Source: Pleomorphomonas sp.
GTDB lineage: Bacteria > Pseudomonadota > Alphaproteobacteria > Rhizobiales > Pleomorphomonadaceae
Direction of reading: 5' to 3'
Assembly: GCA_029976075.1 (NCBI GenBank)
Contig: JARKNW010000071.1
Location: 1-64,000, forward strand
DNA: 64,000 nt
A model generated the notes under the pieces. That model was given only the letters and a program-made list of their open reading frames with translations, searched no databases and had not been told where the DNA came from. Shown here piece by piece: positions 1 to 64,000 of the stretch. The stretch's first letter is position 1. Each line of letters starts with the position of its first letter. Position numbers and translations under genes: made by a program.

Positions 1-18
1 CTAGAGTATCCGTGTTGA

Positions 19-981
19 TCAAGGGGATTTTAGCTGCCACTTCCGACCGGCACCAAGAAGGGCGTTGGCGAGAACGATGAGCTTGCGCATGATCGCGGTG
101 ATAGCGATCTTTGCCGGCTTTCCTGCGGCGAGAAACTGATCGTATTTGGCCTTTAGGTCGGGATTGAAGCGGATCGCGACGAGGGCTGGCATGTAGAGAG
201 CTTGGCGGAGGTTGGCCCGGCCGCCGCGAATGAAGGCGCGTCCGGTCCAATGTCCGGACTGACGCGCGACTGGCGCGAGGCCGGCCAGACTTGCGGCCTG
301 GCCTGGCTCCAGACTTCCCAACTCCGGCATTTCGATCAGCAGGGCGAAGGCGGTGATCTTCGAGATTCCCGGAATGCTGGTCACGATGGCGAACCGCTCG
401 GCGAGGTCGGCATCGGCTTTGATGATCTGGCTGATTTCCGCCTCGATCGCCACGATCTGGCGCTCGATTTGTTCGAGACGCTGTGTGTTATGGCGCTTCA
501 GAAGTGACATGGTCAGCGTCTTGGCGCGGTTCCTGGCGGCGGTGCGGTCTTTCACCAAGGCTTCGCGAGCAAGGTGAAGCTCCTTAAGTTCGAGCAAAAC
601 CTCGCTTCTAGCCGGACGCGTCTCCAGCTCCAGCACTGCGCCCATGCGCGCCAGCATCGCCGCATCGAGCCGGTCAGTCTTGGCGAGCTTGCCGGTTGCC
701 TCCGCAAAGCGGCGCGCTTGCCGCGGATTGACCTTGGCGAAAGGAATGTCGGCGGCACCCAATGCACGCTCCAACGCCCGGTGATAGGGGCCGGTCGGTT
801 CGAAGACGATGCGCTCAACAGGCGCCTGCGCCAGCCATTTGATCAGCGCCTTGTGGCCGCGTTTGTCGTTGGCGAAGCGCTGGCTTGCGCCGTCGGTCAG
901 CCGGTGAACATCGAGATGGTCTTTTGAGACATCGACGCCGATGGTATCATTCTTCATCTTTTCCATGCCTCTGCTTGTCAT
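19..981 (-). mobile_element. IS110-family transposase (DEDD N-terminal RuvC-like domain plus C-terminal Tnp20-like domain), apparently intact
   Basis: 320 aa ORF; N-terminal GVDVSKDHLDV, FEPTGPYHRALERAL and KTDRLDAAMLARM motifs; C-terminal SIPGISKITAFALL...LAGLAPVARQSGHWTGRAFIRGGRANLRQALY typical of IS110 recombinases. True start may be an internal Met (MEKMKNDT or MKNDT). Confidence 0.93.
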
Positions 982-1140
982 CCGGGGCTCTCCCCCGGGT
1001 ATCCGTTCAGGCCAAAGGAAAAGACGAGGGCGATCAAACTCTAGCTCGGCCCATCAAACGGTCAGCACTCTCACGATCCGACCCTCGCCGCTGACGAGAG
1101 GGCTGCCACCCTCTCCCAGCGGTCCTTTTTGCCCCAGCGG
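982..1140 (-). ncRNA. Candidate IS110 upstream non-coding region (possible bridge-RNA-encoding left end)
   Basis: Non-coding DNA directly upstream of the transposase with perfect hairpins (982-998 and 1096-1115) and an 8 bp direct repeat CCCAGCGG (1115-1122, 1133-1140). Function inferred from IS110 biology only. Confidence 0.4.
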
Positions 1141-1347
1141 CGCAGAAAGTCATAAGACAAGCAATTTCAGCAAAGGTAGGAACCGGCTTTGCGTCCGAAA
1201 TTGCGAGGAACCGCTCTAGGTATTGGCCCTTGTGGACCGATCTCGCGGAGAGTTTTCGTCTGCCCGACAATGGCCGAAATCAATTCTCAATCTATGAACG
1301 CTTCGAGGCACTTGGACGACCTTCTTGGCGCACGAATTGTTTCGATT

Positions 1348-1466
1348 CATTCAAAGCGCTTTTATTGTTTTACGTTCCGAAATATATCCTCAAGAACAAC
1401 AGATTAGCCGATGGGATCACACGACAGGGCGACTCTTGACAAGCAGCATTAAAAGCGCTTTGAATG
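1348..1466 (+). promoter_or_regulatory. Promoter/operator region: two AAAGCGCTTT palindromes (1353-1362, 1452-1461) and TTGACA -35-like box (1436-1441)
   Basis: 20 nt arms 1348-1367 and 1447-1466 are inverted repeats with one mismatch; each contains the LacI-family-like palindrome AAAGCGCTTT; right site lies immediately 3' of TTGACA. Confidence 0.6.
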
Positions 1467-1586
1467 CCGTGGGAGCAAGATGCTGCGTCTCGTCCTGATG
1501 CTGCCTGGGGAGGACTGGCGAGCCAGGCCTTGCTTCGGAGCCGGCAAATAGGATTAGCCGCCCCGCTCATCCCGAGGAGGATTCCC

Positions 1587-2372
1587 ATGACCATCCGCGC
1601 TACAGTCTTCGGCGAAAATGTTCACGAGCAGACCAGCCAGGTCGTGCACGACCTCTATCCCAACGGCATGCATGCAGCCATTGCCGATGCCCTCAACGTA
1701 GATCCGGCCATCGAAGCAAGCTGGGTGACATTGCAGATGCCCGAGCACGGGCTGACGGTCGAGAAGCTGGCGGCCACCGACGTGCTCCTGTGGTGGGGCC
1801 ATGCCGCCCATGGCGAAGTCAAGGACGAGATCGTCGAGCGCGTCGCCAAGCGCGTCTGGGAGGGCATGGGGTTGCTCGTTCTCCATTCCGGGCACTTCTC
1901 GAAGATCTTCAAGCGGCTGATGGGAACGCCCTGTGCGCTCAAGTGGCGCGAGGCGGGCGAGCGCGAGCGTCTCTGGGTCATCAACCGCAATCATCCGATC
2001 GCCGCCGGTTTGCCGGAGAAGATCGAACTCGACATGGAAGAGATGTACGGCGAGCCTTTCTCGGTGCCCGAGCCGGATGAGACCGTGTTCATCTCCTGGT
2101 TCCAGGGCGGCGAAGTGTTTCGCTCCGGCCTCTGCTACAAGCGCGGCGCCGGCAAGATCTTCTACTTCCGCCCCGGGCACGAGGCCTATCCCACCTATCA
2201 CGACGAGAATGTGCTGACGGTGCTGCGCAACGCCGTGAAATGGGCTTACAACCCCGGCCCCGCCTGGACGGCGATTACCGACGCCCCCAACGTGCCCGTC
2301 GACAAGGCGCTGGAGCCCATCAAGGAACGCGGCCTGACCATCCACGCCAAGGGCGCTCCTGGCCTTCGCTGA
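1587..2372 (+). CDS. ThuA domain-containing protein
   Basis: [36 protein letters not shown]...[12 protein letters not shown]...[10 protein letters not shown]...[25 protein letters not shown] at 1574-1580 supports start at 1587 rather than the track's 1464. Confidence 0.85.
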
Positions 2373-2447
2373 GTATTTCCAAGCGGCCGGCGACCTTCCG
2401 CTGGCCGTTTCTCTATTCTCGCCCTCTTCCTCCACGGACCCTCCAAC

Positions 2448-3500
2448 ATGCGCCTTATCATAGTCGGCACCGGCAGCATGGCCCATCACCATGCCCAGCA
2501 TTTCGCCCAGATCCGCGGCGTCAAGATCGTCGGCTGCGTTGATGTTTTCCCCGAACGGGCCACCGCCTTCGCCAAGGAATTCAACATTCCCAGAACGTTC
2601 GCGACGGTCGAGGACGCCATCGTCTGGGGCACGTTCGACTCGGCGGCCAATGTGACCACCGATCTGGCCCACTATCCCACGACCATGGCGCTGATTACCG
2701 CCGGCAAGCATGTACTCTGCGAAAAGCCGCTGGCGACCAACTATGCTCATGCTCTCGAGATGACCGAGACCGCCGAGAAGGAAGGCGTCGTGGGCATGGT
2801 GAACCTCAGCTATCGGAATGTTCCCGAGATTCACAAGATGCACCAGATGGTCACTTCGGGTGTCATCGGTGACGTCAAGCATGTGGAAGCGAGCTATCTG
2901 CAGAGCTGGCTCACCGGCACGCACTGGGGCGACTGGCGTACCGAGAGCCGATGGCTATGGCGCCTGTCGGAAAACCATGGCTCCAAGGGTGTCATCGGGG
3001 ACGTCGGGATTCATATCCTCGATTTCGCCTCCTTCGGTGCCGGCACCGACGTGACCCGGCTGTTTGGACGCCTCAAGACGTTCCACAAGGCGCCCGACGA
3101 CAAGATCGGCGAGTACACGCTCGACGCCAATGACAGCTTCGCCGGCACTCTGGAGTTCGAGAACGGTGCCATCGGTGTCATCCACGCTTCGCGTTTTGCC
3201 ACCGGCTATGCCAATACGCTGCGCGTCCGCGTTTTCGGTGACAAGGGTGCGCTGGAAATCCAGAACGGCTCCGACGGGACCTGGCTGCGCGTCTGCAAAA
3301 GCGCAAAGGACATCAACAGCCAGACTTGGCGCCCGGTCACAGCCAAGCCAGTGCCGATGAACTACAAGCGTTTCTTCGACGCCGTAAAGGCCGGAAAGAC
3401 GTCGGAACCAAGCTTCCGTCGGGCCGCCGAGTTGCAGCGTATTCTCGACGCGTCATTCGAGACGGAAAGACTGAGAACCGAACTGACTGTTGCTGGCTGA
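2448..3500 (+). CDS. Gfo/Idh/MocA family oxidoreductase
   Basis: 350 aa; N-terminal Rossmann IIVGTGSMAHHHAQHFAQ; HVLCEKPLATN motif diagnostic of the family. Confidence 0.9.
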   Translation: MRLIIVGTGSMAHHHAQHFAQIRGVKIVGCVDVFPERATAFAKEFNIPRTFATVEDAIVWGTFDSAANVTTDLAHYPTTMALITAGKHVLCEKPLATNYAHALEMTETAEKEGVVGMVNLSYRNVPEIHKMHQMVTSGVIGDVKHVEASYLQSWLTGTHWGDWRTESRWLWRLSENHGSKGVIGDVGIHILDFASFGAGTDVTRLFGRLKTFHKAPDDKIGEYTLDANDSFAGTLEFENGAIGVIHASRFATGYANTLRVRVFGDKGALEIQNGSDGTWLRVCKSAKDINSQTWRPVTAKPVPMNYKRFFDAVKAGKTSEPSFRRAAELQRILDASFETERLRTELTVAG

Positions 3501-3662
3501 ATAGCCCCGACGAGCATTTTCTGAAATGCCGCGGGATGCAAAATCCGGTGGCCTTTCATTTTGGTTGCTCCGTCGGAACATCGCACCACTACGATATTTA
3601 TCCGGCTTATTAATGTTCTCATGCGCCGTCATAATTGACAGGTGCAGCCGCGCAAAAGCAAA

Positions 3663-3692
3663 AAAGCCGGCGACCTCACGATCGCCGGCTTT
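3663..3692 (-). terminator. Intrinsic terminator downstream of pta
   Basis: Perfect stem AAAGCCGGCGA/TCGCCGGCTTT; on the minus strand followed by a T-rich run (complement of GCAAAAAA). Confidence 0.8.
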
Positions 3693-3717
3693 CGTCATAG
3701 AGTTCTTTGCCGCAGCC

Positions 3718-5835
3718 TCACTCGGCCGCAGCCGCCTGAGCTGGGCGCTCGCTCTGCCCCACCTGAATGGCGGTCAACGCGATGGTGTAGACGATGTCGT
3801 CGACGAGTGCGCCGCGCGACAGATCGTTCACCGGCTTGCGGAGCCCCTGCAGCATCGGACCGACCGACACGACGTTGGCCGAGCGCTGCACGGCCTTGTA
3901 GGTCGTGTTGCCTGTGTTGAGGTCCGGGAAGACGAAGACGTTGGCATGACCTGCCACCGGCGAGCCGGGCGCCTTCTGCTTGCCAACGCTCTCGACCGAG
4001 GCGGCGTCATACTGGATCGGACCGTCGACGAGGAGATCGGGACGAAGCTCCATCACCTTCAGCGTGGCGGCACGCACCTTGTCGACATCGCTACCCGTGC
4101 CGGAAGTGCCGGTCGAATAGGAGATCATGGCAACGCGCGGGTCGATGCCGAAGGAGCGGGCGCTGTCGGCCGACTGGCAGGCGATCTCGGCGAGTTCGTC
4201 GGCCGACGGATCGGGGTTGATGGCGCAGTCGCCATAGACCAGCACCTGGTCGGGCATCAGCATGAAGAACACGCTGGAGACGATCGAGTTGCCCGGAGCA
4301 GTCTTGATGAGCTGCAGTGCCGGACGCACCGTCGAAGCGGTGGTGTGGACGGCACCAGAGACCAGACCGTCCACATGCCCCATGGCCAGCATCATGGTGG
4401 CGAGCACCACGTTGTCCTCGAGCTGAGCCTCGGCCTGCGGCGGGGTCAGACCCTTCGACTTGCGCAGTTCGACCATAGGGGCGACGTAGTTGGCGCGCAC
4501 CTTGGCCGGATCGAGGATTTCCAGCTCCGGCGGCAGCTCGACGCCGTGCATGGTCGCAACATCCTTGATCGCCTTGGGATCGCCGACCAGCACGCAACGA
4601 GCGATGCGCTTCTGCGTGCAGATGACCGCTGCCTTGATCGTGCGCGGCTCGTCGCCCTCCGGAAGCACGATGCGGCGATTGGCGGCACGCGCTTCCTGGA
4701 TCATGCGGTGGCGGAACATCGGCGGCGTCATCAGACCGCCGTTGGAACGCGCCGTCGCCGGGGCGAGCGGAGAAAGGTCGATGTGATCGGCCACGTGCTC
4801 GAGCAGCTTCTCCATGCGCTCGGCGTCCTCGTGACGAACGCGACGGTCCATCGAATTGAGGCGGACAGCCACGTCATAGGTCTGCAGCTCGGTGGTGAGC
4901 ACCGGCAGGTCGCCGAAGCGAGGCGACAGGAACTCGGAGATCGACGGCGCCATCGGCTCGTCGCAGGTGAGCAGAAGGCCGGCGATCGGCATGCCAGAGG
5001 ACCGGGCCAAGGTCGTGGTGATGATGATGTCGGACCGATCGCCAGGAGTGACAACCAGCGTGCCGGGCTTCAGCGCCTTCACCACCTTGTCGGGGCTGCG
5101 GGCGCCGATGACGATTTCGCCGACACGCGCCTTCTTGATATCGCCGGGCCGCAGGATGCCGAACCCCAGATCAGAGGCAACGTCCACGAGGCGCGGAGCA
5201 TTGAGGGCGGGCTCGTCGGAAGTGACGGCGAGAACGGGGACGCCGATGTTCGCCGCCGCCAGTGCCTTGGCGAACTCGTCCGCCTTGACGTCACCGCCGC
5301 GAGCACGACCGACGATCAGGCCGGCAAAGGGCCGCCCTTCGGCAAGGAAGCGGTGCTGGGCGTCGGCCAGATCGCCGACGATGGACTTCACCGTGGCATC
5401 GAGGCCAGGAACCACCGGGATGATCTCGGCGGACAGCGACCGCCCCATGGCGATATCGAGGTCGATGGTCAGCGGATGGGTGGTCGAGGGCAGGAGCCCC
5501 TCGACGATGACGATGGAGCGGCTGCCGCGCGCTTCCTCGACCAGTTCGACGATCTCTTCGAGCAGGGTGAAGAGATTGCCCGTCCGGATCATCTCCTCGG
5601 CCCGCTCGGCGGGGATCGGGTCGGGAGTGTTGAGGCCGAGCAGCGTGCGGGCGAAATGCACCGAACGGTCGAGCCCATCGGGATAAGCCTCGGGATCAGC
5701 CACTGGCTTGGCGAAGCCGACGTCGTAGCCTTCACGCTGGAAGGCGCGGACGAGGCCAAGCGCCACCGAGGAAATGCCTTGCTGGCTCGAAGTCGGAGCC
5801 AGGAAGAACGTACGGTAAGAGGGTTTCGGGGTCAT
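3718..5835 (-). CDS. pta: Phosphate acetyltransferase (long form with DRTGG/BioD-like N-terminus)
   Basis: MTPKPSYRTFFLAPTSSQQGISSVALGLVRAFQREG... plus C-terminal PTA domain (RIVLPEGDEPRTIKAAVIC..., GLVSGAVHTTASTVRPALQLIKTAPG). Confidence 0.93.
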   Translation of the reverse strand: MTPKPSYRTFFLAPTSSQQGISSVALGLVRAFQREGYDVGFAKPVADPEAYPDGLDRSVHFARTLLGLNTPDPIPAERAEEMIRTGNLFTLLEEIVELVEEARGSRSIVIVEGLLPSTTHPLTIDLDIAMGRSLSAEIIPVVPGLDATVKSIVGDLADAQHRFLAEGRPFAGLIVGRARGGDVKADEFAKALAAANIGVPVLAVTSDEPALNAPRLVDVASDLGFGILRPGDIKKARVGEIVIGARSPDKVVKALKPGTLVVTPGDRSDIIITTTLARSSGMPIAGLLLTCDEPMAPSISEFLSPRFGDLPVLTTELQTYDVAVRLNSMDRRVRHEDAERMEKLLEHVADHIDLSPLAPATARSNGGLMTPPMFRHRMIQEARAANRRIVLPEGDEPRTIKAAVICTQKRIARCVLVGDPKAIKDVATMHGVELPPELEILDPAKVRANYVAPMVELRKSKGLTPPQAEAQLEDNVVLATMMLAMGHVDGLVSGAVHTTASTVRPALQLIKTAPGNSIVSSVFFMLMPDQVLVYGDCAINPDPSADELAEIACQSADSARSFGIDPRVAMISYSTGTSGTGSDVDKVRAATLKVMELRPDLLVDGPIQYDAASVESVGKQKAPGSPVAGHANVFVFPDLNTGNTTYKAVQRSANVVSVGPMLQGLRKPVNDLSRGALVDDIVYTIALTAIQVGQSERPAQAAAAE

Positions 5836-5854
5836 AGCCTTCGTCCCTTTCGCA

Positions 5855-7066
5855 TCAGGCTTGGGCAGGCAGGAGACCGGCGAGGCGAGCCGTATCTTCG
5901 GCAATCACACGTTCTTCGTCGGTCGGAATGACGATGGCCACCGGCTTCTTCGACCGCGACACGATGCCGCTCTTGCCGCCGAAGATGGTGGCATTGGCTT
6001 CCTCATCGAGATCGAGGCCGAGAGCCGACAGGCGCTTCAGCGTCTTGGCCCGGATATAGGCGGAGTTCTCGCCGATGCCGCCGGTGAAGGCCACGGCATC
6101 GAGGCGCGGCAGAGCAGCCGTCAGTGCGCCGATATAGCGGCAAAGACGGAAGACGAACACGTCGAGCGTTTCTTCGGCCTGATGGTTGCCGGCCTGGGCC
6201 GCTTCGGTGAGCGTGCGGCAGTCGTTGGAGAGCTCCGACAAACCGAGGAGACCGCTCTCGCGGTTGACCATCTTTTCGAGTCCGTCGACGTCAAGGCCGG
6301 TCTTCTTGGCGATGTAGGCGAGAGCGCCGTAGTCGACGTCACCGGTACGTGTTCCCATGACGAGACCTTCGAGCGGGGTCAGGCCCATCGAGGTGTCGAC
6401 GCACTTGCCGTTGAGGACGGCGGTCGCGGACGAACCATTGCCGAGATGGCAGACGACGACGCCGCTGTCGTTCGGATCGAGACCGAGCATACGGATGGCT
6501 TCGCCGGAAACGTAGCGGTGCGACGTGCCGTGGGCACCGTAACGGCGGACGCCAAGGTCACGGTAATACTTGCGCGGCAGGGCGTAGAGGAAAGCCTCCG
6601 GCTTCATGGTCTGGTGGAAGGCGGTATCAAACACGGCCACCTGCTTCAGCGCCGGGAAGGCGTGCACGGCAGCGCGCATGCCGATCGCATGAGCCGGGTT
6701 GTGCAGCGGCGCGAAAGGACAGGTTCCGATTTCCTCGATCATGGCATCGCCGGTGAGGATGCGGCTCTCGGTGAACTGCTCGCCACCGTTGACCACGCGG
6801 TGACCGACGGCGGCCACGCGCTCGAACCAGCCATGCGCCTTCAGGAAGCCCATCAGCGCATCGACGGCGCCCTGGTGGTTGGTCGGCGTCAAGGCGGCCT
6901 TGTTCTTGGTGCCGTCGACGTCAAAACGGATCGAGGCGTCGCTCTGGCCAAGGCGCTCGGCCAGGCCGGAAGCCAGCGGCTTGCGTTCGCCGACCGGGTA
7001 AATGGCGAACTTCAGCGACGAAGAGCCGCTGTTGATGACCAGGATCAGGGGGGAGGATGTCGACAT
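5855..7066 (-). CDS. ackA: Acetate kinase
   Basis: ILVINSGSSSLKFAIY, VAVFDTAFHQTMKPEAFLYALP, RRYGAHGTSHRYVS, GNGSSATAVLNGKCVDTSMGLTPLEGLVMGTRTGDVDYG. Start placed at MSTSSPLILVINSG. Confidence 0.95.
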   Translation of the reverse strand: MSTSSPLILVINSGSSSLKFAIYPVGERKPLASGLAERLGQSDASIRFDVDGTKNKAALTPTNHQGAVDALMGFLKAHGWFERVAAVGHRVVNGGEQFTESRILTGDAMIEEIGTCPFAPLHNPAHAIGMRAAVHAFPALKQVAVFDTAFHQTMKPEAFLYALPRKYYRDLGVRRYGAHGTSHRYVSGEAIRMLGLDPNDSGVVVCHLGNGSSATAVLNGKCVDTSMGLTPLEGLVMGTRTGDVDYGALAYIAKKTGLDVDGLEKMVNRESGLLGLSELSNDCRTLTEAAQAGNHQAEETLDVFVFRLCRYIGALTAALPRLDAVAFTGGIGENSAYIRAKTLKRLSALGLDLDEEANATIFGGKSGIVSRSKKPVAIVIPTDEERVIAEDTARLAGLLPAQA

Positions 7067-7414
7067 CAGCGATACTCTATCGATTCTCGTTGGATTGACC
7101 GAGGATACGGCGAGCGGCAGCGCCCCCGTCATACCTAATCTCGTGGATTTGCGGCGAATATCCGAGATCGGGTGGATTTGGTATGCGGCCCACCCCGTAC
7201 CGAACTCAGGGCCATGAACGCGAAGGAAACGCCGTCGACACTAGCGCAATCCGATTTATATTTTCTTTTCATGACTTTAACAAAAACTGTCGTCCGCGTT
7301 TCCGGAATAGCTCGAACAAGAGCAATGCGCATGACGCAGACGAGCCGCCCGGCAACGGCATAAGTGCGCGCCGCCGAACAGCTTTTTTCTCATCGCCTGT
7401 CTTCGGATCGCCGG

Positions 7415-8791
<1,377 letters not shown>

Positions 8792-8872
8792 GACGGCAAA
8801 CTCCGGTTGGCATTTTCCCGAATGTAGAGAGGCGGAAGGGCGGCGGCAAGGCGAGGATGGTCGGCCCGCGAT

Positions 8873-8900
8873 GGCCGGTTAACCGGCCGTTAGGGTTAAC
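8873..8900. promoter_or_regulatory. 16 bp perfect palindrome GGCCGGTTAACCGGCC with a CtrA-like TTAA-N7-TTAG element
   Basis: Palindrome at 8873-8888; TTAA at 8879-8882 and TTAG at 8890-8893 separated by 7 nt; lies between divergent genes. Confidence 0.35.
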
Positions 8901-8957
8901 AGATTACGAAGAGAGCATCCGAGGCGGTCCTGCCGCCCGCTCATCACGGTAAGATCA

Positions 8958-9743
8958 ATGTCGCTTTCCGCCCGACGTTCCGCACTTCTCGCCCTGCTGC
9001 TGCCGCTGGCGCTCGCCGCTGTCGGATGTGCCGACAACCGGCCGGTACTGACGACTCACGGCAACGTCTCGGTGACCGGTTCGGTCGACAAGATGACCGA
9101 CGCACAAATCGTCGGTGCAGCGTCGGCCTGGAGTCAGCGATACGATGCCGACCCGAAGAACCGGACCAACATCCTGAACTATGCGGCAGCGCTCCGCCTC
9201 AGCGGGCGCACCGACCAGGCAGTGGCCGTTCTTGAAAAGGGCATGGTCGCATCCCAGAACGATCCGGAAATGTCCGCGGCCTATGGCAAGGCTCTTGCCG
9301 CGAACGGCAACTTCGACCAGGCGCTCCGGGTGATCCGGCAGACACAGCAGCCGGATCGTCCCGACTGGAAACTCTACTCGGCCGAGGGAGCAGTGCTCGA
9401 CCAGCAAGGCAATACGGCCGAGGCGCGAGCCGCCTATCAGAAGGCACTGCAAATCGCCCCCGGCGAGGCCTCCATCTACAACAACCTGGCACTGTCATAT
9501 CTGCTGGCCGGCGACCTCGCCAATGCCGAGAAGACGCTGCGCCAAGCGGCCGCCCTTCCCGGCGCCAACAGCCGCATCCGCCAGAATCTGGCCCTGGTGC
9601 TCGGGCTGCAGGGCAAGTTCAAGGAAGCCGATGCCATTGCTCGACAGGAGCTGGATCCGGCGCAAGCCGAAACCAACGTCGCCTATCTCAAGTCCATGCT
9701 GAGCCAGACCAATACCTGGAAGGAAGCCCGCAAGCAGGGCTGA
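8958..9743 (+). CDS. TPR-repeat lipoprotein, TadD-like (Flp pilus assembly protein family)
   Basis: Lipobox-like LPLALAAVGCADNRP signal; TPR repeats with NYAAALRLSGRTDQAVAVLEKG and AEARAAYQKALQIAPGEASIYNNLALSYLLAGDLANAEKTLRQA. Confidence 0.75.
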   Translation: MSLSARRSALLALLLPLALAAVGCADNRPVLTTHGNVSVTGSVDKMTDAQIVGAASAWSQRYDADPKNRTNILNYAAALRLSGRTDQAVAVLEKGMVASQNDPEMSAAYGKALAANGNFDQALRVIRQTQQPDRPDWKLYSAEGAVLDQQGNTAEARAAYQKALQIAPGEASIYNNLALSYLLAGDLANAEKTLRQAAALPGANSRIRQNLALVLGLQGKFKEADAIARQELDPAQAETNVAYLKSMLSQTNTWKEARKQG

Positions 9744-9754
9744 CGGAGAATGCG

Positions 9755-10264
9755 TTGCCGAAGATCCTCAATCTCGCCGACGCCGGCTTCGATCCAGAAG
9801 ACGACCTCGACCGGGCAGCGCCAGAGGGTTACGCGGCCCGGTTTGCCGCGGTGGGGGAACGGCTCGGCGCCCGGATGCTCGGCTACTCATTGATCGAGAT
9901 CGAAGCGGGATGTCGCGCCTCTCCCTTGCACAACCATCGCTGCAACGAGGAGATGTTCCTGATCCTTGAGGGAGAGGGAACCGTTCGCATTGGAGTCGAA
10001 AGATACCCGATCCGCACCGGTGATGTGATCGCCTGCCCACCGGGCGGCCCGGAAACTGCCCATCAGATCGAGAACACGTCCGGAAAGCCGCTTCGCTATC
10101 TCGCCGTATCCACCATGGTGGAACCCGATGTCATCGACTATCCGGACTCGGGCAAGTTCCTGGTAAAGGGTCGGCTGCCAGCCGGCGATGGCAGCCGAAG
10201 CGAACCCTTCCGCTTCATCGGCCGCCAGGACACGAGCCTGGGCTACTGGGACGCCGAGAAGTAG
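9755..10264 (+). CDS. Cupin domain-containing protein
   Basis: 169 aa; SPLHNHRCNEEMFLILEGEGTVRIGVERYPIRTGDVIACPPGGPETAHQIENTS cupin motifs. Confidence 0.85.
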   Translation: MPKILNLADAGFDPEDDLDRAAPEGYAARFAAVGERLGARMLGYSLIEIEAGCRASPLHNHRCNEEMFLILEGEGTVRIGVERYPIRTGDVIACPPGGPETAHQIENTSGKPLRYLAVSTMVEPDVIDYPDSGKFLVKGRLPAGDGSRSEPFRFIGRQDTSLGYWDAEK

Positions 10265-10293
10265 TAACGCGGACCGAGATGTCTGCGGGGGGT

Positions 10294-11586
10294 TCACTCT
10301 CCGCGCGGTGGCGCGTAGGCAGACGGATCGACGGTTCCAGGGCGTCCCGGCAGATCGATGCGCGCAACCCGCGGCGCGGTTTCAGATATCACCTTTCCAT
10401 CACGGACCACCGCAAGCCGCGTCGGCTTCAGGCGAATAGCCTCCACGGTATCTCGGGCCTGCAGCACCACGAAACTCGCTGCCTTCCCCACCTCCAGACC
10501 ATAGGTCGCAAGGCCGATCGCCTTGGCCGCCCGGTCGGTGACGCAGTGGAAGGCCGTGTCGATCGCATCGAGCGCCGTCATCTGGCCGACATGGACGGCC
10601 ATCGAAGCCACCTCCAGCATGTCGCCCGAGCCCATGGAATACCAGGGGTCCATCACACAGTCATGGCCGAAGGCGACGTTGACGCCCCCCTTCAGAAGTT
10701 CCGGCACCCGCGTCATGCCACGCCGCTTGGGATAAGTATCGTGGCGCCCCTGCAGCGTGATGTTGATCAGCGGGTTGGCGACCGCATGGACGCCGGCTTC
10801 GCGCATCAAGGGGATCAGCTTGGAGACGTAATAGTTATCCATCGAGTGCATGGAGGTAAGATGGCTGCCGACCACCCTTCCCTGCAACCCGGTACGGATC
10901 GTCTCGGCGGCCAGCGTCTCGATATGACGCGACAGCGGATCGTCACTCTCGTCGCAATGAAGATCGACCATCAGACCGCGCTCGGCGGCGATCTCGCAGA
11001 GACGGCGAACCGAGGCGGCGCCGTCGGCCATGGTGCGCTCGAAGTGCGGAATGCCCCCCACCACGTCGACGCCCATGTCGAGCGCCTTGATGAGGTTCCG
11101 TTCAGCGGTCGGCGACCGATAGAAGCCATCTTGCGGGAAGGCGACGAGTTGGAGATCGATATAGGGGGCAACCCGCCTCTTCACCTCAAGAAGAGCTTCA
11201 ACAGCCAGCAAGCGATCATCGCAGACATCGACATGGCTGCGAATGGCGAGGAGACCCTGACTGACCGCGAGGTCGCAATAGCGAAGCGCTCGCTCCACCA
11301 CAGCCTCCTGGGTCAGCAGCGGCTTGAGCTCGCCCCAGAGCGCAATCCCTTCGAGCAATGTGCCCGAGCGGTTCATACGCGGCAGACCAAGCGACAGCGT
11401 TGCATCCATATGAAAGTGCGGATCGACGAAGGGTGGCGTCACCAGCCGCCCCGTCGCATCGATGGTCGTCCGGGCGGGCTCGCCGATAGCCGGACGGATA
11501 TCGACGATACGACCATCTTTCACGGCAACGTCGATACCCGCGCGTCCGTCAGGAAGATTGGCATTTTCAATGAGCAGGTCGAGCAT
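10294..11586 (-). CDS. Amidohydrolase, cytosine deaminase-like
   Basis: 430 aa; VTPPFVDPHFHMDATLSLG, RSHVDVCDD, VDLHCDESDDPLSRHIETLA, GSHLTSMHSMDNYYVSKLIPLM, VAFGHDCVMDPWYSMGSGDMLEVASMAVHVGQM resemble CodA. Confidence 0.8.
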   Translation of the reverse strand: MLDLLIENANLPDGRAGIDVAVKDGRIVDIRPAIGEPARTTIDATGRLVTPPFVDPHFHMDATLSLGLPRMNRSGTLLEGIALWGELKPLLTQEAVVERALRYCDLAVSQGLLAIRSHVDVCDDRLLAVEALLEVKRRVAPYIDLQLVAFPQDGFYRSPTAERNLIKALDMGVDVVGGIPHFERTMADGAASVRRLCEIAAERGLMVDLHCDESDDPLSRHIETLAAETIRTGLQGRVVGSHLTSMHSMDNYYVSKLIPLMREAGVHAVANPLINITLQGRHDTYPKRRGMTRVPELLKGGVNVAFGHDCVMDPWYSMGSGDMLEVASMAVHVGQMTALDAIDTAFHCVTDRAAKAIGLATYGLEVGKAASFVVLQARDTVEAIRLKPTRLAVVRDGKVISETAPRVARIDLPGRPGTVDPSAYAPPRGE

Positions 11587-11622
11587 GGCGAGCCTCGGTC
11601 GGACGGATGTTCTGGTTGGATT

Positions 11623-12582
11623 TCAAGCGGTGGGGGCCGCGTCGGTATGGTCCTTCAGATAGGCCCATAACCGCTCGACGCGGGCGCGCACCTTGTCCAT
11701 GTTGCGATAGATTCGGATGCGCATGTCGATGACCGCCTCAGGGTCGACGACCACGAGTTTGCCGCTGTCGATCTCCGCGCGAATGGTATTGGCGGGAAGC
11801 CAGGCCACGCCGCGACCGGTGATCGCCATGGTCTTGATCGCTTCGGCCATCGGGTTCTCGTAGATCTTGGCAAGATTGAGCGCCTCTCCGCGCTCGGCAA
11901 GCAGCACGGAGACCAGCCGTCCGAGAAAGGTCTCCGGCGCATAGGCGAGATAGGGAACCGGCTTGTCCGAGCCGCCGGGCAGCGGGAACAGGGGGGCGCC
12001 GTTGGCGTCTGGCGCCGACACCGGCATCACCCTGTCGCCGCCGAGATCGAGGGACGGAAAGCGTTCCGGGTCCAGCAGCACCGGCACGCGCGGATGCTCG
12101 TAGGTAAGCAGAAAATCACAATCGCCTTCGGCGAACATCCGAATGCTGTCGTGGAAATTCTCGGTGATCAGACGGGCATGGATGGGGCCGAAGCCGGATT
12201 CGACGTCCTTCAGCCACCACGGAAAGAAGGAGATCGATAGTGAATGCAACGTCGAGAAGGTCAAGATACCCTGACCTTGCGCCCGACCGGAACGCAACTC
12301 CGCGCGCTCGAGCAAGATCAGGCGCAGGACCTCTTCGGCAGTCTCGCGAAAGCGACGACCTTCGGCCGTCAACGTGGTGGGATAGGTTGAGCGATCGACC
12401 AATGGCACGCCCAACCACTGCTCTAGCTGCTGGATCCGGCGGCTGAAGGCGGATTGCGTGACGCGGCGTTCCACGGCCGAACGCGAAAAGCTGCGCGTGT
12501 TGGCGAGGCTCACAAAATCCTCGAGCCACTTGATTTCCACAGATCGGCACTCCCGTTCGAGGCCCAAAAGCCTCTCGCGCAT
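11623..12582 (-). CDS. LysR-family transcriptional regulator (YjiE/HypT-like)
   Basis: EIKWLEDFVSLANTRSFSRSAVERRVTQSAFSRRIQQLEQWLGVPLVDRSTYPTTLTAEGRRF wHTH; LysR substrate-binding domain follows. Exact start uncertain. Confidence 0.88.
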   Translation of the reverse strand: MRERLLGLERECRSVEIKWLEDFVSLANTRSFSRSAVERRVTQSAFSRRIQQLEQWLGVPLVDRSTYPTTLTAEGRRFRETAEEVLRLILLERAELRSGRAQGQGILTFSTLHSLSISFFPWWLKDVESGFGPIHARLITENFHDSIRMFAEGDCDFLLTYEHPRVPVLLDPERFPSLDLGGDRVMPVSAPDANGAPLFPLPGGSDKPVPYLAYAPETFLGRLVSVLLAERGEALNLAKIYENPMAEAIKTMAITGRGVAWLPANTIRAEIDSGKLVVVDPEAVIDMRIRIYRNMDKVRARVERLWAYLKDHTDAAPTA

Positions 12583-12702
12583 AACGACGCGCCCGAAAAA
12601 GGGTCACGCCCGTTATGTACGCAGACGGGCACCAAAGTCGAGCCCCGCGCTGAGGTAATCGCTTGGCTCACTTACCGGATGGCAATGCCGGCCGAAACGA
12701 TG

Positions 12703-13182
12703 TCAGCCCTGTTTTGCGAGGAAACTCTCGATTGCCTCCACAGCCAGAGCATGGTCCTCGTGCTGGGGCAAGCCTGATACGGTCACGGTACCGATCAGAC
12801 CGGTTCCGATGATCCTGATCGGAAAGGCGCCGCCATGAGCGGCATATTCGCGCGGGTCCACCAGCATGGCCTCATGGAAAGGCACGTCCTTCAGCGCCGC
12901 CCGCCGTCCCATATAGTAGGAGGAGTGGCCAAACCGCATGACGACTGCACTCTTGCGGATCACCCACTCGTCGTTGTCCGCGCTGGTCCCGGGCAGCGCC
13001 GCATGGAACAGTTGCTGACCGGCGCGCGTCACGTCGACGGTGATCGGCAAACCACGGGCCCGGCCGAGCTCGAGGAGATGCAACCCGAGTGCGATGGCGG
13101 TGTCGTTATCGAAGGCGCGGAACTGCAAGCGTTCCTCCTGCGCCAAAAGATCATCGAGGAATTCCTGGGAAATGAATGTCAT
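12703..13182 (-). CDS. UPF0303 / heme-degrading-domain (GlcG/HbpS-like) family protein
   Basis: 159 aa; DNDTAIALGLHLLELGRARGLPITVDVTRAGQQLFHAALPGTSADNDEWVIRKSAVVMRFGHSSYYMG and TVSGLPQHEDHALAVEAIESFL. Confidence 0.8.
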   Translation of the reverse strand: MTFISQEFLDDLLAQEERLQFRAFDNDTAIALGLHLLELGRARGLPITVDVTRAGQQLFHAALPGTSADNDEWVIRKSAVVMRFGHSSYYMGRRAALKDVPFHEAMLVDPREYAAHGGAFPIRIIGTGLIGTVTVSGLPQHEDHALAVEAIESFLAKQG

Positions 13183-14627
13183 GATCGCGTCCCGGCGAAT
13201 TTTCCAGTTACCCGGCCGACCAGCGGCGGCAGGTGCCTATAATAGACGGCGGCAAGCGCGGCGACATAGAAAAGGCCACCAAGCGACACGGCACCCACAA
13301 GACCAAGGGTGGTATGCGGCCAGTCAACGGCGTGGACCGCAAGGCCCATGACGAGAGTGGCGATCGCAATCCGCGTCGCGTCGGCCACCGGGAATCGAAA
13401 GCCGCACAGCCGAATGGCAAGGGTGGCGGAGAACGCCAGCGTAACGCTGGACGCGAGAAGCGCGCCTGCCACGACCCCGACAAGGTAGTTCGTGTAAAAG
13501 CCGACGGTGGCAAGGCCGGTGGTGACGGCGATCTCAAACATGCCGACGATGACCAGCCATCCATAACGCCTGTCGAGAATGAGCATCTGACCGGTGGCAT
13601 GGGAATGGTAGGCGCGAATCATGCCGCCGAAGGCAGCGAGGCCCAGGATGGAGCGCGTCACGTCGCGATAGGTTTCGGCGACCGCGAGATCGACGAGAAT
13701 ATCCGTGACGAGCCAAAGGCCGACGATCGACGGCAGCAATACGGCCGTGAGAAGAGCGGCGTTGGTCTTGAGCTGGCCTAGCGCCGCCTCACGGTCGCCC
13801 GCGTTGATCAGGCGGGCGGCAATCGGAAAGGCCGCTACCGCCACGAGCATCGAGGCCACCGACGCGGAGCGCCGCCCCAGTCCCCAACCGACCGCCATCA
13901 GACCAAAGGCGGCGGAACCGCCAATATGATCGACGACATAGCGGATACCGTTCTCGCCGAACCAACTGATGCCGTTGATGGCCAGCATCGGTCCGCCGTT
14001 CAGCATGGCATCCTTCAGAATGGCAAGGTCGAGCCGGGCGGCTCTCAGGCTGGAGCCGATCATGGGAAGGGCGACAGCGGTGCCTAGGGCCTGCATCGCC
14101 GCATAGGCAATCAGCAGATCGCCGGCCGAAGCACCAAAGGCCTTGGTCGCGAGGATACCAGCGATCATCCCCCCCACCGGACCGGAGGTCAGCAACAGCG
14201 TATAGGCAAGGATCTTGTCCTGCGCGCGTGCACGCTCGCCGAAATGGTTGTTGAGGCCACGCGTCACGTAATAGGCGGCGATGATCAGGAAGACGGTAAG
14301 TGGATCACCGTGCCCGTCGAAAAAATGCATCGAGAGGGCAGCGGCGGCCAGCTCGGGGAGCGTCAACAACACGATCAGCGTCGTTTCTGTCTCCAGGTAC
14401 CGGCGTCGGCCATCCGCATCTTCGGCAGGCGGCAGGAAGCGCAGCGTATAGAACGAAAACCAGGAACGGCTCACCATGTAGGCGAGCTCCTGCGTCGAGG
14501 TGACCAGAACGAAGGTGGACATCTCCGTGGGCGGCAGCCACCACGTCCAGATCATCATAGAAAGGAACTGCGCCACCGGCGACAGGAACTGGGCAGGCAG
14601 ATAAAGGATGGTCTGGCGGATCAGCAT
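13179..14627 (-). CDS. Polysaccharide flippase-like multispanning membrane protein (Wzx/MATE-type)
   Basis: 482 aa, about 12 predicted hydrophobic segments; lies in a polysaccharide cluster between ligase-like and glycosyltransferase genes. Confidence 0.7.
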   Translation of the reverse strand: MLIRQTILYLPAQFLSPVAQFLSMMIWTWWLPPTEMSTFVLVTSTQELAYMVSRSWFSFYTLRFLPPAEDADGRRRYLETETTLIVLLTLPELAAAALSMHFFDGHGDPLTVFLIIAAYYVTRGLNNHFGERARAQDKILAYTLLLTSGPVGGMIAGILATKAFGASAGDLLIAYAAMQALGTAVALPMIGSSLRAARLDLAILKDAMLNGGPMLAINGISWFGENGIRYVVDHIGGSAAFGLMAVGWGLGRRSASVASMLVAVAAFPIAARLINAGDREAALGQLKTNAALLTAVLLPSIVGLWLVTDILVDLAVAETYRDVTRSILGLAAFGGMIRAYHSHATGQMLILDRRYGWLVIVGMFEIAVTTGLATVGFYTNYLVGVVAGALLASSVTLAFSATLAIRLCGFRFPVADATRIAIATLVMGLAVHAVDWPHTTLGLVGAVSLGGLFYVAALAAVYYRHLPPLVGRVTGKFAGTRS

Positions 14628-15928
14628 GGCGGCATCCTTTCAAAGGACTGCCGACGGCAGGAAAAGGACGTTACGAGGAGGCTAGTCAGGAGGGCAAGCT
14701 CCAGCGACTTGGTGGAGAATGAAGAAACGGCGGTCGAGATGAGGAAGTAGATGCCAAGCGGCATCAGAACCGGCGGGCCAAAGCGGCGAACCAGTTCGGC
14801 AAGGAAGGCGGCCAGCCCCATCAGAAAGAACAGCGTGACGAACCCGCCATAATAGGCGACGAACCCAATGTAGGCGCTCTCGATGGCCATCGGCGTGCCT
14901 ATCCTGGGCAGCATCGCCTTGACCGCGCCGACGTCGGGCCCGAAGACGATGTCCGGCCAGGACATGTCGCGAAAGATGGATAGCATGGCGACACGCGCCA
15001 TGGCGCTGCCCTCGTCATCCAGAAAACGACCGATGACGCGATCGATCAGTCCAGCGTCGACGGCAAGAATGGCGCCGATCACCAGCAGTGTGCCAGCCAG
15101 GACGGCTAGGGCCGCTACGATCAGCGGGAACCGGCGACCGAGTATCAGGTGGGCCGTCCAGACTGCGCCGATGGCAAGGAGAGAGACCGCCGACAGAACA
15201 ATGGCCGTGCGGCCGCCGAAGAAGAACAAGGCGCCGAAGTGAAAGAGTATCAGCGCAAGGCGCGGCCAAGCGCGGAAAGGTCCTGCCCCGAGCGCAAGGG
15301 AAACGAGGCAGATTGCCGTGGTCATGGCATTCATCAACGGATGACCGAGCAGGGCGGTTGCGCGCCAGTCCCAGGCAAGGATCTCCCCGTTGACGTAGAG
15401 AGGCGTCAGACGGAACCCGCCAAGTACCTCAGCATAGCCCAGTAAGCTGTTGACGACGAGAATCCCCTGTACCGCATACGCAAGCAGCTTGATCTCGCCG
15501 GGAGCCAGACGAACGAGGGAGGCAAACAGGCAGGCTGTCAGGATGAAGTTGTCGGTCACCTGTGAGATCGGCGTCTTCTGGACGAAGATGACCTGGAAAA
15601 CCAGCAAACCGATAGCCAGAAAGAAAGCCAGAAGGCCGGGACTTTCTCGCCAGACGCGGCCAAGGAAGATGCCCGGCCCACCGTCGGCCATGATCCAGGC
15701 GACGAAGGCAAGTACCGACAGATAGCTGGCCGGATGTATTTTGATGAGCGGGTTTCCGCCGGTCCCATCGTAAGGGATGCCGATGAGATTCAACATCTGG
15801 CCAGAGAGCAAGAAGACGGCCAGGACGGAGAGAAACGTCAGCCCGACTGCGAACGGCCGGACGTCGATGACAACGCCGGCCGCTGCGGAGCGGTAGGAAA
15901 CGGGAAGCACAAACGCCCGCGTGGCCAT
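14621..15928 (-). CDS. O-antigen ligase/polymerase-like membrane protein
   Basis: 435 aa multispanning protein; GEILAWDWRATALLGHPLMNAMTTAICLV and FGGRTAIVLSAVSLLAIG resemble Wzy/WaaL-type proteins. Confidence 0.7.
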   Translation of the reverse strand: MATRAFVLPVSYRSAAAGVVIDVRPFAVGLTFLSVLAVFLLSGQMLNLIGIPYDGTGGNPLIKIHPASYLSVLAFVAWIMADGGPGIFLGRVWRESPGLLAFFLAIGLLVFQVIFVQKTPISQVTDNFILTACLFASLVRLAPGEIKLLAYAVQGILVVNSLLGYAEVLGGFRLTPLYVNGEILAWDWRATALLGHPLMNAMTTAICLVSLALGAGPFRAWPRLALILFHFGALFFFGGRTAIVLSAVSLLAIGAVWTAHLILGRRFPLIVAALAVLAGTLLVIGAILAVDAGLIDRVIGRFLDDEGSAMARVAMLSIFRDMSWPDIVFGPDVGAVKAMLPRIGTPMAIESAYIGFVAYYGGFVTLFFLMGLAAFLAELVRRFGPPVLMPLGIYFLISTAVSSFSTKSLELALLTSLLVTSFSCRRQSFERMPPC

Positions 15929-16065
15929 GCAGAGGTCGATCCCAATGGAAACCCAATCAAACGGAAAGGATAGTCATGGCCCCCGGTTAACCGACGGTCT
16001 TTCCGGGGAAAGGAGCGCTTCTATTTTGGCCGACAGCGTTCACGTTTCCTTAAGCGCACCGGCAT

Positions 16066-18375
16066 ATGGTTAACAAGCTGGAAACGTGGGCGGAAAGCAA
16101 GTTGAACAGTCTCTTCGAATACCACGACAGGGATCACGCAAGACCGGTGGTCGACGAAACCCGCCATCGGGGCGAGGTCGACCTTGGTTTGCTATTGTCC
16201 ATTCTCTTCCGCCAGTGGTTGATGATACTGGCCGTCACGCTGCTGTTTGTCGGCGCTGGTTTCACCTACGCGACGTTTGCCCCCAAGGTGTGGCAATCGA
16301 CGGCACGGGTGCTGCTCGATCCTCGAGACAAGCAGGTGGCCGGTCCAGGCCTTGCTCAACCGCTTCAAGGGGTAGACGCCGTCTGGATCGATACCCAGGC
16401 CAATATCGTCACCTCTGCCTCCATCTTGTCGAAAGTCATCGACACGCTCGGCCTCGAGCACGATCCTGAGTTTGGAGGCTCCCGCGACGAAACGCTCCGA
16501 GCTCTCGTCAAGGCCATTACAGTGGCGCGCGCCGACCAGACCTACGTGCTCGACATTTCCGTCAATAGCGGTTCGGCTGACCGATCCGCCCGCATCGCCC
16601 AGGAACTTGCCCAGGCTTTCGTAGCCAACCAGGTGGAGGTTAAGGAAGCGGCGGTCCGCGAGGCGAGCAACCTCATCAACCGCCAGTTGGACGACCTCCG
16701 CTCCAAGGCCCGTACAGCCCAGGAGAAGCTCGAAGCTTATCGGCGCGACCATGGCATCCTCACTGCCAACGGCCGTTCGGTGGACGAGGACACGCTACGC
16801 CAGCTCAACGATGCCTATGTGGCCGCCCGTCTGCGCACGCAGGACGCCAAGGCCCGCCGCGACAAGATTGCCGCCGCCCGGGCAAGTGGATCGGACGCCG
16901 CCCTCGGCGGCATCGATTCCACCGTATTGAGTCGTCTCAAGATAGAGCGAGCGCTGGCCGCCCGCACGGTCGGCGAGCTCGCCCAGGATCTCGGCCCCAA
17001 CCATCCCCGCATGCTGGCAGCGCGTGGCGATCTTTCTCGCGCGGATGCCCAGATCGAGGCCGAGTTGAAGACGCTTTCGGCCAGCACCGATGCCGAATAC
17101 CAAGTGGCAGCCGCCGCCGAGGCCGCGGCACGCAAGGCACTCGACGATGCGGGCGCCGTGGTGACCGATACCGGTGAACGGACCATCGAGCTGCGCGAAC
17201 TCGAGAACGAAGCCTCGCTTCGAGCGGACATGTACAAGAACTATGTGGCGCGGACCGAGGAAATCACGCTGCAGGCCAACACGCAGGTGTCGGATGCGCG
17301 CGTCATCGCGCCGGCCAATGTTCCTCTTTATCCCTATGCTCCGCGCAAGACGATCATCCTGGCGCTCGCCGGCATCGCCGGCCTCGGCTTGTCGCTCTCC
17401 GTCGCCGTCTACCGCGGTCGTCGCTATCTTCCCGAGTATCAGTGGATCGAGGAAACCGCCCCCACCGGCTCGGCTGACGACAACGAGCCGACAGCCGAAG
17501 CCCAGAGGGACTCACCAACAGATGTTGCAGAGATGACATCCAAGGAAGATGTCCCCGACGCGCCAAATCCGCTGATCGCAACGGATGACCGGACGGGCAA
17601 GGTCGATGCCGAGATCACCGAGCCCCCTCGAGAAGCCCCGCCGGTTCTCGCCGAATTGTCAGTTTCCACGCGGGCCTTGGCCTTTGATCGGCGGGGGCGG
17701 CCGCAGGCAAGGACGGCGCGTTCCATTCTTACGAGCGCCGTCACCGACGGCGAGGGAGAAGCGCTACCGGACGCGGCCGAGACCTTTGCAGAACTTGTCC
17801 AGAAGGTCTCGAAAGCCAACGGAAGTTCGCGGTTGGTCCTGGTCCTCGGAGCCAACGATGGCCCCGCCGCTGCGACGGTCGCCTTCGGCCTTGCCCATGT
17901 TCCCACAAAGAACGGTGTCTTGCTCGTCGATGCTTCCTGGGACGAGTTGCCACTACATCTTGCTTACACCGATGAGACGATGCCTGGAGTGGTCGATGTC
18001 ATTACCGACACCGGAGATGCGGCCAGCATTGCCATCTGCGAAGAGGAGGCCGACGTCACGTTCATCGGCGTCGGCGAGCCGGATATGGCGGCCGCAATCG
18101 CTGCCAATGTCGAGCGCGTAATCAACTTCATCGACAAGCTTTCACGAGAGTTCGGTCGCATCGTCCTGCATTGTGGGCATCGTCATTCGCCCGAACTCTT
18201 CGAGGCTCTCCTCGGACACGCCGATGCCGTGTTGGTCGTTGCCGATGCGATTGTGGAGGACGACGACGAAGCTGCGGAAATGGTGAGGGATCTTGCCAGC
18301 GCGCTGCCGGTCTTTGCCGGCCTCGTCCTGGTGACGGAACGCACCGAGCAAGTCCTCCTGGCCGAGAGGGCCTGA
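16066..18375 (+). CDS. Wzz/GumC-type polysaccharide chain-length/export protein with degenerate CpsD-like C-terminal domain
   Basis: 769 aa; N-terminal Wzz domain (DLGLLLSILFRQWLMILAVTLLFVGAGFTYATFAPKVWQSTARVLLDP); coiled coil; second TM (TIILALAGIAGLGLSLSVAVYRGRRY); C-terminal Rossmann-like LVLVLGANDGPAAATVAFGLA...GVLLVDASWDELPLHLAY. Confidence 0.85.
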   Translation: MVNKLETWAESKLNSLFEYHDRDHARPVVDETRHRGEVDLGLLLSILFRQWLMILAVTLLFVGAGFTYATFAPKVWQSTARVLLDPRDKQVAGPGLAQPLQGVDAVWIDTQANIVTSASILSKVIDTLGLEHDPEFGGSRDETLRALVKAITVARADQTYVLDISVNSGSADRSARIAQELAQAFVANQVEVKEAAVREASNLINRQLDDLRSKARTAQEKLEAYRRDHGILTANGRSVDEDTLRQLNDAYVAARLRTQDAKARRDKIAAARASGSDAALGGIDSTVLSRLKIERALAARTVGELAQDLGPNHPRMLAARGDLSRADAQIEAELKTLSASTDAEYQVAAAAEAAARKALDDAGAVVTDTGERTIELRELENEASLRADMYKNYVARTEEITLQANTQVSDARVIAPANVPLYPYAPRKTIILALAGIAGLGLSLSVAVYRGRRYLPEYQWIEETAPTGSADDNEPTAEAQRDSPTDVAEMTSKEDVPDAPNPLIATDDRTGKVDAEITEPPREAPPVLAELSVSTRALAFDRRGRPQARTARSILTSAVTDGEGEALPDAAETFAELVQKVSKANGSSRLVLVLGANDGPAAATVAFGLAHVPTKNGVLLVDASWDELPLHLAYTDETMPGVVDVITDTGDAASIAICEEEADVTFIGVGEPDMAAAIAANVERVINFIDKLSREFGRIVLHCGHRHSPELFEALLGHADAVLVVADAIVEDDDEAAEMVRDLASALPVFAGLVLVTERTEQVLLAERA

Positions 18376-18380
18376 GGGAT

Positions 18381-19424
18381 ATGCCGATGCGCCTTCTCGT
18401 CGACCACTCCCACGTAGGGCGGATGGTCACGGGTATCGAACGGCTGACGATCGAGCTGTTCTCGGGTGACGCATTGGCTCCTCTGCATCTTGAGCCGATC
18501 AACGGCGGCTCAACCTTTCGCATGATCGCATGCCAGCAACTGGGACTGCCCGGGCGTCTGGCTGCCGATCGTCGAGCGATCATCATTTGCCCGGGGTTTC
18601 CACCATCGATTCCTCTTGCGATGCTCGGTGGAGCCCGCGTGGTGCCCTACGTTCACGATTGCTTCTTGATCACCCGGCCGCAAGACCTGAACTGGCGTGC
18701 CCGCCTCTACATGGCACCAGCATTTCGTTACGCTGTCGCCCATCTTCCCTGGCTGATCGCGAACACGGAGACGACAGCCAACGAGCTCAGACGTTTCTGC
18801 CGGCCTGACGCCGATATCAGCGTCTGCCGACCGCATATCCGCGATGTGTTCAAGTTAGGTGGCCTGCCTCCCCGTACATCTCCGGAGCCGTGCGGTCGTT
18901 TTGAGTTGACCGCCCTCAGCACCGTCGAGCCGCGCAAGAACCTCATCGCAGCGGCACGGATCGTTGAGGTATTGCGCACGGTACATGGATTCGATGCGCA
19001 CCTTACCATCATTGGCCGGATTGGATGGGGCGGGGAGGCAGAGCGGCTCGCCGATCTCCCTGGCGTCACACTCAGCGGTTATCTCGAAGAGGATGATGTC
19101 CGTGCCGTCCTGGGGCGATCGCATGCCCTCATTTCAACCAGCTTTGATGAGGGGCTGGGGCTTCCTCTGCTTGAAGCGCAGCATGCCGGGCTTCCGATCA
19201 TCGCGCCGGACGCACCCGTATTCCGGGAAGTGCTCGCCGGCTCAGGCTTACATATCAATCCCACCGCCCCGGCCGACGCCGCCGCCGCGATTGTCGGCTG
19301 GCTTGCGGCGAGTGGAGCCTGTTCCAGGGCGGCAAATGCTGGTCGATCCAACATCACCCGCTGGAACGCACTGGCCGACGCCGACAAATCCCAACTGATC
19401 GAGCGCTTCGGCAGGATGGGCTGA
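18381..19424 (+). CDS. Glycosyltransferase family 4 protein (GT-B)
   Basis: MPMRLLVDHSHVGRMVTGIERLTIELFSG; TALSTVEPRKNLIAAARIVEVLRTVHGFDAHLTIIGRIGWGG; STSFDEGLGLPLLEAQHAGLPIIAPDAPVFREVLAGSGLHINP. Start at 18381 rather than the track's 18171. Confidence 0.88.
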   Translation: MPMRLLVDHSHVGRMVTGIERLTIELFSGDALAPLHLEPINGGSTFRMIACQQLGLPGRLAADRRAIIICPGFPPSIPLAMLGGARVVPYVHDCFLITRPQDLNWRARLYMAPAFRYAVAHLPWLIANTETTANELRRFCRPDADISVCRPHIRDVFKLGGLPPRTSPEPCGRFELTALSTVEPRKNLIAAARIVEVLRTVHGFDAHLTIIGRIGWGGEAERLADLPGVTLSGYLEEDDVRAVLGRSHALISTSFDEGLGLPLLEAQHAGLPIIAPDAPVFREVLAGSGLHINPTAPADAAAAIVGWLAASGACSRAANAGRSNITRWNALADADKSQLIERFGRMG

Positions 19425-19571
19425 TACGCTCCCTCCGTGCAAAACAAATCGGCATTTCATTACAATTTGAAGGACCGGATAAAGCCGGGCTGAACGGCGA
19501 CCAGCTTAGGGTGGCGGTGAAGGGGAGAGCCATATTGGCAAAAGGGCTCTCGCCATGATCGTAGTTCGCTG

Positions 19572-19612
19572 GGAGGCGGAGATGGGACCTCTATGGTCCG
19601 TCGCGCGCCTCC
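19572..19612. other. Nested stem-loop in intergenic region (candidate structured leader or ncRNA)
   Basis: Outer stem GGAGGCG/CGCCTCC (19572-19578/19606-19612) enclosing a symmetric 6x6 internal loop and inner hairpin GGACC-TCTAT-GGTCC (19585-19599); another hairpin GAGAGCC/GGCTCTC at 19525-19551. Confidence 0.4.
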
Positions 19613-19650
19613 GGCGTCGGGATGGTGCTTGATGCGCCGGAGAGTCGCCA

Positions 19651-20526
19651 ATGTCAGGATTGTTTCTAGATCGGTCGGTCACGGCCAACGCTCCCCCTCC
19701 TCTTCCGGAAGCCGGAACTGATCACGGTCCGGAACCAATCGCGGTGATCGACAGCACGCGCGTCAATGTCGGCAGACAGGCGGATCTCGTCCACTTGGTG
19801 ACTTTCGACGCGTTGACCGGTCGGGGTGGTACCGTCTTCACGCTCAATCTCGACCATCTGGTCAAGCTGGAACGCGATCCGGCCTTCCGCGCGGCATATG
19901 AGCAGGCGACCTATGTGTCGGCCGACGGCGCCCCGGTCGTGGCCATGGCGCGGCGGCAGGGAGCCGACCTCGTGCGCGTCACCGGGGCCGATCTGGTGCG
20001 GCCATTGTGCGGAGCAGCGGCGTTGGCCCGCATTCCCGTGCATTTCTTCGGCACGCGCCCCGAAACCCTTTTGCAGACAGAAATCATCCTTCGCAGCGAA
20101 TATCCGCGCCTCATCGTTGCCGGGCTTGAGAGCCCGCCTTTCGGGTTCAGCCCCTTCGGAGTGGAAGCGCGCGCCGCGGCCGAACGCGTTGCCGCCAGCG
20201 GGGCCCGCATCTGCTTCGTGGCTCTCGGAGCTCCAAAGCAGGAGATCTTCGCCGAGTTCGCTCGTCGCTGGGCCCCCGGCGTGACTTTCGTCTGCATTGG
20301 CGCCGCACTTGACTTCATCGGTGGCGGTCAGAGCCGTGCCCCGCAGATTCTTCAGGCCGCCGGCCTCGAGTGGCTGTGGCGGCTCGTTCACGACCCGCGC
20401 CGCCTCGCCAAACGCTACGCTCTTTCAGCCCTCTACCTGCTGCGTTACAATCTTCGCGAGGTAACCGGACGGTTGAAACGCCACCGCATATCCGCAATCC
20501 CCAACCATGCCCCGCGCCAGGAGTGA
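19651..20526 (+). CDS. WecG/TagA/CpsF family glycosyltransferase (GT26)
   Basis: TVFTLNLDHLVKLERDPAFRAAYEQATYVSADGAPVVAMARRQGADLVRVTGADLVRPLC; VALGAPKQEIFAEFARRWAPGVTFVCIGAALDFIGGGQSRAPQILQAAGLEWLWRLVHDPRRLAKRY. Confidence 0.93.
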   Translation: MSGLFLDRSVTANAPPPLPEAGTDHGPEPIAVIDSTRVNVGRQADLVHLVTFDALTGRGGTVFTLNLDHLVKLERDPAFRAAYEQATYVSADGAPVVAMARRQGADLVRVTGADLVRPLCGAAALARIPVHFFGTRPETLLQTEIILRSEYPRLIVAGLESPPFGFSPFGVEARAAAERVAASGARICFVALGAPKQEIFAEFARRWAPGVTFVCIGAALDFIGGGQSRAPQILQAAGLEWLWRLVHDPRRLAKRYALSALYLLRYNLREVTGRLKRHRISAIPNHAPRQE

Positions 20527-20533
20527 TCAGACG

Positions 20534-21778
20534 ATGGTCCATCGCATCACCATCCTTCACTCCATCGATCCTCGCGGTGGCAAGGTCGGAGGCATCGAGA
20601 CACATGTCCGGCTGATGATGTCCCGTCACCCAGACACCGTGTCGGTATTGCTCGTGGGCATCGACGAACGCGGTGACCTCGAAATCGGGAAGCCGATCGA
20701 AGTCGAGTTCGATGGTCGTCGCATCGACTTTCTCCCGGTGGTCCACATCCCCGGCGAAACAATGCATGCCGCAGCCAAGAAGCTCACCCAATCGGTCACG
20801 CTGCGCTTCACCCTCGGTGTCATGCGCCATCTCGGAACCATTCGTCGCCTGGCGGCAGGTGACACGGCGTCCGTTGAGATCGAGCGCTTCGAACAGGCGA
20901 TACCCGCTTGGCTGATCGGCCATCCCGTAGTGCAACTGGTTCACGGCGAAGGCACCAAGGGCGACAAGATGGACAGCATACTGTCCCGTTACTGGTGGCT
21001 GCATCGGCTCAGCGAAAAGATCGCTCTGGCCCTCGCCGACCGTGTCGTCGGCGTCAATCCGAACATCATCGCCCGTTACGAGCGGGAAATGCCGAAGGTT
21101 GCCCGCAAGTCGGAGTTCATGACGGTTTCGGTCGATACCGAACGCTTTCCGACGGCTCCCTTTCCGCCCAGCGATGTCTTCCGCGTAGTGTTCGCCGGAA
21201 GGCTCGACGCCTTCAAGGATCCGCCGTTGATGTTCGAGACGCTGCGGCGACTGCACGACAAGCTCGATGGCAAGCTCGAGTTTCACTATGTCGGCACGTC
21301 GGATCCGCATCGTGACAGCGAGTTTGCCGCCATCGAGCCATTCACGATCCGCCATGGTTTTCAGACGGGCGATGGTGTGTCAGCCATCATGCGCGACTGT
21401 CATGCAGGCATCCTTACCTCTTACTTCGAGGGAATGCCGTGCTACCTTCTGGAAACGTTGTCGAGCGGCCGCCCGGTCGGAGCCATTCGCCTGCAGCAAT
21501 ATGACCCGCTGATCGTAGCAGGCGTATCCGGCTTCCTCGTTGACCGCCCCGAAGACCGCGAGGTGGCGGCCGAGGCCATGGCCGATGGCTTCGTCCAGCT
21601 GGCTAAGGACATCGCAGCTGGACGGCTCGATCCCACAGCGATCCGCGCGAAGGTGACGCCCTACTCGGTGGCAGTTCAGATGCCCAAGCTGTTCGAGCGA
21701 CACATCGCACTCGGCCGCTCCCGCTCGCGGGTCGGTCAGCCTGGCCTCGCCAGCCCCGCAAACAGCCGTTCCCACTGA
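20534..21778 (+). CDS. Glycosyltransferase family 4 protein
   Basis: MVHRITILHSIDPRGGKVGGIETHVRLMM; VFRVVFAGRLDAFKDPPLMFETLRRL; GILTSYFEGMPCYLLETLSSGRPVGAIRL. Confidence 0.87.
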   Translation: MVHRITILHSIDPRGGKVGGIETHVRLMMSRHPDTVSVLLVGIDERGDLEIGKPIEVEFDGRRIDFLPVVHIPGETMHAAAKKLTQSVTLRFTLGVMRHLGTIRRLAAGDTASVEIERFEQAIPAWLIGHPVVQLVHGEGTKGDKMDSILSRYWWLHRLSEKIALALADRVVGVNPNIIARYEREMPKVARKSEFMTVSVDTERFPTAPFPPSDVFRVVFAGRLDAFKDPPLMFETLRRLHDKLDGKLEFHYVGTSDPHRDSEFAAIEPFTIRHGFQTGDGVSAIMRDCHAGILTSYFEGMPCYLLETLSSGRPVGAIRLQQYDPLIVAGVSGFLVDRPEDREVAAEAMADGFVQLAKDIAAGRLDPTAIRAKVTPYSVAVQMPKLFERHIALGRSRSRVGQPGLASPANSRSH

Positions 21779-22797
21779 TCGATACCTGCCTCGGCCGAGA
21801 ACTCCAGGGCTCGGGCGACACCCGGCGCCGGGTTCGGCGGCAACTCCAAAACGCGATCGAGCGCCGCAGCCAGAGCTGCGGCGTTTTCAATGGGGACCAA
21901 CTCGCCAAACCCGCCCGACAGGATTTCTCGCGATCCCTCACAGTCGGTGGCAACCACCTGCAGTCCGGCAGAAAGCGCCTCGACGGTGGTCATGCCAAAA
22001 GCCTCGGTACGCGATGGCACCGCTGCGACCCGCGCAAGGCCATAGACCTCTGCTGCCGAAGCGACGCGCCCCAAAAACTCTACCCGCTCGCCAAGCCCAA
22101 GGTTTGCTGCCTGCTCGACAAGTCGCTGCCGTTCGGGTCCATCGCCACCGATAACGAGACGGACATCCGGCGTCTTCAGGCGGGCGAAAGCATCGATCAG
22201 GACGTCCATGCCTTTTTCGCGAGATAGGCGACCAACGGCACCGACGACCAAAGACCGGGCAGCAATCTCGCCGGCCGTGGCAGCGGGAATCAGCGGCACG
22301 GGGTTGTAGATGCGCTGCGTTCGCGCTGCCGGCGCGTGCCAGCGTTCAACCAGGGCCCGGACGACACCGTCCGACACGCCGACGAAGCGATCGGCCAGGC
22401 GAACCCAAAATGGCATGCCATAGTATCCAGCGGCGGACAGACGGCCGGTCTTGTATTCTTCAAAGCCGTGATAGGAAAAGACAAGCGGAACCCGCGACAG
22501 GGCCAGAACCTTTGCGAGCGCCAGCTTGACACAGGAAACAGAAACAGCCGCGGCAATCACATCGAAACGGCCGGTCCGCAGGAGGCGAGCGAGCCGGAGA
22601 ACAGCCCTGCCATGCCCCCCTCCGATCTCGATGACCTCGACCTGAGGCTCGATACCATCGCCAGTCATTTTCTCGTCGAAGGCGAAGGTGACGCGGTGGC
22701 CACGCGCGGCAAGACCGTTGGCAAGAATCGCCCAGACCCGCTCGGCGCCGCCACCGCCGGAGGCACGCGTATAAAGAAGGATATCGAGCTTCCGCAT
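21736..22797 (-). CDS. Glycosyltransferase family 4 protein
   Basis: DILLYTRASGGGGAERVWAILANGLAARGHRVTF; VGAVGRLSREKGMDVLIDAFARL; VPSRTEAFGMTTVEALSAGLQVVATDCEGSREILSGG. 3' end overlaps the convergent GT at 21736-21778. Confidence 0.92.
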   Translation of the reverse strand: MRKLDILLYTRASGGGGAERVWAILANGLAARGHRVTFAFDEKMTGDGIEPQVEVIEIGGGHGRAVLRLARLLRTGRFDVIAAAVSVSCVKLALAKVLALSRVPLVFSYHGFEEYKTGRLSAAGYYGMPFWVRLADRFVGVSDGVVRALVERWHAPAARTQRIYNPVPLIPAATAGEIAARSLVVGAVGRLSREKGMDVLIDAFARLKTPDVRLVIGGDGPERQRLVEQAANLGLGERVEFLGRVASAAEVYGLARVAAVPSRTEAFGMTTVEALSAGLQVVATDCEGSREILSGGFGELVPIENAAALAAALDRVLELPPNPAPGVARALEFSAEAGIDQWERLFAGLARPG

Positions 22798-22958
22798 GTC
22801 ATCTCCAGAACGGGAACCGGCTAGACATTAGCCTTGACCTTTTGGCCTGACCAAACCGGAATCGGCGACCTTTGCCGGAAATTACCATCCTCTTCTCGCC
22901 ATGGGCGCCAAGATCGGCTATCGAAGCGCGACTTTTGTCGATCTCTCCGGAGCCTCCA

Positions 22959-23864
22959 TTGCCCGCCGATCAGTTTATGCGCCGCGCTGCCGGTTCCACC
23001 GTCGGCCTCGGCATCTTCATGATGTTCTTCGGCGACTTCATGTTTGCCGTCAATGACATCATGGGCAAATGGCTGGCTGGGAGCTTCTCGGCCGGACAAA
23101 TCGTCCTGGTACGATCACTGGCCGCTCTCATGGTACTCGCTCCGCTCCTTCTGAGGGGTGAGACGCCGGAACTCGTCAGGCTGGAGCACCCGGGAGTTCA
23201 GGTGTCTCGCGTCGCGATGGCGACAGCGGAGATCGTCTTCTTCTACATGGCGATCCGATTTCTGCCGCTTGCCGACGTGATGACGTTCTATCTTGCCGGA
23301 CCGATCTACGTCGCGGCTGTATCGCCATGGCTGCTCGGAGAACGCGTCAGCAGACGCCAATGGCTGGCGATCGCTATCGGCTTTTGCGGGGTCATCTTCG
23401 TTTTGCGTCCCGGGACAAGCAGTCTCTCCTGGGCGTCGCTGATCTCCATTGCCGGCTCGCTTTGCTATGCCATGGTGGTGGTACAGAGCCGTCAACTCCG
23501 AGGGACGCCAGACCGGGTGCTGGTGTTCTGGCAAACGATGGGCGCGCTTTTCGTCGGACTGGTCCTTGCTCCTTTCGACTGGGTAACCCCGAGGCCCCTC
23601 GACCTCGCCATGCTGGCAGCTCTCGGCGTCATCTCCATGAGCGCCCATCTTTGCATCGCCCGTTCGGTCAAGCTGGCACCGGCGGCGGTGGTGGCGCCGA
23701 TCCAGTACTCGCTACTGCTATGGGCCATTCTGTTCGGTTGGCTGGTTTTCGGAGACCGACCAAGAGCTTCGATGCTGATCGGTGCCGCCGTGATCGTCAT
23801 GGCCGGCCTCATGATCGTCCGAGCAGGAGAGCGCAAAAGCATAGAGACAGATGGGGACGACTGA
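22959..23864 (+). CDS. DMT-family (EamA) transporter
   Basis: Ten hydrophobic segments; MAIRFLPLADVMTFYLAGPIYVAAVSPWLLGERVSRRQWLAIAIGFCGVIFVLRPG. Start uncertain (track 22872; TTG at 22959 with GGAG upstream; ATG at 22977). Confidence 0.85.
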   Translation: MPADQFMRRAAGSTVGLGIFMMFFGDFMFAVNDIMGKWLAGSFSAGQIVLVRSLAALMVLAPLLLRGETPELVRLEHPGVQVSRVAMATAEIVFFYMAIRFLPLADVMTFYLAGPIYVAAVSPWLLGERVSRRQWLAIAIGFCGVIFVLRPGTSSLSWASLISIAGSLCYAMVVVQSRQLRGTPDRVLVFWQTMGALFVGLVLAPFDWVTPRPLDLAMLAALGVISMSAHLCIARSVKLAPAAVVAPIQYSLLLWAILFGWLVFGDRPRASMLIGAAVIVMAGLMIVRAGERKSIETDGDD

Positions 23865-23931
23865 ACCCTGTCAGTCAGTTGAGAATGTCGCTATGCTTCC
23901 CTTCAACCGAGTTTAGTTTTTTCAGGAGGTT

Positions 23932-25134
23932 GTGTTCATGCGGTCTTCGGTTCCCGTCCTAACGGCGTTGGTTGTCGGGTTGCCGGTTCTCGCCACCCCA
24001 GGTCTTGCAGCGACATGCAACGCCAAGGGCGACGGCTTCGGCACATGGCTCGCTGGTTATTCGAAGACGCTGGTCGACGCCGGCATTCCTGCGGACACGG
24101 TACAGTCCGCCCTTTCCGGGATCGCCTTCGATCCGGCGGTCATCAAGAAGGACCGCGGTCAGGGTGTCTTCTCGCAGACCTTCACCGAGTTTGCCGGTCG
24201 CATGGTCAACAAGAACCGCCTGACAGTCGGCGCGCAGAAGATCAAGGCCAATGGCGACCTGTTCGGCCGCATCGAGGCTCAATTTGGCGTGCCGGCCGAG
24301 GTGATCGTCGCCGTTTGGGGGCTTGAAAGCGACTTTGGCGCCAACACAGGCGATTTTCCCACCCTGCAGTCGCTGGCAACCCTGGCCTATGACTGTCGCC
24401 GTCCGGCCATGTTCCAGAGCGAACTGGTCGACGCCCTCCGTATCGTGGCACGCGGAGATCTCACGCCGGCGGAGATGAAGGGTGCCTGGGCGGGCGAGCT
24501 CGGCCAGACGCAGTTCCTGCCCTCCAACTACGTCCGCTACGCCGTGGATTTCGATGGCGACGGCCGGCGCAATCTCATCAAGAGTGCGCCTGACGTTCTT
24601 GCCTCGACCGGCAATTATCTTCACTCCCTCGGCTGGGCACCGGGGCAGCCATGGCTCGTCGAGGTCAAGATTCCCAACAATCTTCCCTGGGATCAGGCCG
24701 ACTTGCCCATCAAGAAGTCCGTTGCCGAATGGCAGGCGATGGGCGTGCGACCGGCCAACGGCTCCATCCCCGACGGCTCGGCGGCGCTCTATCTGCCCAT
24801 GGGGCGCTTCGGACCGGCCTTCCTCGCCTATCACAACTTTGACGTCTACCTCGGCTGGAACGAGTCGCTGGTCTATTCGACGACAGCCGCCTATTTCGCG
24901 ACCAGACTTGCCGGCGTACCGCCGGTTGGCCCCGGCAACGGCAACGTCGAGGCACTCGGAGCGTCGGATATCGCCTTCATTCAGGGCGCGCTGACGGCGC
25001 AGGGCCTGGATGCCGGCCCGAAGGATGGCAAACTTGGCCAGCAGACGCGCGAAGCGGTTCGCAGCTTCCAGCTCAAAGTCGGCTTGCCGGCGGACGGCTG
25101 GCCGGATTCGGCCGTGCTTCAGGCGCTCAGGTGA
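23932..25134 (+). CDS. Lytic murein transglycosylase (MltB-like) with C-terminal peptidoglycan-binding domain
   Basis: VIVAVWGLESDFGANTGDFPTLQSLATLAYDCRR; GAWAGELGQTQFLPSNYVRYAVDFDGDGRRNL; C-terminal GKLGQQTREAVRSFQLKVGLPADGWPD. Confidence 0.92.
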   Translation: MFMRSSVPVLTALVVGLPVLATPGLAATCNAKGDGFGTWLAGYSKTLVDAGIPADTVQSALSGIAFDPAVIKKDRGQGVFSQTFTEFAGRMVNKNRLTVGAQKIKANGDLFGRIEAQFGVPAEVIVAVWGLESDFGANTGDFPTLQSLATLAYDCRRPAMFQSELVDALRIVARGDLTPAEMKGAWAGELGQTQFLPSNYVRYAVDFDGDGRRNLIKSAPDVLASTGNYLHSLGWAPGQPWLVEVKIPNNLPWDQADLPIKKSVAEWQAMGVRPANGSIPDGSAALYLPMGRFGPAFLAYHNFDVYLGWNESLVYSTTAAYFATRLAGVPPVGPGNGNVEALGASDIAFIQGALTAQGLDAGPKDGKLGQQTREAVRSFQLKVGLPADGWPDSAVLQALR

Positions 25135-27611
25135 TATTGGCACCGGTGCAGTTCTCGCCGCCGCTTCCCATCGACGCGGTGCTCGATGACATTCGAGCAT
25201 CGCTTGACACCAACACCCGCCTCGTTCTTGTCGCCGCCCCCGGTGCCGGCAAGACGACGCGGGTACCGCTGGCCCTGCTCGATTCTTCGTGGCGTCGAGG
25301 CAAGCTGATCGTTGTCGAACCGCGCCGCATTGCAGCTCGTGCTGCAGCGGCGCGCATGGCCGCCAGTCTCGGCGAAGACGTCGGGCAGACGGTTGGCTAC
25401 CGCGTCCGCATGGATTCCAAGGTATCGGCAAAGACGGTGATCGAGGTGATCACCGAGGGCGTTTTTACGCGCATGGTTGTCGACGATCCTCTGCTGGAAG
25501 GGGTAGCCGCGGTTCTTTTCGACGAGTTCCATGAACGCTCGCTCGACGGTGATCTTGGTCTCGCGCTCGCCCTCGACGGGGCCACACTCAGGGAAGATCT
25601 GCGAATTGTCGTGATGAGCGCCACGCTCGACGGCGGCCGCGTTGCCAACCTCCTCGGTGACGCACCGGTGATCGAAAGTGCCGGTCGAGTCTTCCCAGTG
25701 GAGACCCGACACGTTGATCGCGATCCGCTCCTTCGTTTCGAAGACCAGGTGGCGGAGGTAACGTTGCGTGCCCTGCGGGAGGAAGAGGGATCGGCGCTGG
25801 TCTTCCTTCCGGGACAAGCAGAAATACGACGGGTTGCGGAGCGGCTCGATGGGCGGCTACCGACCGGCGTCCGCCTCGCTCCCCTTTATGGCGCACTGAC
25901 CAGTGCCGAGCAGGATTTTGCCATCCGGCCTTGCAGACCGCCGGAACGCAAAGTCGTCTTGGCAACCGCAATCGCCGAGACGTCTCTGACAATTGACGGC
26001 GTGCGGCTCGTTATTGATGGCGGTTTGGCGCGTGTCCCCAAATACGAGCCGAACACTGGCCTGACGCGGCTTGAGACGATGCGCGTTTCCCGCGCTTCTG
26101 CCGATCAGCGGCGCGGTCGAGCAGGCCGCACCGAGCCGGGTGTCTGTTGGCGTCTGTGGAGCGAAGGGCAGACGTCGGCGCTTCAGCCATACTCAACGCC
26201 GGAAATCCTGGAGGCCGATCTTTCGCAGCTGGCGCTCGACCTCGCGGCCGTCGGCATCCGGGATCCCGCCGCCATTGCCTTTCTCGATCCACCGCCCAAG
26301 CCGGCCTGGACTGAAGCCGTGAACCTTCTGCGGAACCTGGAAGCGATCGACGAGGCTGGGCGCATTACCGCCGAGGGCAAGGCACTCGTTCGCCTGCCGT
26401 TACCGCCCCGTCTCGCTCACATGATCCATCGCGCCGCCGACTTTGGCACCGCCCGAATGGCGGCCGAGATTGCGGCAATCCTGACCGAGCAGGGTCTCGG
26501 CGGTGACGCCACCAATCTTTCCGACCGTCTTGCGCGCTTCCGCACCGATCGTGGTCAACGCGCCTCGGACGCGCGGACCATGGCTGCCAGGTGGGCCAGG
26601 CTGGCGGAAGCGGGCGGGGCTTCCGAGGCGCCAACGACGTCGCTTTCGCCTGGCGCCGTTCTGGCGCTCGCTTATCCCGACCGGGTCGCCGAGGCACGGG
26701 GACAGCGGGGCGCCTTTCGCCTGGCAAGCGGTCGTGGCGGCATGGTGGAAGAACACAACGGGCTGGCGCGGGAAGACTACATCGTCGTTGCCGATCTGGC
26801 AGGCAAGGCCGAACGGGCACGTATCAGGCTTGCAGCCGCTATTTCCCTTGCCGAAATCGAAGCACTGTTCGCCTCCCAGATCGTCGCCGAAGCGGCCGTG
26901 GCCTTCGATCCCTCGGCCCGTGCCGTCCGCGCTCGTCGTCTTCGTCGGTTCGGAGCCGTCCTGCTTGCAGAAGAGCCGGTCGCTGCACCGGCCGGAGCGG
27001 ATACGATCGCGGCACTTCTATCCGGCCTGCGCCGGACTGGTGTGGACCGGCTGAACTGGTCAAAAGAGCAACGACGATTCAAGGAGCGGGTCACCTTTCT
27101 CTGCCAAACGGTGGGGGAACCATGGCCGAACCTCGCCGACGGCGCCCTCGCCGACACACTCGAAGACTGGCTAGGGCCATTCGCTGACGGACTGACGCGT
27201 CTTGATGATGTCGACGCGGCCTTGCTTGGCGCAGCGCTTGATCGTCTTGTTCCATTCGGCCTCAGGCAGGAAATGGATCGGTTGATGCCAAGCCATTTCG
27301 AAGCGCCGACCGGCAGCCGCGTACCGATCGACTACGCTGCCGACGGCGGGCCGGCCGTGGAGATCCGCGTGCAGGAACTGTTCGGCCTCGATCGCCATCC
27401 GGCAATCGCCGGAGGTCGCGTTCCGCTGACGCTGGTGCTGACCTCGCCGGCCCACCGGCCGATTCAGACAACCAAGGATCTGCCCGGCTTCTGGCGCGGC
27501 TCCTGGAAAGACGTAGCAAAGGATCTCAAGGGGCGCTACCCCAAACACCCCTGGCCCGACGATCCGCTCAGCGCTGAGCCAACGCGCAGGGCGAAACCGC
27601 GCGGGACCTGA
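25131..27611 (+). CDS. hrpB: ATP-dependent helicase HrpB
   Basis: VLVAAPGAGKTTRVPLALLDSSWRRGKLIVVEPRRIAARAAAARMA; VLFDEFHERSLDGDLGLAL; VVMSATLDGGRVANLLG; C-terminal HrpB domain (GYPKHPWPDDPL-like GRYPKHPWPDDPLSAEPTRRAKPR). GTG start overlapping the upstream stop (GTGA). Confidence 0.95.
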   Translation: MILAPVQFSPPLPIDAVLDDIRASLDTNTRLVLVAAPGAGKTTRVPLALLDSSWRRGKLIVVEPRRIAARAAAARMAASLGEDVGQTVGYRVRMDSKVSAKTVIEVITEGVFTRMVVDDPLLEGVAAVLFDEFHERSLDGDLGLALALDGATLREDLRIVVMSATLDGGRVANLLGDAPVIESAGRVFPVETRHVDRDPLLRFEDQVAEVTLRALREEEGSALVFLPGQAEIRRVAERLDGRLPTGVRLAPLYGALTSAEQDFAIRPCRPPERKVVLATAIAETSLTIDGVRLVIDGGLARVPKYEPNTGLTRLETMRVSRASADQRRGRAGRTEPGVCWRLWSEGQTSALQPYSTPEILEADLSQLALDLAAVGIRDPAAIAFLDPPPKPAWTEAVNLLRNLEAIDEAGRITAEGKALVRLPLPPRLAHMIHRAADFGTARMAAEIAAILTEQGLGGDATNLSDRLARFRTDRGQRASDARTMAARWARLAEAGGASEAPTTSLSPGAVLALAYPDRVAEARGQRGAFRLASGRGGMVEEHNGLAREDYIVVADLAGKAERARIRLAAAISLAEIEALFASQIVAEAAVAFDPSARAVRARRLRRFGAVLLAEEPVAAPAGADTIAALLSGLRRTGVDRLNWSKEQRRFKERVTFLCQTVGEPWPNLADGALADTLEDWLGPFADGLTRLDDVDAALLGAALDRLVPFGLRQEMDRLMPSHFEAPTGSRVPIDYAADGGPAVEIRVQELFGLDRHPAIAGGRVPLTLVLTSPAHRPIQTTKDLPGFWRGSWKDVAKDLKGRYPKHPWPDDPLSAEPTRRAKPRGT

Positions 27612-27998
27612 TCAACGCACGTTCACTGTGACGTCGTAGGTTGTGTAGGTGTAGCGCATTTCAGACGTATTAACGGGATAGCCGACGCTGACCGAAAGGT
27701 GGTCGGTGCCGCGAAAACCCTTTTGAGGGGTATAGGAGAACGTAGTTCCAGTGAACTTGTGCCCCTTACAGGGCGGATCTGTGGCGATGATAACATCGGG
27801 CCGAATGACAAACTTGCCACGCTCAGGGTCTTTCAAAACCTTGCTTCGGTACTGACCCGAGGAAGCGCAACTACCATTGGTAAGAAGATACAGATGCTCC
27901 GACTTCGTCTCACCGGCTCTGATGTTGTAAATTAGCGTGTCCGCATGTGCGGCGGTGACCTGCGCTCCAAGCAGAGCGACGACAACGAAAGAACGCAT
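27612..27998 (-). CDS. Small secreted protein of unknown function with cadherin/Ig-like C-terminal motif
   Basis: Signal peptide MRSFVVVALLGAQVTAAHA; FSYTPQKGFRGTDHLSVSVGYP resembles Ig-like/cadherin-like repeats. Start at internal Met (track start 28034). Confidence 0.6.
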   Translation of the reverse strand: MRSFVVVALLGAQVTAAHADTLIYNIRAGETKSEHLYLLTNGSCASSGQYRSKVLKDPERGKFVIRPDVIIATDPPCKGHKFTGTTFSYTPQKGFRGTDHLSVSVGYPVNTSEMRYTYTTYDVTVNVR

Positions 27999-28101
27999 CA
28001 GAACTCCATCGCAATTTCCGCACGTACTGCGCATAGATGATATTTCTAATTGTATCTATCATCATCGGTTGCAAGGGACAACAACTAGCTGCATCGCCCC
28101 C

Positions 28102-29151
28102 TTATGCGGCACCAGAGAATAAGCCTGCTGCCCGAATTTCCAGAGCGGCGCGATCACCAATCCGAGGAGGCTCGCGGTCGGCTGGCGTCAGGGCCTCGAT
28201 AATCGCCTCAGTTCCATCGGCACGGAAGCCGATGCGGCGCGACGACCCGGAACGGTGTAGAGACACCACCGTCGCCCAGAGCCCCTCGCCATCGCGGCGG
28301 AAGGCCACGTGTTCGGGACGGACGTAGAGCCTCGCCGGCCCGTCGAACAGCAGCGGCGGCAGCCTTGGGATCGTCACTTCCTGCTGGCCTACGAAGGGTC
28401 GCCCCTTGTCGACACGGATGTCGAGGCGGACGGACTCACCAATGAAATCAAAGACAAATGGGGTCGCCGGCCGGTCGTAGACGTCCTCCGGACTGCCCGC
28501 CTGCTCGATCTTTCCGTTGCTCATGACGACGACGCGATCGGCAAGATCGAGCGCCTCTTCCTGATCATGGGTCACGAACAGCGTGGTGTGACCGGTACGA
28601 TCGTGGAACTCTCTCAGCCACAAGCGGAGTTCCTTGCGCACCTTGGCGTCCAGGGCGCCGAAGGGCTCGTCGAGCAGCAGCACGCGCGGCTCGACGGCGA
28701 GCGCCCGGGCAAGAGCCACACGTTGACGCTGGCCGCCGGACAGCTGGCTCGGATAACGGCCGCCATAGTCCGGCAGTTGGATGAGGGCGAGCAGTTCCTC
28801 GACCTTGTCCCGGATGGCCGCCGCGGTCGGTCGTGTCCTGCGCGGCCGTACCCGCAGCCCATAGGAAATGTTGTCGGCTATCGTGAGGTGCTTGAACAAC
28901 GCATAGTGCTGGAAGACGAAGCCAATCTGTCGTTCCTGAACGCTTTTCAGACTGGCGTCTTCCCCGCCGAACAGAATCTGCCCGCCAGAGGGAATCTCCA
29001 GACCAGCCACGCACCGCAGCAGTGTGGTCTTGCCTGATCCGGATGGGCCAAGCAGCGCCAGGAGCTCGCCCGAGGCGACCTTGAGATCGACGCCATGAAG
29101 GGCCGCCGTGCTGCCGAAGGTCTTGGTCAGGTTGCGAATGTCGAGTTCCAT
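28102..29151 (-). CDS. cysA: Sulfate/thiosulfate ABC transporter ATP-binding protein
   Basis: [19 protein letters not shown] Walker [41 protein letters not shown]; located in the cys operon. Confidence 0.93.
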
Positions 29152-29162
29152 CGAAGGCTCCG

Positions 29163-30098
29163 TCAGTGGCGATGACCGGCGGCGAGATCGCCGGCGTAGC
29201 GATGCTCCAGCCAGGACTTGATGCCGAGCGTTACCAGTGCCAGGGCGGCAAGCAGCGATGCGACGGCAAAGGCAGCAACGAACTGGTATTCGTTGTAGAG
29301 GATCTCGATGTGCAGCGGCATGGTGTTGGTGTAGCCGCGGATGTGGCCCGAGACCACCGATACAGCGCCGAACTCACCCATGGCGCGGGCGTTGCAAAGC
29401 AGCACGCCATAAAGCAGCGCCCATTTGACGTTGGGCAGCGTTACCGTCCAGAACATGCGCAACCCGGAAGCGCCGAGGGTCAACGCCGCCTCTTCATCGG
29501 TATTGCCGATCTCCTCCATCAGCGGAATCAGCTCCCGGGCGATGAACGGAAAGGTTACGAAGATCGTCGCCATCACAATACCCGGCAGGGCGAAGATGAC
29601 CTGGATACCCGCCGACTGCAGCAAGCCGCCAAACAGGCCATGACTGGCGTAGAGCAGCACGTATACGAGGCCAGCAACGACCGGCGACACCGAGAAAGGC
29701 AGATCGATCAGCGTTACCAGAAACGCCTTGCCCCGGAAATCGAACTTGGCAATCGCCCAGGCGGCGGCAATGCCGAAGACGAGATTGGCCGGCACGGCAA
29801 TGGCGGCCACAGCCAAGGTCAGAATAATCGCGTCGATGGCCGCTGGATCGGCGAAGGCCATGACGAAGGCACCGGCTCCTTTCCGAAAAGCCTCCATGAA
29901 CACGGTGACGAGCGGAAGCAACAGGAACAGGGCAAGAAACCCCACGGCCAGCGCGATCAGCAGACGCCTGACCCACGGAGCTTCCTCGGTTGGCAGGCGT
30001 CGTCGGGGCGGACTCGCGACCACCGCCTCGGCGGCAGTGGCCTCCTCAAGCGACACGGCGAGCGCGGCGGAACCGTCAGACATGACCATACCTCGCAC
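29163..30098 (-). CDS. cysW: Sulfate ABC transporter permease CysW
   Basis: [71 protein letters not shown]. Confidence 0.93.
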
Positions 30099-30975
30099 GT
30101 GCCCGGGCCTGTATCAGGTTGATGAGAAGAAGCGTGCCGAAACTGACCGCCAGCATGATGGCGGCGACGGCGGTAGCTCCCGCATAATCGAACTCCTCAA
30201 GCTTGATGACGATGAGCAGCGGCGCGATCTCTGAAACATAGGGGATATTGCCGGCAATGAAGATCACCGACCCGTATTCGCCGACCGCACGGGCGAAGGC
30301 CAGCGCAAATCCCGTGAGGATCGCCGGACTGAGCACCGGTAGCACCACAGAGAAAATAGTCCTGAAGCGACCGGCGCCAAGCGTCGCGGCAGCTTCCTCA
30401 AGCTCGCGGTCTACTTCGGCAAGCACCGGCTGCACGGTACGCACGATGAAAGGCAGACCGACAAACACCAGGGCCAGGAAGACACCTAGCGGCGTGAAGG
30501 CAATCTTGAGGCCGAAGAAAGCTGCGATGGAACCGATCCAACCCTTTGGCGCATAGAGCGCGGTCAAGGCGATGCCGGCCACCGCCGTCGGAAGAGCAAA
30601 CGGCAAATCGATGATGGCATCGAAGAAGCGTCGGCCCGGAAAGTCGTAGCGCACCAGCACCCAAGCGATCAGCAGACCGAAGGGCACGTTGAAGGCTGCG
30701 GCGGCAAAACTCGTGAGAAAAGACAACCTCAGCGCTGACAGCGTACGTCCGTCGAACGCTAGGGCGACAAGCTCATGCCCCCCCAGCGAAGAAGCCCGGT
30801 AAAGCAGGGCGCCAAGCGGCAGAAGAACGATCACCGCGAGGTAAAGGATGGTGAAGGTGATCGTCAGTCGGAAGCCCGGCAGGACACTCGGCTTGACGAA
30901 GGGCGCGTTTGGGGTCATCGGCCTCGCTTTCGGAGAAAGTCGGCCGGCCGGGATCATCCGGCCCGCCGGCGGCAA
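30076..30975 (-). CDS. cysT: Sulfate ABC transporter permease CysT
   Basis: FDAIIDLPFALPTAVAGIALTALYAPKGWIG; RAVGEYGSVIFIAGNIPYVSEIAPLLIVIKLEEFDYAGATAVA. Confidence 0.93.
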   Translation of the reverse strand: MPPAGRMIPAGRLSPKARPMTPNAPFVKPSVLPGFRLTITFTILYLAVIVLLPLGALLYRASSLGGHELVALAFDGRTLSALRLSFLTSFAAAAFNVPFGLLIAWVLVRYDFPGRRFFDAIIDLPFALPTAVAGIALTALYAPKGWIGSIAAFFGLKIAFTPLGVFLALVFVGLPFIVRTVQPVLAEVDRELEEAAATLGAGRFRTIFSVVLPVLSPAILTGFALAFARAVGEYGSVIFIAGNIPYVSEIAPLLIVIKLEEFDYAGATAVAAIMLAVSFGTLLLINLIQARARARYGHV

Positions 30976-31082
30976 GGTCTCGTTCGGTCAGCGGAAAGAG
31001 AAACCCTGGTGGCACCGTTGCGATCCACATTGGCGATCCCTCCACTCGTCCAAGCCGGCAGGCGAACTACCGGCGAGTTTGC

Positions 31083-32138
31083 TCACTGTCCTGGCTTGTA
31101 GATCTGATCGAACACGCCACCGTCGCCGAAGTGATAAGGCTGCGCCTTGGCCCAGCCGCCGAACAGCGGTTCATCGATACTGACCAGCTTCAGTTCGGGG
31201 ATCGATTTGAGAAGCGCAGGGTCAACCAGTTTGGGCTCTGCCGGACGATAGTGGAACTTCGCGGCGAGCGTCTGTCCCTCGGCCGAGTAAAGATACTCGA
31301 GATAGGCTCTGGCCTCCTTTTCGGTGCCGTTGGCCTTGGCGTTGGCCTCTACGACGGCAACCGGCGGTTCCGCCAGGATGGATTGCGGCGGCACCACGAT
31401 GTCGAACTTGTCGGCGCCAAACTCATCGAGCGCCAGGAAAGCCTCGTTCTCCCAGGCGAGCAGCACGTCGCCGAGCTCGCGCTGAGCGAAGGTGACTGTG
31501 GAGCCACGGGCACCGGTATCGAGCACCGGCACGTGCTTGTAGAGGGTGCCGACGTAATCGCGGATCTTCGCCTCATCGCCACCATACTGCCCCGCCGCCC
31601 AAGCCCAGGCGGCGAGGTAGTTCCAGCGAGCACCGCCCGAGGTCTTGGGATTGGGCGTGATCACCTCGATGCCATCCTTTATGAGGTCGCCCCAGTCGTG
31701 AATGCCCTTGGGGTTACCTTTGCGGACCAGAAAGACGATTGTCGACGTGTAAGGGGCGGAGTTGTGCGGCAACTTGCCGCGCCAGTCAGCCGGGATCTTG
31801 CCCGTTTTCTCGACGATGGCGTTGATATCGCTTTCAAGCGCCAGCGTCACCACGTCGGCCGGGAGGCCGTCGATGACGGCACGCGCCTGTTTGCCCGAGC
31901 CGCCATGGGAGGCACGAATGGAGACATCCTCTCCGGTCTCAGCCTTCCAGTGAGCCGTAAAGGCGGCATTATACGCCTCGTAAAACTCGCGTGTCGGATC
32001 GTAGGAAACGTTGGTCAGCGTCACCGCAGTGGCGGGAGCGACGAGGGCAAGTGGTGCCGCGACAATGGCGGCAAGCACCCCCAGAAGTTTCGAGCCTCTC
32101 ATGTTTCCAGCCCTCCAGCCTTGAGCGATGTCCTGCAT
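31083..32138 (-). CDS. Sulfate ABC transporter substrate-binding protein (Sbp/CysP family)
   Basis: [87 protein letters not shown]. Confidence 0.94.
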
Positions 32139-32351
32139 CGCGCCTATTCGGGAGCGTCATCCGCCTCTTGGGCTCGTCAGCGCCTCCCAACAGGCTGAAA
32201 TCCTAAAAGGTCAACTTCAATTGGCAAGATATACCATTCCCTCCGAAATGGCCGATTTGTAAAATTTCATTCCTTTATTGTCACCTATTACGCGAACCGA
32301 GGCAACATACTTCCGCGAACCCACTGATTTCAGGTCTGATCTTCTCCAAAA

Positions 32352-33797
32352 TCAAGAAGCGATCAAGTTGCGGACACGCTGGACCGCCTCTGGCAGCAAC
32401 GAAGCCAGCGCCCCGCCAGGTCGCTGCCGCAACAGCGAAAGGGATGGATAGATCGGGGTCTTTTCCCCTTCCAAGCGCCAATTCCAATCGGCCGCGGCAG
32501 CCAGGAGAGCAACACCGGAACGCTGAAGGGCGCCGGCAACACGGAGCGGCAGACCATCGACGGCGATGACGGCGTCGAGGCGACTGATAAGGGCCACGCA
32601 ATCGACACGGGCATCGACGCCAGCCTCGAAGTCGGGACCGGGATGCTCGACGCGAATCGGAGAGCTGGCAACCTCCCATCCTGACGATGCAGATGAACGA
32701 GCAAGCAAGGTCGAGGGCAGGCGTTCGAGCGCGACGAAACGAAGATCCCCCACGCCGGCGAGCGGAGCAAGATTCTCCAGCCTGAGATCGCCGCCCCAGA
32801 CGAGGCCAATGGCCCGCCGCCCCCTGCCGAGATCCAGACGTGCACTCCATCGGTCTGCAAGTGCCGGCTCGGCAGCGAGCAATGGACCGGTCGGCAAAAA
32901 ACTGCCGGCGGTAAGACCGAGCCGATGCGGCAAACCGGCAAGCGGCGCGGCAGCCGCACCAGCCCAGGCCCCGAGATCGTCACTCTCGGCAACGGCGTGG
33001 TCGGCACCGGCGAGCCCTGAAGCGAGACGCACAAAAGGCTTGGGCACCACCAGCACGAGCTCTGAGACCAGGGATCGAGCGAGCGGAAGAGCCGGTGCGA
33101 AGGTCAGGAGATCAAGGGGATCGGAACCAGTCCAGACAAGGAGCGACCTCTCCAGGGGAGAGCCATCCCACGGCAGCAGCCGACTTGCCCAGGTTGGACG
33201 GACAGCGATGGCGTCGAGATCGGCAAACCCGGCGGCCATGTCACCAAGCGACAGGAACGCCGCCGCCCGATCGGCGTGCGGACGAGAGTCATCATGGCGC
33301 CGAAAGGCTTCGACCGCTGCCAGCGGACGCCCTGCCGTCACAAGAGCCGAGCCGAGTTCTCTCAGCGCTTGCGGCTCGGAAGGATCGAGCCTTAGGGCCG
33401 CCTCGAACGCCGAAACGGCGCCGTCAGCGTCGCCAGCAGCAAGGCGTGCTGCGCCGAGGCGTGCGGCCAGTTCGGCATCGAGCGGTCTGGCCGCCCTCGC
33501 GCGTTCGAAAGCCGCCGCCGCTTCTTTCAGGCGCGATGTGGCGGTCAGCGCTTCGCCAAGCGCCATGGTGATATCCGCGCGGCCAAGTTCCGTCCGATCG
33601 GCGCGCGTCAGAAACACCACCGCCCGCGCATGATCTCCGTTGGCGCGGGCAGCGGCAGCGGCCCCCAGCATGGCTGGCACGTGATCAGGCGCCCGGACGA
33701 GCGCCACCTCGTAAAGGGCTATGGCCTCGATCCACTTGTGGGCCATCTCGGCGGCGTTGGCGCGAGCCAGCAATTGATCGACAACCGTTTCGGTCAT
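32352..33797 (-). CDS. TPR protein with degenerate C-terminal glycosyltransferase (GT-B)-like module
   Basis: 481 aa; N-terminal TPRs (KWIEAIALYEVALVRAPDHVPAMLGAAAAARANGDHARAVVFL); C-terminal module WDGSPLERSLLVWTGSD...IGLVWGGDLRLENLAPLAGVGDLRFVALERL...YPSLSLLRQ parallels the upstream protein. Confidence 0.75.
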   Translation of the reverse strand: MTETVVDQLLARANAAEMAHKWIEAIALYEVALVRAPDHVPAMLGAAAAARANGDHARAVVFLTRADRTELGRADITMALGEALTATSRLKEAAAAFERARAARPLDAELAARLGAARLAAGDADGAVSAFEAALRLDPSEPQALRELGSALVTAGRPLAAVEAFRRHDDSRPHADRAAAFLSLGDMAAGFADLDAIAVRPTWASRLLPWDGSPLERSLLVWTGSDPLDLLTFAPALPLARSLVSELVLVVPKPFVRLASGLAGADHAVAESDDLGAWAGAAAAPLAGLPHRLGLTAGSFLPTGPLLAAEPALADRWSARLDLGRGRRAIGLVWGGDLRLENLAPLAGVGDLRFVALERLPSTLLARSSASSGWEVASSPIRVEHPGPDFEAGVDARVDCVALISRLDAVIAVDGLPLRVAGALQRSGVALLAAAADWNWRLEGEKTPIYPSLSLLRQRPGGALASLLPEAVQRVRNLIAS

Positions 33798-36700
33798 GTG
33801 GCCGATCTTCCAGAAACGAAACTGCGCAAGACACCGACGAGATCGTCACTCTGGTGCCAGACGCGCACTTCGGGATACCAGGGCGTACCACCCTCCCCCG
33901 CCCAGAGCCAATCGCCGCCTGATGGATCGACAACTACAGTCGGTCGACCCAGCGTAGCGGCCAGGTGGGCGGTGGTCGAAACGGGCGCAACGATCAGATC
34001 GAACGCCATCATCGCCGCTGTCGTTTCCAGGAAGCCACCGAGCCTGTCACCAAGCGACTCGGCAGCCAGCCCCTTTGGAAGGGCCGCCAGCGAAGCGCGG
34101 CCAGCGCGCCGGTCGAGGGCAAAGAAGCGGATATCTTCGGCGCCGACCAGTGACGCGAAATGTGCGGCATCAGCGACGTTTCGCCAATAGAGACCGACAA
34201 CCGGCCGGCCGTCGCCGGCAACGAACCGCCGCCAAGCCTCGACCCTGAGAGGATCTGGCTGAAAATACGCTGGCGGCGGAAGGTTGGTTCGTTCGGTCCC
34301 GAACACATACGGCAGACTGCGAAGCGGCACTTCGAAATCATGGGGTGGCAGGCGGCGTCCCTGCTCGATGATCGTGACGTTGCTGCCGAGATCCAGCCGA
34401 CGAAACAGATCGGTCAGCGCGGGCCTGACCTCCAACAGGAGCTTTGGCCCACGTGACAGGAGCTGCGGAAGGAAGCGAGCGAAGGCTATGTCCAACCCAA
34501 GGTCGCGCTCGCCGTGGACCAGCAATGTCCTCCCGCGAAGATCCTCTCCCGTCCAACGCGGCGCCGAAAATCGCCGCGGCAACAGCTCAGGCGCCTTCCA
34601 ACGCACCTCCGCACGAGCAAAGCCGCGCCGATAGTCACCGGCAATCAGCAGCGCTTCCGCTTCGTCCATCAAGAGCTCTGGATCTGCCGGCGCCAGCACG
34701 ACGGCACGACCATAGGCAGCGAGGGCCTCCTTGGCACGACCGAGCGAGACCATGGCCTTGCCGACAGCGCGATGGGCGCGGGCAAGATCGGGCTTGAGTT
34801 CGGCAGCCCGCTCGGCATGGGCAAGCGCCTCTTCAAGGCGACCGATGAGCCTGTCGGCTCTCGAGAGCTCCACGAGCCTTTCGGCACTCGGAGCTTCGGC
34901 AACCAGCGCCGCCAAGAGGCTTCCGGCCCGGTCGATCTCGCCGATTCTCATGAGAGCCGCCGCGAGCTTCTCACGCAGCTCCGGCGTGCCGCCCCCGGTT
35001 TCCATAGCGTCGCCGAGCAGGAGAACGGCACGATGGTCGTCGCGACCAGCGAGTGCGGCAAGCCCGGCGCGGACAAGCGCGGCGCTCGTTCGATGGGCAA
35101 GATCATCGCCTGCCGCTGGATCATTTGGCATGGTGTCTGCGCGGAAGGGCACGGCGCGATCACCCGCCACGAAAGCGGCAAGCGCGGCAACAAGACGGGA
35201 AAGCCGTTGGGATTCGCTTTCCCCACTCCGTCGCCGGAAAAGGCGCGCCGTCGAAAACCATGGTGTGCGCCCGTCCCTTTCAAGCCACAGCCAGTCATCA
35301 CGATCCGGACCGATGACAAAGACAGCCCGTCCGGCGGCGGCAGCCAGCGCCGCGATCGGACTCCCCGCGGGAGCCACCACGGCATCAAGGTTTGGAAGAG
35401 CGGCGGCAACCACCTCGAGGCCAAGCTGCTCCGTGGCAAGCGGCCAAGCGTCAGGAAAACGCGCCGCCGCCGAGGAATCCAGAGCCACGAACGCCGCACC
35501 GACAATCGCAGCGAACTCCGGGACATCGGCCGACAAGTTCAAATCGCCGAGCGCTAGGCCGACGCGGAAGCCTTCGAGGTGAGCAAACGACCGCGCGGAG
35601 TTGGTTACGGCGATCGGGTTGACGGCAAGGTAGCGGCGCGGTGCCGGCAGGTCATCAGCAGTGAGACCAAGAAGCGCCGGCAGGCTCATCATCGGAATCA
35701 CAAACTCGCCATCCTCAGCCTCGCCCGTGCCGTCGAGCCCTTCAATACCTGCCAATAATGGCGCCAGCTCGTCTGCGCCGGCAACGCGAACGCCGGCAAC
35801 ACCAGCTGCCTTCAAGGCGGGAACGAACCGCAGGAGGCGGACCAGAACTCCTGCATCGCCCTCGGCAACGAGAACCACATGGCGGCCGGAGATGTCAGCA
35901 AGAGCCGGCAGGCTATGTTCAAGACCGCGCCGCCACTCGAACTCGGCAAGACCGGCGGCAAAATCGCCCGAGGCCAGCAACAGTTCTCCCAGAAAGGCGC
36001 GAGCAACGGCTGTTGGACGGCGAGCGATGAGGTCGCGGAGAACGCCAATAGCCTGATGGATCTGGCCATCCCCGCTGAGGGCTCGAGCAAACTCCATCGC
36101 CGCCTCGGTATGATCACCGTCACGCGCTACGGCTGAGCCAAGGAAATGCAAGGCCAGCACGGTGTCGCCAGCGGCCATCGACAAACGCCCGAGACCAAGA
36201 CGCGCATCGGCGCCATCGTCCGCGATGATGGCTCGCTCGAAGGCACGGGAGGCGCCACGCGTATCTCCTAGATTTCTTAGCGCCTCGCCCCAGGAGGCCA
36301 GGACATCGGCCCTGCCGGGAGCCCTTTGCGCCGCCTGTCGAAGCGCAAACTCCGCTCTCGACTGCTCGCCGAGCGACGCAAAAGCCGCGGCGCGCAGCAT
36401 CAGAGCCTCTATGGAAGCAGCATCGAGGCTAAGCACCTTTTCGGCATGATGGAGAGCCATGGCAGGTTGCCCCCGCTCAAGGTCACGGCGAGCGGCGAGC
36501 AACAGCACCCGGACATGGCGTGGCCCATTGGACAGCCCGGCATCAAGCGTCCGGCCAGCATCCGCTGTCTCACCAAGGCGGAACAACATTTCAGAAAGCC
36601 GCGCCCAGCCTTCGGGATCCGAAGGATCGAGCGCGACCAGACGAGCCGCAAACGGCAGGGCAGCGCGCGCTGCCGGCTCGCCCTCCACGCCTTCCGCAGC

Positions 36701-37735
36701 AGCGACAAGCCGATTGAGGGCGGTGACGTCTGAGAGCCCCGCCCCAGCGAGGGCCTTTGCCTCCAAAGAGAGCGCCCAGATGCTGCCCTGCCACCCCGAC
36801 TCATCAGCTCGAAACAGGCGCGCGCCAGGATACCAGCGGCTGAAGCGTCCTTCGCTCCCCCACATCCAGTGCGGCTCATGATCGAGCAGCAACCAGAGCG
36901 GCGCACCAGTTACGCCGGCGGCGTGCGCCACAGGGCCATCAGTCGTGACGACAAGATCAAGCCCGGCCAGCTTGTCGGGTTCGGGCTCGACGGCCGCACC
37001 TCCGAGCTTCTGGGCGGCAACGGCATCAAGCGCCACCAACCTGAAGCCAGGGAATGCGTGGCGAAGCACCGTTACGACGCCGTCAGGTGCCGGCCCGGCG
37101 CGACGGCTCCAGGGCGATGGGGCCAATGCAACGCCAATGGATGCCTCATTGCGCCGGGCCTGTGGCAGAAAGCGCGGCAACGGCACACTATCCGGCATAA
37201 GCCCGAGAGCGGCCGGCGCAGAGGCAAGTGGAAGGATAAGATCGTGGGGAGGTAAGGCCGCGACATCGACAAGCGGCACGGAGCCAAAGAGCGCACCGAA
37301 AGGCGCCAACCGCTCCAGTTGATCGGCAGGAACGGCGACCGTCAGCGATAATACACGAGCAGCAAGTTCCGGCAGGAAGCGGGCGAAGGCGAGCGTATCG
37401 CACTCGGCTTCCTCGCTGAGCACAACGACGCGAGCCGCCGGTAGACGCATTCCATTCCAGCGGGGGCGATCGGACAAAGACGAAAAGGCGCGACGCTCGA
37501 ACGCGCAGAAGCCTTGCGCCCAGTTCCCTCCGGCGAGCAAGAGACGCGCCTCTTCGAGGCGGGAGGACGCGCTGGCGTCCGACGCCTGGTAGCGGCCGTC
37601 TTCGTTGATCGTCAGGTCTTCGTCCAGTTTCAGCTCCAGCTGCCGCCGTTGGCCCAAGTGCCCTTTCAATGGAGGGAGCGGCCTGATTCGGGAATGATTA
37701 TATCCGCTCACACCCGCCCCAACGGGGCCGAACAC
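33794..37735 (-). CDS. Large TPR protein with three glycosyltransferase (GT-B)-like modules
   Basis: 1313 aa; modules at about aa 72-330, 590-855, 1033-1310, each preceded by TPR (LLLAGGNWAQGFCAFE, LLLASGDFAAGLAEFE, LLIAGDYRRGFARAE) and ending in a W[FY]xxARLFR-type motif; ATGA overlap with the downstream gene. N-terminal start uncertain. Confidence 0.78.
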   Translation of the reverse strand: MFGPVGAGVSGYNHSRIRPLPPLKGHLGQRRQLELKLDEDLTINEDGRYQASDASASSRLEEARLLLAGGNWAQGFCAFERRAFSSLSDRPRWNGMRLPAARVVVLSEEAECDTLAFARFLPELAARVLSLTVAVPADQLERLAPFGALFGSVPLVDVAALPPHDLILPLASAPAALGLMPDSVPLPRFLPQARRNEASIGVALAPSPWSRRAGPAPDGVVTVLRHAFPGFRLVALDAVAAQKLGGAAVEPEPDKLAGLDLVVTTDGPVAHAAGVTGAPLWLLLDHEPHWMWGSEGRFSRWYPGARLFRADESGWQGSIWALSLEAKALAGAGLSDVTALNRLVAAAEGVEGEPAARAALPFAARLVALDPSDPEGWARLSEMLFRLGETADAGRTLDAGLSNGPRHVRVLLLAARRDLERGQPAMALHHAEKVLSLDAASIEALMLRAAAFASLGEQSRAEFALRQAAQRAPGRADVLASWGEALRNLGDTRGASRAFERAIIADDGADARLGLGRLSMAAGDTVLALHFLGSAVARDGDHTEAAMEFARALSGDGQIHQAIGVLRDLIARRPTAVARAFLGELLLASGDFAAGLAEFEWRRGLEHSLPALADISGRHVVLVAEGDAGVLVRLLRFVPALKAAGVAGVRVAGADELAPLLAGIEGLDGTGEAEDGEFVIPMMSLPALLGLTADDLPAPRRYLAVNPIAVTNSARSFAHLEGFRVGLALGDLNLSADVPEFAAIVGAAFVALDSSAAARFPDAWPLATEQLGLEVVAAALPNLDAVVAPAGSPIAALAAAAGRAVFVIGPDRDDWLWLERDGRTPWFSTARLFRRRSGESESQRLSRLVAALAAFVAGDRAVPFRADTMPNDPAAGDDLAHRTSAALVRAGLAALAGRDDHRAVLLLGDAMETGGGTPELREKLAAALMRIGEIDRAGSLLAALVAEAPSAERLVELSRADRLIGRLEEALAHAERAAELKPDLARAHRAVGKAMVSLGRAKEALAAYGRAVVLAPADPELLMDEAEALLIAGDYRRGFARAEVRWKAPELLPRRFSAPRWTGEDLRGRTLLVHGERDLGLDIAFARFLPQLLSRGPKLLLEVRPALTDLFRRLDLGSNVTIIEQGRRLPPHDFEVPLRSLPYVFGTERTNLPPPAYFQPDPLRVEAWRRFVAGDGRPVVGLYWRNVADAAHFASLVGAEDIRFFALDRRAGRASLAALPKGLAAESLGDRLGGFLETTAAMMAFDLIVAPVSTTAHLAATLGRPTVVVDPSGGDWLWAGEGGTPWYPEVRVWHQSDDLVGVLRSFVSGRSAT

Positions 37736-37843
37736 CCTCGGCGACTCCTTCCTGCCACAGTGCGGCCGCGTTTCAGCGTTCCTTAAGATGCCGATCCCTA
37801 TTCTGCTATTGCCGCTTCTGGCCGGAATCCTGGACCTGACCGC

Positions 37844-38662
37844 ATGACCGATATCGTTGACAACACCGCCCAGAAGACCTCGAAGGCCTTCGTCCTACCC
37901 GCCGCCGACAATGATTTCCTGCTGTCGGACTCGATGCGCGGCGTTCGCTTCCTGCTCGAATACTCGAAGGCGGAGCAGACGCTGAAGGCCTGGGGCATCC
38001 GCTCGACACTGGTGGTGTTCGGCTCGGCCCGGGTTCATGAAAATGGCAACCCCCTGCATAATCGCTGGTATGGAACGGCGCGCGAGTTTGGCCGCATCGC
38101 CTCCGAGCGCGGCGGGGCCGTCAACAGAACCGATGGCTTCTTCGACAACGTCATCGCCACAGGCGGCGGTCCTGGCATCATGGAGGCGGCCAACCGTGGT
38201 GCCCGCGACGCAGGTGCCCCCACCATCGGCTTCAACATCACCTTGCCCCACGAGCAGGAGCCCAACGCCTATACGACGCCACAGCTCACCTTCCGGTTCC
38301 ACTACTTCGCCATGCGGAAGATGCATCTTGCCATGCGTGCCAATGCCCTAGTGGTGTTCCCCGGCGGCTTCGGCACTTTCGATGAGCTGTTCGAGCTCCT
38401 GACGCTGACCCAGACCCACAAGGGCACCCGCATACCGGTGGTGCTGGTCGACGGCGAATACTGGCACAAGGTCATCAACTTCGATGCTCTCGCCGACTAC
38501 GGCATGATCAATCGCGAGGACATCGGCCTCGTTCACTTTGCCGAAACGGCCGAAGAAATCTGGGGCTATCTCCAGTCCGAGAATCTCGGGTCGCACCGCA
38601 ATCGCGACAAGGCCCGTTATGGTGAAGGCGTGTTGACACGCCCCTCGCCGGTGCCGGAATGA
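37844..38662 (+). CDS. LOG family protein (TIGR00730-like)
   Basis: VVFGSARVHENGNP; ATGGGPGIMEAANRGARDAGAPTIGFNITLPHEQEPN; VVFPGGFGTFDELFELLTLTQT. Confidence 0.9.
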   Translation: MTDIVDNTAQKTSKAFVLPAADNDFLLSDSMRGVRFLLEYSKAEQTLKAWGIRSTLVVFGSARVHENGNPLHNRWYGTAREFGRIASERGGAVNRTDGFFDNVIATGGGPGIMEAANRGARDAGAPTIGFNITLPHEQEPNAYTTPQLTFRFHYFAMRKMHLAMRANALVVFPGGFGTFDELFELLTLTQTHKGTRIPVVLVDGEYWHKVINFDALADYGMINREDIGLVHFAETAEEIWGYLQSENLGSHRNRDKARYGEGVLTRPSPVPE

Positions 38663-38735
38663 CGGGCTGGATAAACGCGACGGAAGGACATTTGCCGCGT
38701 GAAAAGCGGCGCACGCTTTGTTAGCTTCCGCCCCC

Positions 38736-41465
38736 ATGACCGACGCGCAAGTTATCCCCGACGACCGGACCGCCGACGTGGCGACGCCCGCCATGGCGCA
38801 GTTCATCGAGATCAAGGCGGCCAATCCCGACTGTCTCCTGTTCTATCGGATGGGCGACTTCTACGAGATGTTCTTCGAGGACGCCGAGGTGGCCTCGAGG
38901 GCACTCGGCATCACGCTGACCAAGCGTGGCAAGTATCGCGGCGAGGACATCCCGCTTTGTGGCGTGCCGGTGCACGCGGCCGACGACTATCTCCAGCGCC
39001 TCATCGCCCTCGGCCATCGTGTCGCCGTCTGCGAGCAGATGGAAGACCCGGCAGAGGCCAAGAAACGAGGCTCGAAATCGGTTGTGCGACGCGATGTCGT
39101 GCGGCTCATCACGCCCGGCACCCTGACCGAAGACAACCTCCTCGACGCTCGTCGCTCCAACTATCTCGCTGCCGTCGCCCGACAGAAGGGAACGGAGAGC
39201 GCGGCGGACAGCTTCTCTGTGGCATGGGCGGACATGTCGACCGGTGCCTTCCGCCTCGTCGAAACCAGTTCCGCTGCCCTGCCGGCCCTGCTCGCCCGCA
39301 TCGAACCGCGCGAGTTGCTGGCCGCCGACGGCCTGTTCGAAGACGAGGAACTACGCCGGACCTTCAAGGCGGCAAGCCCGGCAGTCGTCCCGCTGCCGCG
39401 CGCCTTCTTCGACGCCGCCACGGCCGAACACAGGCTCGCCGACTTCTTCTCGGTCGCCTCGCTCGAAGCGTTCGGCAGCTTCAGCCGCCTGGAGCTGACT
39501 GCCGCAGCGGCCATCGTCGCCTATGTCGACAAGACGCAGATCAGCAACCGGCCCCTACTCGACCCACCGGCTCGGGAAAGTCTCGGTGGCGCACTCGCGA
39601 TCGACGCGGCCAGCCGGGCCAATCTTGAACTGTCCCGCACGCTCTCCGGAGAAAGGCGCGGCTCGCTGCTCCATGCCATCGATCGAACGGTGTCGGGCGC
39701 TGGAGCCCGCCTGCTTGCCGACCGGCTTGCCGCGCCGCTTGCCGATCCCGATGCCATACGCGACCGGCTCGACGCAGTGGACTTTTTCCTCGCCGAGACG
39801 ACGCTCAGAGCACGTCTGCGCCGCGATCTGGCCGGCGTGCCGGATATGGCCCGTTCCCTCACCCGGATCAGCCTGGATCGTGGTGGGCCGCGTGACCTCG
39901 CAGCCATAGCAGGCGGTCTCAACGCTGCCGCTCAACTGGCCACCGACCTCAGGGACGCTGGCGGCGCCGGCCCGGAAATCGACCGCATAGCTCAGGGGCT
40001 CGAAGCGGCTCCATCCGATCTCGCCGATCAGTTGATCGCCGCACTCGATGACGAGCTGCCCCTTCTGAAGCGCGATGGCGGCTTTGTCCGGCAGGGCTTC
40101 CGTTCCGACCTCGACGACGCGCGTGCCTTGCGCGATCAGAGCCGGCAGGTGATCGCCGCCCTGCAGCAGACCTATGCCGAAACGACCGGTATCAAGTCAC
40201 TGAAGGTGAAACATAACGGCGTACTCGGCTATTTCATCGAGGTAGCGCCGAACTACGCCCAGGCGATGACCAGCGAACCGCTCAACCGGCTGTTCATTCA
40301 CCGGCAGACTCTGGCCGGCGCCATGCGCTTCTCCACCACCGAGCTTTCGGAACTCGAGGGGCGTATCGCTTCGGCTGCCGAGCGAGCCCTTGCCGTCGAA
40401 CTCTCCGTCTTTGCCGATTTGGCGCGGGCAACGTTGGAAGCCGGCAGCGCCATCAAGCGAGCGGCCGACATGCTGGCCGCCCTTGACGTTGCCACCGCGC
40501 TCGCCGAGCTCGCAGCCGCCGAAGGCTACGTCCGGCCGCGAGTCGATAGCAGCCTGACCTTCCGCATCGAAGGAGGCCGTCATCCGGTGGTCGAGCAGAT
40601 GCTGCGCGAGGAAGGCGGATCTTTCGTCGCCAACGGCTGCGATGTGGGCGGCGAGACCGCAGGCAAGCTCTGGCTGGTCACAGGCCCCAACATGGCCGGC
40701 AAGTCGACCTTCTTGAGGCAGAACGCGCTGATTGCCGTGCTCGCCCAGATCGGTTGCTTCGTACCGGCCAAATCGGCCCATATCGGCGTGGTCGATCGGC
40801 TTTTCTCGCGCGTCGGCGCCGCCGACGATCTAGCCCGCGGCCGCTCCACCTTCATGGTGGAGATGATCGAGACGGCGGCCATCCTCAATCAGGCAGGGCC
40901 CCGCTCCTTCGTCATCCTCGACGAGATCGGCCGCGGCACCGCCACCTATGACGGGCTATCCATCGCCTGGGCCACAATAGAACACCTGCACGAAGCCAAC
41001 CGCTGCCGCACGTTGTTCGCCACGCATTACCATGAGCTGACCGCTCTCTCCGAACGCCTGCCGCGCGTTGTCAATGCGACCGTCAAGGTGAAGGAGTGGC
41101 GGGGTGATGTGGTTTTCCTTCATGAAATCATTCCGGGATCGGCCGACCGCTCGTACGGCATCCAGGTGGCCAAGCTCGCAGGTCTGCCAAGGCCAGTGAT
41201 CGAGCGGGCCAGATCAGTGCTCGCCGAGCTTGAAAAGTCGGGCGGCAACAACGCCGTCTCGATGCTGGATGACCTGCCGTTGTTCTCGCTTGCTCGGCAC
41301 CCGACCGCAGCGCCCCCCGCCGACATACCAGCCGATCCGGCGGAAGCGGAACTGATGGCGGCGCTCGATGCTCTGGCACCCGACGAACTCAGTCCACGCG
41401 AGGCCCTGGAAACGATCTACCGGCTGAAGGCACTCAGGGCCGGAATCGGTCGTGCGCATGGTTGA
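38736..41465 (+). CDS. mutS: DNA mismatch repair protein MutS
   Basis: [107 protein letters not shown]. Confidence 0.98.
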
Positions 41466-41558
41466 TTGTTCGGGTCCCGCCGACTATTCGATTTTGTTGC
41501 CGGCTGTGCGTTCGTATGCGCCAGCCGTGCCTCTCTCCTCCGAAGGTGACTGCCGACG

Positions 41559-44330
41559 ATGAGCAAACTCCCGGAAACCGTCTCCTTAATCGACGAGAAG
41601 GCGCTCGGCTCAGAAATGACTGCCATCGCCGACCGGGCGGCGGAGGCCGGAACCGATCCACGACCGGAGTTGCTCGCCGCCCTGAAGCAGGCAAACCAGG
41701 CAGGGCGAGCAGTTGCCCGTGAGATCCTGAGCGGTGACCGAGACGGAGTGGGCTGCGCGCGCCGCCTGTCCGCCTTGGTGGATTCGCTGATCAACGTCAT
41801 ATACGAGCATACCGTCAGCCGCGTCTTTCCCGGCGGCCACGAGGAGAAGATCGCCATCGTTGCGGTCGGCGGGTACGGCCGCGCAACGCTGGCGCCATCA
41901 TCGGACGTCGATCTTCTCTTTCTGCTGCCCCCGAAATCGCAGCCGCTCGCCGACAAGATCCTGGAGCACATCCTCTATTTCCTCTGGGATATCGGCTTCA
42001 AGGTCGGCCATTCGACGCGACGCGTCGAGGATTGCATCAAGCTCAGCCGCGCCGACATGACGATCCGCACCGCGTTGCTCGAGGCTCGCTGGATTCTCGG
42101 CGACAAGGCGCTTTACACCGAGATGATCACCCGTTTCGACAACGAGGTGGTCAAGGGAACCGGCCCCGAATTCATTCAGGCGAAACTGGCCGAGCGCGAC
42201 GAGCGGCATCGTCGAGCTGGCACGTCGCGTTACCTCGTCGAGCCAAACGTCAAGGACGGCAAGGGGGGGCTTCGCGACCTTCATACGCTGTTCTGGATCG
42301 CCAAATACTTCTACCGAGCCTCGACGGCCGACGAACTGGTCAAGCAGGGCATTTTCGCGCGCAAGGAACTCAACCGCTTCCACAAGTGCGAGGAGTTTCT
42401 CTGGGCCGTCCGCTGCAACCTCCACTTCGTCACCAACCGGGCCGATGACCGTCTAGGCTTCGAGAACCAGCGGGAAATCGCCGAACTCCTGGGTTACCAG
42501 CTGCATCCCGGCCTCGAGCCGGTCGAGCGCTTCATGAAGCACTATTTCCTGGTGGCGAAGGACGTCGGCGATCTCACGCGCATCTTCTGCGCGGCGCTCG
42601 AGGAAATGCACGCCAAGCCGAAGCCGATGCTGGACCGCGTGCTGCACCACACCTTCCGTCGACGCAAGAAGTCGCTGCCGGGGACGCCGCAGTTCACCAT
42701 CGAAAACGACCGCCTGTCGGTGATCGACGATGGAGTCTTCGAACGCGATCCGGTCAATCTTCTCAGGATCTTTGCGGTTGCCGCGCGCAATGACCTCGAC
42801 TTTCAGCCGGATGTGCTGAAGCTGATCACCCGCTCGCTGCGGCTGATCGACGCCGACTTGCGCGAAAACGACGAGGCCAACCGCATCTTTCTCGACGTGC
42901 TCACTTCCAAGAAGCACGCAGAGACGGTGTTGAGGGCGATGAACGAGACCGGTGTGCTCGGGCGGTTCGTCAACGAGTTCGGTCGCGTCGTGGCGATGAT
43001 GCAGTTCAACATGTATCATCACTATACCGTCGACGAGCACACACTCCGGGCCATCGGCCTCCTCGCGCAGATCGAACGCGGCGAAGACCAGGGGGACCAT
43101 CCCTTGGCTACCGAGCTGTTCCCGGCGGTCGCCAATCGTAACGTGCTCTACCTCGCGCTTTTCCTTCACGATATCGCCAAGGGCCGCGTCGAGGACCATT
43201 CGATCGCCGGAGCGAAGATCGCCCGCCGGCTCGGGCCGCGCTTTGGCTTCTCCCCGGCTGAAACCGATCAATTGGCCTGGCTGGTCGAGAACCATCTGGT
43301 GATGTCGATCATCGCCCAGTCGCGCGACCTCTCCGATCGCCAGACCATCCGTGACTTTGCCGCCGTAGTGCAGACGGTGGAACGGCTGCGCATGCTACTG
43401 ATGCTGACCATTGCCGACATCAAGGCAGTCGGCCCGGGCGTCTGGAACGGCTGGAAGGGACAGCTTCTCAGGACGCTCTATTACGAAACCGAGCCTTACC
43501 TTCTCGGCGGTCACTCCAAACTGTCGCGCGACCAGCGGGTTGCCGCCGCCAAGGCGGAACTGGCCGCCGAACTCAGCGACTGGAACGAAGCCGATCTCTC
43601 GGACTACGGTCGTCGCCACTTCCCGCCCTATTGGCTGCGTGTCGACCTGCCGGAGAAGGTGATGCACGCGCGCCTTCTGAAGTCGATGGAAGGCACCGGC
43701 CGACGGCTTGCCACCGCCTACTCGACCAAGAAGTTCGAGGCCATCACCGAGCTGGTGGTCGTGGCGCCCGACCATCCGCGGCTTCTGTCCACGATTACCG
43801 GCGCCTGCGCGGCGGCCGGCGTCAACATTGCCGACGCCCAGATCTACACAACCAACGACGGTCTTGCCCTCGACACGATCCTGATCAACCGCGAGTTCCC
43901 TGACGATGCCGACGAGTTCCGCCGCGCCGACCGTGTATTGAAGATGATCGAGGCGACCCTTGAGGGTCGAGAAAAGCTGCCGGAGATCGTCGCCCGCCGT
44001 GTCGGACAACGCAAGCCGAGCAAGGCATTCCGCGTACCGACCGACATCAAGTTCGACAACACGCTCTCGGAGAGTCTTTCCGTGCTTGAGGTGTCCTGCC
44101 TCGATCGGCCGGGGCTGCTTTACGATGTGACGACGGCAATGAGCGACCTCAATCTCAATATTGCCTCGGCGCATATCGCCACCTTCGGCGAGCGGGTGGT
44201 GGACGTTTTCTACGTGACCGACCTCACCAAGTTGAAGATCCAGTCCGGAGCCAAGCAGGCAGCGATCCGTCGTCGCGTCCTCGCCGCCGTTTCCGGCGAG
44301 GAACCGCATCCTCCCAAGAAGGCAGCCTGA
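41559..44330 (+). CDS. glnD: Bifunctional [protein-PII] uridylyltransferase / uridylyl-removing enzyme
   Basis: IVAVGGYGRATLAPSSDVDLLFLL; VEPNVKDGKGGLRDLHTLFWIAKY; HD domain NVLYLALFLHDIAKGRVEDHSIAG; two C-terminal ACT domains. Confidence 0.98.
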   Translation: MSKLPETVSLIDEKALGSEMTAIADRAAEAGTDPRPELLAALKQANQAGRAVAREILSGDRDGVGCARRLSALVDSLINVIYEHTVSRVFPGGHEEKIAIVAVGGYGRATLAPSSDVDLLFLLPPKSQPLADKILEHILYFLWDIGFKVGHSTRRVEDCIKLSRADMTIRTALLEARWILGDKALYTEMITRFDNEVVKGTGPEFIQAKLAERDERHRRAGTSRYLVEPNVKDGKGGLRDLHTLFWIAKYFYRASTADELVKQGIFARKELNRFHKCEEFLWAVRCNLHFVTNRADDRLGFENQREIAELLGYQLHPGLEPVERFMKHYFLVAKDVGDLTRIFCAALEEMHAKPKPMLDRVLHHTFRRRKKSLPGTPQFTIENDRLSVIDDGVFERDPVNLLRIFAVAARNDLDFQPDVLKLITRSLRLIDADLRENDEANRIFLDVLTSKKHAETVLRAMNETGVLGRFVNEFGRVVAMMQFNMYHHYTVDEHTLRAIGLLAQIERGEDQGDHPLATELFPAVANRNVLYLALFLHDIAKGRVEDHSIAGAKIARRLGPRFGFSPAETDQLAWLVENHLVMSIIAQSRDLSDRQTIRDFAAVVQTVERLRMLLMLTIADIKAVGPGVWNGWKGQLLRTLYYETEPYLLGGHSKLSRDQRVAAAKAELAAELSDWNEADLSDYGRRHFPPYWLRVDLPEKVMHARLLKSMEGTGRRLATAYSTKKFEAITELVVVAPDHPRLLSTITGACAAAGVNIADAQIYTTNDGLALDTILINREFPDDADEFRRADRVLKMIEATLEGREKLPEIVARRVGQRKPSKAFRVPTDIKFDNTLSESLSVLEVSCLDRPGLLYDVTTAMSDLNLNIASAHIATFGERVVDVFYVTDLTKLKIQSGAKQAAIRRRVLAAVSGEEPHPPKKAA

Positions 44331-44345
44331 GGAAGGCAACCGTCC

Positions 44346-45911
44346 ATGAGTCTCGTCAAAAACTTCGTGACGGTGGGAGGCGCCACGCTGTCCTCGCGTC
44401 TGCTCGGCTTCGTGCGCGACGTGTTCATGGCCAACATGCTCGGGTCGGGACCGATCGCCGATGCCTTCTTCGTCGCCTTCCGCCTGCCCAACCTGTTCCG
44501 CCGCCTGTTCGCCGAAGGCGCGTTCTCTTCAGCCTTCGTACCCCTGTTTGCCCGGGCGCTCGCCGATGGTGGCAAGACGGCGGCGCGCGCACTTGCCGAA
44601 GATATTCTGGCCGTCTTCCTGCTGACGTTGGTTATCGTCACCGCCTTGGCCGAGGCCGGTGCGCCCTGGCTGGTCGGCGTGCTGGCACCGGGCTTCATCG
44701 ATGATCCGCAAAAGTTCGCGGCCGCCGAGTTCATGACGCGGGTGATGTTCCCCTATCTTGCCTGCATGTCGCTGACCGCCATGGCGGCGGGCATGTTGCA
44801 ATCCTTCGGGCGCTTCGCGGTCGCGGCCTTCGCGCCGTCGTTGCTCAACGTCATCCTGGTGGCCGCCCTCATTCTGATTTGGTGGGAGCACTGGGCCGGC
44901 ACGCCGGAAGCCGCCTACACACTGTCCTGGGCGGTTTGCATTTCGGGTGTCGCCCAGTTGATCGCAGTCGGCGGTTCACTGTGGTGGATCGGCTTCCCGA
45001 TGTCGCTGACGCGACCGCGCTACAACGACAACGTCCGGCGCTTCGTGAACCTCGGCATTCCCGGCGTCATCTCGGGCGGCATCACCCAGATCAATATCGT
45101 GGTCGGCACCATCATCGCCTCAATGCAGGCAAGCGCCGTGTCGTGGCTCTACTTCGCCGATCGCATCTATCAGCTGCCGCTTGGGGTGATCGGCGTCGCC
45201 ATCGGCGTGGTGCTCCTGCCGGACCTGACCCGCCGCGTCCGCACCGAAAGCGTCGAAAGCATCTTCCACACCCAGAACCGGGCCCTTGAATTTGCCATGG
45301 CGCTGACGCTGCCGGCCACCGTCGCCCTTTGCGCCATTCCCTATACCATCATGCACGTGCTGTTCGAGCGCGGCGCCTTCACCGCAGCGGACACGGTCGC
45401 CACTGCCGATGCGCTGATCGCCTTCGCGGTCGGTCTGCCGGCCTTCGTCGCCATCAAGGTCTTCCAGCCGTCCTTCTATGCCCGCGAGGACACCCGCACG
45501 CCGACGATACAAGGCGGCATCTCGGTGGCGGTCAACGTCGTGGCCTCATTGGCGCTGTTTCCCTTCATCGGCCATGTCGGCATCGCCGCAGCGACATCGC
45601 TTGCCGCCTGGGTCAACGCGCTGATGTTGGTCATCGAGCTTCATCGGCGCGGGCACTTTCGCGCCGACACGCTGCTCACCCGCCGTCTCGTTCTTCTGGC
45701 CGTCGCCAGCTTGCTGATGGGGGCTGCACTCATCTTCGGCGAGAGCCTGATCGATGTGCATCTCCGTGGCGGACGCGAACTTGTTCAGGGCTTCTGGCTC
45801 CTGGCCCTTTGCGTCTTCGGCATGGCAGTCTATGGGCTCGCCACGGTACTGACCGGCGCCGTGGATGTTCGTCGCTACGCACGCGCCGTACTCGACCGTG
45901 GTCGGCGCTGA
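44346..45911 (+). CDS. murJ: Lipid II flippase MurJ
   Basis: MSLVKNFVTVGGATLSSRLLGFVRDVFMANMLGSGPIADAFFVAFRLPNLFRRLFAEGAFSSAFVPLF. Confidence 0.97.
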   Translation: MSLVKNFVTVGGATLSSRLLGFVRDVFMANMLGSGPIADAFFVAFRLPNLFRRLFAEGAFSSAFVPLFARALADGGKTAARALAEDILAVFLLTLVIVTALAEAGAPWLVGVLAPGFIDDPQKFAAAEFMTRVMFPYLACMSLTAMAAGMLQSFGRFAVAAFAPSLLNVILVAALILIWWEHWAGTPEAAYTLSWAVCISGVAQLIAVGGSLWWIGFPMSLTRPRYNDNVRRFVNLGIPGVISGGITQINIVVGTIIASMQASAVSWLYFADRIYQLPLGVIGVAIGVVLLPDLTRRVRTESVESIFHTQNRALEFAMALTLPATVALCAIPYTIMHVLFERGAFTAADTVATADALIAFAVGLPAFVAIKVFQPSFYAREDTRTPTIQGGISVAVNVVASLALFPFIGHVGIAAATSLAAWVNALMLVIELHRRGHFRADTLLTRRLVLLAVASLLMGAALIFGESLIDVHLRGGRELVQGFWLLALCVFGMAVYGLATVLTGAVDVRRYARAVLDRGRR

Positions 45912-46029
45912 CAGCCTTTTGGCAGACTGCGCCTTTCCGCCTTGCGGTCACCACGCCGCGGGTTCATAAGTCCGCTCCGCCCGGTTTCACCACCGGGGCG
46001 CGTATCACTCTATCCTCGGGTCCAAACCG

Positions 46030-47082
46030 ATGCCTTTCAAGCCTCTCGTCTTCTCCGGCGTGCAACCGACCGGCAATCTTCATCTCGGCAACTATCTCGG
46101 CGCCATCAAGCGCTTCGTGGAAATGCAGGCGACCCACGACTGCATCTACTGCGTGGTCGATGAGCATGCCATCACCGTCTGGCAGGATCCCTTCGAGCTC
46201 AGGCGCCAGATCCGTGAAGTGACGGCCGCTTTCCTCGCCGCTGGCATCGATCCGAAGAAGCACATCGTCTTCAATCAGAGCCAGGTGCCGGAGCACGCCG
46301 AGCTCGCCTGGGTGTTCAACTGCGTTGCCCGCATGGGCTGGCTCAACCGCATGACGCAGTTCAAGGAGAAGGCCGGCAAGGACCGCGAGAATGTCTCGGT
46401 TGGCCTGTTCGCCTATCCCAGCCTGATGGCGGCCGACATCCTGGTCTACCGCGCGACTCACGTTCCGGTCGGCGAGGACCAGAAACAGCATCTCGAGCTC
46501 ACCCGAGACATCGCCACGAAGTTCAACAACGACTTCTCAGCTTCGATCGTCGCTCAGGGGCACAGCGCCGAGGACGGTTACTTCCCGCTGCCCGAACCGC
46601 TGACACAGGGACCGGCGCCGCGCGTCATGAGCCTTCGCGACGGCACCAAGAAGATGTCGAAGTCCGATCCTTCGGACTACTCGCGCATCAATCTGACCGA
46701 TGACCGGGACGCTATCGCCCAGAAGATCCGCAAGGCCCGTACCGATCCGGAACCGCTTCCTTCCGATGTCGAGGGCCTCAAGGAGCGGCCGGACGCCGAT
46801 AACCTCGTCACCATCTACGCCGCGCTCGCGGGCATGACGAGAGAGGAAGTGCTCAGGGATCACGGCGGATCGCAGTTCTCGGCCTTCAAGCCGGCTCTCG
46901 CCGATCTCGCGGTATCCATCCTGTCGCCGATCAACGACAAGATGAAGGCCCTGATGGCCGAGCCCGACCACATCGATGCCATCCTCGCCGACGGTTCGGA
47001 GCGAGCCGGTGCCATTGCCGGCAAGGTGATGGACGAGGTGCGTGACATCGTCGGCTTCATCCAGAGCCGCAAGCGGCGCTGA
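46030..47082 (+). CDS. trpS: Tryptophanyl-tRNA synthetase
   Basis: [25 protein letters not shown] (HLGN = HIGH variant); [24 protein letters not shown] (KMSKS). Confidence 0.98.
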
Positions 47083-47106
47083 AGCGCCTCGCATTCGGAA
47101 AACTTG

Positions 47107-47138
47107 AAGGCCGGCGCGGCTTGTCCGACGCCGGCCTT
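47107..47138 (+). terminator. Strong hairpin downstream of trpS (possible terminator, weak T tract)
   Basis: Perfect 10 bp stem AAGGCCGGCG (47107-47116) / CGCCGGCCTT (47129-47138); followed by CTGC rather than a U-run. Confidence 0.45.
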
Positions 47139-47154
47139 CTGCTACTCTGCGGGC

Positions 47155-47652
47155 ATGGTTTCACGCCGTCTCGCCCGCGAAGAAGGGCACCGCCGCAAGT
47201 TCCTTTGCGTCATCGACGACACGCCGGAATGCGATCGGGCGGTGGTCTACGCGGCGACGCGTGCCCGGCACACCGCCGGCGCCCTGGTACTGCTCTATGT
47301 CATTCCGCCCGGCGACTTTCAGCATTGGCGGGGCGTCGAGGAGATGATGCGCGCCGAGGCAATGGACGAAGCGCGACAACGGCTCGCCGCGACCGCTGAG
47401 CGCGTGCATGCCTTTGCAGCCGACATCGAGGCAGAGCTCATCATCCGCGAAGGACAGGCTGCCGAGGCGATCCACCGCCTGATCGAGGAGGATCGCGACA
47501 TCGCCATTCTGGTGCTTGCCGCGGGTGTCGGCAGTGAGGGCCCCGGCCCGCTGGTCACGTCGGTTGCCGCCCGTTCGGGACCGCCATTTCCGATTCCGGT
47601 GACCATCGTTCCGGGCGACATGAGCGACGAGGATATCGCGGCCGTCGGCTGA
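47155..47652 (+). CDS. Universal stress protein family
   Basis: KFLCVIDDTPECDRAVVYAATRARHTAGALVLLYVIPPGDFQHW. Start at MVSRRLAREEGH (47155) preferred over the track's 47104, which overlaps a hairpin. Confidence 0.8.
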   Translation: MVSRRLAREEGHRRKFLCVIDDTPECDRAVVYAATRARHTAGALVLLYVIPPGDFQHWRGVEEMMRAEAMDEARQRLAATAERVHAFAADIEAELIIREGQAAEAIHRLIEEDRDIAILVLAAGVGSEGPGPLVTSVAARSGPPFPIPVTIVPGDMSDEDIAAVG

Positions 47653-47772
47653 TCTTGCCCAAACGATTTATGTCCGCAGGTTCACCGATTGTTCATTTGC
47701 AAAGTCGGAACTATCCTCTAAAGATCAAGTTTAGACATGTTCCAATCAGGCAAGCCTGAGGAGCCCCACAAG

Positions 47773-48327
47773 ATGTTCATCCAGACCGAGTCCACGCCCA
47801 ATCCGGCTACGCTGAAGTTTCTGCCGGGACGGGTCGTCCTCGAAGGCAGCCCGCGCGAATTCCTGACACCCGAACAGGCAGCGGTTTCGCCGCTCGCCAG
47901 CGCCCTTTTCGAAATCTCCGAAGTGACCGGCGTGTTCTTTGGCGCCGACTTCATCACGGTGACCAGCCGGGATGGAGATTGGGCCCATCTGAAGCCAGCG
48001 GTGCTGGGCGTCATCATGGAACACTTCATGTCGGGTGCTCCCGTCCTGACAACCGCCGAAGCGGCGGCGGGAGCCGAGGATTTCGATCCGGCCGACGCCG
48101 AAACGGTATCGTCGATCAAGGAACTGCTCGACACGCGCGTGCGCCCGGCCGTGGCCGCCGATGGCGGCGACATCACCTTCCGCGCCTATAAGGACGGCAT
48201 CGTTTACCTCAACATGCGCGGCGCCTGCGCCGGTTGTCCTTCGTCGACGGCGACGCTGCGCAACGGCATCCAGAATCTTCTTCGCCACTTCCTGCCGGAT
48301 GTGCGTGAAGTCCGCGCCGTCGCCTGA
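47773..48327 (+). CDS. NifU family Fe-S scaffold protein
   Basis: MFIQTESTPNPATLKFLPGRVVLE; VRPAVAADGGDITFRAYKDGIVYLNMRGACAGCPSSTATLRNGIQNLLRHFLPDV with CxxC. Confidence 0.95.
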   Translation: MFIQTESTPNPATLKFLPGRVVLEGSPREFLTPEQAAVSPLASALFEISEVTGVFFGADFITVTSRDGDWAHLKPAVLGVIMEHFMSGAPVLTTAEAAAGAEDFDPADAETVSSIKELLDTRVRPAVAADGGDITFRAYKDGIVYLNMRGACAGCPSSTATLRNGIQNLLRHFLPDVREVRAVA

Positions 48328-48353
48328 TCAAGGCATCCGTCAATCTGCTTTCC

Positions 48354-48386
48354 ACGCCGCCGGCCCAGCCGGCGGCGTTGTTTTTT
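48354..48386 (+). terminator. Intrinsic terminator after nifU-like gene
   Basis: Perfect 11 bp stem ACGCCGCCGGC/GCCGGCGGCGT with short loop followed by TGTTTTTT. Confidence 0.88.
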
Positions 48387-48571
48387 CCTGGAGCGCGAGT
48401 GCCCTTTCAAGATGTCGTGACAATGTTGTGAGTAAACGGCAATCAGCGGCGGAATCGCTCGACCGGTCACTTTTATCGAACAATTTGTCAGCCGATCGTT
48501 GGCTATTCGACCCTGCGCGTGGAGCCTAAGTCAGACGCGAGTTTCGCTTCTCGCTTTCGAAAGGCTTTGCA

Positions 48572-49165
48572 ATGTCCGCTGTTCTTGCCGACGACACCCT
48601 CGACCGCCTGTTCCGCGAAGGTCGTTCTTATAACGGCTTCCTCGACAAGCCGGTCAGCGACGAAACGCTGAAGACGCTGGCCGAGCTTACCAGCCTCGGC
48701 CCGACGGAGGCCAACACCCTGCCCGGCCGTTTCGTCTTCGTGAAATCGTCCGAAGCCAAGGAAAAATTGTTGGCCGCCATGGCGCCAGGCAACCAAGCCA
48801 AGACCAAGACCGCGCCGGTCTCCGTCATTGCCGCCTATGACCTCGATTTCTACGAAAACCTGCCGAAGACTTTTCCGCATGTCGACGCCCGGTCATGGTA
48901 TGTCGGGGCGCCAGACGAGCGGCTGCAGTTCTCGGCCCTGCGCTCAGCATCGCTGCAGGTCGGCTATCTGACCACGGCTGCCAGAGCTCTCGGTCTTGAT
49001 GTCGGTCCAATGGCGGGCTTCGACGCCGCCGCCATCGACGCTGCCTTCTTCCCAGGCAGCCGCACAAAGACTTTCCTGGTGATCAATCTCGGCTATGGCG
49101 ACAAAACATCGCTCTACCCGCGCCTGCCGCGCCTTGCCTTCGAAGAATACGCTCGCATCGTCTGA
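48572..49165 (+). CDS. Nitroreductase-family protein, RutE (malonic semialdehyde reductase)-like
   Basis: LDRLFREGRSYNGFLDKPVSDETLKTLAELTSLGPTEANTLPGRFVFVKSSEAKEKL; FLVINLGYGDKTSLYPRLPRLAFEEYARIV. Confidence 0.85.
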   Translation: MSAVLADDTLDRLFREGRSYNGFLDKPVSDETLKTLAELTSLGPTEANTLPGRFVFVKSSEAKEKLLAAMAPGNQAKTKTAPVSVIAAYDLDFYENLPKTFPHVDARSWYVGAPDERLQFSALRSASLQVGYLTTAARALGLDVGPMAGFDAAAIDAAFFPGSRTKTFLVINLGYGDKTSLYPRLPRLAFEEYARIV

Positions 49166-49188
49166 CCGTCGCTTGCTCAGCCACGGAC

Positions 49189-49215
49189 GGCCCCGCCGGC
49201 GACGGCGGGGCCTTT
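49189..49215. terminator. Terminator between convergent RutE-like gene and nth
   Basis: 10 bp stem GGCCCCGCCG/CGGCGGGGCC with GCGA tetraloop then TTT. Confidence 0.75.
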
Positions 49216-49236
49216 CATTTGAGATACTCTCATCGT

Positions 49237-49947
49237 CTACATCATCGGTAGGCGCTTTTCGGGACTCCGGCAGAGATCGGCGACGATACAGCGCTCGCAC
49301 TCGGGCCTGCGAGCCTTGCAAACATAGCGGCCGTGCAGGATCAGCCAGTGATGGGCATGCAGGAGGTAGCCTTTCGGGACGACTTTCTCCAAGCCGAGCT
49401 CCACCTCGATCGGCGTTCGTCCTGGTGCAAGGCCCAGCCGATTTGAAACCCGGAAGACGTGGGTGTCTACTGCAATGGTCGGCTCGCCGAAGGCGATGTT
49501 GAGAACAACGTTCGCCGTCTTGCGCCCAACGCCTGGCAGCGCTTCCAGCGCCGCCCGATCACGCGGCACTTCACCATGATGCTCGCGCACCAGGATTTCC
49601 GACAGGGCGATCACATTCTTGGCCTTGTTGCGGTAGAGGCCGATGGTCTTGATCGCTTCCCGAAGCCGATCTTCCCCCAGCGCCACCATCTTCTCCGGCG
49701 TGTCGACCGTTTCGAACAGCGGGCGCGTTGCCTTGTTGACGCCGGCGTCGGTGGTCTGTGCGGATAGCGTGACCGCGACGAGGAGTGTGTAAGGATTGAC
49801 GGCGTAGAGCTCGCCGCGCGGCTCCGGGTTGGCCTTCTGGAAAGTGGCGAACAGCTCTTCGATTTCGGCCGGACTCATCGGGCGGGTCGGTGGAATCGGC
49901 TTGTCGACCTCTTCGGACGCGACGGCAACGGCAGGCTTTCTCGGCAC
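49237..49947 (-). CDS. nth: Endonuclease III
   Basis: LLVAVTLSAQTTDAGVNKATRPLF; ALPGVGRKTANVVLNIAFGEPTIAVDTHVFRVSNRLGL; C-x6-C-x2-C-x5-C cluster CKARRPECERCIVADLC. Confidence 0.96.
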   Translation of the reverse strand: MPRKPAVAVASEEVDKPIPPTRPMSPAEIEELFATFQKANPEPRGELYAVNPYTLLVAVTLSAQTTDAGVNKATRPLFETVDTPEKMVALGEDRLREAIKTIGLYRNKAKNVIALSEILVREHHGEVPRDRAALEALPGVGRKTANVVLNIAFGEPTIAVDTHVFRVSNRLGLAPGRTPIEVELGLEKVVPKGYLLHAHHWLILHGRYVCKARRPECERCIVADLCRSPEKRLPMM

Positions 49948-50137
49948 GGGCAGATACTCCGGGCAAGGCTCAATGCCACTTTCTATAGCCGGATTTGCCG
50001 CCTGACAGAGTCAGCAGCGTCGCGTTCTGGCGGTCAGCGATGCTTTTTTTGCGCTTTTTCTTCCGTCGTGCGAAAATCGGGTGGTTGGATCGCCCCACGC
50101 TCCCTAACTTCGCATCGCACCCTTGATGGAGGACGCG

Positions 50138-51103
50138 ATGGACGCCATTACGCTCACAGACAACCTCACCTCGCCGCCGATGTCGGCGAGCTGGCTGCAC
50201 GAGGGACTGCGGATGGCGGGCGAGGTAACTCTCGATCGCGATCACAGCGACTATGTCCTCGTGCGCGACACCATCCAGTTCATATCGGAACGCTGGCGCG
50301 ACCAGCCGGAGCTGGAGGCGATAGCCGCCGCCGTCGGGACCGACGCCAACCATCTGCATCGTCTGTTCACACGTTGGGCCGGCCTGACGCCCAAGGCCTT
50401 CGTGCAGGCGCTGACGCTCGACGAGGCACGACGGATGCTCGACCAATCGTCGTCCATCCTCGATACAGCCTTTGAGGTCGGCCTTTCAGGTCCGGGCCGA
50501 TTGCACGATCTCTTCGTGACGCACGAGGCGATGAGCCCAGGCGCCTACAAGGCACGCGGAGCGGGTGTGACCGTTGCCTACGGCTTCCACACCTCGCCCT
50601 TCGGAACCGCTCTGGTCATGGCAACCGACAGGGGACTTGCCGGCATAGCCTTCGCCGACCCCGGCGAGGAGCAGAAGGCCTTCCGCGACATGTCAGCGCG
50701 CTGGCCGGCAGCCACCTACGTTCAGGACGAAGCGGTGACCGCGCCCTATGCCAGGCAGGTGTTCGACCCGACCGTGTGGTCGCAGGATCGGCCAATCCGG
50801 CTGGTGTTCATTGGCTCTGACTTCGAAGTGCGCGTCTGGGAGACGCTGCTGCGAATTCCGCTCGGCAAGGCGACGACCTATTCGGACATCGCCCGGCACA
50901 TCGGCAACCCCAACGCAGCGCGGGCGGTCGGCTCGGCCGTCGGTCGAAACCCGCTGTCGTTCGTCGTACCGTGCCACCGCGTGCTCGGTCGCGAGGGCGA
51001 CCTTTGCGGCTACCACTGGGGTCTCACGCGCAAGAAGGCCATTCTCGGATGGGAGACAGGTCTGGCGCGCCGGCTTGGTGGCGCCGAAGTGGAGAGAGGC
51101 TGA
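50138..51103 (+). CDS. AraC-type HTH / methylated-DNA-[protein]-cysteine S-methyltransferase fusion (Ada-like without N-terminal phosphotriester domain)
   Basis: HTH region ELEAIAAAVGTDANHLHRLFTRWAGLTPKAF; RIPLGKATTYSDIARHIGNPNAARAVGSAVGRNPLSFVVPCHRVLGREGDLCGYHWGLTRKKAILGWE (PCHR active site). Confidence 0.92.
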   Translation: MDAITLTDNLTSPPMSASWLHEGLRMAGEVTLDRDHSDYVLVRDTIQFISERWRDQPELEAIAAAVGTDANHLHRLFTRWAGLTPKAFVQALTLDEARRMLDQSSSILDTAFEVGLSGPGRLHDLFVTHEAMSPGAYKARGAGVTVAYGFHTSPFGTALVMATDRGLAGIAFADPGEEQKAFRDMSARWPAATYVQDEAVTAPYARQVFDPTVWSQDRPIRLVFIGSDFEVRVWETLLRIPLGKATTYSDIARHIGNPNAARAVGSAVGRNPLSFVVPCHRVLGREGDLCGYHWGLTRKKAILGWETGLARRLGGAEVERG

Positions 51104-51122
51104 AGCCGGTATTTTCGCCGAC

Positions 51123-51160
51123 AAAAAACGCCGCGACGGGAAACCATCGCGGCGTTCTTC
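51123..51160 (-). terminator. Terminator of gpmA (possibly bidirectional)
   Basis: Stem AACGCCGCGA (51127-51136) / TCGCGGCGTT (51147-51156), flanked by AAAAAA on the left (U-run in minus orientation). Confidence 0.8.
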
Positions 51161-51182
51161 GTTTCTCGACAGTTGCCAAAGA

Positions 51183-51803
51183 TCAGGCCGACAGGACCTT
51201 CTTCGACTTGATCGAGCCATCCTCGTTGAGCTCGTAGACGATCGGCTCGCCGGTGTTGAGCTCGCGGGCGACGATCTCGTCGCCGGTCAGCTTCTCGAGG
51301 TCCATGATGATCGAACGCAGCGAGTTGCCATGAGCGGCAACCAGCACGTTCTCGCCCTTGAGAACGCGCGGCAGGATCTCGGCGTTGAAGTAGGGCAGCG
51401 TACGCTCGGCGGTGTTCTTCAGGCTCTCGCCGCCCGGAGGGGGAACGTCGAACGAACGGCGCCAAATGTGCACCTGCTCCTCGCCCCACTTCTTGCGGGC
51501 GTCGTCCTTGTTGAGGCCAGTCAGTTCGCCATAGTCACGCTCGTTGAGGGCCTGATCGCGAATGGTCTGGAGGTCGGGCTGGCCGACTTCACCAAGGATG
51601 AGGCGCAGGGTGTGCTGGGCGCGCGTCAGAGCCGAGGTGTAGGCGATGTCGTACTTGTAGCCCAGCGCCTTGAGGCGGGTACCGGCGGCGGTGGCTTCCT
51701 TGACACCCTGGGCAGTGAGGTCGGGATCCTTCCAACCAGTGAACAGGTTGAGCAGGTTCCACTCGGACTGGCCGTGGCGGACGAGGACCAGAATGCGGCT
51801 CAT
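51183..51803 (-). CDS. gpmA: 2,3-bisphosphoglycerate-dependent phosphoglycerate mutase
   Basis: [91 protein letters not shown]. Start at 51803 rather than 51887. Confidence 0.96.
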
Positions 51804-51905
51804 AGGCTTTTCTCCAGTTGATCGTTTCATTGCGGGCCGAAGCCAACCATCGGCTCCGGAACGTTCGGCATCCGGCCATCGCTCCAAGGCGTGACCGGTA
51901 TTTCG

Positions 51906-52718
51906 TCAATCCTTGAGGCCCAGAACATCGGCCATGTCGTAGCGACCCGGCTTGCGACCGCGAGCCCAGAGCGCGGCGCGCACCGCTCCCTTGGCAAACT
52001 GAGCCCGATCCTCAGCGACGTGTTTCAACTCCAACCTTTCGCCGGCACCGGCGAGATAGACGGTGTGCTCACCGACCACGGATCCGCCGCGCAACGTGGC
52101 AAAGCCGATCGCCCCCTGTGGACGCGGACCGGTATAGCCATCGCGAGAGCGAACGGCGTAGTCGTCCAGCTTGATGTCGCGGCCGCGTGCTGCCGCCTCG
52201 CCGAGCAGCAGCGCCGTGCCGGAGGGGGCATCCACCTTCTGGCGGTGATGCATTTCCAGAATCTCGACGTCGAACTCGGGCCCCAGCACCCGCGCCGCCC
52301 GCTCGACAAGCAGCGCGAGCAGATTGACGCCGACGCTCATATTGCCGGATTTGACGATCGTGGCATGACGGGCCGCAGCGTCGATCTTTGCCTCGTCCTC
52401 GGCCGAGCAACCGGTCGTTCCGATGATGTGGGCAATGCGAGCCTGGGCGGCCAGCTCGGCGAACTCGATGGTCGCCGCCGGCGTTGTAAAATCGAGAATC
52501 CCTTCGGCACCAACCACGGCGGCAAGTGCATCAGTCGTCAGCGGCACGCCGATTTCGCCAATGCCGGCCAACATTCCGGCATCGTTTCCAATCAGTGGAC
52601 TACCTTCGCGTTCAATGGCCGCGTGAACCGTCACGCCAGCCGTTTCGGAGATGATGCGCACCAGCGTGCGCCCCATGCGTCCGCCGGCACCAACCACAAC
52701 GAGCTTCATGTCCGACAT
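51906..52718 (-). CDS. dapB: 4-hydroxy-tetrahydrodipicolinate reductase
   Basis: [64 protein letters not shown]. Confidence 0.96.
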
Positions 52719-52858
52719 GTTCGACCTCGCCGGTTCAGGGGAGAACACCGTTGCCATGGCGGCCTTCTATCATGCGAGGACCGCGAGGTAATCCTTTAGT
52801 CGCAAAAAACCGTCGGGATCACGCTGGAAAAAACGCGTATTGGCGAGGAATTTCGCAC

Positions 52859-53614
52859 TCACTCCTCGGTTACGCGACCGACGGCATCAAGGATCAGGGC
52901 AATGTCGGAAGGCCGCGACAACCGATGATCGCCATCTTTGACGAGTGTGAGCACCACATCGTCGTCGACGAGACGGTCGACGATGCGCTGGGCATGCGTG
53001 TAAGGCACGGATTTATCGGCCATACCCTGAATGATCATCACCGGCACACCGAGACGGAGCGGCGCATCCAGAAGATTGTGCCGGGCACCCTCGCGGAAGA
53101 AATCGGCTGCGAGCCGATAGGACGGGCTGCCATACTCACCGGGTACATCGATGGTCTCGCCCGCGTCGACGCGAAGACGAACCTCGGGGGGCAGCGCCGG
53201 ATAGAACAGTTTCTCGGTAAAATCGGGAGCCGGAGCGACGAGAACGGCACCCTTGAGACCGGAGGGACATTCGCGGGCCATAAGCAACGCCATCCAGCCG
53301 CCCATCGATGAGCCGACGACGACGAACTCCGGCCCCGCCTCAGCGGCGATCACCGCCTTCGCCTCGGCGAACCAACGTCCGATGCGGCCATCCTCGAAGG
53401 ACCCGTCCGAGCCGCCATGTCCGGAATAATCGAAACGGACGACCTTGCGATCGTGCTGGCGCCCCCAGGCGGCCAGCGCCTCGGCCTTGGCACCGGTCAT
53501 GTCCGATCGGAAGCCGCCGAGCCAGACAATCGTCGGGCCCGCGCCGTCAAAGACGACGCCCCGAATGACCCGCCCATCGTCCGGCATGGTGATGTTGATC
53601 GTCCGATCCGTCAT
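52859..53614 (-). CDS. Alpha/beta hydrolase
   Basis: PTIVWLGGFRSDMTGAKAEALAAWGRQHDRKVVRFDYSGHGGSDGSFEDG; VVGSSMGGWMALLMAREC nucleophile elbow. Start at MTDRTINITMPDDG. Confidence 0.9.
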   Translation of the reverse strand: MTDRTINITMPDDGRVIRGVVFDGAGPTIVWLGGFRSDMTGAKAEALAAWGRQHDRKVVRFDYSGHGGSDGSFEDGRIGRWFAEAKAVIAAEAGPEFVVVGSSMGGWMALLMARECPSGLKGAVLVAPAPDFTEKLFYPALPPEVRLRVDAGETIDVPGEYGSPSYRLAADFFREGARHNLLDAPLRLGVPVMIIQGMADKSVPYTHAQRIVDRLVDDDVVLTLVKDGDHRLSRPSDIALILDAVGRVTEE

Positions 53615-53938
53615 CTCACTCCGCTCTCCAATGTGCCTTTGTACCGTTCCGTGTCGATGCCCAAGGCAATCTGCCGCTTCTTTAGCCCATTTCCCGGCTA
53701 ATTGCCGTGCGCGACCTTGACTTTTTCGCACTCTCCAACGATTTTCAGACCGTTGTCCAGCTTGCGAGTCCGCGCTTCATAGAACGAAGCCGCTCAGCGT
53801 AAGGGCAGCCGGCCACCCGTGGATGGCGTCCCTGTTTCAAAGATACGATCGGTTTGACGATCAAGGTCCTTGACATGGTCGGGCGTCGACATATCCGAGC
53901 GGTGGTTGTTCTCAGAAACATCAGAGGAGTTGACAGCC

Positions 53939-54475
53939 ATTCGTCGTCCGTTCCGAGCCACCGCCCCCGTCAAGGAAGGTCCGCGCATCAATCGCGAAAT
54001 CCGGGTCCCTCAGGTCCAGTTGATCGGCGAGGAAGGCGACAACCTCGGCGTCGTCGCGATTGCCGATGCCCTGGCCGCTGCCGCCGAGGCCGGCCTCGAC
54101 CTCGTCGAGATTTCCCCGAATTCGACGCCTCCCGTCTGCAAGATCCTGGACTTTGGCAAGTACAAGTTCGAAGCCCAGAAAAAGGCGTCGGAAGCCCGCA
54201 AGAACCAGAAAATCGTCGAGATCAAGGAAATCAAGCTCAGACCCAACATCGACACGAACGACTACGTCGTGAAGATGAAGAGCATGCTGCGTTTCTTTGA
54301 GGAAGGCGACAAGGTCAAGGTGACGCTGCGTTTCCGCGGCCGTGAGATGGCTCACCAGGACCTTGGCTTCAAGCTGTTGCAGCAGGTCAAGGAAGAGACC
54401 GTGAACGTCGCCAAGGTCGAGAGCGAACCGCGCCTCGAAGGACGACAGATGGTGATGCTGCTCTCTCCGCGCTGA
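53939..54475 (+). CDS. infC: Translation initiation factor IF-3 with apparent ATT start codon
   Basis: [38 protein letters not shown]...[46 protein letters not shown]...[22 protein letters not shown] at 53924-53929, then ATT CGT CGT CCG at 53939. Confidence 0.93.
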
Positions 54476-54492
54476 GCGCTTCCTGTCTCCGA

Positions 54493-54534
54493 AAGGCTCC
54501 GGACGGCTCGCCCGTGCCGGAGCCTTCGTTTTTT
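54493..54534 (+). terminator. Intrinsic terminator of infC
   Basis: 10 bp stem AAGGCTCCGG (54493-54502) / CCGGAGCCTT (54517-54526) then CGTTTTTTC. Confidence 0.9.
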
Positions 54535-54800
54535 CAGGCGCCAAATGCGGCCGAATGCCGAGCCCCAGGCGAATCCGCCTTGCGTCAACCACCCTTTTCA
54601 GCTAGAAGCCCAGCCACTTCAGGTCGCCCGGCGTGGAGACGGCTTGCCGTGTCCAAGGGCATGCCGTGGCGACTGTCGAAGCTCAGCCCCGGACAGACCG
54701 TCTAGGCGCCGCGGATTTCCGCGATGACGATCGGTCTTTTCGGAAAGACAAGGTCAGAGGGAGCCCAAAAGGGATCCCCAAACACTCGGAAACGAGCAAA

Positions 54801-55001
54801 ATGCCCAAGTTGAAGACGAAGTCGGGCGCCAAGAAGCGCTTCAAGGTGACGGCCAATGGCCATATCAAGTCCGCCCAGGCCGGCAAGCGCCATGGCATGA
54901 TCAAGCGGACCACCAAGTTCATCCGCAAGGCACGCGGCACGACCGTGCTGTCGAAGCCGGATGAAATCATCATCAAGAAGAACTTCCTGCCCTACGCCTG
55001 A
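54801..55001 (+). CDS. rpmI: 50S ribosomal protein L35
   Basis: [66 protein letters not shown]. Confidence 0.98.
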
Positions 55002-55044
55002 TCCCGCGCGATCATACGGCACTCACACTCGAGGAGACTGAATT

Positions 55045-55407
55045 ATGGCGCGCGTTAAGCGGGGCGTCACGTCCCATGCCAAGCACAAGAAGGTTCTAGA
55101 GGCCGCCAAGGGCTATCGGGGCCGTCGCAAGAATACCATCAAGACCGCCAAGGCGGCTGTCGATCGCGCGATGCAATATGCGACGCGTGACCGCCGGGCC
55201 AAGAAGCGCAACTTCCGCGCTCTCTGGATCCAGCGCATCAACGCCGCCGTCCGCGATGTCACCGGTGGCGAGCTGACCTACGCTCGCTTCATCGATCTCC
55301 TGGCCAAGGCCGGGATCGCCATCGACCGCAAGGTGCTGTCGGACCTCGCCATCAGCGAGCCGGCATCGTTTAGGGCCATCGTCGAGAAGGCCCAGGCTGC
55401 CGCCTAA
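55045..55407 (+). CDS. rplT: 50S ribosomal protein L20
   Basis: [70 protein letters not shown]. Confidence 0.99.
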
Positions 55408-55457
55408 TTCGGCGACAGCGCGGGGCCGATCGCTGATCGGCCGCCCCCGACATCACG

Positions 55458-55494
55458 AGAGCGGCGCGCCGGTCGGTGCGCCGCTCTTTTCGTT
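55458..55494 (+). terminator. Intrinsic terminator after rplT
   Basis: 10 bp stem AGAGCGGCGC (55458-55467) / GCGCCGCTCT (55478-55487) followed by TTTCGTTT. Confidence 0.82.
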
Positions 55495-55560
55495 TCCAGG
55501 GGTGCAATCGCCGGTGAGACCGGCTAGAAGCCTGCCATCAGATCCGCCAGGACAAGCGTC

Positions 55561-56643
55561 ATGACCGACATCGAACAGCTCGAAGCCTCCATTCTCGACG
55601 ACATCCACGCCGCCAGCGACGAAACCGCTCTCGAGGGCGTGCGCGTCGCCACCCTTGGCAAGCAGGGTTCGGTGTCGGCGCTGCTCAAAACGCTCGGCGC
55701 CATGAGCCCGGACGAACGGCGAACGCGCGGCGCGGCGATCAATGCGCTGAAGGACCGGGTCGGCCTTGCCATCGCCGATCGCAAGGCCGTTCTGAAGGCT
55801 GCTGCCCTCGATGCCCGCCTGGCGCGAGAGACGGTCGACATCTCGTTGCCGGCCCGCCCGGGACCACTCGCCGAAGGGCGCATCCATCCGGTGAGCCAGG
55901 TGATCGACGAGATCACCGCCATCTTCACCGACATGGGATTCGCGGTGGCCGAGGGCCCGGATATCGAAACGGACCACTACAACTTCACGGCTCTCAATTT
56001 CCCGCCGGACCATCCGGCGCGCGAGATGCACGACACCTTTTTCCTGAAGCCCAAGGAAGACGGGTCCCGCCTGCTTCTCCGCACGCACACTTCGCCGGTG
56101 CAGGTCCGCACCATGGAAAAGCAGAAACCGCCGATCCGCATCATCGCGCCCGGTCGCACCTATCGCTGCGACAGCGACGCCACCCACACGCCGATGTTCC
56201 ATCAGGTGGAAGGCCTCGTCATCGACGAGACGACCCACTTCGGCCATCTCAAATGGGTACTAGAAGAGTTCCTGAAGGCCTTCTTCGAGGTCGATGAGGT
56301 CAAGACGCGCTTCCGTCCCTCCTTCTTCCCATTCACCGAGCCGTCCATGGAAGTCGATGTCGGCTGCCGTCGCTCGGGCTCGGAGATTCGCATCGGCGAA
56401 GGGGATGACTGGCTGGAGATCCTGGGCTGCGGCATGGTGCATCCCAATGTCATCCGCGCCGCCGGCCTCGACCCCGACGTCTATCAGGGCTTTGCCTTCG
56501 GTATGGGCATCGATCGCATCGCCATGCTGAAATACGGCATGCCGGACCTGCGCGCCTTCTTCGATGCCGACGCACGCTGGCTGAAGCACTATGGCTTCCG
56601 TCCGCTCGACCTGCCGAGCCTCTACGGCGGACTGACGGGATAA
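55561..56643 (+). CDS. pheS: Phenylalanyl-tRNA synthetase alpha subunit
   Basis: [87 protein letters not shown]. Confidence 0.98.
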
Positions 56644-56724
56644 TGCAGGCGGCCTTCGCCGCCGCGCTTCCCATCCGCCCTCAGGGCCAAGCCATTCAGA
56701 GTTTCCGATAACGGATTTGCCAAA

Positions 56725-59139
56725 ATGAAGTTCACCCTCAGCTGGCTGAAAGACCATCTCGATACCGATGCTTCGCTCGACGAAGTCGTCGAGGCGCTCA
56801 CCATGGTGGGTCTCGAGGTGGAGGAGGTCTCCGACCCCGCGGCGCCTCTCAAGCCTTTCGTCGTGGCGAAGATCGTCACCGCCGACAAGCACCCCAATGC
56901 CGACAAGCTCAAGCTGCTTTCGGTTGACGCCGGCAAGGGGCCGATACAGGTGGTCTGTGGAGCACCGAATGCACGGGCCGGCCTCAAGGGCGTGTTTGCG
57001 CTGCCGGGCGTCGTCATTCCGGCCACCGGCGATGTGCTTGAGGTCGGTACCATCCGCGGCGTCGAGAGCCGCGGCATGATGTGCTCGGAACGCGAACTCG
57101 GCCTGTCGGACGAACACAACGGCATCATCGAGTTGCCGGAAGATGCCCCTATCGGCATGTCGTTCGCCGACTATCGTGGTGGCGCCGATCCAGTGATCGA
57201 CATTTCCATCACTCCCAACCGCCCCGACTGCCTCGGCGTGCGTGGCATCGCCCGCGACCTCGCAGCGCGCGGCCTCGGCAAGCTGAAGCCCGACACGCTG
57301 GCGCCAGTTGCCGGCGCCTTCCCTTCGCCGGTGCCGATCGCGCTGAAGTTCGACGGTGATGATACGCCCTGCCCGGTGTTCGCCGGGCGCGTGGTGCGCG
57401 GCCTCAAGAACGGCCCATCGCCCAAGTGGCTGCAGGATCGGCTTAAGGCCATCGGCCTTCGTCCGATCTCGGCGCTGGTCGACATCACCAACTACCTGAC
57501 CTTCGATCGGGGGCGGCCCTTGCACGTCTACGATGCGGACAAGCTCAGCGGCACGATATGCGCTCGCCTCGGCAAGGCGGGCGAAAGCCTCCTGGCACTT
57601 GACGGCAAGACCTACGCGGTCGACGACGGCATGTGCGTCATTGCCGATGATGCAGCCGTGCTCGGCCTTGGTGGCGTCATGGGTGGCGAGACCACCGGCT
57701 CGACGGAAGCTACGACATCCGTCCTCATTGAAAGCGCCTATTTCGACCCCGGCCGTACCGCCCGTACCGGCCGCCGGCTTGGCCTCAACTCCGACGCCCG
57801 CTTCCGCTTCGAGCGAGGCATCGACCCCGGGTTCGTCATCGACGGTCTCGAGCTAGCGACGCGAATGGTGATCGACCTCTGCGGCGGCGAAGCGTCCGAG
57901 GTCGTGGTGGCCGGCAAGGAACCCCTTCCGAACAAGGTGATCGAGCTGCCCCTGTCCGAAGTGAAGCGCCTCTCGGGCCTCGAGCTATCGGCCGACGTGA
58001 TCACCGGCACGCTCGAAAAGCTAGGCTTCTCGGTCAAGGGCAGCGGCGACAGCCGATCGGTCGCCGTGCCGTCTTGGCGACCGGACGTCTACGGCAAGGC
58101 CGACCTTGTCGAGGAAGCGGTGCGCATCGTCGGTCTCGATCAGGTGAAGGCGACCGCGCTGCCGCGTCTCGCGTCGGTGTCGCAGAAAGTGCTGACGCCT
58201 CTCCAGGTTCGTACCCGCCGCGCCAAGCGGACGCTGGCGGCACGCGGCCTCGTCGAGGCCGTGACCTGGTCGTTCCTCGCCAAGCCAGTGGCCGTGTTGT
58301 TCGGCGGCGGCGCACCCGAGCTCGAACTTGCCAACCCGATTTCCGCCGACATGAGCGACATGCGGCCGAGCCTGATCCCCGGTCTGGTTGCCGCTGTGAA
58401 GCGTAACGCAGATCGTGGTCTCGCCGATCTCTCGTTGTTCGAGGTCGGTCAGATTTTTGCCGGCGACCGCCCGCAAGATCAGAGCATAGCCGCGACCGCC
58501 GTGCGTGAGGGAACGGCTGGGCTTGCCGGTGCCGGCCGGCATTGGGCAAGCTCTGCGGCCGCCGTGACGGCTTTCGACGCCAAGGCCGATGCGCTGGCGC
58601 TGCTCGACGCGCTCGGTGTCGACATAGCCCGGGTGCAGATTGTGCGTTCGGCGCCAAGCTGGTTCCACCCGGGCCGTTCCGGCAGCATCCAGCTTGGGCC
58701 GCAGACCGTGCTCGCTCACTTCGGCGAGCTGCACCCGGCCGTCATCGAAGCATTGGACGCCGAGGGGCCGATCGTCGCCGCTGAGGTCATTCTCGACCGC
58801 ATTCCCGTCGCCAAGGCGAAAGCCGGGCGCAGCAAGCCCGCTCTCGCGCTCTCCGCCTTCATGCCGGTCAGCCGCGACTTCGCCTTCGTGGTCGATGATG
58901 GTGTCGAAGTGGCCAAGATCATCAAGGCCGTGCAGGGCGCCGACAAGAAGCTGATTGGTGGCGTCGACGTGTTCGACATCTACAAGGGCGAGCATGTGGC
59001 CGCCGGACAGAAGTCGGTGGCCATTGCTGTCACGCTCATGCCGAGCGATCGCACGCTGACCGACGAGGATATCGAGAGGGTCTCCAAAGCGATCGTCGCT
59101 GCCGTGCAGAAGACGACCGGCGCAATCCTGCGTGGATAA
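56725..59139 (+). CDS. pheT: Phenylalanyl-tRNA synthetase beta subunit
   Basis: MKFTLSWLKDHLDTDASLDEVVEALTMVGLEVEEV; tRNA-binding, B3/B4, B5 and FDX-ACB domains. Confidence 0.98.
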   Translation: MKFTLSWLKDHLDTDASLDEVVEALTMVGLEVEEVSDPAAPLKPFVVAKIVTADKHPNADKLKLLSVDAGKGPIQVVCGAPNARAGLKGVFALPGVVIPATGDVLEVGTIRGVESRGMMCSERELGLSDEHNGIIELPEDAPIGMSFADYRGGADPVIDISITPNRPDCLGVRGIARDLAARGLGKLKPDTLAPVAGAFPSPVPIALKFDGDDTPCPVFAGRVVRGLKNGPSPKWLQDRLKAIGLRPISALVDITNYLTFDRGRPLHVYDADKLSGTICARLGKAGESLLALDGKTYAVDDGMCVIADDAAVLGLGGVMGGETTGSTEATTSVLIESAYFDPGRTARTGRRLGLNSDARFRFERGIDPGFVIDGLELATRMVIDLCGGEASEVVVAGKEPLPNKVIELPLSEVKRLSGLELSADVITGTLEKLGFSVKGSGDSRSVAVPSWRPDVYGKADLVEEAVRIVGLDQVKATALPRLASVSQKVLTPLQVRTRRAKRTLAARGLVEAVTWSFLAKPVAVLFGGGAPELELANPISADMSDMRPSLIPGLVAAVKRNADRGLADLSLFEVGQIFAGDRPQDQSIAATAVREGTAGLAGAGRHWASSAAAVTAFDAKADALALLDALGVDIARVQIVRSAPSWFHPGRSGSIQLGPQTVLAHFGELHPAVIEALDAEGPIVAAEVILDRIPVAKAKAGRSKPALALSAFMPVSRDFAFVVDDGVEVAKIIKAVQGADKKLIGGVDVFDIYKGEHVAAGQKSVAIAVTLMPSDRTLTDEDIERVSKAIVAAVQKTTGAILRG

Positions 59140-59166
59140 TCCATCCCTAAGGATCGCAAGAACGAC

Positions 59167-59196
59167 AAAGGCCGCGGTTTTGCGGCCTTTTTCTTT
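59167..59196. terminator. Terminator between convergent pheT and mepA
   Basis: 9 bp stem AAAGGCCGC (59167-59175) / GCGGCCTTT (59182-59190) followed by TTCTTTC. Confidence 0.82.
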
Positions 59197-60077
59197 CACT
59201 TCGCCACCAAGACCTGAGCACACTCCGGCGGCAAATCCTTCAGGGTGATTTCCGGCGGCTTGGGCTTGGGTTTGGACGGCTTGGTTGGCTTTGGCGGCGG
59301 CGCGTACCAACTCTGCAACTCGGCACCGCATCCATCGCCAGACGGCGGTTCCGCCTGAGGCTTGCAGCTCGGCGAATTGCGCGGACAGGCGATGCGGACA
59401 TGGAAATGATAATCGTGCCCCCACCAGGGGCGCACCTTGGAAAGCCAGGTCCTGTCGCCGGTCGCCTGTTCGCAGAGCGCTTTCTTGATGGCTCGGTTGA
59501 CGAAGATGCGCTCCACCTCCGGCTGCTTGGCCGTCAGGCGAAGGATGTTGAATTGCTTTTCCGAGAATTTCTTCGCGTCGACGGTGAGCGTGTCGGGAGC
59601 CAGCATCGACACGGCACTTACCTTCTCGCGCTCGTCGTAGGAGAACTCGCGGTTCGGCATCGGCGTCAGCCAGATATCGGCATCGAGGCCGATCTGATGG
59701 CTGGCATGCCCCGTTATCATAGGGCCGCCGCGCGGCTGCGACATGTCACCCACCAGAAGACCGTTCCAGCCGGCAGTTGGCGCCTTGGCTGCCAGATGTT
59801 CCAGGAAGCCGACCAAGGCCGGGTTGCCCCAGTTTCGATTGCGCGACAAACGCATCACCTGCCAGGTCGGACCATTGATCGGCAGAAGCTCGGCCCCTGC
59901 GAGACAACCTCTGGCGTAGGTGCCGATGGAGCGGGCAGCCAGCGGAGCAGGTTCGGTCACGGCACCGAACAACTGCTTGGCGGGCGTTTCGGCCGCGGCT
60001 GGCAAAGCGGTTGCGAGAAGAAAGAGGGCGGCAAGTCGACAGAACATGGGACAGTCCGGCATCGTTGACTCGCGCAT
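59196..60077 (-). CDS. mepA: Penicillin-insensitive murein endopeptidase
   Basis: Signal peptide; AKQLFGAVTEPAPLAARSIGTYARGCLAGAELLPINGPTWQVMRLSRNRNWGNPALVGFLEHLA; GGPMITGHASHQIGLDADIWLTPMP; VRPWWGHDYHFHVRIACP. Start may be an internal Met. Confidence 0.96.
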   Translation of the reverse strand: MRESTMPDCPMFCRLAALFLLATALPAAAETPAKQLFGAVTEPAPLAARSIGTYARGCLAGAELLPINGPTWQVMRLSRNRNWGNPALVGFLEHLAAKAPTAGWNGLLVGDMSQPRGGPMITGHASHQIGLDADIWLTPMPNREFSYDEREKVSAVSMLAPDTLTVDAKKFSEKQFNILRLTAKQPEVERIFVNRAIKKALCEQATGDRTWLSKVRPWWGHDYHFHVRIACPRNSPSCKPQAEPPSGDGCGAELQSWYAPPPKPTKPSKPKPKPPEITLKDLPPECAQVLVAK

Positions 60078-60093
60078 GCTGCGCCTTGCCGGA

Positions 60094-60108
60094 TTAACCA
60101 GAGATTAA
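60094..60108. promoter_or_regulatory. CtrA-type box TTAA-N7-TTAA upstream of mepA
   Basis: TTAACCAGAGATTAA, exact match to the CtrA consensus spacing. Confidence 0.5.
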
Positions 60109-60171
60109 CCAGCCCGGAAGATCCACCGGCATTTTTGCCGCCGCTCTTTGGAAGGAAGTACAGGTCAGCGC

Positions 60172-62046
60172 CTAGTCGTGGATTGACGAACGCAACCGCA
60201 GTACCGGCAGCGAACCGGTCACGTCTAGACCGGAGGGCCTGGACGAGAACACCATCCCAGCCGGTCCAGAGGCAACTTCGGCAAGCCAGGGCGGACGCAC
60301 GCCCTCGATCAGGCGGGCCGCCAGTCCCTGCGGTGCCCGTTGGGCCATTTGCCGCAGCTCGGCGTCGCCCGAACAGGTCGCCAGGTAGGTGGCGCCGGTT
60401 GCGCGGAACGCAGCCTCCGGGTCGGCACCGGTGAAGACGGCATCCACCGCCAGGATGCCGTGGGCATCACGATGATAGGGGGCCGCCAGCACGCCGTGCG
60501 GGGTGGCTTCGAGCAAGAAGGAACCAAAGTTGGAGGTGGCGACAACCAGCCCCGGAGCACGAGCACCGAGCACATCGCCAAAGAAGGCACGGCAGTCGGC
60601 CATCGTGGCATCGTTCGCGGCATTGACGTCGGTACGCGCGGCAAGCCTATCGATGACCGCTGACGGGAGCGCCCACAGGACCGGAACGGCGAAGAGCCAT
60701 GTCCAGCGCCGGGCGACCGAGCGCGCATCATCTTGCCCAGCGGTTGCCTTGATGACCAAGGCGGCACTGATGCCAATGGAAGCCGAGGCGACGATCTGAG
60801 CCCCAACCAGAGCCCGCAGCTGCATCACGCCCAGCAATACCGAACCACCGAGAATGGAAAGAACAATGGCAAAGGCCGGACAGTCGGCTTTTGGCATCCT
60901 CCAAAGCGCCAGAGTGCCCAGCACAATGGCGACGAATGGCGCGATATAGAGCGGAGGCACCAGCTTGGGTTGCCCTTGCAGGGTCGCAAGGAGGCCCTGC
61001 GCTTCGGACACTTGATCGAGCCAGATCGCTCGGATCGCCGGGTCGACGCCGCCATAGGGCCCAGCGAGGCAAGTCGGGAACAGGACTGCGGCGATTGCCA
61101 CGAGGATCGAGGCAATGGCGATCAAGGCGCCACCGCGCATCAACAGGCCAGGAACGCCATCGCCATGACCGCGCGAAGTGGCGGCCAACGCAACGACAGC
61201 ACTGCCACCAACAAGGGTCGGGACGAGATAGGCAAAGGAGAGGGCGTCACAGGCCGGCACCAGCCAGCGCGAAGGCGGAAGGGTCGTGATGGCAACCAGC
61301 AGCGTACCGGCCATCAAGGCGCCGGTGAAGAGCATGAGGCCACGGCGCCAGCGATCGGCATCGATAGTCCAGGCGATCGCAAGGCCCAGAATGGCCAGAA
61401 GAACGGACAGCAGCGTCTCCATGCCGACGGCAAGGCTGGCCGCAGCCGCCAAACCGGCAACCAGGGGCCAGCGGCGCGCACCATCGGCCCGAACCAGTCC
61501 CATCAGCATGCAGGCAATCAGAACGGCCTGGACGTTATGATGATCGAGATCGCCGGGCTGAAAGACACCCTTCACCTGCGGTGACAGGAAGATCATCAGC
61601 AGCGTTATGAATCGCGCAATGTCGCCCCCAAAACGCCCGGCTGCCGAGGCGAGCGCATAGGCGAAAGGAACGATCAGCAGTACCGGCCACAGGTTGGCGG
61701 CGAACAGCTCCGCGCCTGCCCGGCCGAAGAAAGGACTTGCGGCCAGAATAATGGCTGCAATCGGCAAATCCACGAGACGCGACCAATGCATCAACACGCC
61801 ATCGGGAGGGTCAAGCCGGTACTGGGTGAGGTCGAACCAACCCTGACCGGCCAAGAGATCGCGCACCTCGACAAGGCGCATCATGGAATCGGGATCACCC
61901 CATCGCGGGCCGAGATCGCCCAGCCGATTGATCACGACGAGCGCAACGACCAGCACCCCCAACGCCGCGGCGAAGCAAAGGCGGGCACGCACGCCGGGGC
62001 AGAGAATAACGAGAGGGGCGTCAAGGACGCCTTGTTTGGAATTCAT
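60172..62046 (-). CDS. GT-C-fold membrane protein resembling STT3/AglB-type oligosaccharyltransferases
   Basis: WGDPDSMMRLVEVRDLLAGQGWFDLTQYRLDPPDGVLMHWSRLVDLP; FQPGDLDHHNVQAVLIACMLMGL; multiple TM segments; C-terminal soluble region VVATSNFGSFLLEATPHGVLAAPYHRDAHGILAVDAVFTG. Start likely MNSKQGVL (62046). Confidence 0.65.
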   Translation of the reverse strand: MNSKQGVLDAPLVILCPGVRARLCFAAALGVLVVALVVINRLGDLGPRWGDPDSMMRLVEVRDLLAGQGWFDLTQYRLDPPDGVLMHWSRLVDLPIAAIILAASPFFGRAGAELFAANLWPVLLIVPFAYALASAAGRFGGDIARFITLLMIFLSPQVKGVFQPGDLDHHNVQAVLIACMLMGLVRADGARRWPLVAGLAAAASLAVGMETLLSVLLAILGLAIAWTIDADRWRRGLMLFTGALMAGTLLVAITTLPPSRWLVPACDALSFAYLVPTLVGGSAVVALAATSRGHGDGVPGLLMRGGALIAIASILVAIAAVLFPTCLAGPYGGVDPAIRAIWLDQVSEAQGLLATLQGQPKLVPPLYIAPFVAIVLGTLALWRMPKADCPAFAIVLSILGGSVLLGVMQLRALVGAQIVASASIGISAALVIKATAGQDDARSVARRWTWLFAVPVLWALPSAVIDRLAARTDVNAANDATMADCRAFFGDVLGARAPGLVVATSNFGSFLLEATPHGVLAAPYHRDAHGILAVDAVFTGADPEAAFRATGATYLATCSGDAELRQMAQRAPQGLAARLIEGVRPPWLAEVASGPAGMVFSSRPSGLDVTGSLPVLRLRSSIHD

Positions 62047-62169
62047 TGACCAAAGCCGACGACAGGACGTGGGAAAGCCGGGCACACACGAAGCGTCGTT
62101 AGCTTTGCCTTAACACGATGGATAAAAGGTAAAGGCGGCGCACCGTCGACCGCGGTCCGCATCCTTCGG

Positions 62170-63243
62170 ATGGCTTCAATGACCGCAAGCGAGAATGCAA
62201 TGGACGCCGCGCCTGCCTTCCCCGGCCTCGATATCGCCGTGGTCCTGCCCTGCTACAACGAAGGGGCGACGATCGGCGCCGTTGTCCGGGGTTTCCGGAA
62301 GGCGCTGCCCGACGCACGGATCTGCGTGTTCGACAACAACTCTTCCGACCGTACGGCCGTCGAGGCATGCGTCGCAGGTGCCGAGGTGATCCGCGAGGGA
62401 CGGCAGGGAAAGGGCCACGTCGTCCGTCGCATGTTCGCCGACATAGACGCCGACGTTTATGTCATGGCCGATGGCGACGGTACCTATGATCCACAGGATG
62501 CTGTCGATCTCGTGCGGGCATTGGTTACCGAGCGTGCGGACATGGCGGTCGGCGTCCGCCGAAACGTCACCGTCGACGCAGGCCGTTCCGGACATGCCTT
62601 CGGCAACCGTCTGTTCAACGGCCTCTATCGGCGCCTGTTCGGGCCGGATTTCACCGACGTGTTCTCCGGCTATCGTGCGTTCACGCGACGCTTCGTCAAG
62701 AGCTTCCCAGCCATCTCCCATGGCTTCGAGATCGAGACGGAGATGGCCGTGCATGCCGGCCAGCTTCACATTCCGACCATCGAACTCCCTCTCGATTACG
62801 GGCGTCGCGTCGAGGGCGCACCATCCAAGTTGCGCACCTTCCGCGACGGGTTCCGCATTCTGATGATGTTCGCCATGTTGGTGAAGGAAACCCGACCCAG
62901 CCTGTTCTTCGGTGCTTTCTCGGGCCTGTTCGCACTGGCCTCTGTGGGCTTTGCCTTGCCCGTCTTTGCGACCTACGTCGAAACAGGCCTTGTTCCGCGC
63001 CTGCCGACGGCTGTTCTGTCGACCGGCCTGATGATCCTCGCCGCGCTGCTGGCGACCGCCGGCCTCGTGCTCGACAGTCTGGCTCGCTCGCGAGTGGAGC
63101 AAAAGCGCATCCTCTATCTCTCCATTCCGGCGCTGAAGCGTCCCGATGAGGCAAGGAACGGAGAGACAGCGGCAAATCTCGCGGCGTTACGCAACCTCTT
63201 GGGGCAACTGGGCAGCCAATCCGACAGCCGCAGGACTGGATGA
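62170..63243 (+). CDS. Glycosyltransferase family 2 (dolichyl/polyprenyl-phosphate glycosyltransferase-like) with C-terminal TM helices
   Basis: DIAVVLPCYNEGATIGAVVRGFRKALPDARICVFDNNSSDRT; YVMADGDGTYDPQDAVDLVRAL; SGYRAFTRRFVKSFPAISHGFEIETEMAVHA. Confidence 0.92.
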   Translation: MASMTASENAMDAAPAFPGLDIAVVLPCYNEGATIGAVVRGFRKALPDARICVFDNNSSDRTAVEACVAGAEVIREGRQGKGHVVRRMFADIDADVYVMADGDGTYDPQDAVDLVRALVTERADMAVGVRRNVTVDAGRSGHAFGNRLFNGLYRRLFGPDFTDVFSGYRAFTRRFVKSFPAISHGFEIETEMAVHAGQLHIPTIELPLDYGRRVEGAPSKLRTFRDGFRILMMFAMLVKETRPSLFFGAFSGLFALASVGFALPVFATYVETGLVPRLPTAVLSTGLMILAALLATAGLVLDSLARSRVEQKRILYLSIPALKRPDEARNGETAANLAALRNLLGQLGSQSDSRRTG

Positions 63244-63644
63244 TGGTGGCGCTTGCCCGGCGGCTCGGTGGCTTTGCGGTTGCCGGCTTCAGTGGTTTCT
63301 TCGTCGACGCCGGCCTCACCGAGACACTGGCCAGCTTCGGCCTAAGCCCCTACATCGGCCGCATGTTCGCAGTGGCCATCGCCATCGGTGTGACCTACAC
63401 AATCAACCGCAACCTCACCTGGAGGGAGCGGCGCGCGCCGGTCCCAGGGCGTCGGACGCGGTATTTTGCGGTATCGATCGTTTCGATCGCCGCCAACTAC
63501 CTGACATTCGCCGCAGCCCTCATGGTCTTGCCCGGCCTTCGCCCCGTTGTCGCCGTGGCAGCCGGCACAGGCGTCGGCATGGTGATGAACTACGTCGGCT
63601 ATTCACGCCTGGTCTTCAAAGAAAATAAAGATCAGGCAGTGTAA
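63240..63644 (+). CDS. GtrA family protein
   Basis: 134 aa; LGGFAVAGFSGFFVDAGLTETLASFGLSPYIGRMFAVAIAIGVTYTINRNLTWRER; ATGA overlap with upstream GT2. Confidence 0.88.
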   Translation: MMVALARRLGGFAVAGFSGFFVDAGLTETLASFGLSPYIGRMFAVAIAIGVTYTINRNLTWRERRAPVPGRRTRYFAVSIVSIAANYLTFAAALMVLPGLRPVVAVAAGTGVGMVMNYVGYSRLVFKENKDQAV

Positions 63645-64000
63645 CGGCTGGCGTCGGCACCGTAATACTTGACGTAGCGCTCGGAGATGCGGTCGACCGG
63701 CAGCACGATCATAACGTCTGTGGTGCCGAAGGGGCGGTCTACCACGGCGCCGCGCCCAATCATGGCACCCAGGCGAAGGTAGCCCTTGATGAGCGGCGGC
63801 ATGCCGGCCAGCGCAGCGCGCATGTCCACCGCCTCGATGGGAAGCCGGTTCATGGCGACAGCCCGGTCCGGACGCGCTTCCACCTGCCAGTCACCATTGG
63901 CCGACGCATGGTGATGCAGGAACGACAGCGGCAGCGCGAGCGCCTCAGGATCGGTGCCCTCGAAGGAAGCACAGCCGATCATGGCGTCGATGCCGTGGTT
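63632..64000 (-). CDS. olsB: GNAT-type ornithine acyltransferase, OlsB-like (partial; 5' end beyond window)
   Basis: MIGCASFEGTDPEALALPLSFLHHHASANGDWQVEA...PPLIKGYLRLGAMIGRGAVVDRPFGTTDVMIVLPVDRISERYVKYYG. Confidence 0.82.
   Translation of the reverse strand, partial: NHGIDAMIGCASFEGTDPEALALPLSFLHHHASANGDWQVEARPDRAVAMNRLPIEAVDMRAALAGMPPLIKGYLRLGAMIGRGAVVDRPFGTTDVMIVLPVDRISERYVKYYGADASRYTA

Follow-up and report, generated by a model that had tools for sequence, protein, structure and literature searches.

What do two overlapping genes with four glycosyltransferase (GT)-like modules do in Pleomorphomonas, and why have they been kept? The genes lie in the window, by which we mean the whole 64,000-nucleotide stretch of Pleomorphomonas sp. 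contig JARKNW010000071.1 (assembly GCA_029976075.1) that was analyzed. The sequence-only reading had described them as four homologous GT-B-like modules, distributed 3+1 over two ATGA-coupled genes. This description held up: open reading frames were found at 33794–37735 and 32352–33797 with an overlap at 33797–33794, and the strings quoted in that reading fall at residues 65, 301, 585, 826, 1029, and 1286 of the larger protein, where it had placed them. The features of the locus, with tetratricopeptide repeats abbreviated as TPR, are the following.

37844–38662, plus strand: LOG-family gene (Lysine_decarbox, PF03641), a conserved flank that also adjoins the intact cassette in genome G006
38718–41465, plus strand: mutS, in the shared flank LOG-mutS-glnD
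33794–37735, minus strand: GT123, three GT-B-like modules and two internal TPR arrays, 1313 amino acids from GTG
36779–37543, minus strand: module M1, GT-like, without the TPR array that once preceded it, 38 of 69 family-conserved columns kept
35996–36649, minus strand: TPR array a, before M2, Pfam TPR_14/TPR_19 matches
35195–35983, minus strand: module M2, GT-like, 36 of 69 columns kept, ExGxGD without its D, DTxxxH without its D/H
34652–35083, minus strand: TPR array b, before M3, Pfam TPR_2/TPR_11/TPR_19 matches
33842–34651, minus strand: module M3, GT-like, 45 of 69 columns kept, deletion of the RS loop, DTxxxH without its D
33794–33797, minus strand: 4-base ATGA overlap of stop and start codons that couples GT123 to GT4
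32352–33797, minus strand: GT4, a TPR array and one GT-like module, 481 amino acids
33258–33785, minus strand: the TPR array in GT4, under stronger constraint than any other part of the locus (dN/dS 0.08–0.12)
32388–33260, minus strand: module M4, GT-like, 31 of 69 columns kept, DTxxxH without its H, RS loop gone
31083–32138, minus strand: substrate-binding protein (SBP) of a CysTWA-type ABC transporter, the other flank of the pair

Orthologs of GT123 begin near residues 23–31; in the window, the first part of the annotated frame (37604–37735) offers a TTG at residue 23 or 27, and one of these is probably the real start, with the annotated GTG lying too early. Only ∼60 residues precede M1, as compared to ∼270–370 in relatives, so no TPR array stands before this module. 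The earlier claim that a TPR array leads into every GT domain is thus correct for M2, M3, and M4 and fails for M1.

Are the modules truly related, and to which family do they belong? All-against-all alignment rose above background, as had been anticipated, with five of the six pairs at E ≤ 2e-4 (M2/M3, 2e-19; M1/M3, 6e-14; M3/M4, 5e-8; M1/M2, 1e-7; M2/M4, 2e-4) and M1/M4 the sole pair compared that lacked a significant alignment. A single four-module HMM, run on the orthologous pairs from 11 other species, gave one match per module, except in Pleomorphomonas koreensis DSM 23070 (G003), where M2 was covered by two separate matches. The AlphaFold check that had been proposed was carried out for the 481-residue GT4, and the AlphaFold2 model contains TPRs and a GT-B domain (pLDDT 94.6, pTM 0.89), a fold partly borrowed from intact homologs because the alignment behind the model included them; the GT-B fold of M1–M3 is assigned through their sequence homology to other modules. 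The best PDB matches of the GT4 model in Foldseek were SPINDLY and OGT (GT41), which share a TPR superhelix and a GT-B fold with it at low TM-scores (0.27–0.45 by query) and 10–24% identity, and neither the window nor the intact modules gave a GT41 Pfam match. On GT123, Pfam reported TPRs plus a trace of GT9 (E = 0.82), far below the cut-off at 9.4 bits as compared to 22, whereas intact family members match PF01075 in 28 of 28 cases (best E 1e-7). Searches against the PDB used a GT-only profile; full-length phmmer and a TPR-containing profile were swamped by TPRs. With the GT-only profile, DTAVAH aligned to residues 261–266 (DTGLSH) of the GT9 heptosyltransferase WaaC, a weak match (E = 0.27) to a group without TPRs. 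Taken together, these comparisons place the four modules in a TPR-containing, GT9-like glycosyltransferase family, in agreement with the earlier assignment to TPR-glycosyltransferases with diverged repeats in coupled genes. TPR glycosyltransferases are already known, and multi-module forms are widespread but little described, usually being annotated as "tetratricopeptide repeat protein". A Telmatospirillum MAG (L063, 4383–20366) carries ten TPR-GT modules in 5328 amino acids, in a frame cut by the end of the locus, and giant multi-module proteins (L059, L061, L102) also occur in filamentous cyanobacteria, with five modules, and in relatives of Geobacter, with six matches.

The age of the layout was addressed with a module tree, in which each window module grouped with its positional counterpart from Agrobacterium vitis, an alphaproteobacterial MAG, other Pleomorphomonadaceae, and the basal Pleomorphomonas species G006. 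Support was 98% for M3 and 99–100% for M4, with a weaker backbone for M1 and M2. The tree indicates that the 3+1 layout is ancient, with four modules already distinct in an ancestor shared with A. vitis. It rules out a recent date for the intragenic duplication that had been proposed as the origin of the repeats, and up to ten modules are found elsewhere. When the distribution of the 3+1 layout was traced, as had been suggested, it was found in 12 "core" Pleomorphomonas species, including that of the window, and in G006, G014, G018, G019, and A. vitis. A species tree from MutS and LOG places G006 as basal, followed by G007, both outside the core. In the module tree, long stems of 0.70–1.60 substitutions per site lead to the core clade, whose own branches are short; the corresponding core stem in the MutS and LOG tree is only 0.15.

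The relatives outside the core suggest what the pair once did. In G006, the glnD-mutS-LOG flank is followed by a giant RTX protein (an open frame of 3805 amino acids), GT123, GT4, an antisense GT-group-1 gene, a type I secretion system (T1SS) ABC gene, and HlyD. The same cassette, in the order Thr-rich RTX/β-roll secreted protein, three-module TPR-GT, one-module TPR-GT, type I exporter ABC, and HlyD, is present in G014, G018, and G019, which belong to the same family, and in two A. vitis genomes (L055, L056); the Pleomorphomonadaceae cassettes are loci L036–L039. It is also seen in the alphaproteobacterial MAG up to the contig end, which falls before the exporter. The antisense GT-group-1 gene was looked for in G006, G014, and A. 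vitis, and was found in each. The 3+1 proteins of G006, G014, G018, and G019 are larger than those of the window, and in A. vitis L055 the two GT genes overlap by 4 bases as well (12305–12308). The RTX proteins contain 14–19% Thr, are almost free of Cys, and have β-roll/RTX repeats, with serralysin-type C-termini (PF08548) where tested, a composition that makes them good candidates for O-glycosylation before export. From gene neighborhood, composition, and analogy with FlmG, a flagellin O-glycosyltransferase of Caulobacter, the ancestral TPR-GTs probably glycosylated the RTX protein. The pair would then descend from a cassette making a glycosylated, type I-secreted surface protein, in which the three- and one-module enzymes probably used their TPR arrays to bind the nascent RTX protein, which they would have glycosylated in the cytoplasm prior to export. 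In L199–L202 (order family f27), genes closely homologous to the T1SS ABC and HlyD of the cassette have no TPR-GT modules nearby, so finding the exporter by itself is no sign that the GTs are present. A possibly related cassette is found in Bradyrhizobium macuxiense (L080, 1–2752 and 7122–14120), where a three-module TPR-GT has a T1SS ABC and a HlyD-like gene upstream.

In the core species, the partner genes of the pair have gone. The window locus shares with the A. vitis and Pleomorphomonadaceae cassettes orthologous three- and one-module genes in the same order, but has none of the catalytic motifs, RTX substrate candidate, T1SS ABC, or HlyD that those cassettes keep. The core order is glnD-mutS-LOG followed by GT123-GT4-SBP-cysTWA, as compared to RTX-GT123-GT4-T1SS-HlyD after the same flank in G006, and the pair is always flanked by glnD-mutS-LOG and, where the contig extends far enough, by SBP-cysTWA. 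Genome searches of the core species and G007 turned up no homolog of the cassette RTX protein; for the exporter, distant T1SS ABC matches (35–36%) in two core genomes were all that was found. The window genome has no RTX or cassette-type T1SS homolog, and none adjoins the pair. The gaps beside GT123 and GT4 (∼110 and ∼210 bases) are so short that they leave no space for remnants of lost genes. The 12 core species have thus lost the RTX protein and exporter and kept both GT genes. Transfer of the genes to a new locus was ruled out on the LOG side by the synteny with G006; the SBP side differs, as the SBP gene is the flank in core Pleomorphomonas and G007 and lies elsewhere in the G006 genome. 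Ten sampled proteins of the region comprise hrpB, LOG, mutS, the ABC transporter set, a small unassigned protein, and the pair, with no flagellar match among them that would point to a flagellin/pseudaminic acid context. Module loss is ongoing: in P. koreensis (L041/L058), GT123 has an internal deletion in M2, and G007 (L040) has the pair at the same place in a 2+1 form without M1.

Do the remaining modules still act as enzymes? Conservation was scored over 69 family columns, defined as those conserved at ≥85% in 64 intact modules. Modules of intact cassettes and single modules keep 52–66 of these, those of G007 keep 44, 60, and 46, and M1–M4 of the window keep 38, 36, 45, and 31. The three signatures, ExGxGD (the Asp of "GD" presumably being the catalytic base in GT9 enzymes), the WxGNPxxxxDxxRS loop, and DTxxxH, are broken differently in each module. 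In every one of the four, the loop is either truncated or absent, and across the 12 core species no module keeps the full set. Of 213 family modules (78 records, several phyla), 205 carry D241, R356, and H440 together. This sample leans toward intact members because the patterns used to select it coincide in part with the motifs; the two lowest scores among the 213 both belong to this locus in P. koreensis. These losses suggest that catalytic activity has gone from the core modules, and an active protein-glycosylating complex is not favored, the motifs being lost in all modules. Alternatively, the modules could still be active GTs whose sites have been remodeled for another donor or acceptor, and catalysis might fall to a single module, M1 or M4, with the rest playing an accessory part. 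In 10 of 12 species M1 has the Asp of ECDT, and in most species it also has TDGxxAH; it retains one Asp of each motif and, in most species, the His. M4 keeps PLDL and VDG in most species, and its GT-B fold is predicted to be intact. The conserved aromatic C-terminal motifs DWLW/WYP..RLFR also persist. Against this stand the broken signature set, the near-universality of the three residues across the family, and the finding described below that GT modules are no longer conserved better than TPRs, and we consider continued activity, the chief rival to our favored reading, unlikely.

If the catalytic sites have decayed, is the pair decaying as a whole? NG86 pairwise dN/dS across the core was 0.08–0.27 overall, with 0.13–0.27 for GT modules and 0.08–0.22 for TPR arrays, while the neighboring LOG, MutS, SBP, and CysA gave 0.02–0.07. 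The pair is still under purifying selection with open frames in the core species, and with such values a simple pseudogene is not favored. A functionless relic whose frameshift is yet to come would fit the loss of partner genes and motifs, an evolution faster than that of the neighbors (dN/dS of ∼0.1–0.27 as compared to 0.02–0.07), and the dropping of M1 in G007 and the deletion within M2 in P. koreensis. Such a relic would not be expected to keep its frames open and its ATG overlap in place in 12 species, to show dN/dS still at 0.11–0.27 in the closest pair (G005/G008, dS ∼0.2–0.3), or to have short core branches after the long stem. We regard this explanation as improbable, and less likely than that of remodeled active enzymes.

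Selection appears to have changed its target, releasing catalysis and retaining the TPR, or binding, part. In intact cassettes, GT domains are better conserved than TPRs, and in the core the reverse is true: the GT/TPR distance ratio is 0.58–0.76 in 15 intact-cassette pairs and 1.02–1.54 in 66 core pairs. The pairs are non-independent and at different divergence, and the shift of constraint from GT domains to TPRs counts as supporting evidence, not as proof. In control intact multi-module proteins, 16 of 19 pairs had ratios of 0.53–0.91, and three pairs of one Geomonas protein had ratios of 1.00–1.31. These controls came from other taxa because an intact, low-divergence TPR-GT suitable as a control within the genus had no ortholog in the other core species. 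One single-module TPR-GT, intact with 60 of 69 conserved columns, was observed in the window genome on another contig (L035, G000:C130, 8409–9740), adjoining a TPR-sulfotransferase and an autotransporter (6436–8577, 3114–5525); it has no ortholog in other core species. As the assembly is estimated to be 7.9% contaminated, this contig may be foreign.

The reading that we favor, by a modest degree of belief, is a catalytically decayed orphan glycosyltransferase pair kept as a putative non-enzymatic TPR binding protein. On the line to the 12 core species, the RTX gene and exporter would have been lost from locus and genomes, a burst of change would have erased the catalytic and donor-site signatures of all four GT modules, and the proteins would then have been kept by purifying selection that is now strongest on the TPR arrays. 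Their present role would most likely be cytoplasmic binding by the TPR/GT-fold, as an adaptor, chaperone, or scaffold for a client. The earlier guess of a protein-glycosylating or scaffold system can thus be divided: glycosylation is the likely ancestral role and is not favored for the present proteins, which have lost the catalytic signature, and scaffold is the better half because every module's signature and the substrate and exporter genes are lost. FlmG, likened to the pair by description, offers a precedent for such binding, as it has the same cytoplasmic architecture of N-terminal TPRs and a C-terminal GT-B domain, and its TPR domain is sufficient to bind flagellin (PMC7591256); unlike the window pair, it is a single, active module with flagellin as its substrate. 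One form of the binding role, overlapping with our favored reading, is that of non-catalytic subunits presenting a client to another cellular GT. The concentration of constraint on the TPRs and the substrate binding by FlmG TPR domains (PMC7591256) would suit it, but no GT gene adjoins the core locus and the cassette's antisense GT-group-1 gene is absent there, and we hold this form to be somewhat unlikely.

As had been said from the window alone, no described function is known for this architecture. The open-access literature searched yielded no paper linking multi-module TPR-GTs with RTX proteins and no account of the RTX/TPR-GT/T1SS cassette or its decay to an orphan pair; FlmG and SPINDLY were the only relevant subjects to emerge on TPR glycosyltransferases or glycosylated RTX adhesins. 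The cassettes link multi-module TPR-GTs to a concrete probable substrate, the Thr-rich RTX β-roll proteins exported by type I secretion. The core pair provides a multi-species case in which active-site loss in four linked domains followed substrate loss while selection continued on the binding domains, making the question of when a dead enzyme stays useful testable in a culturable genus. More tentatively, loss of substrate and exporter may have turned a four-module GT machine into a conserved non-catalytic scaffold, with four sites decaying in parallel and the TPR surfaces as the selected function. If this is true, Pleomorphomonas would hold a genus-level record of the birth of a pseudoenzyme, intact in G006, intermediate in G007, and completed in 12 species.
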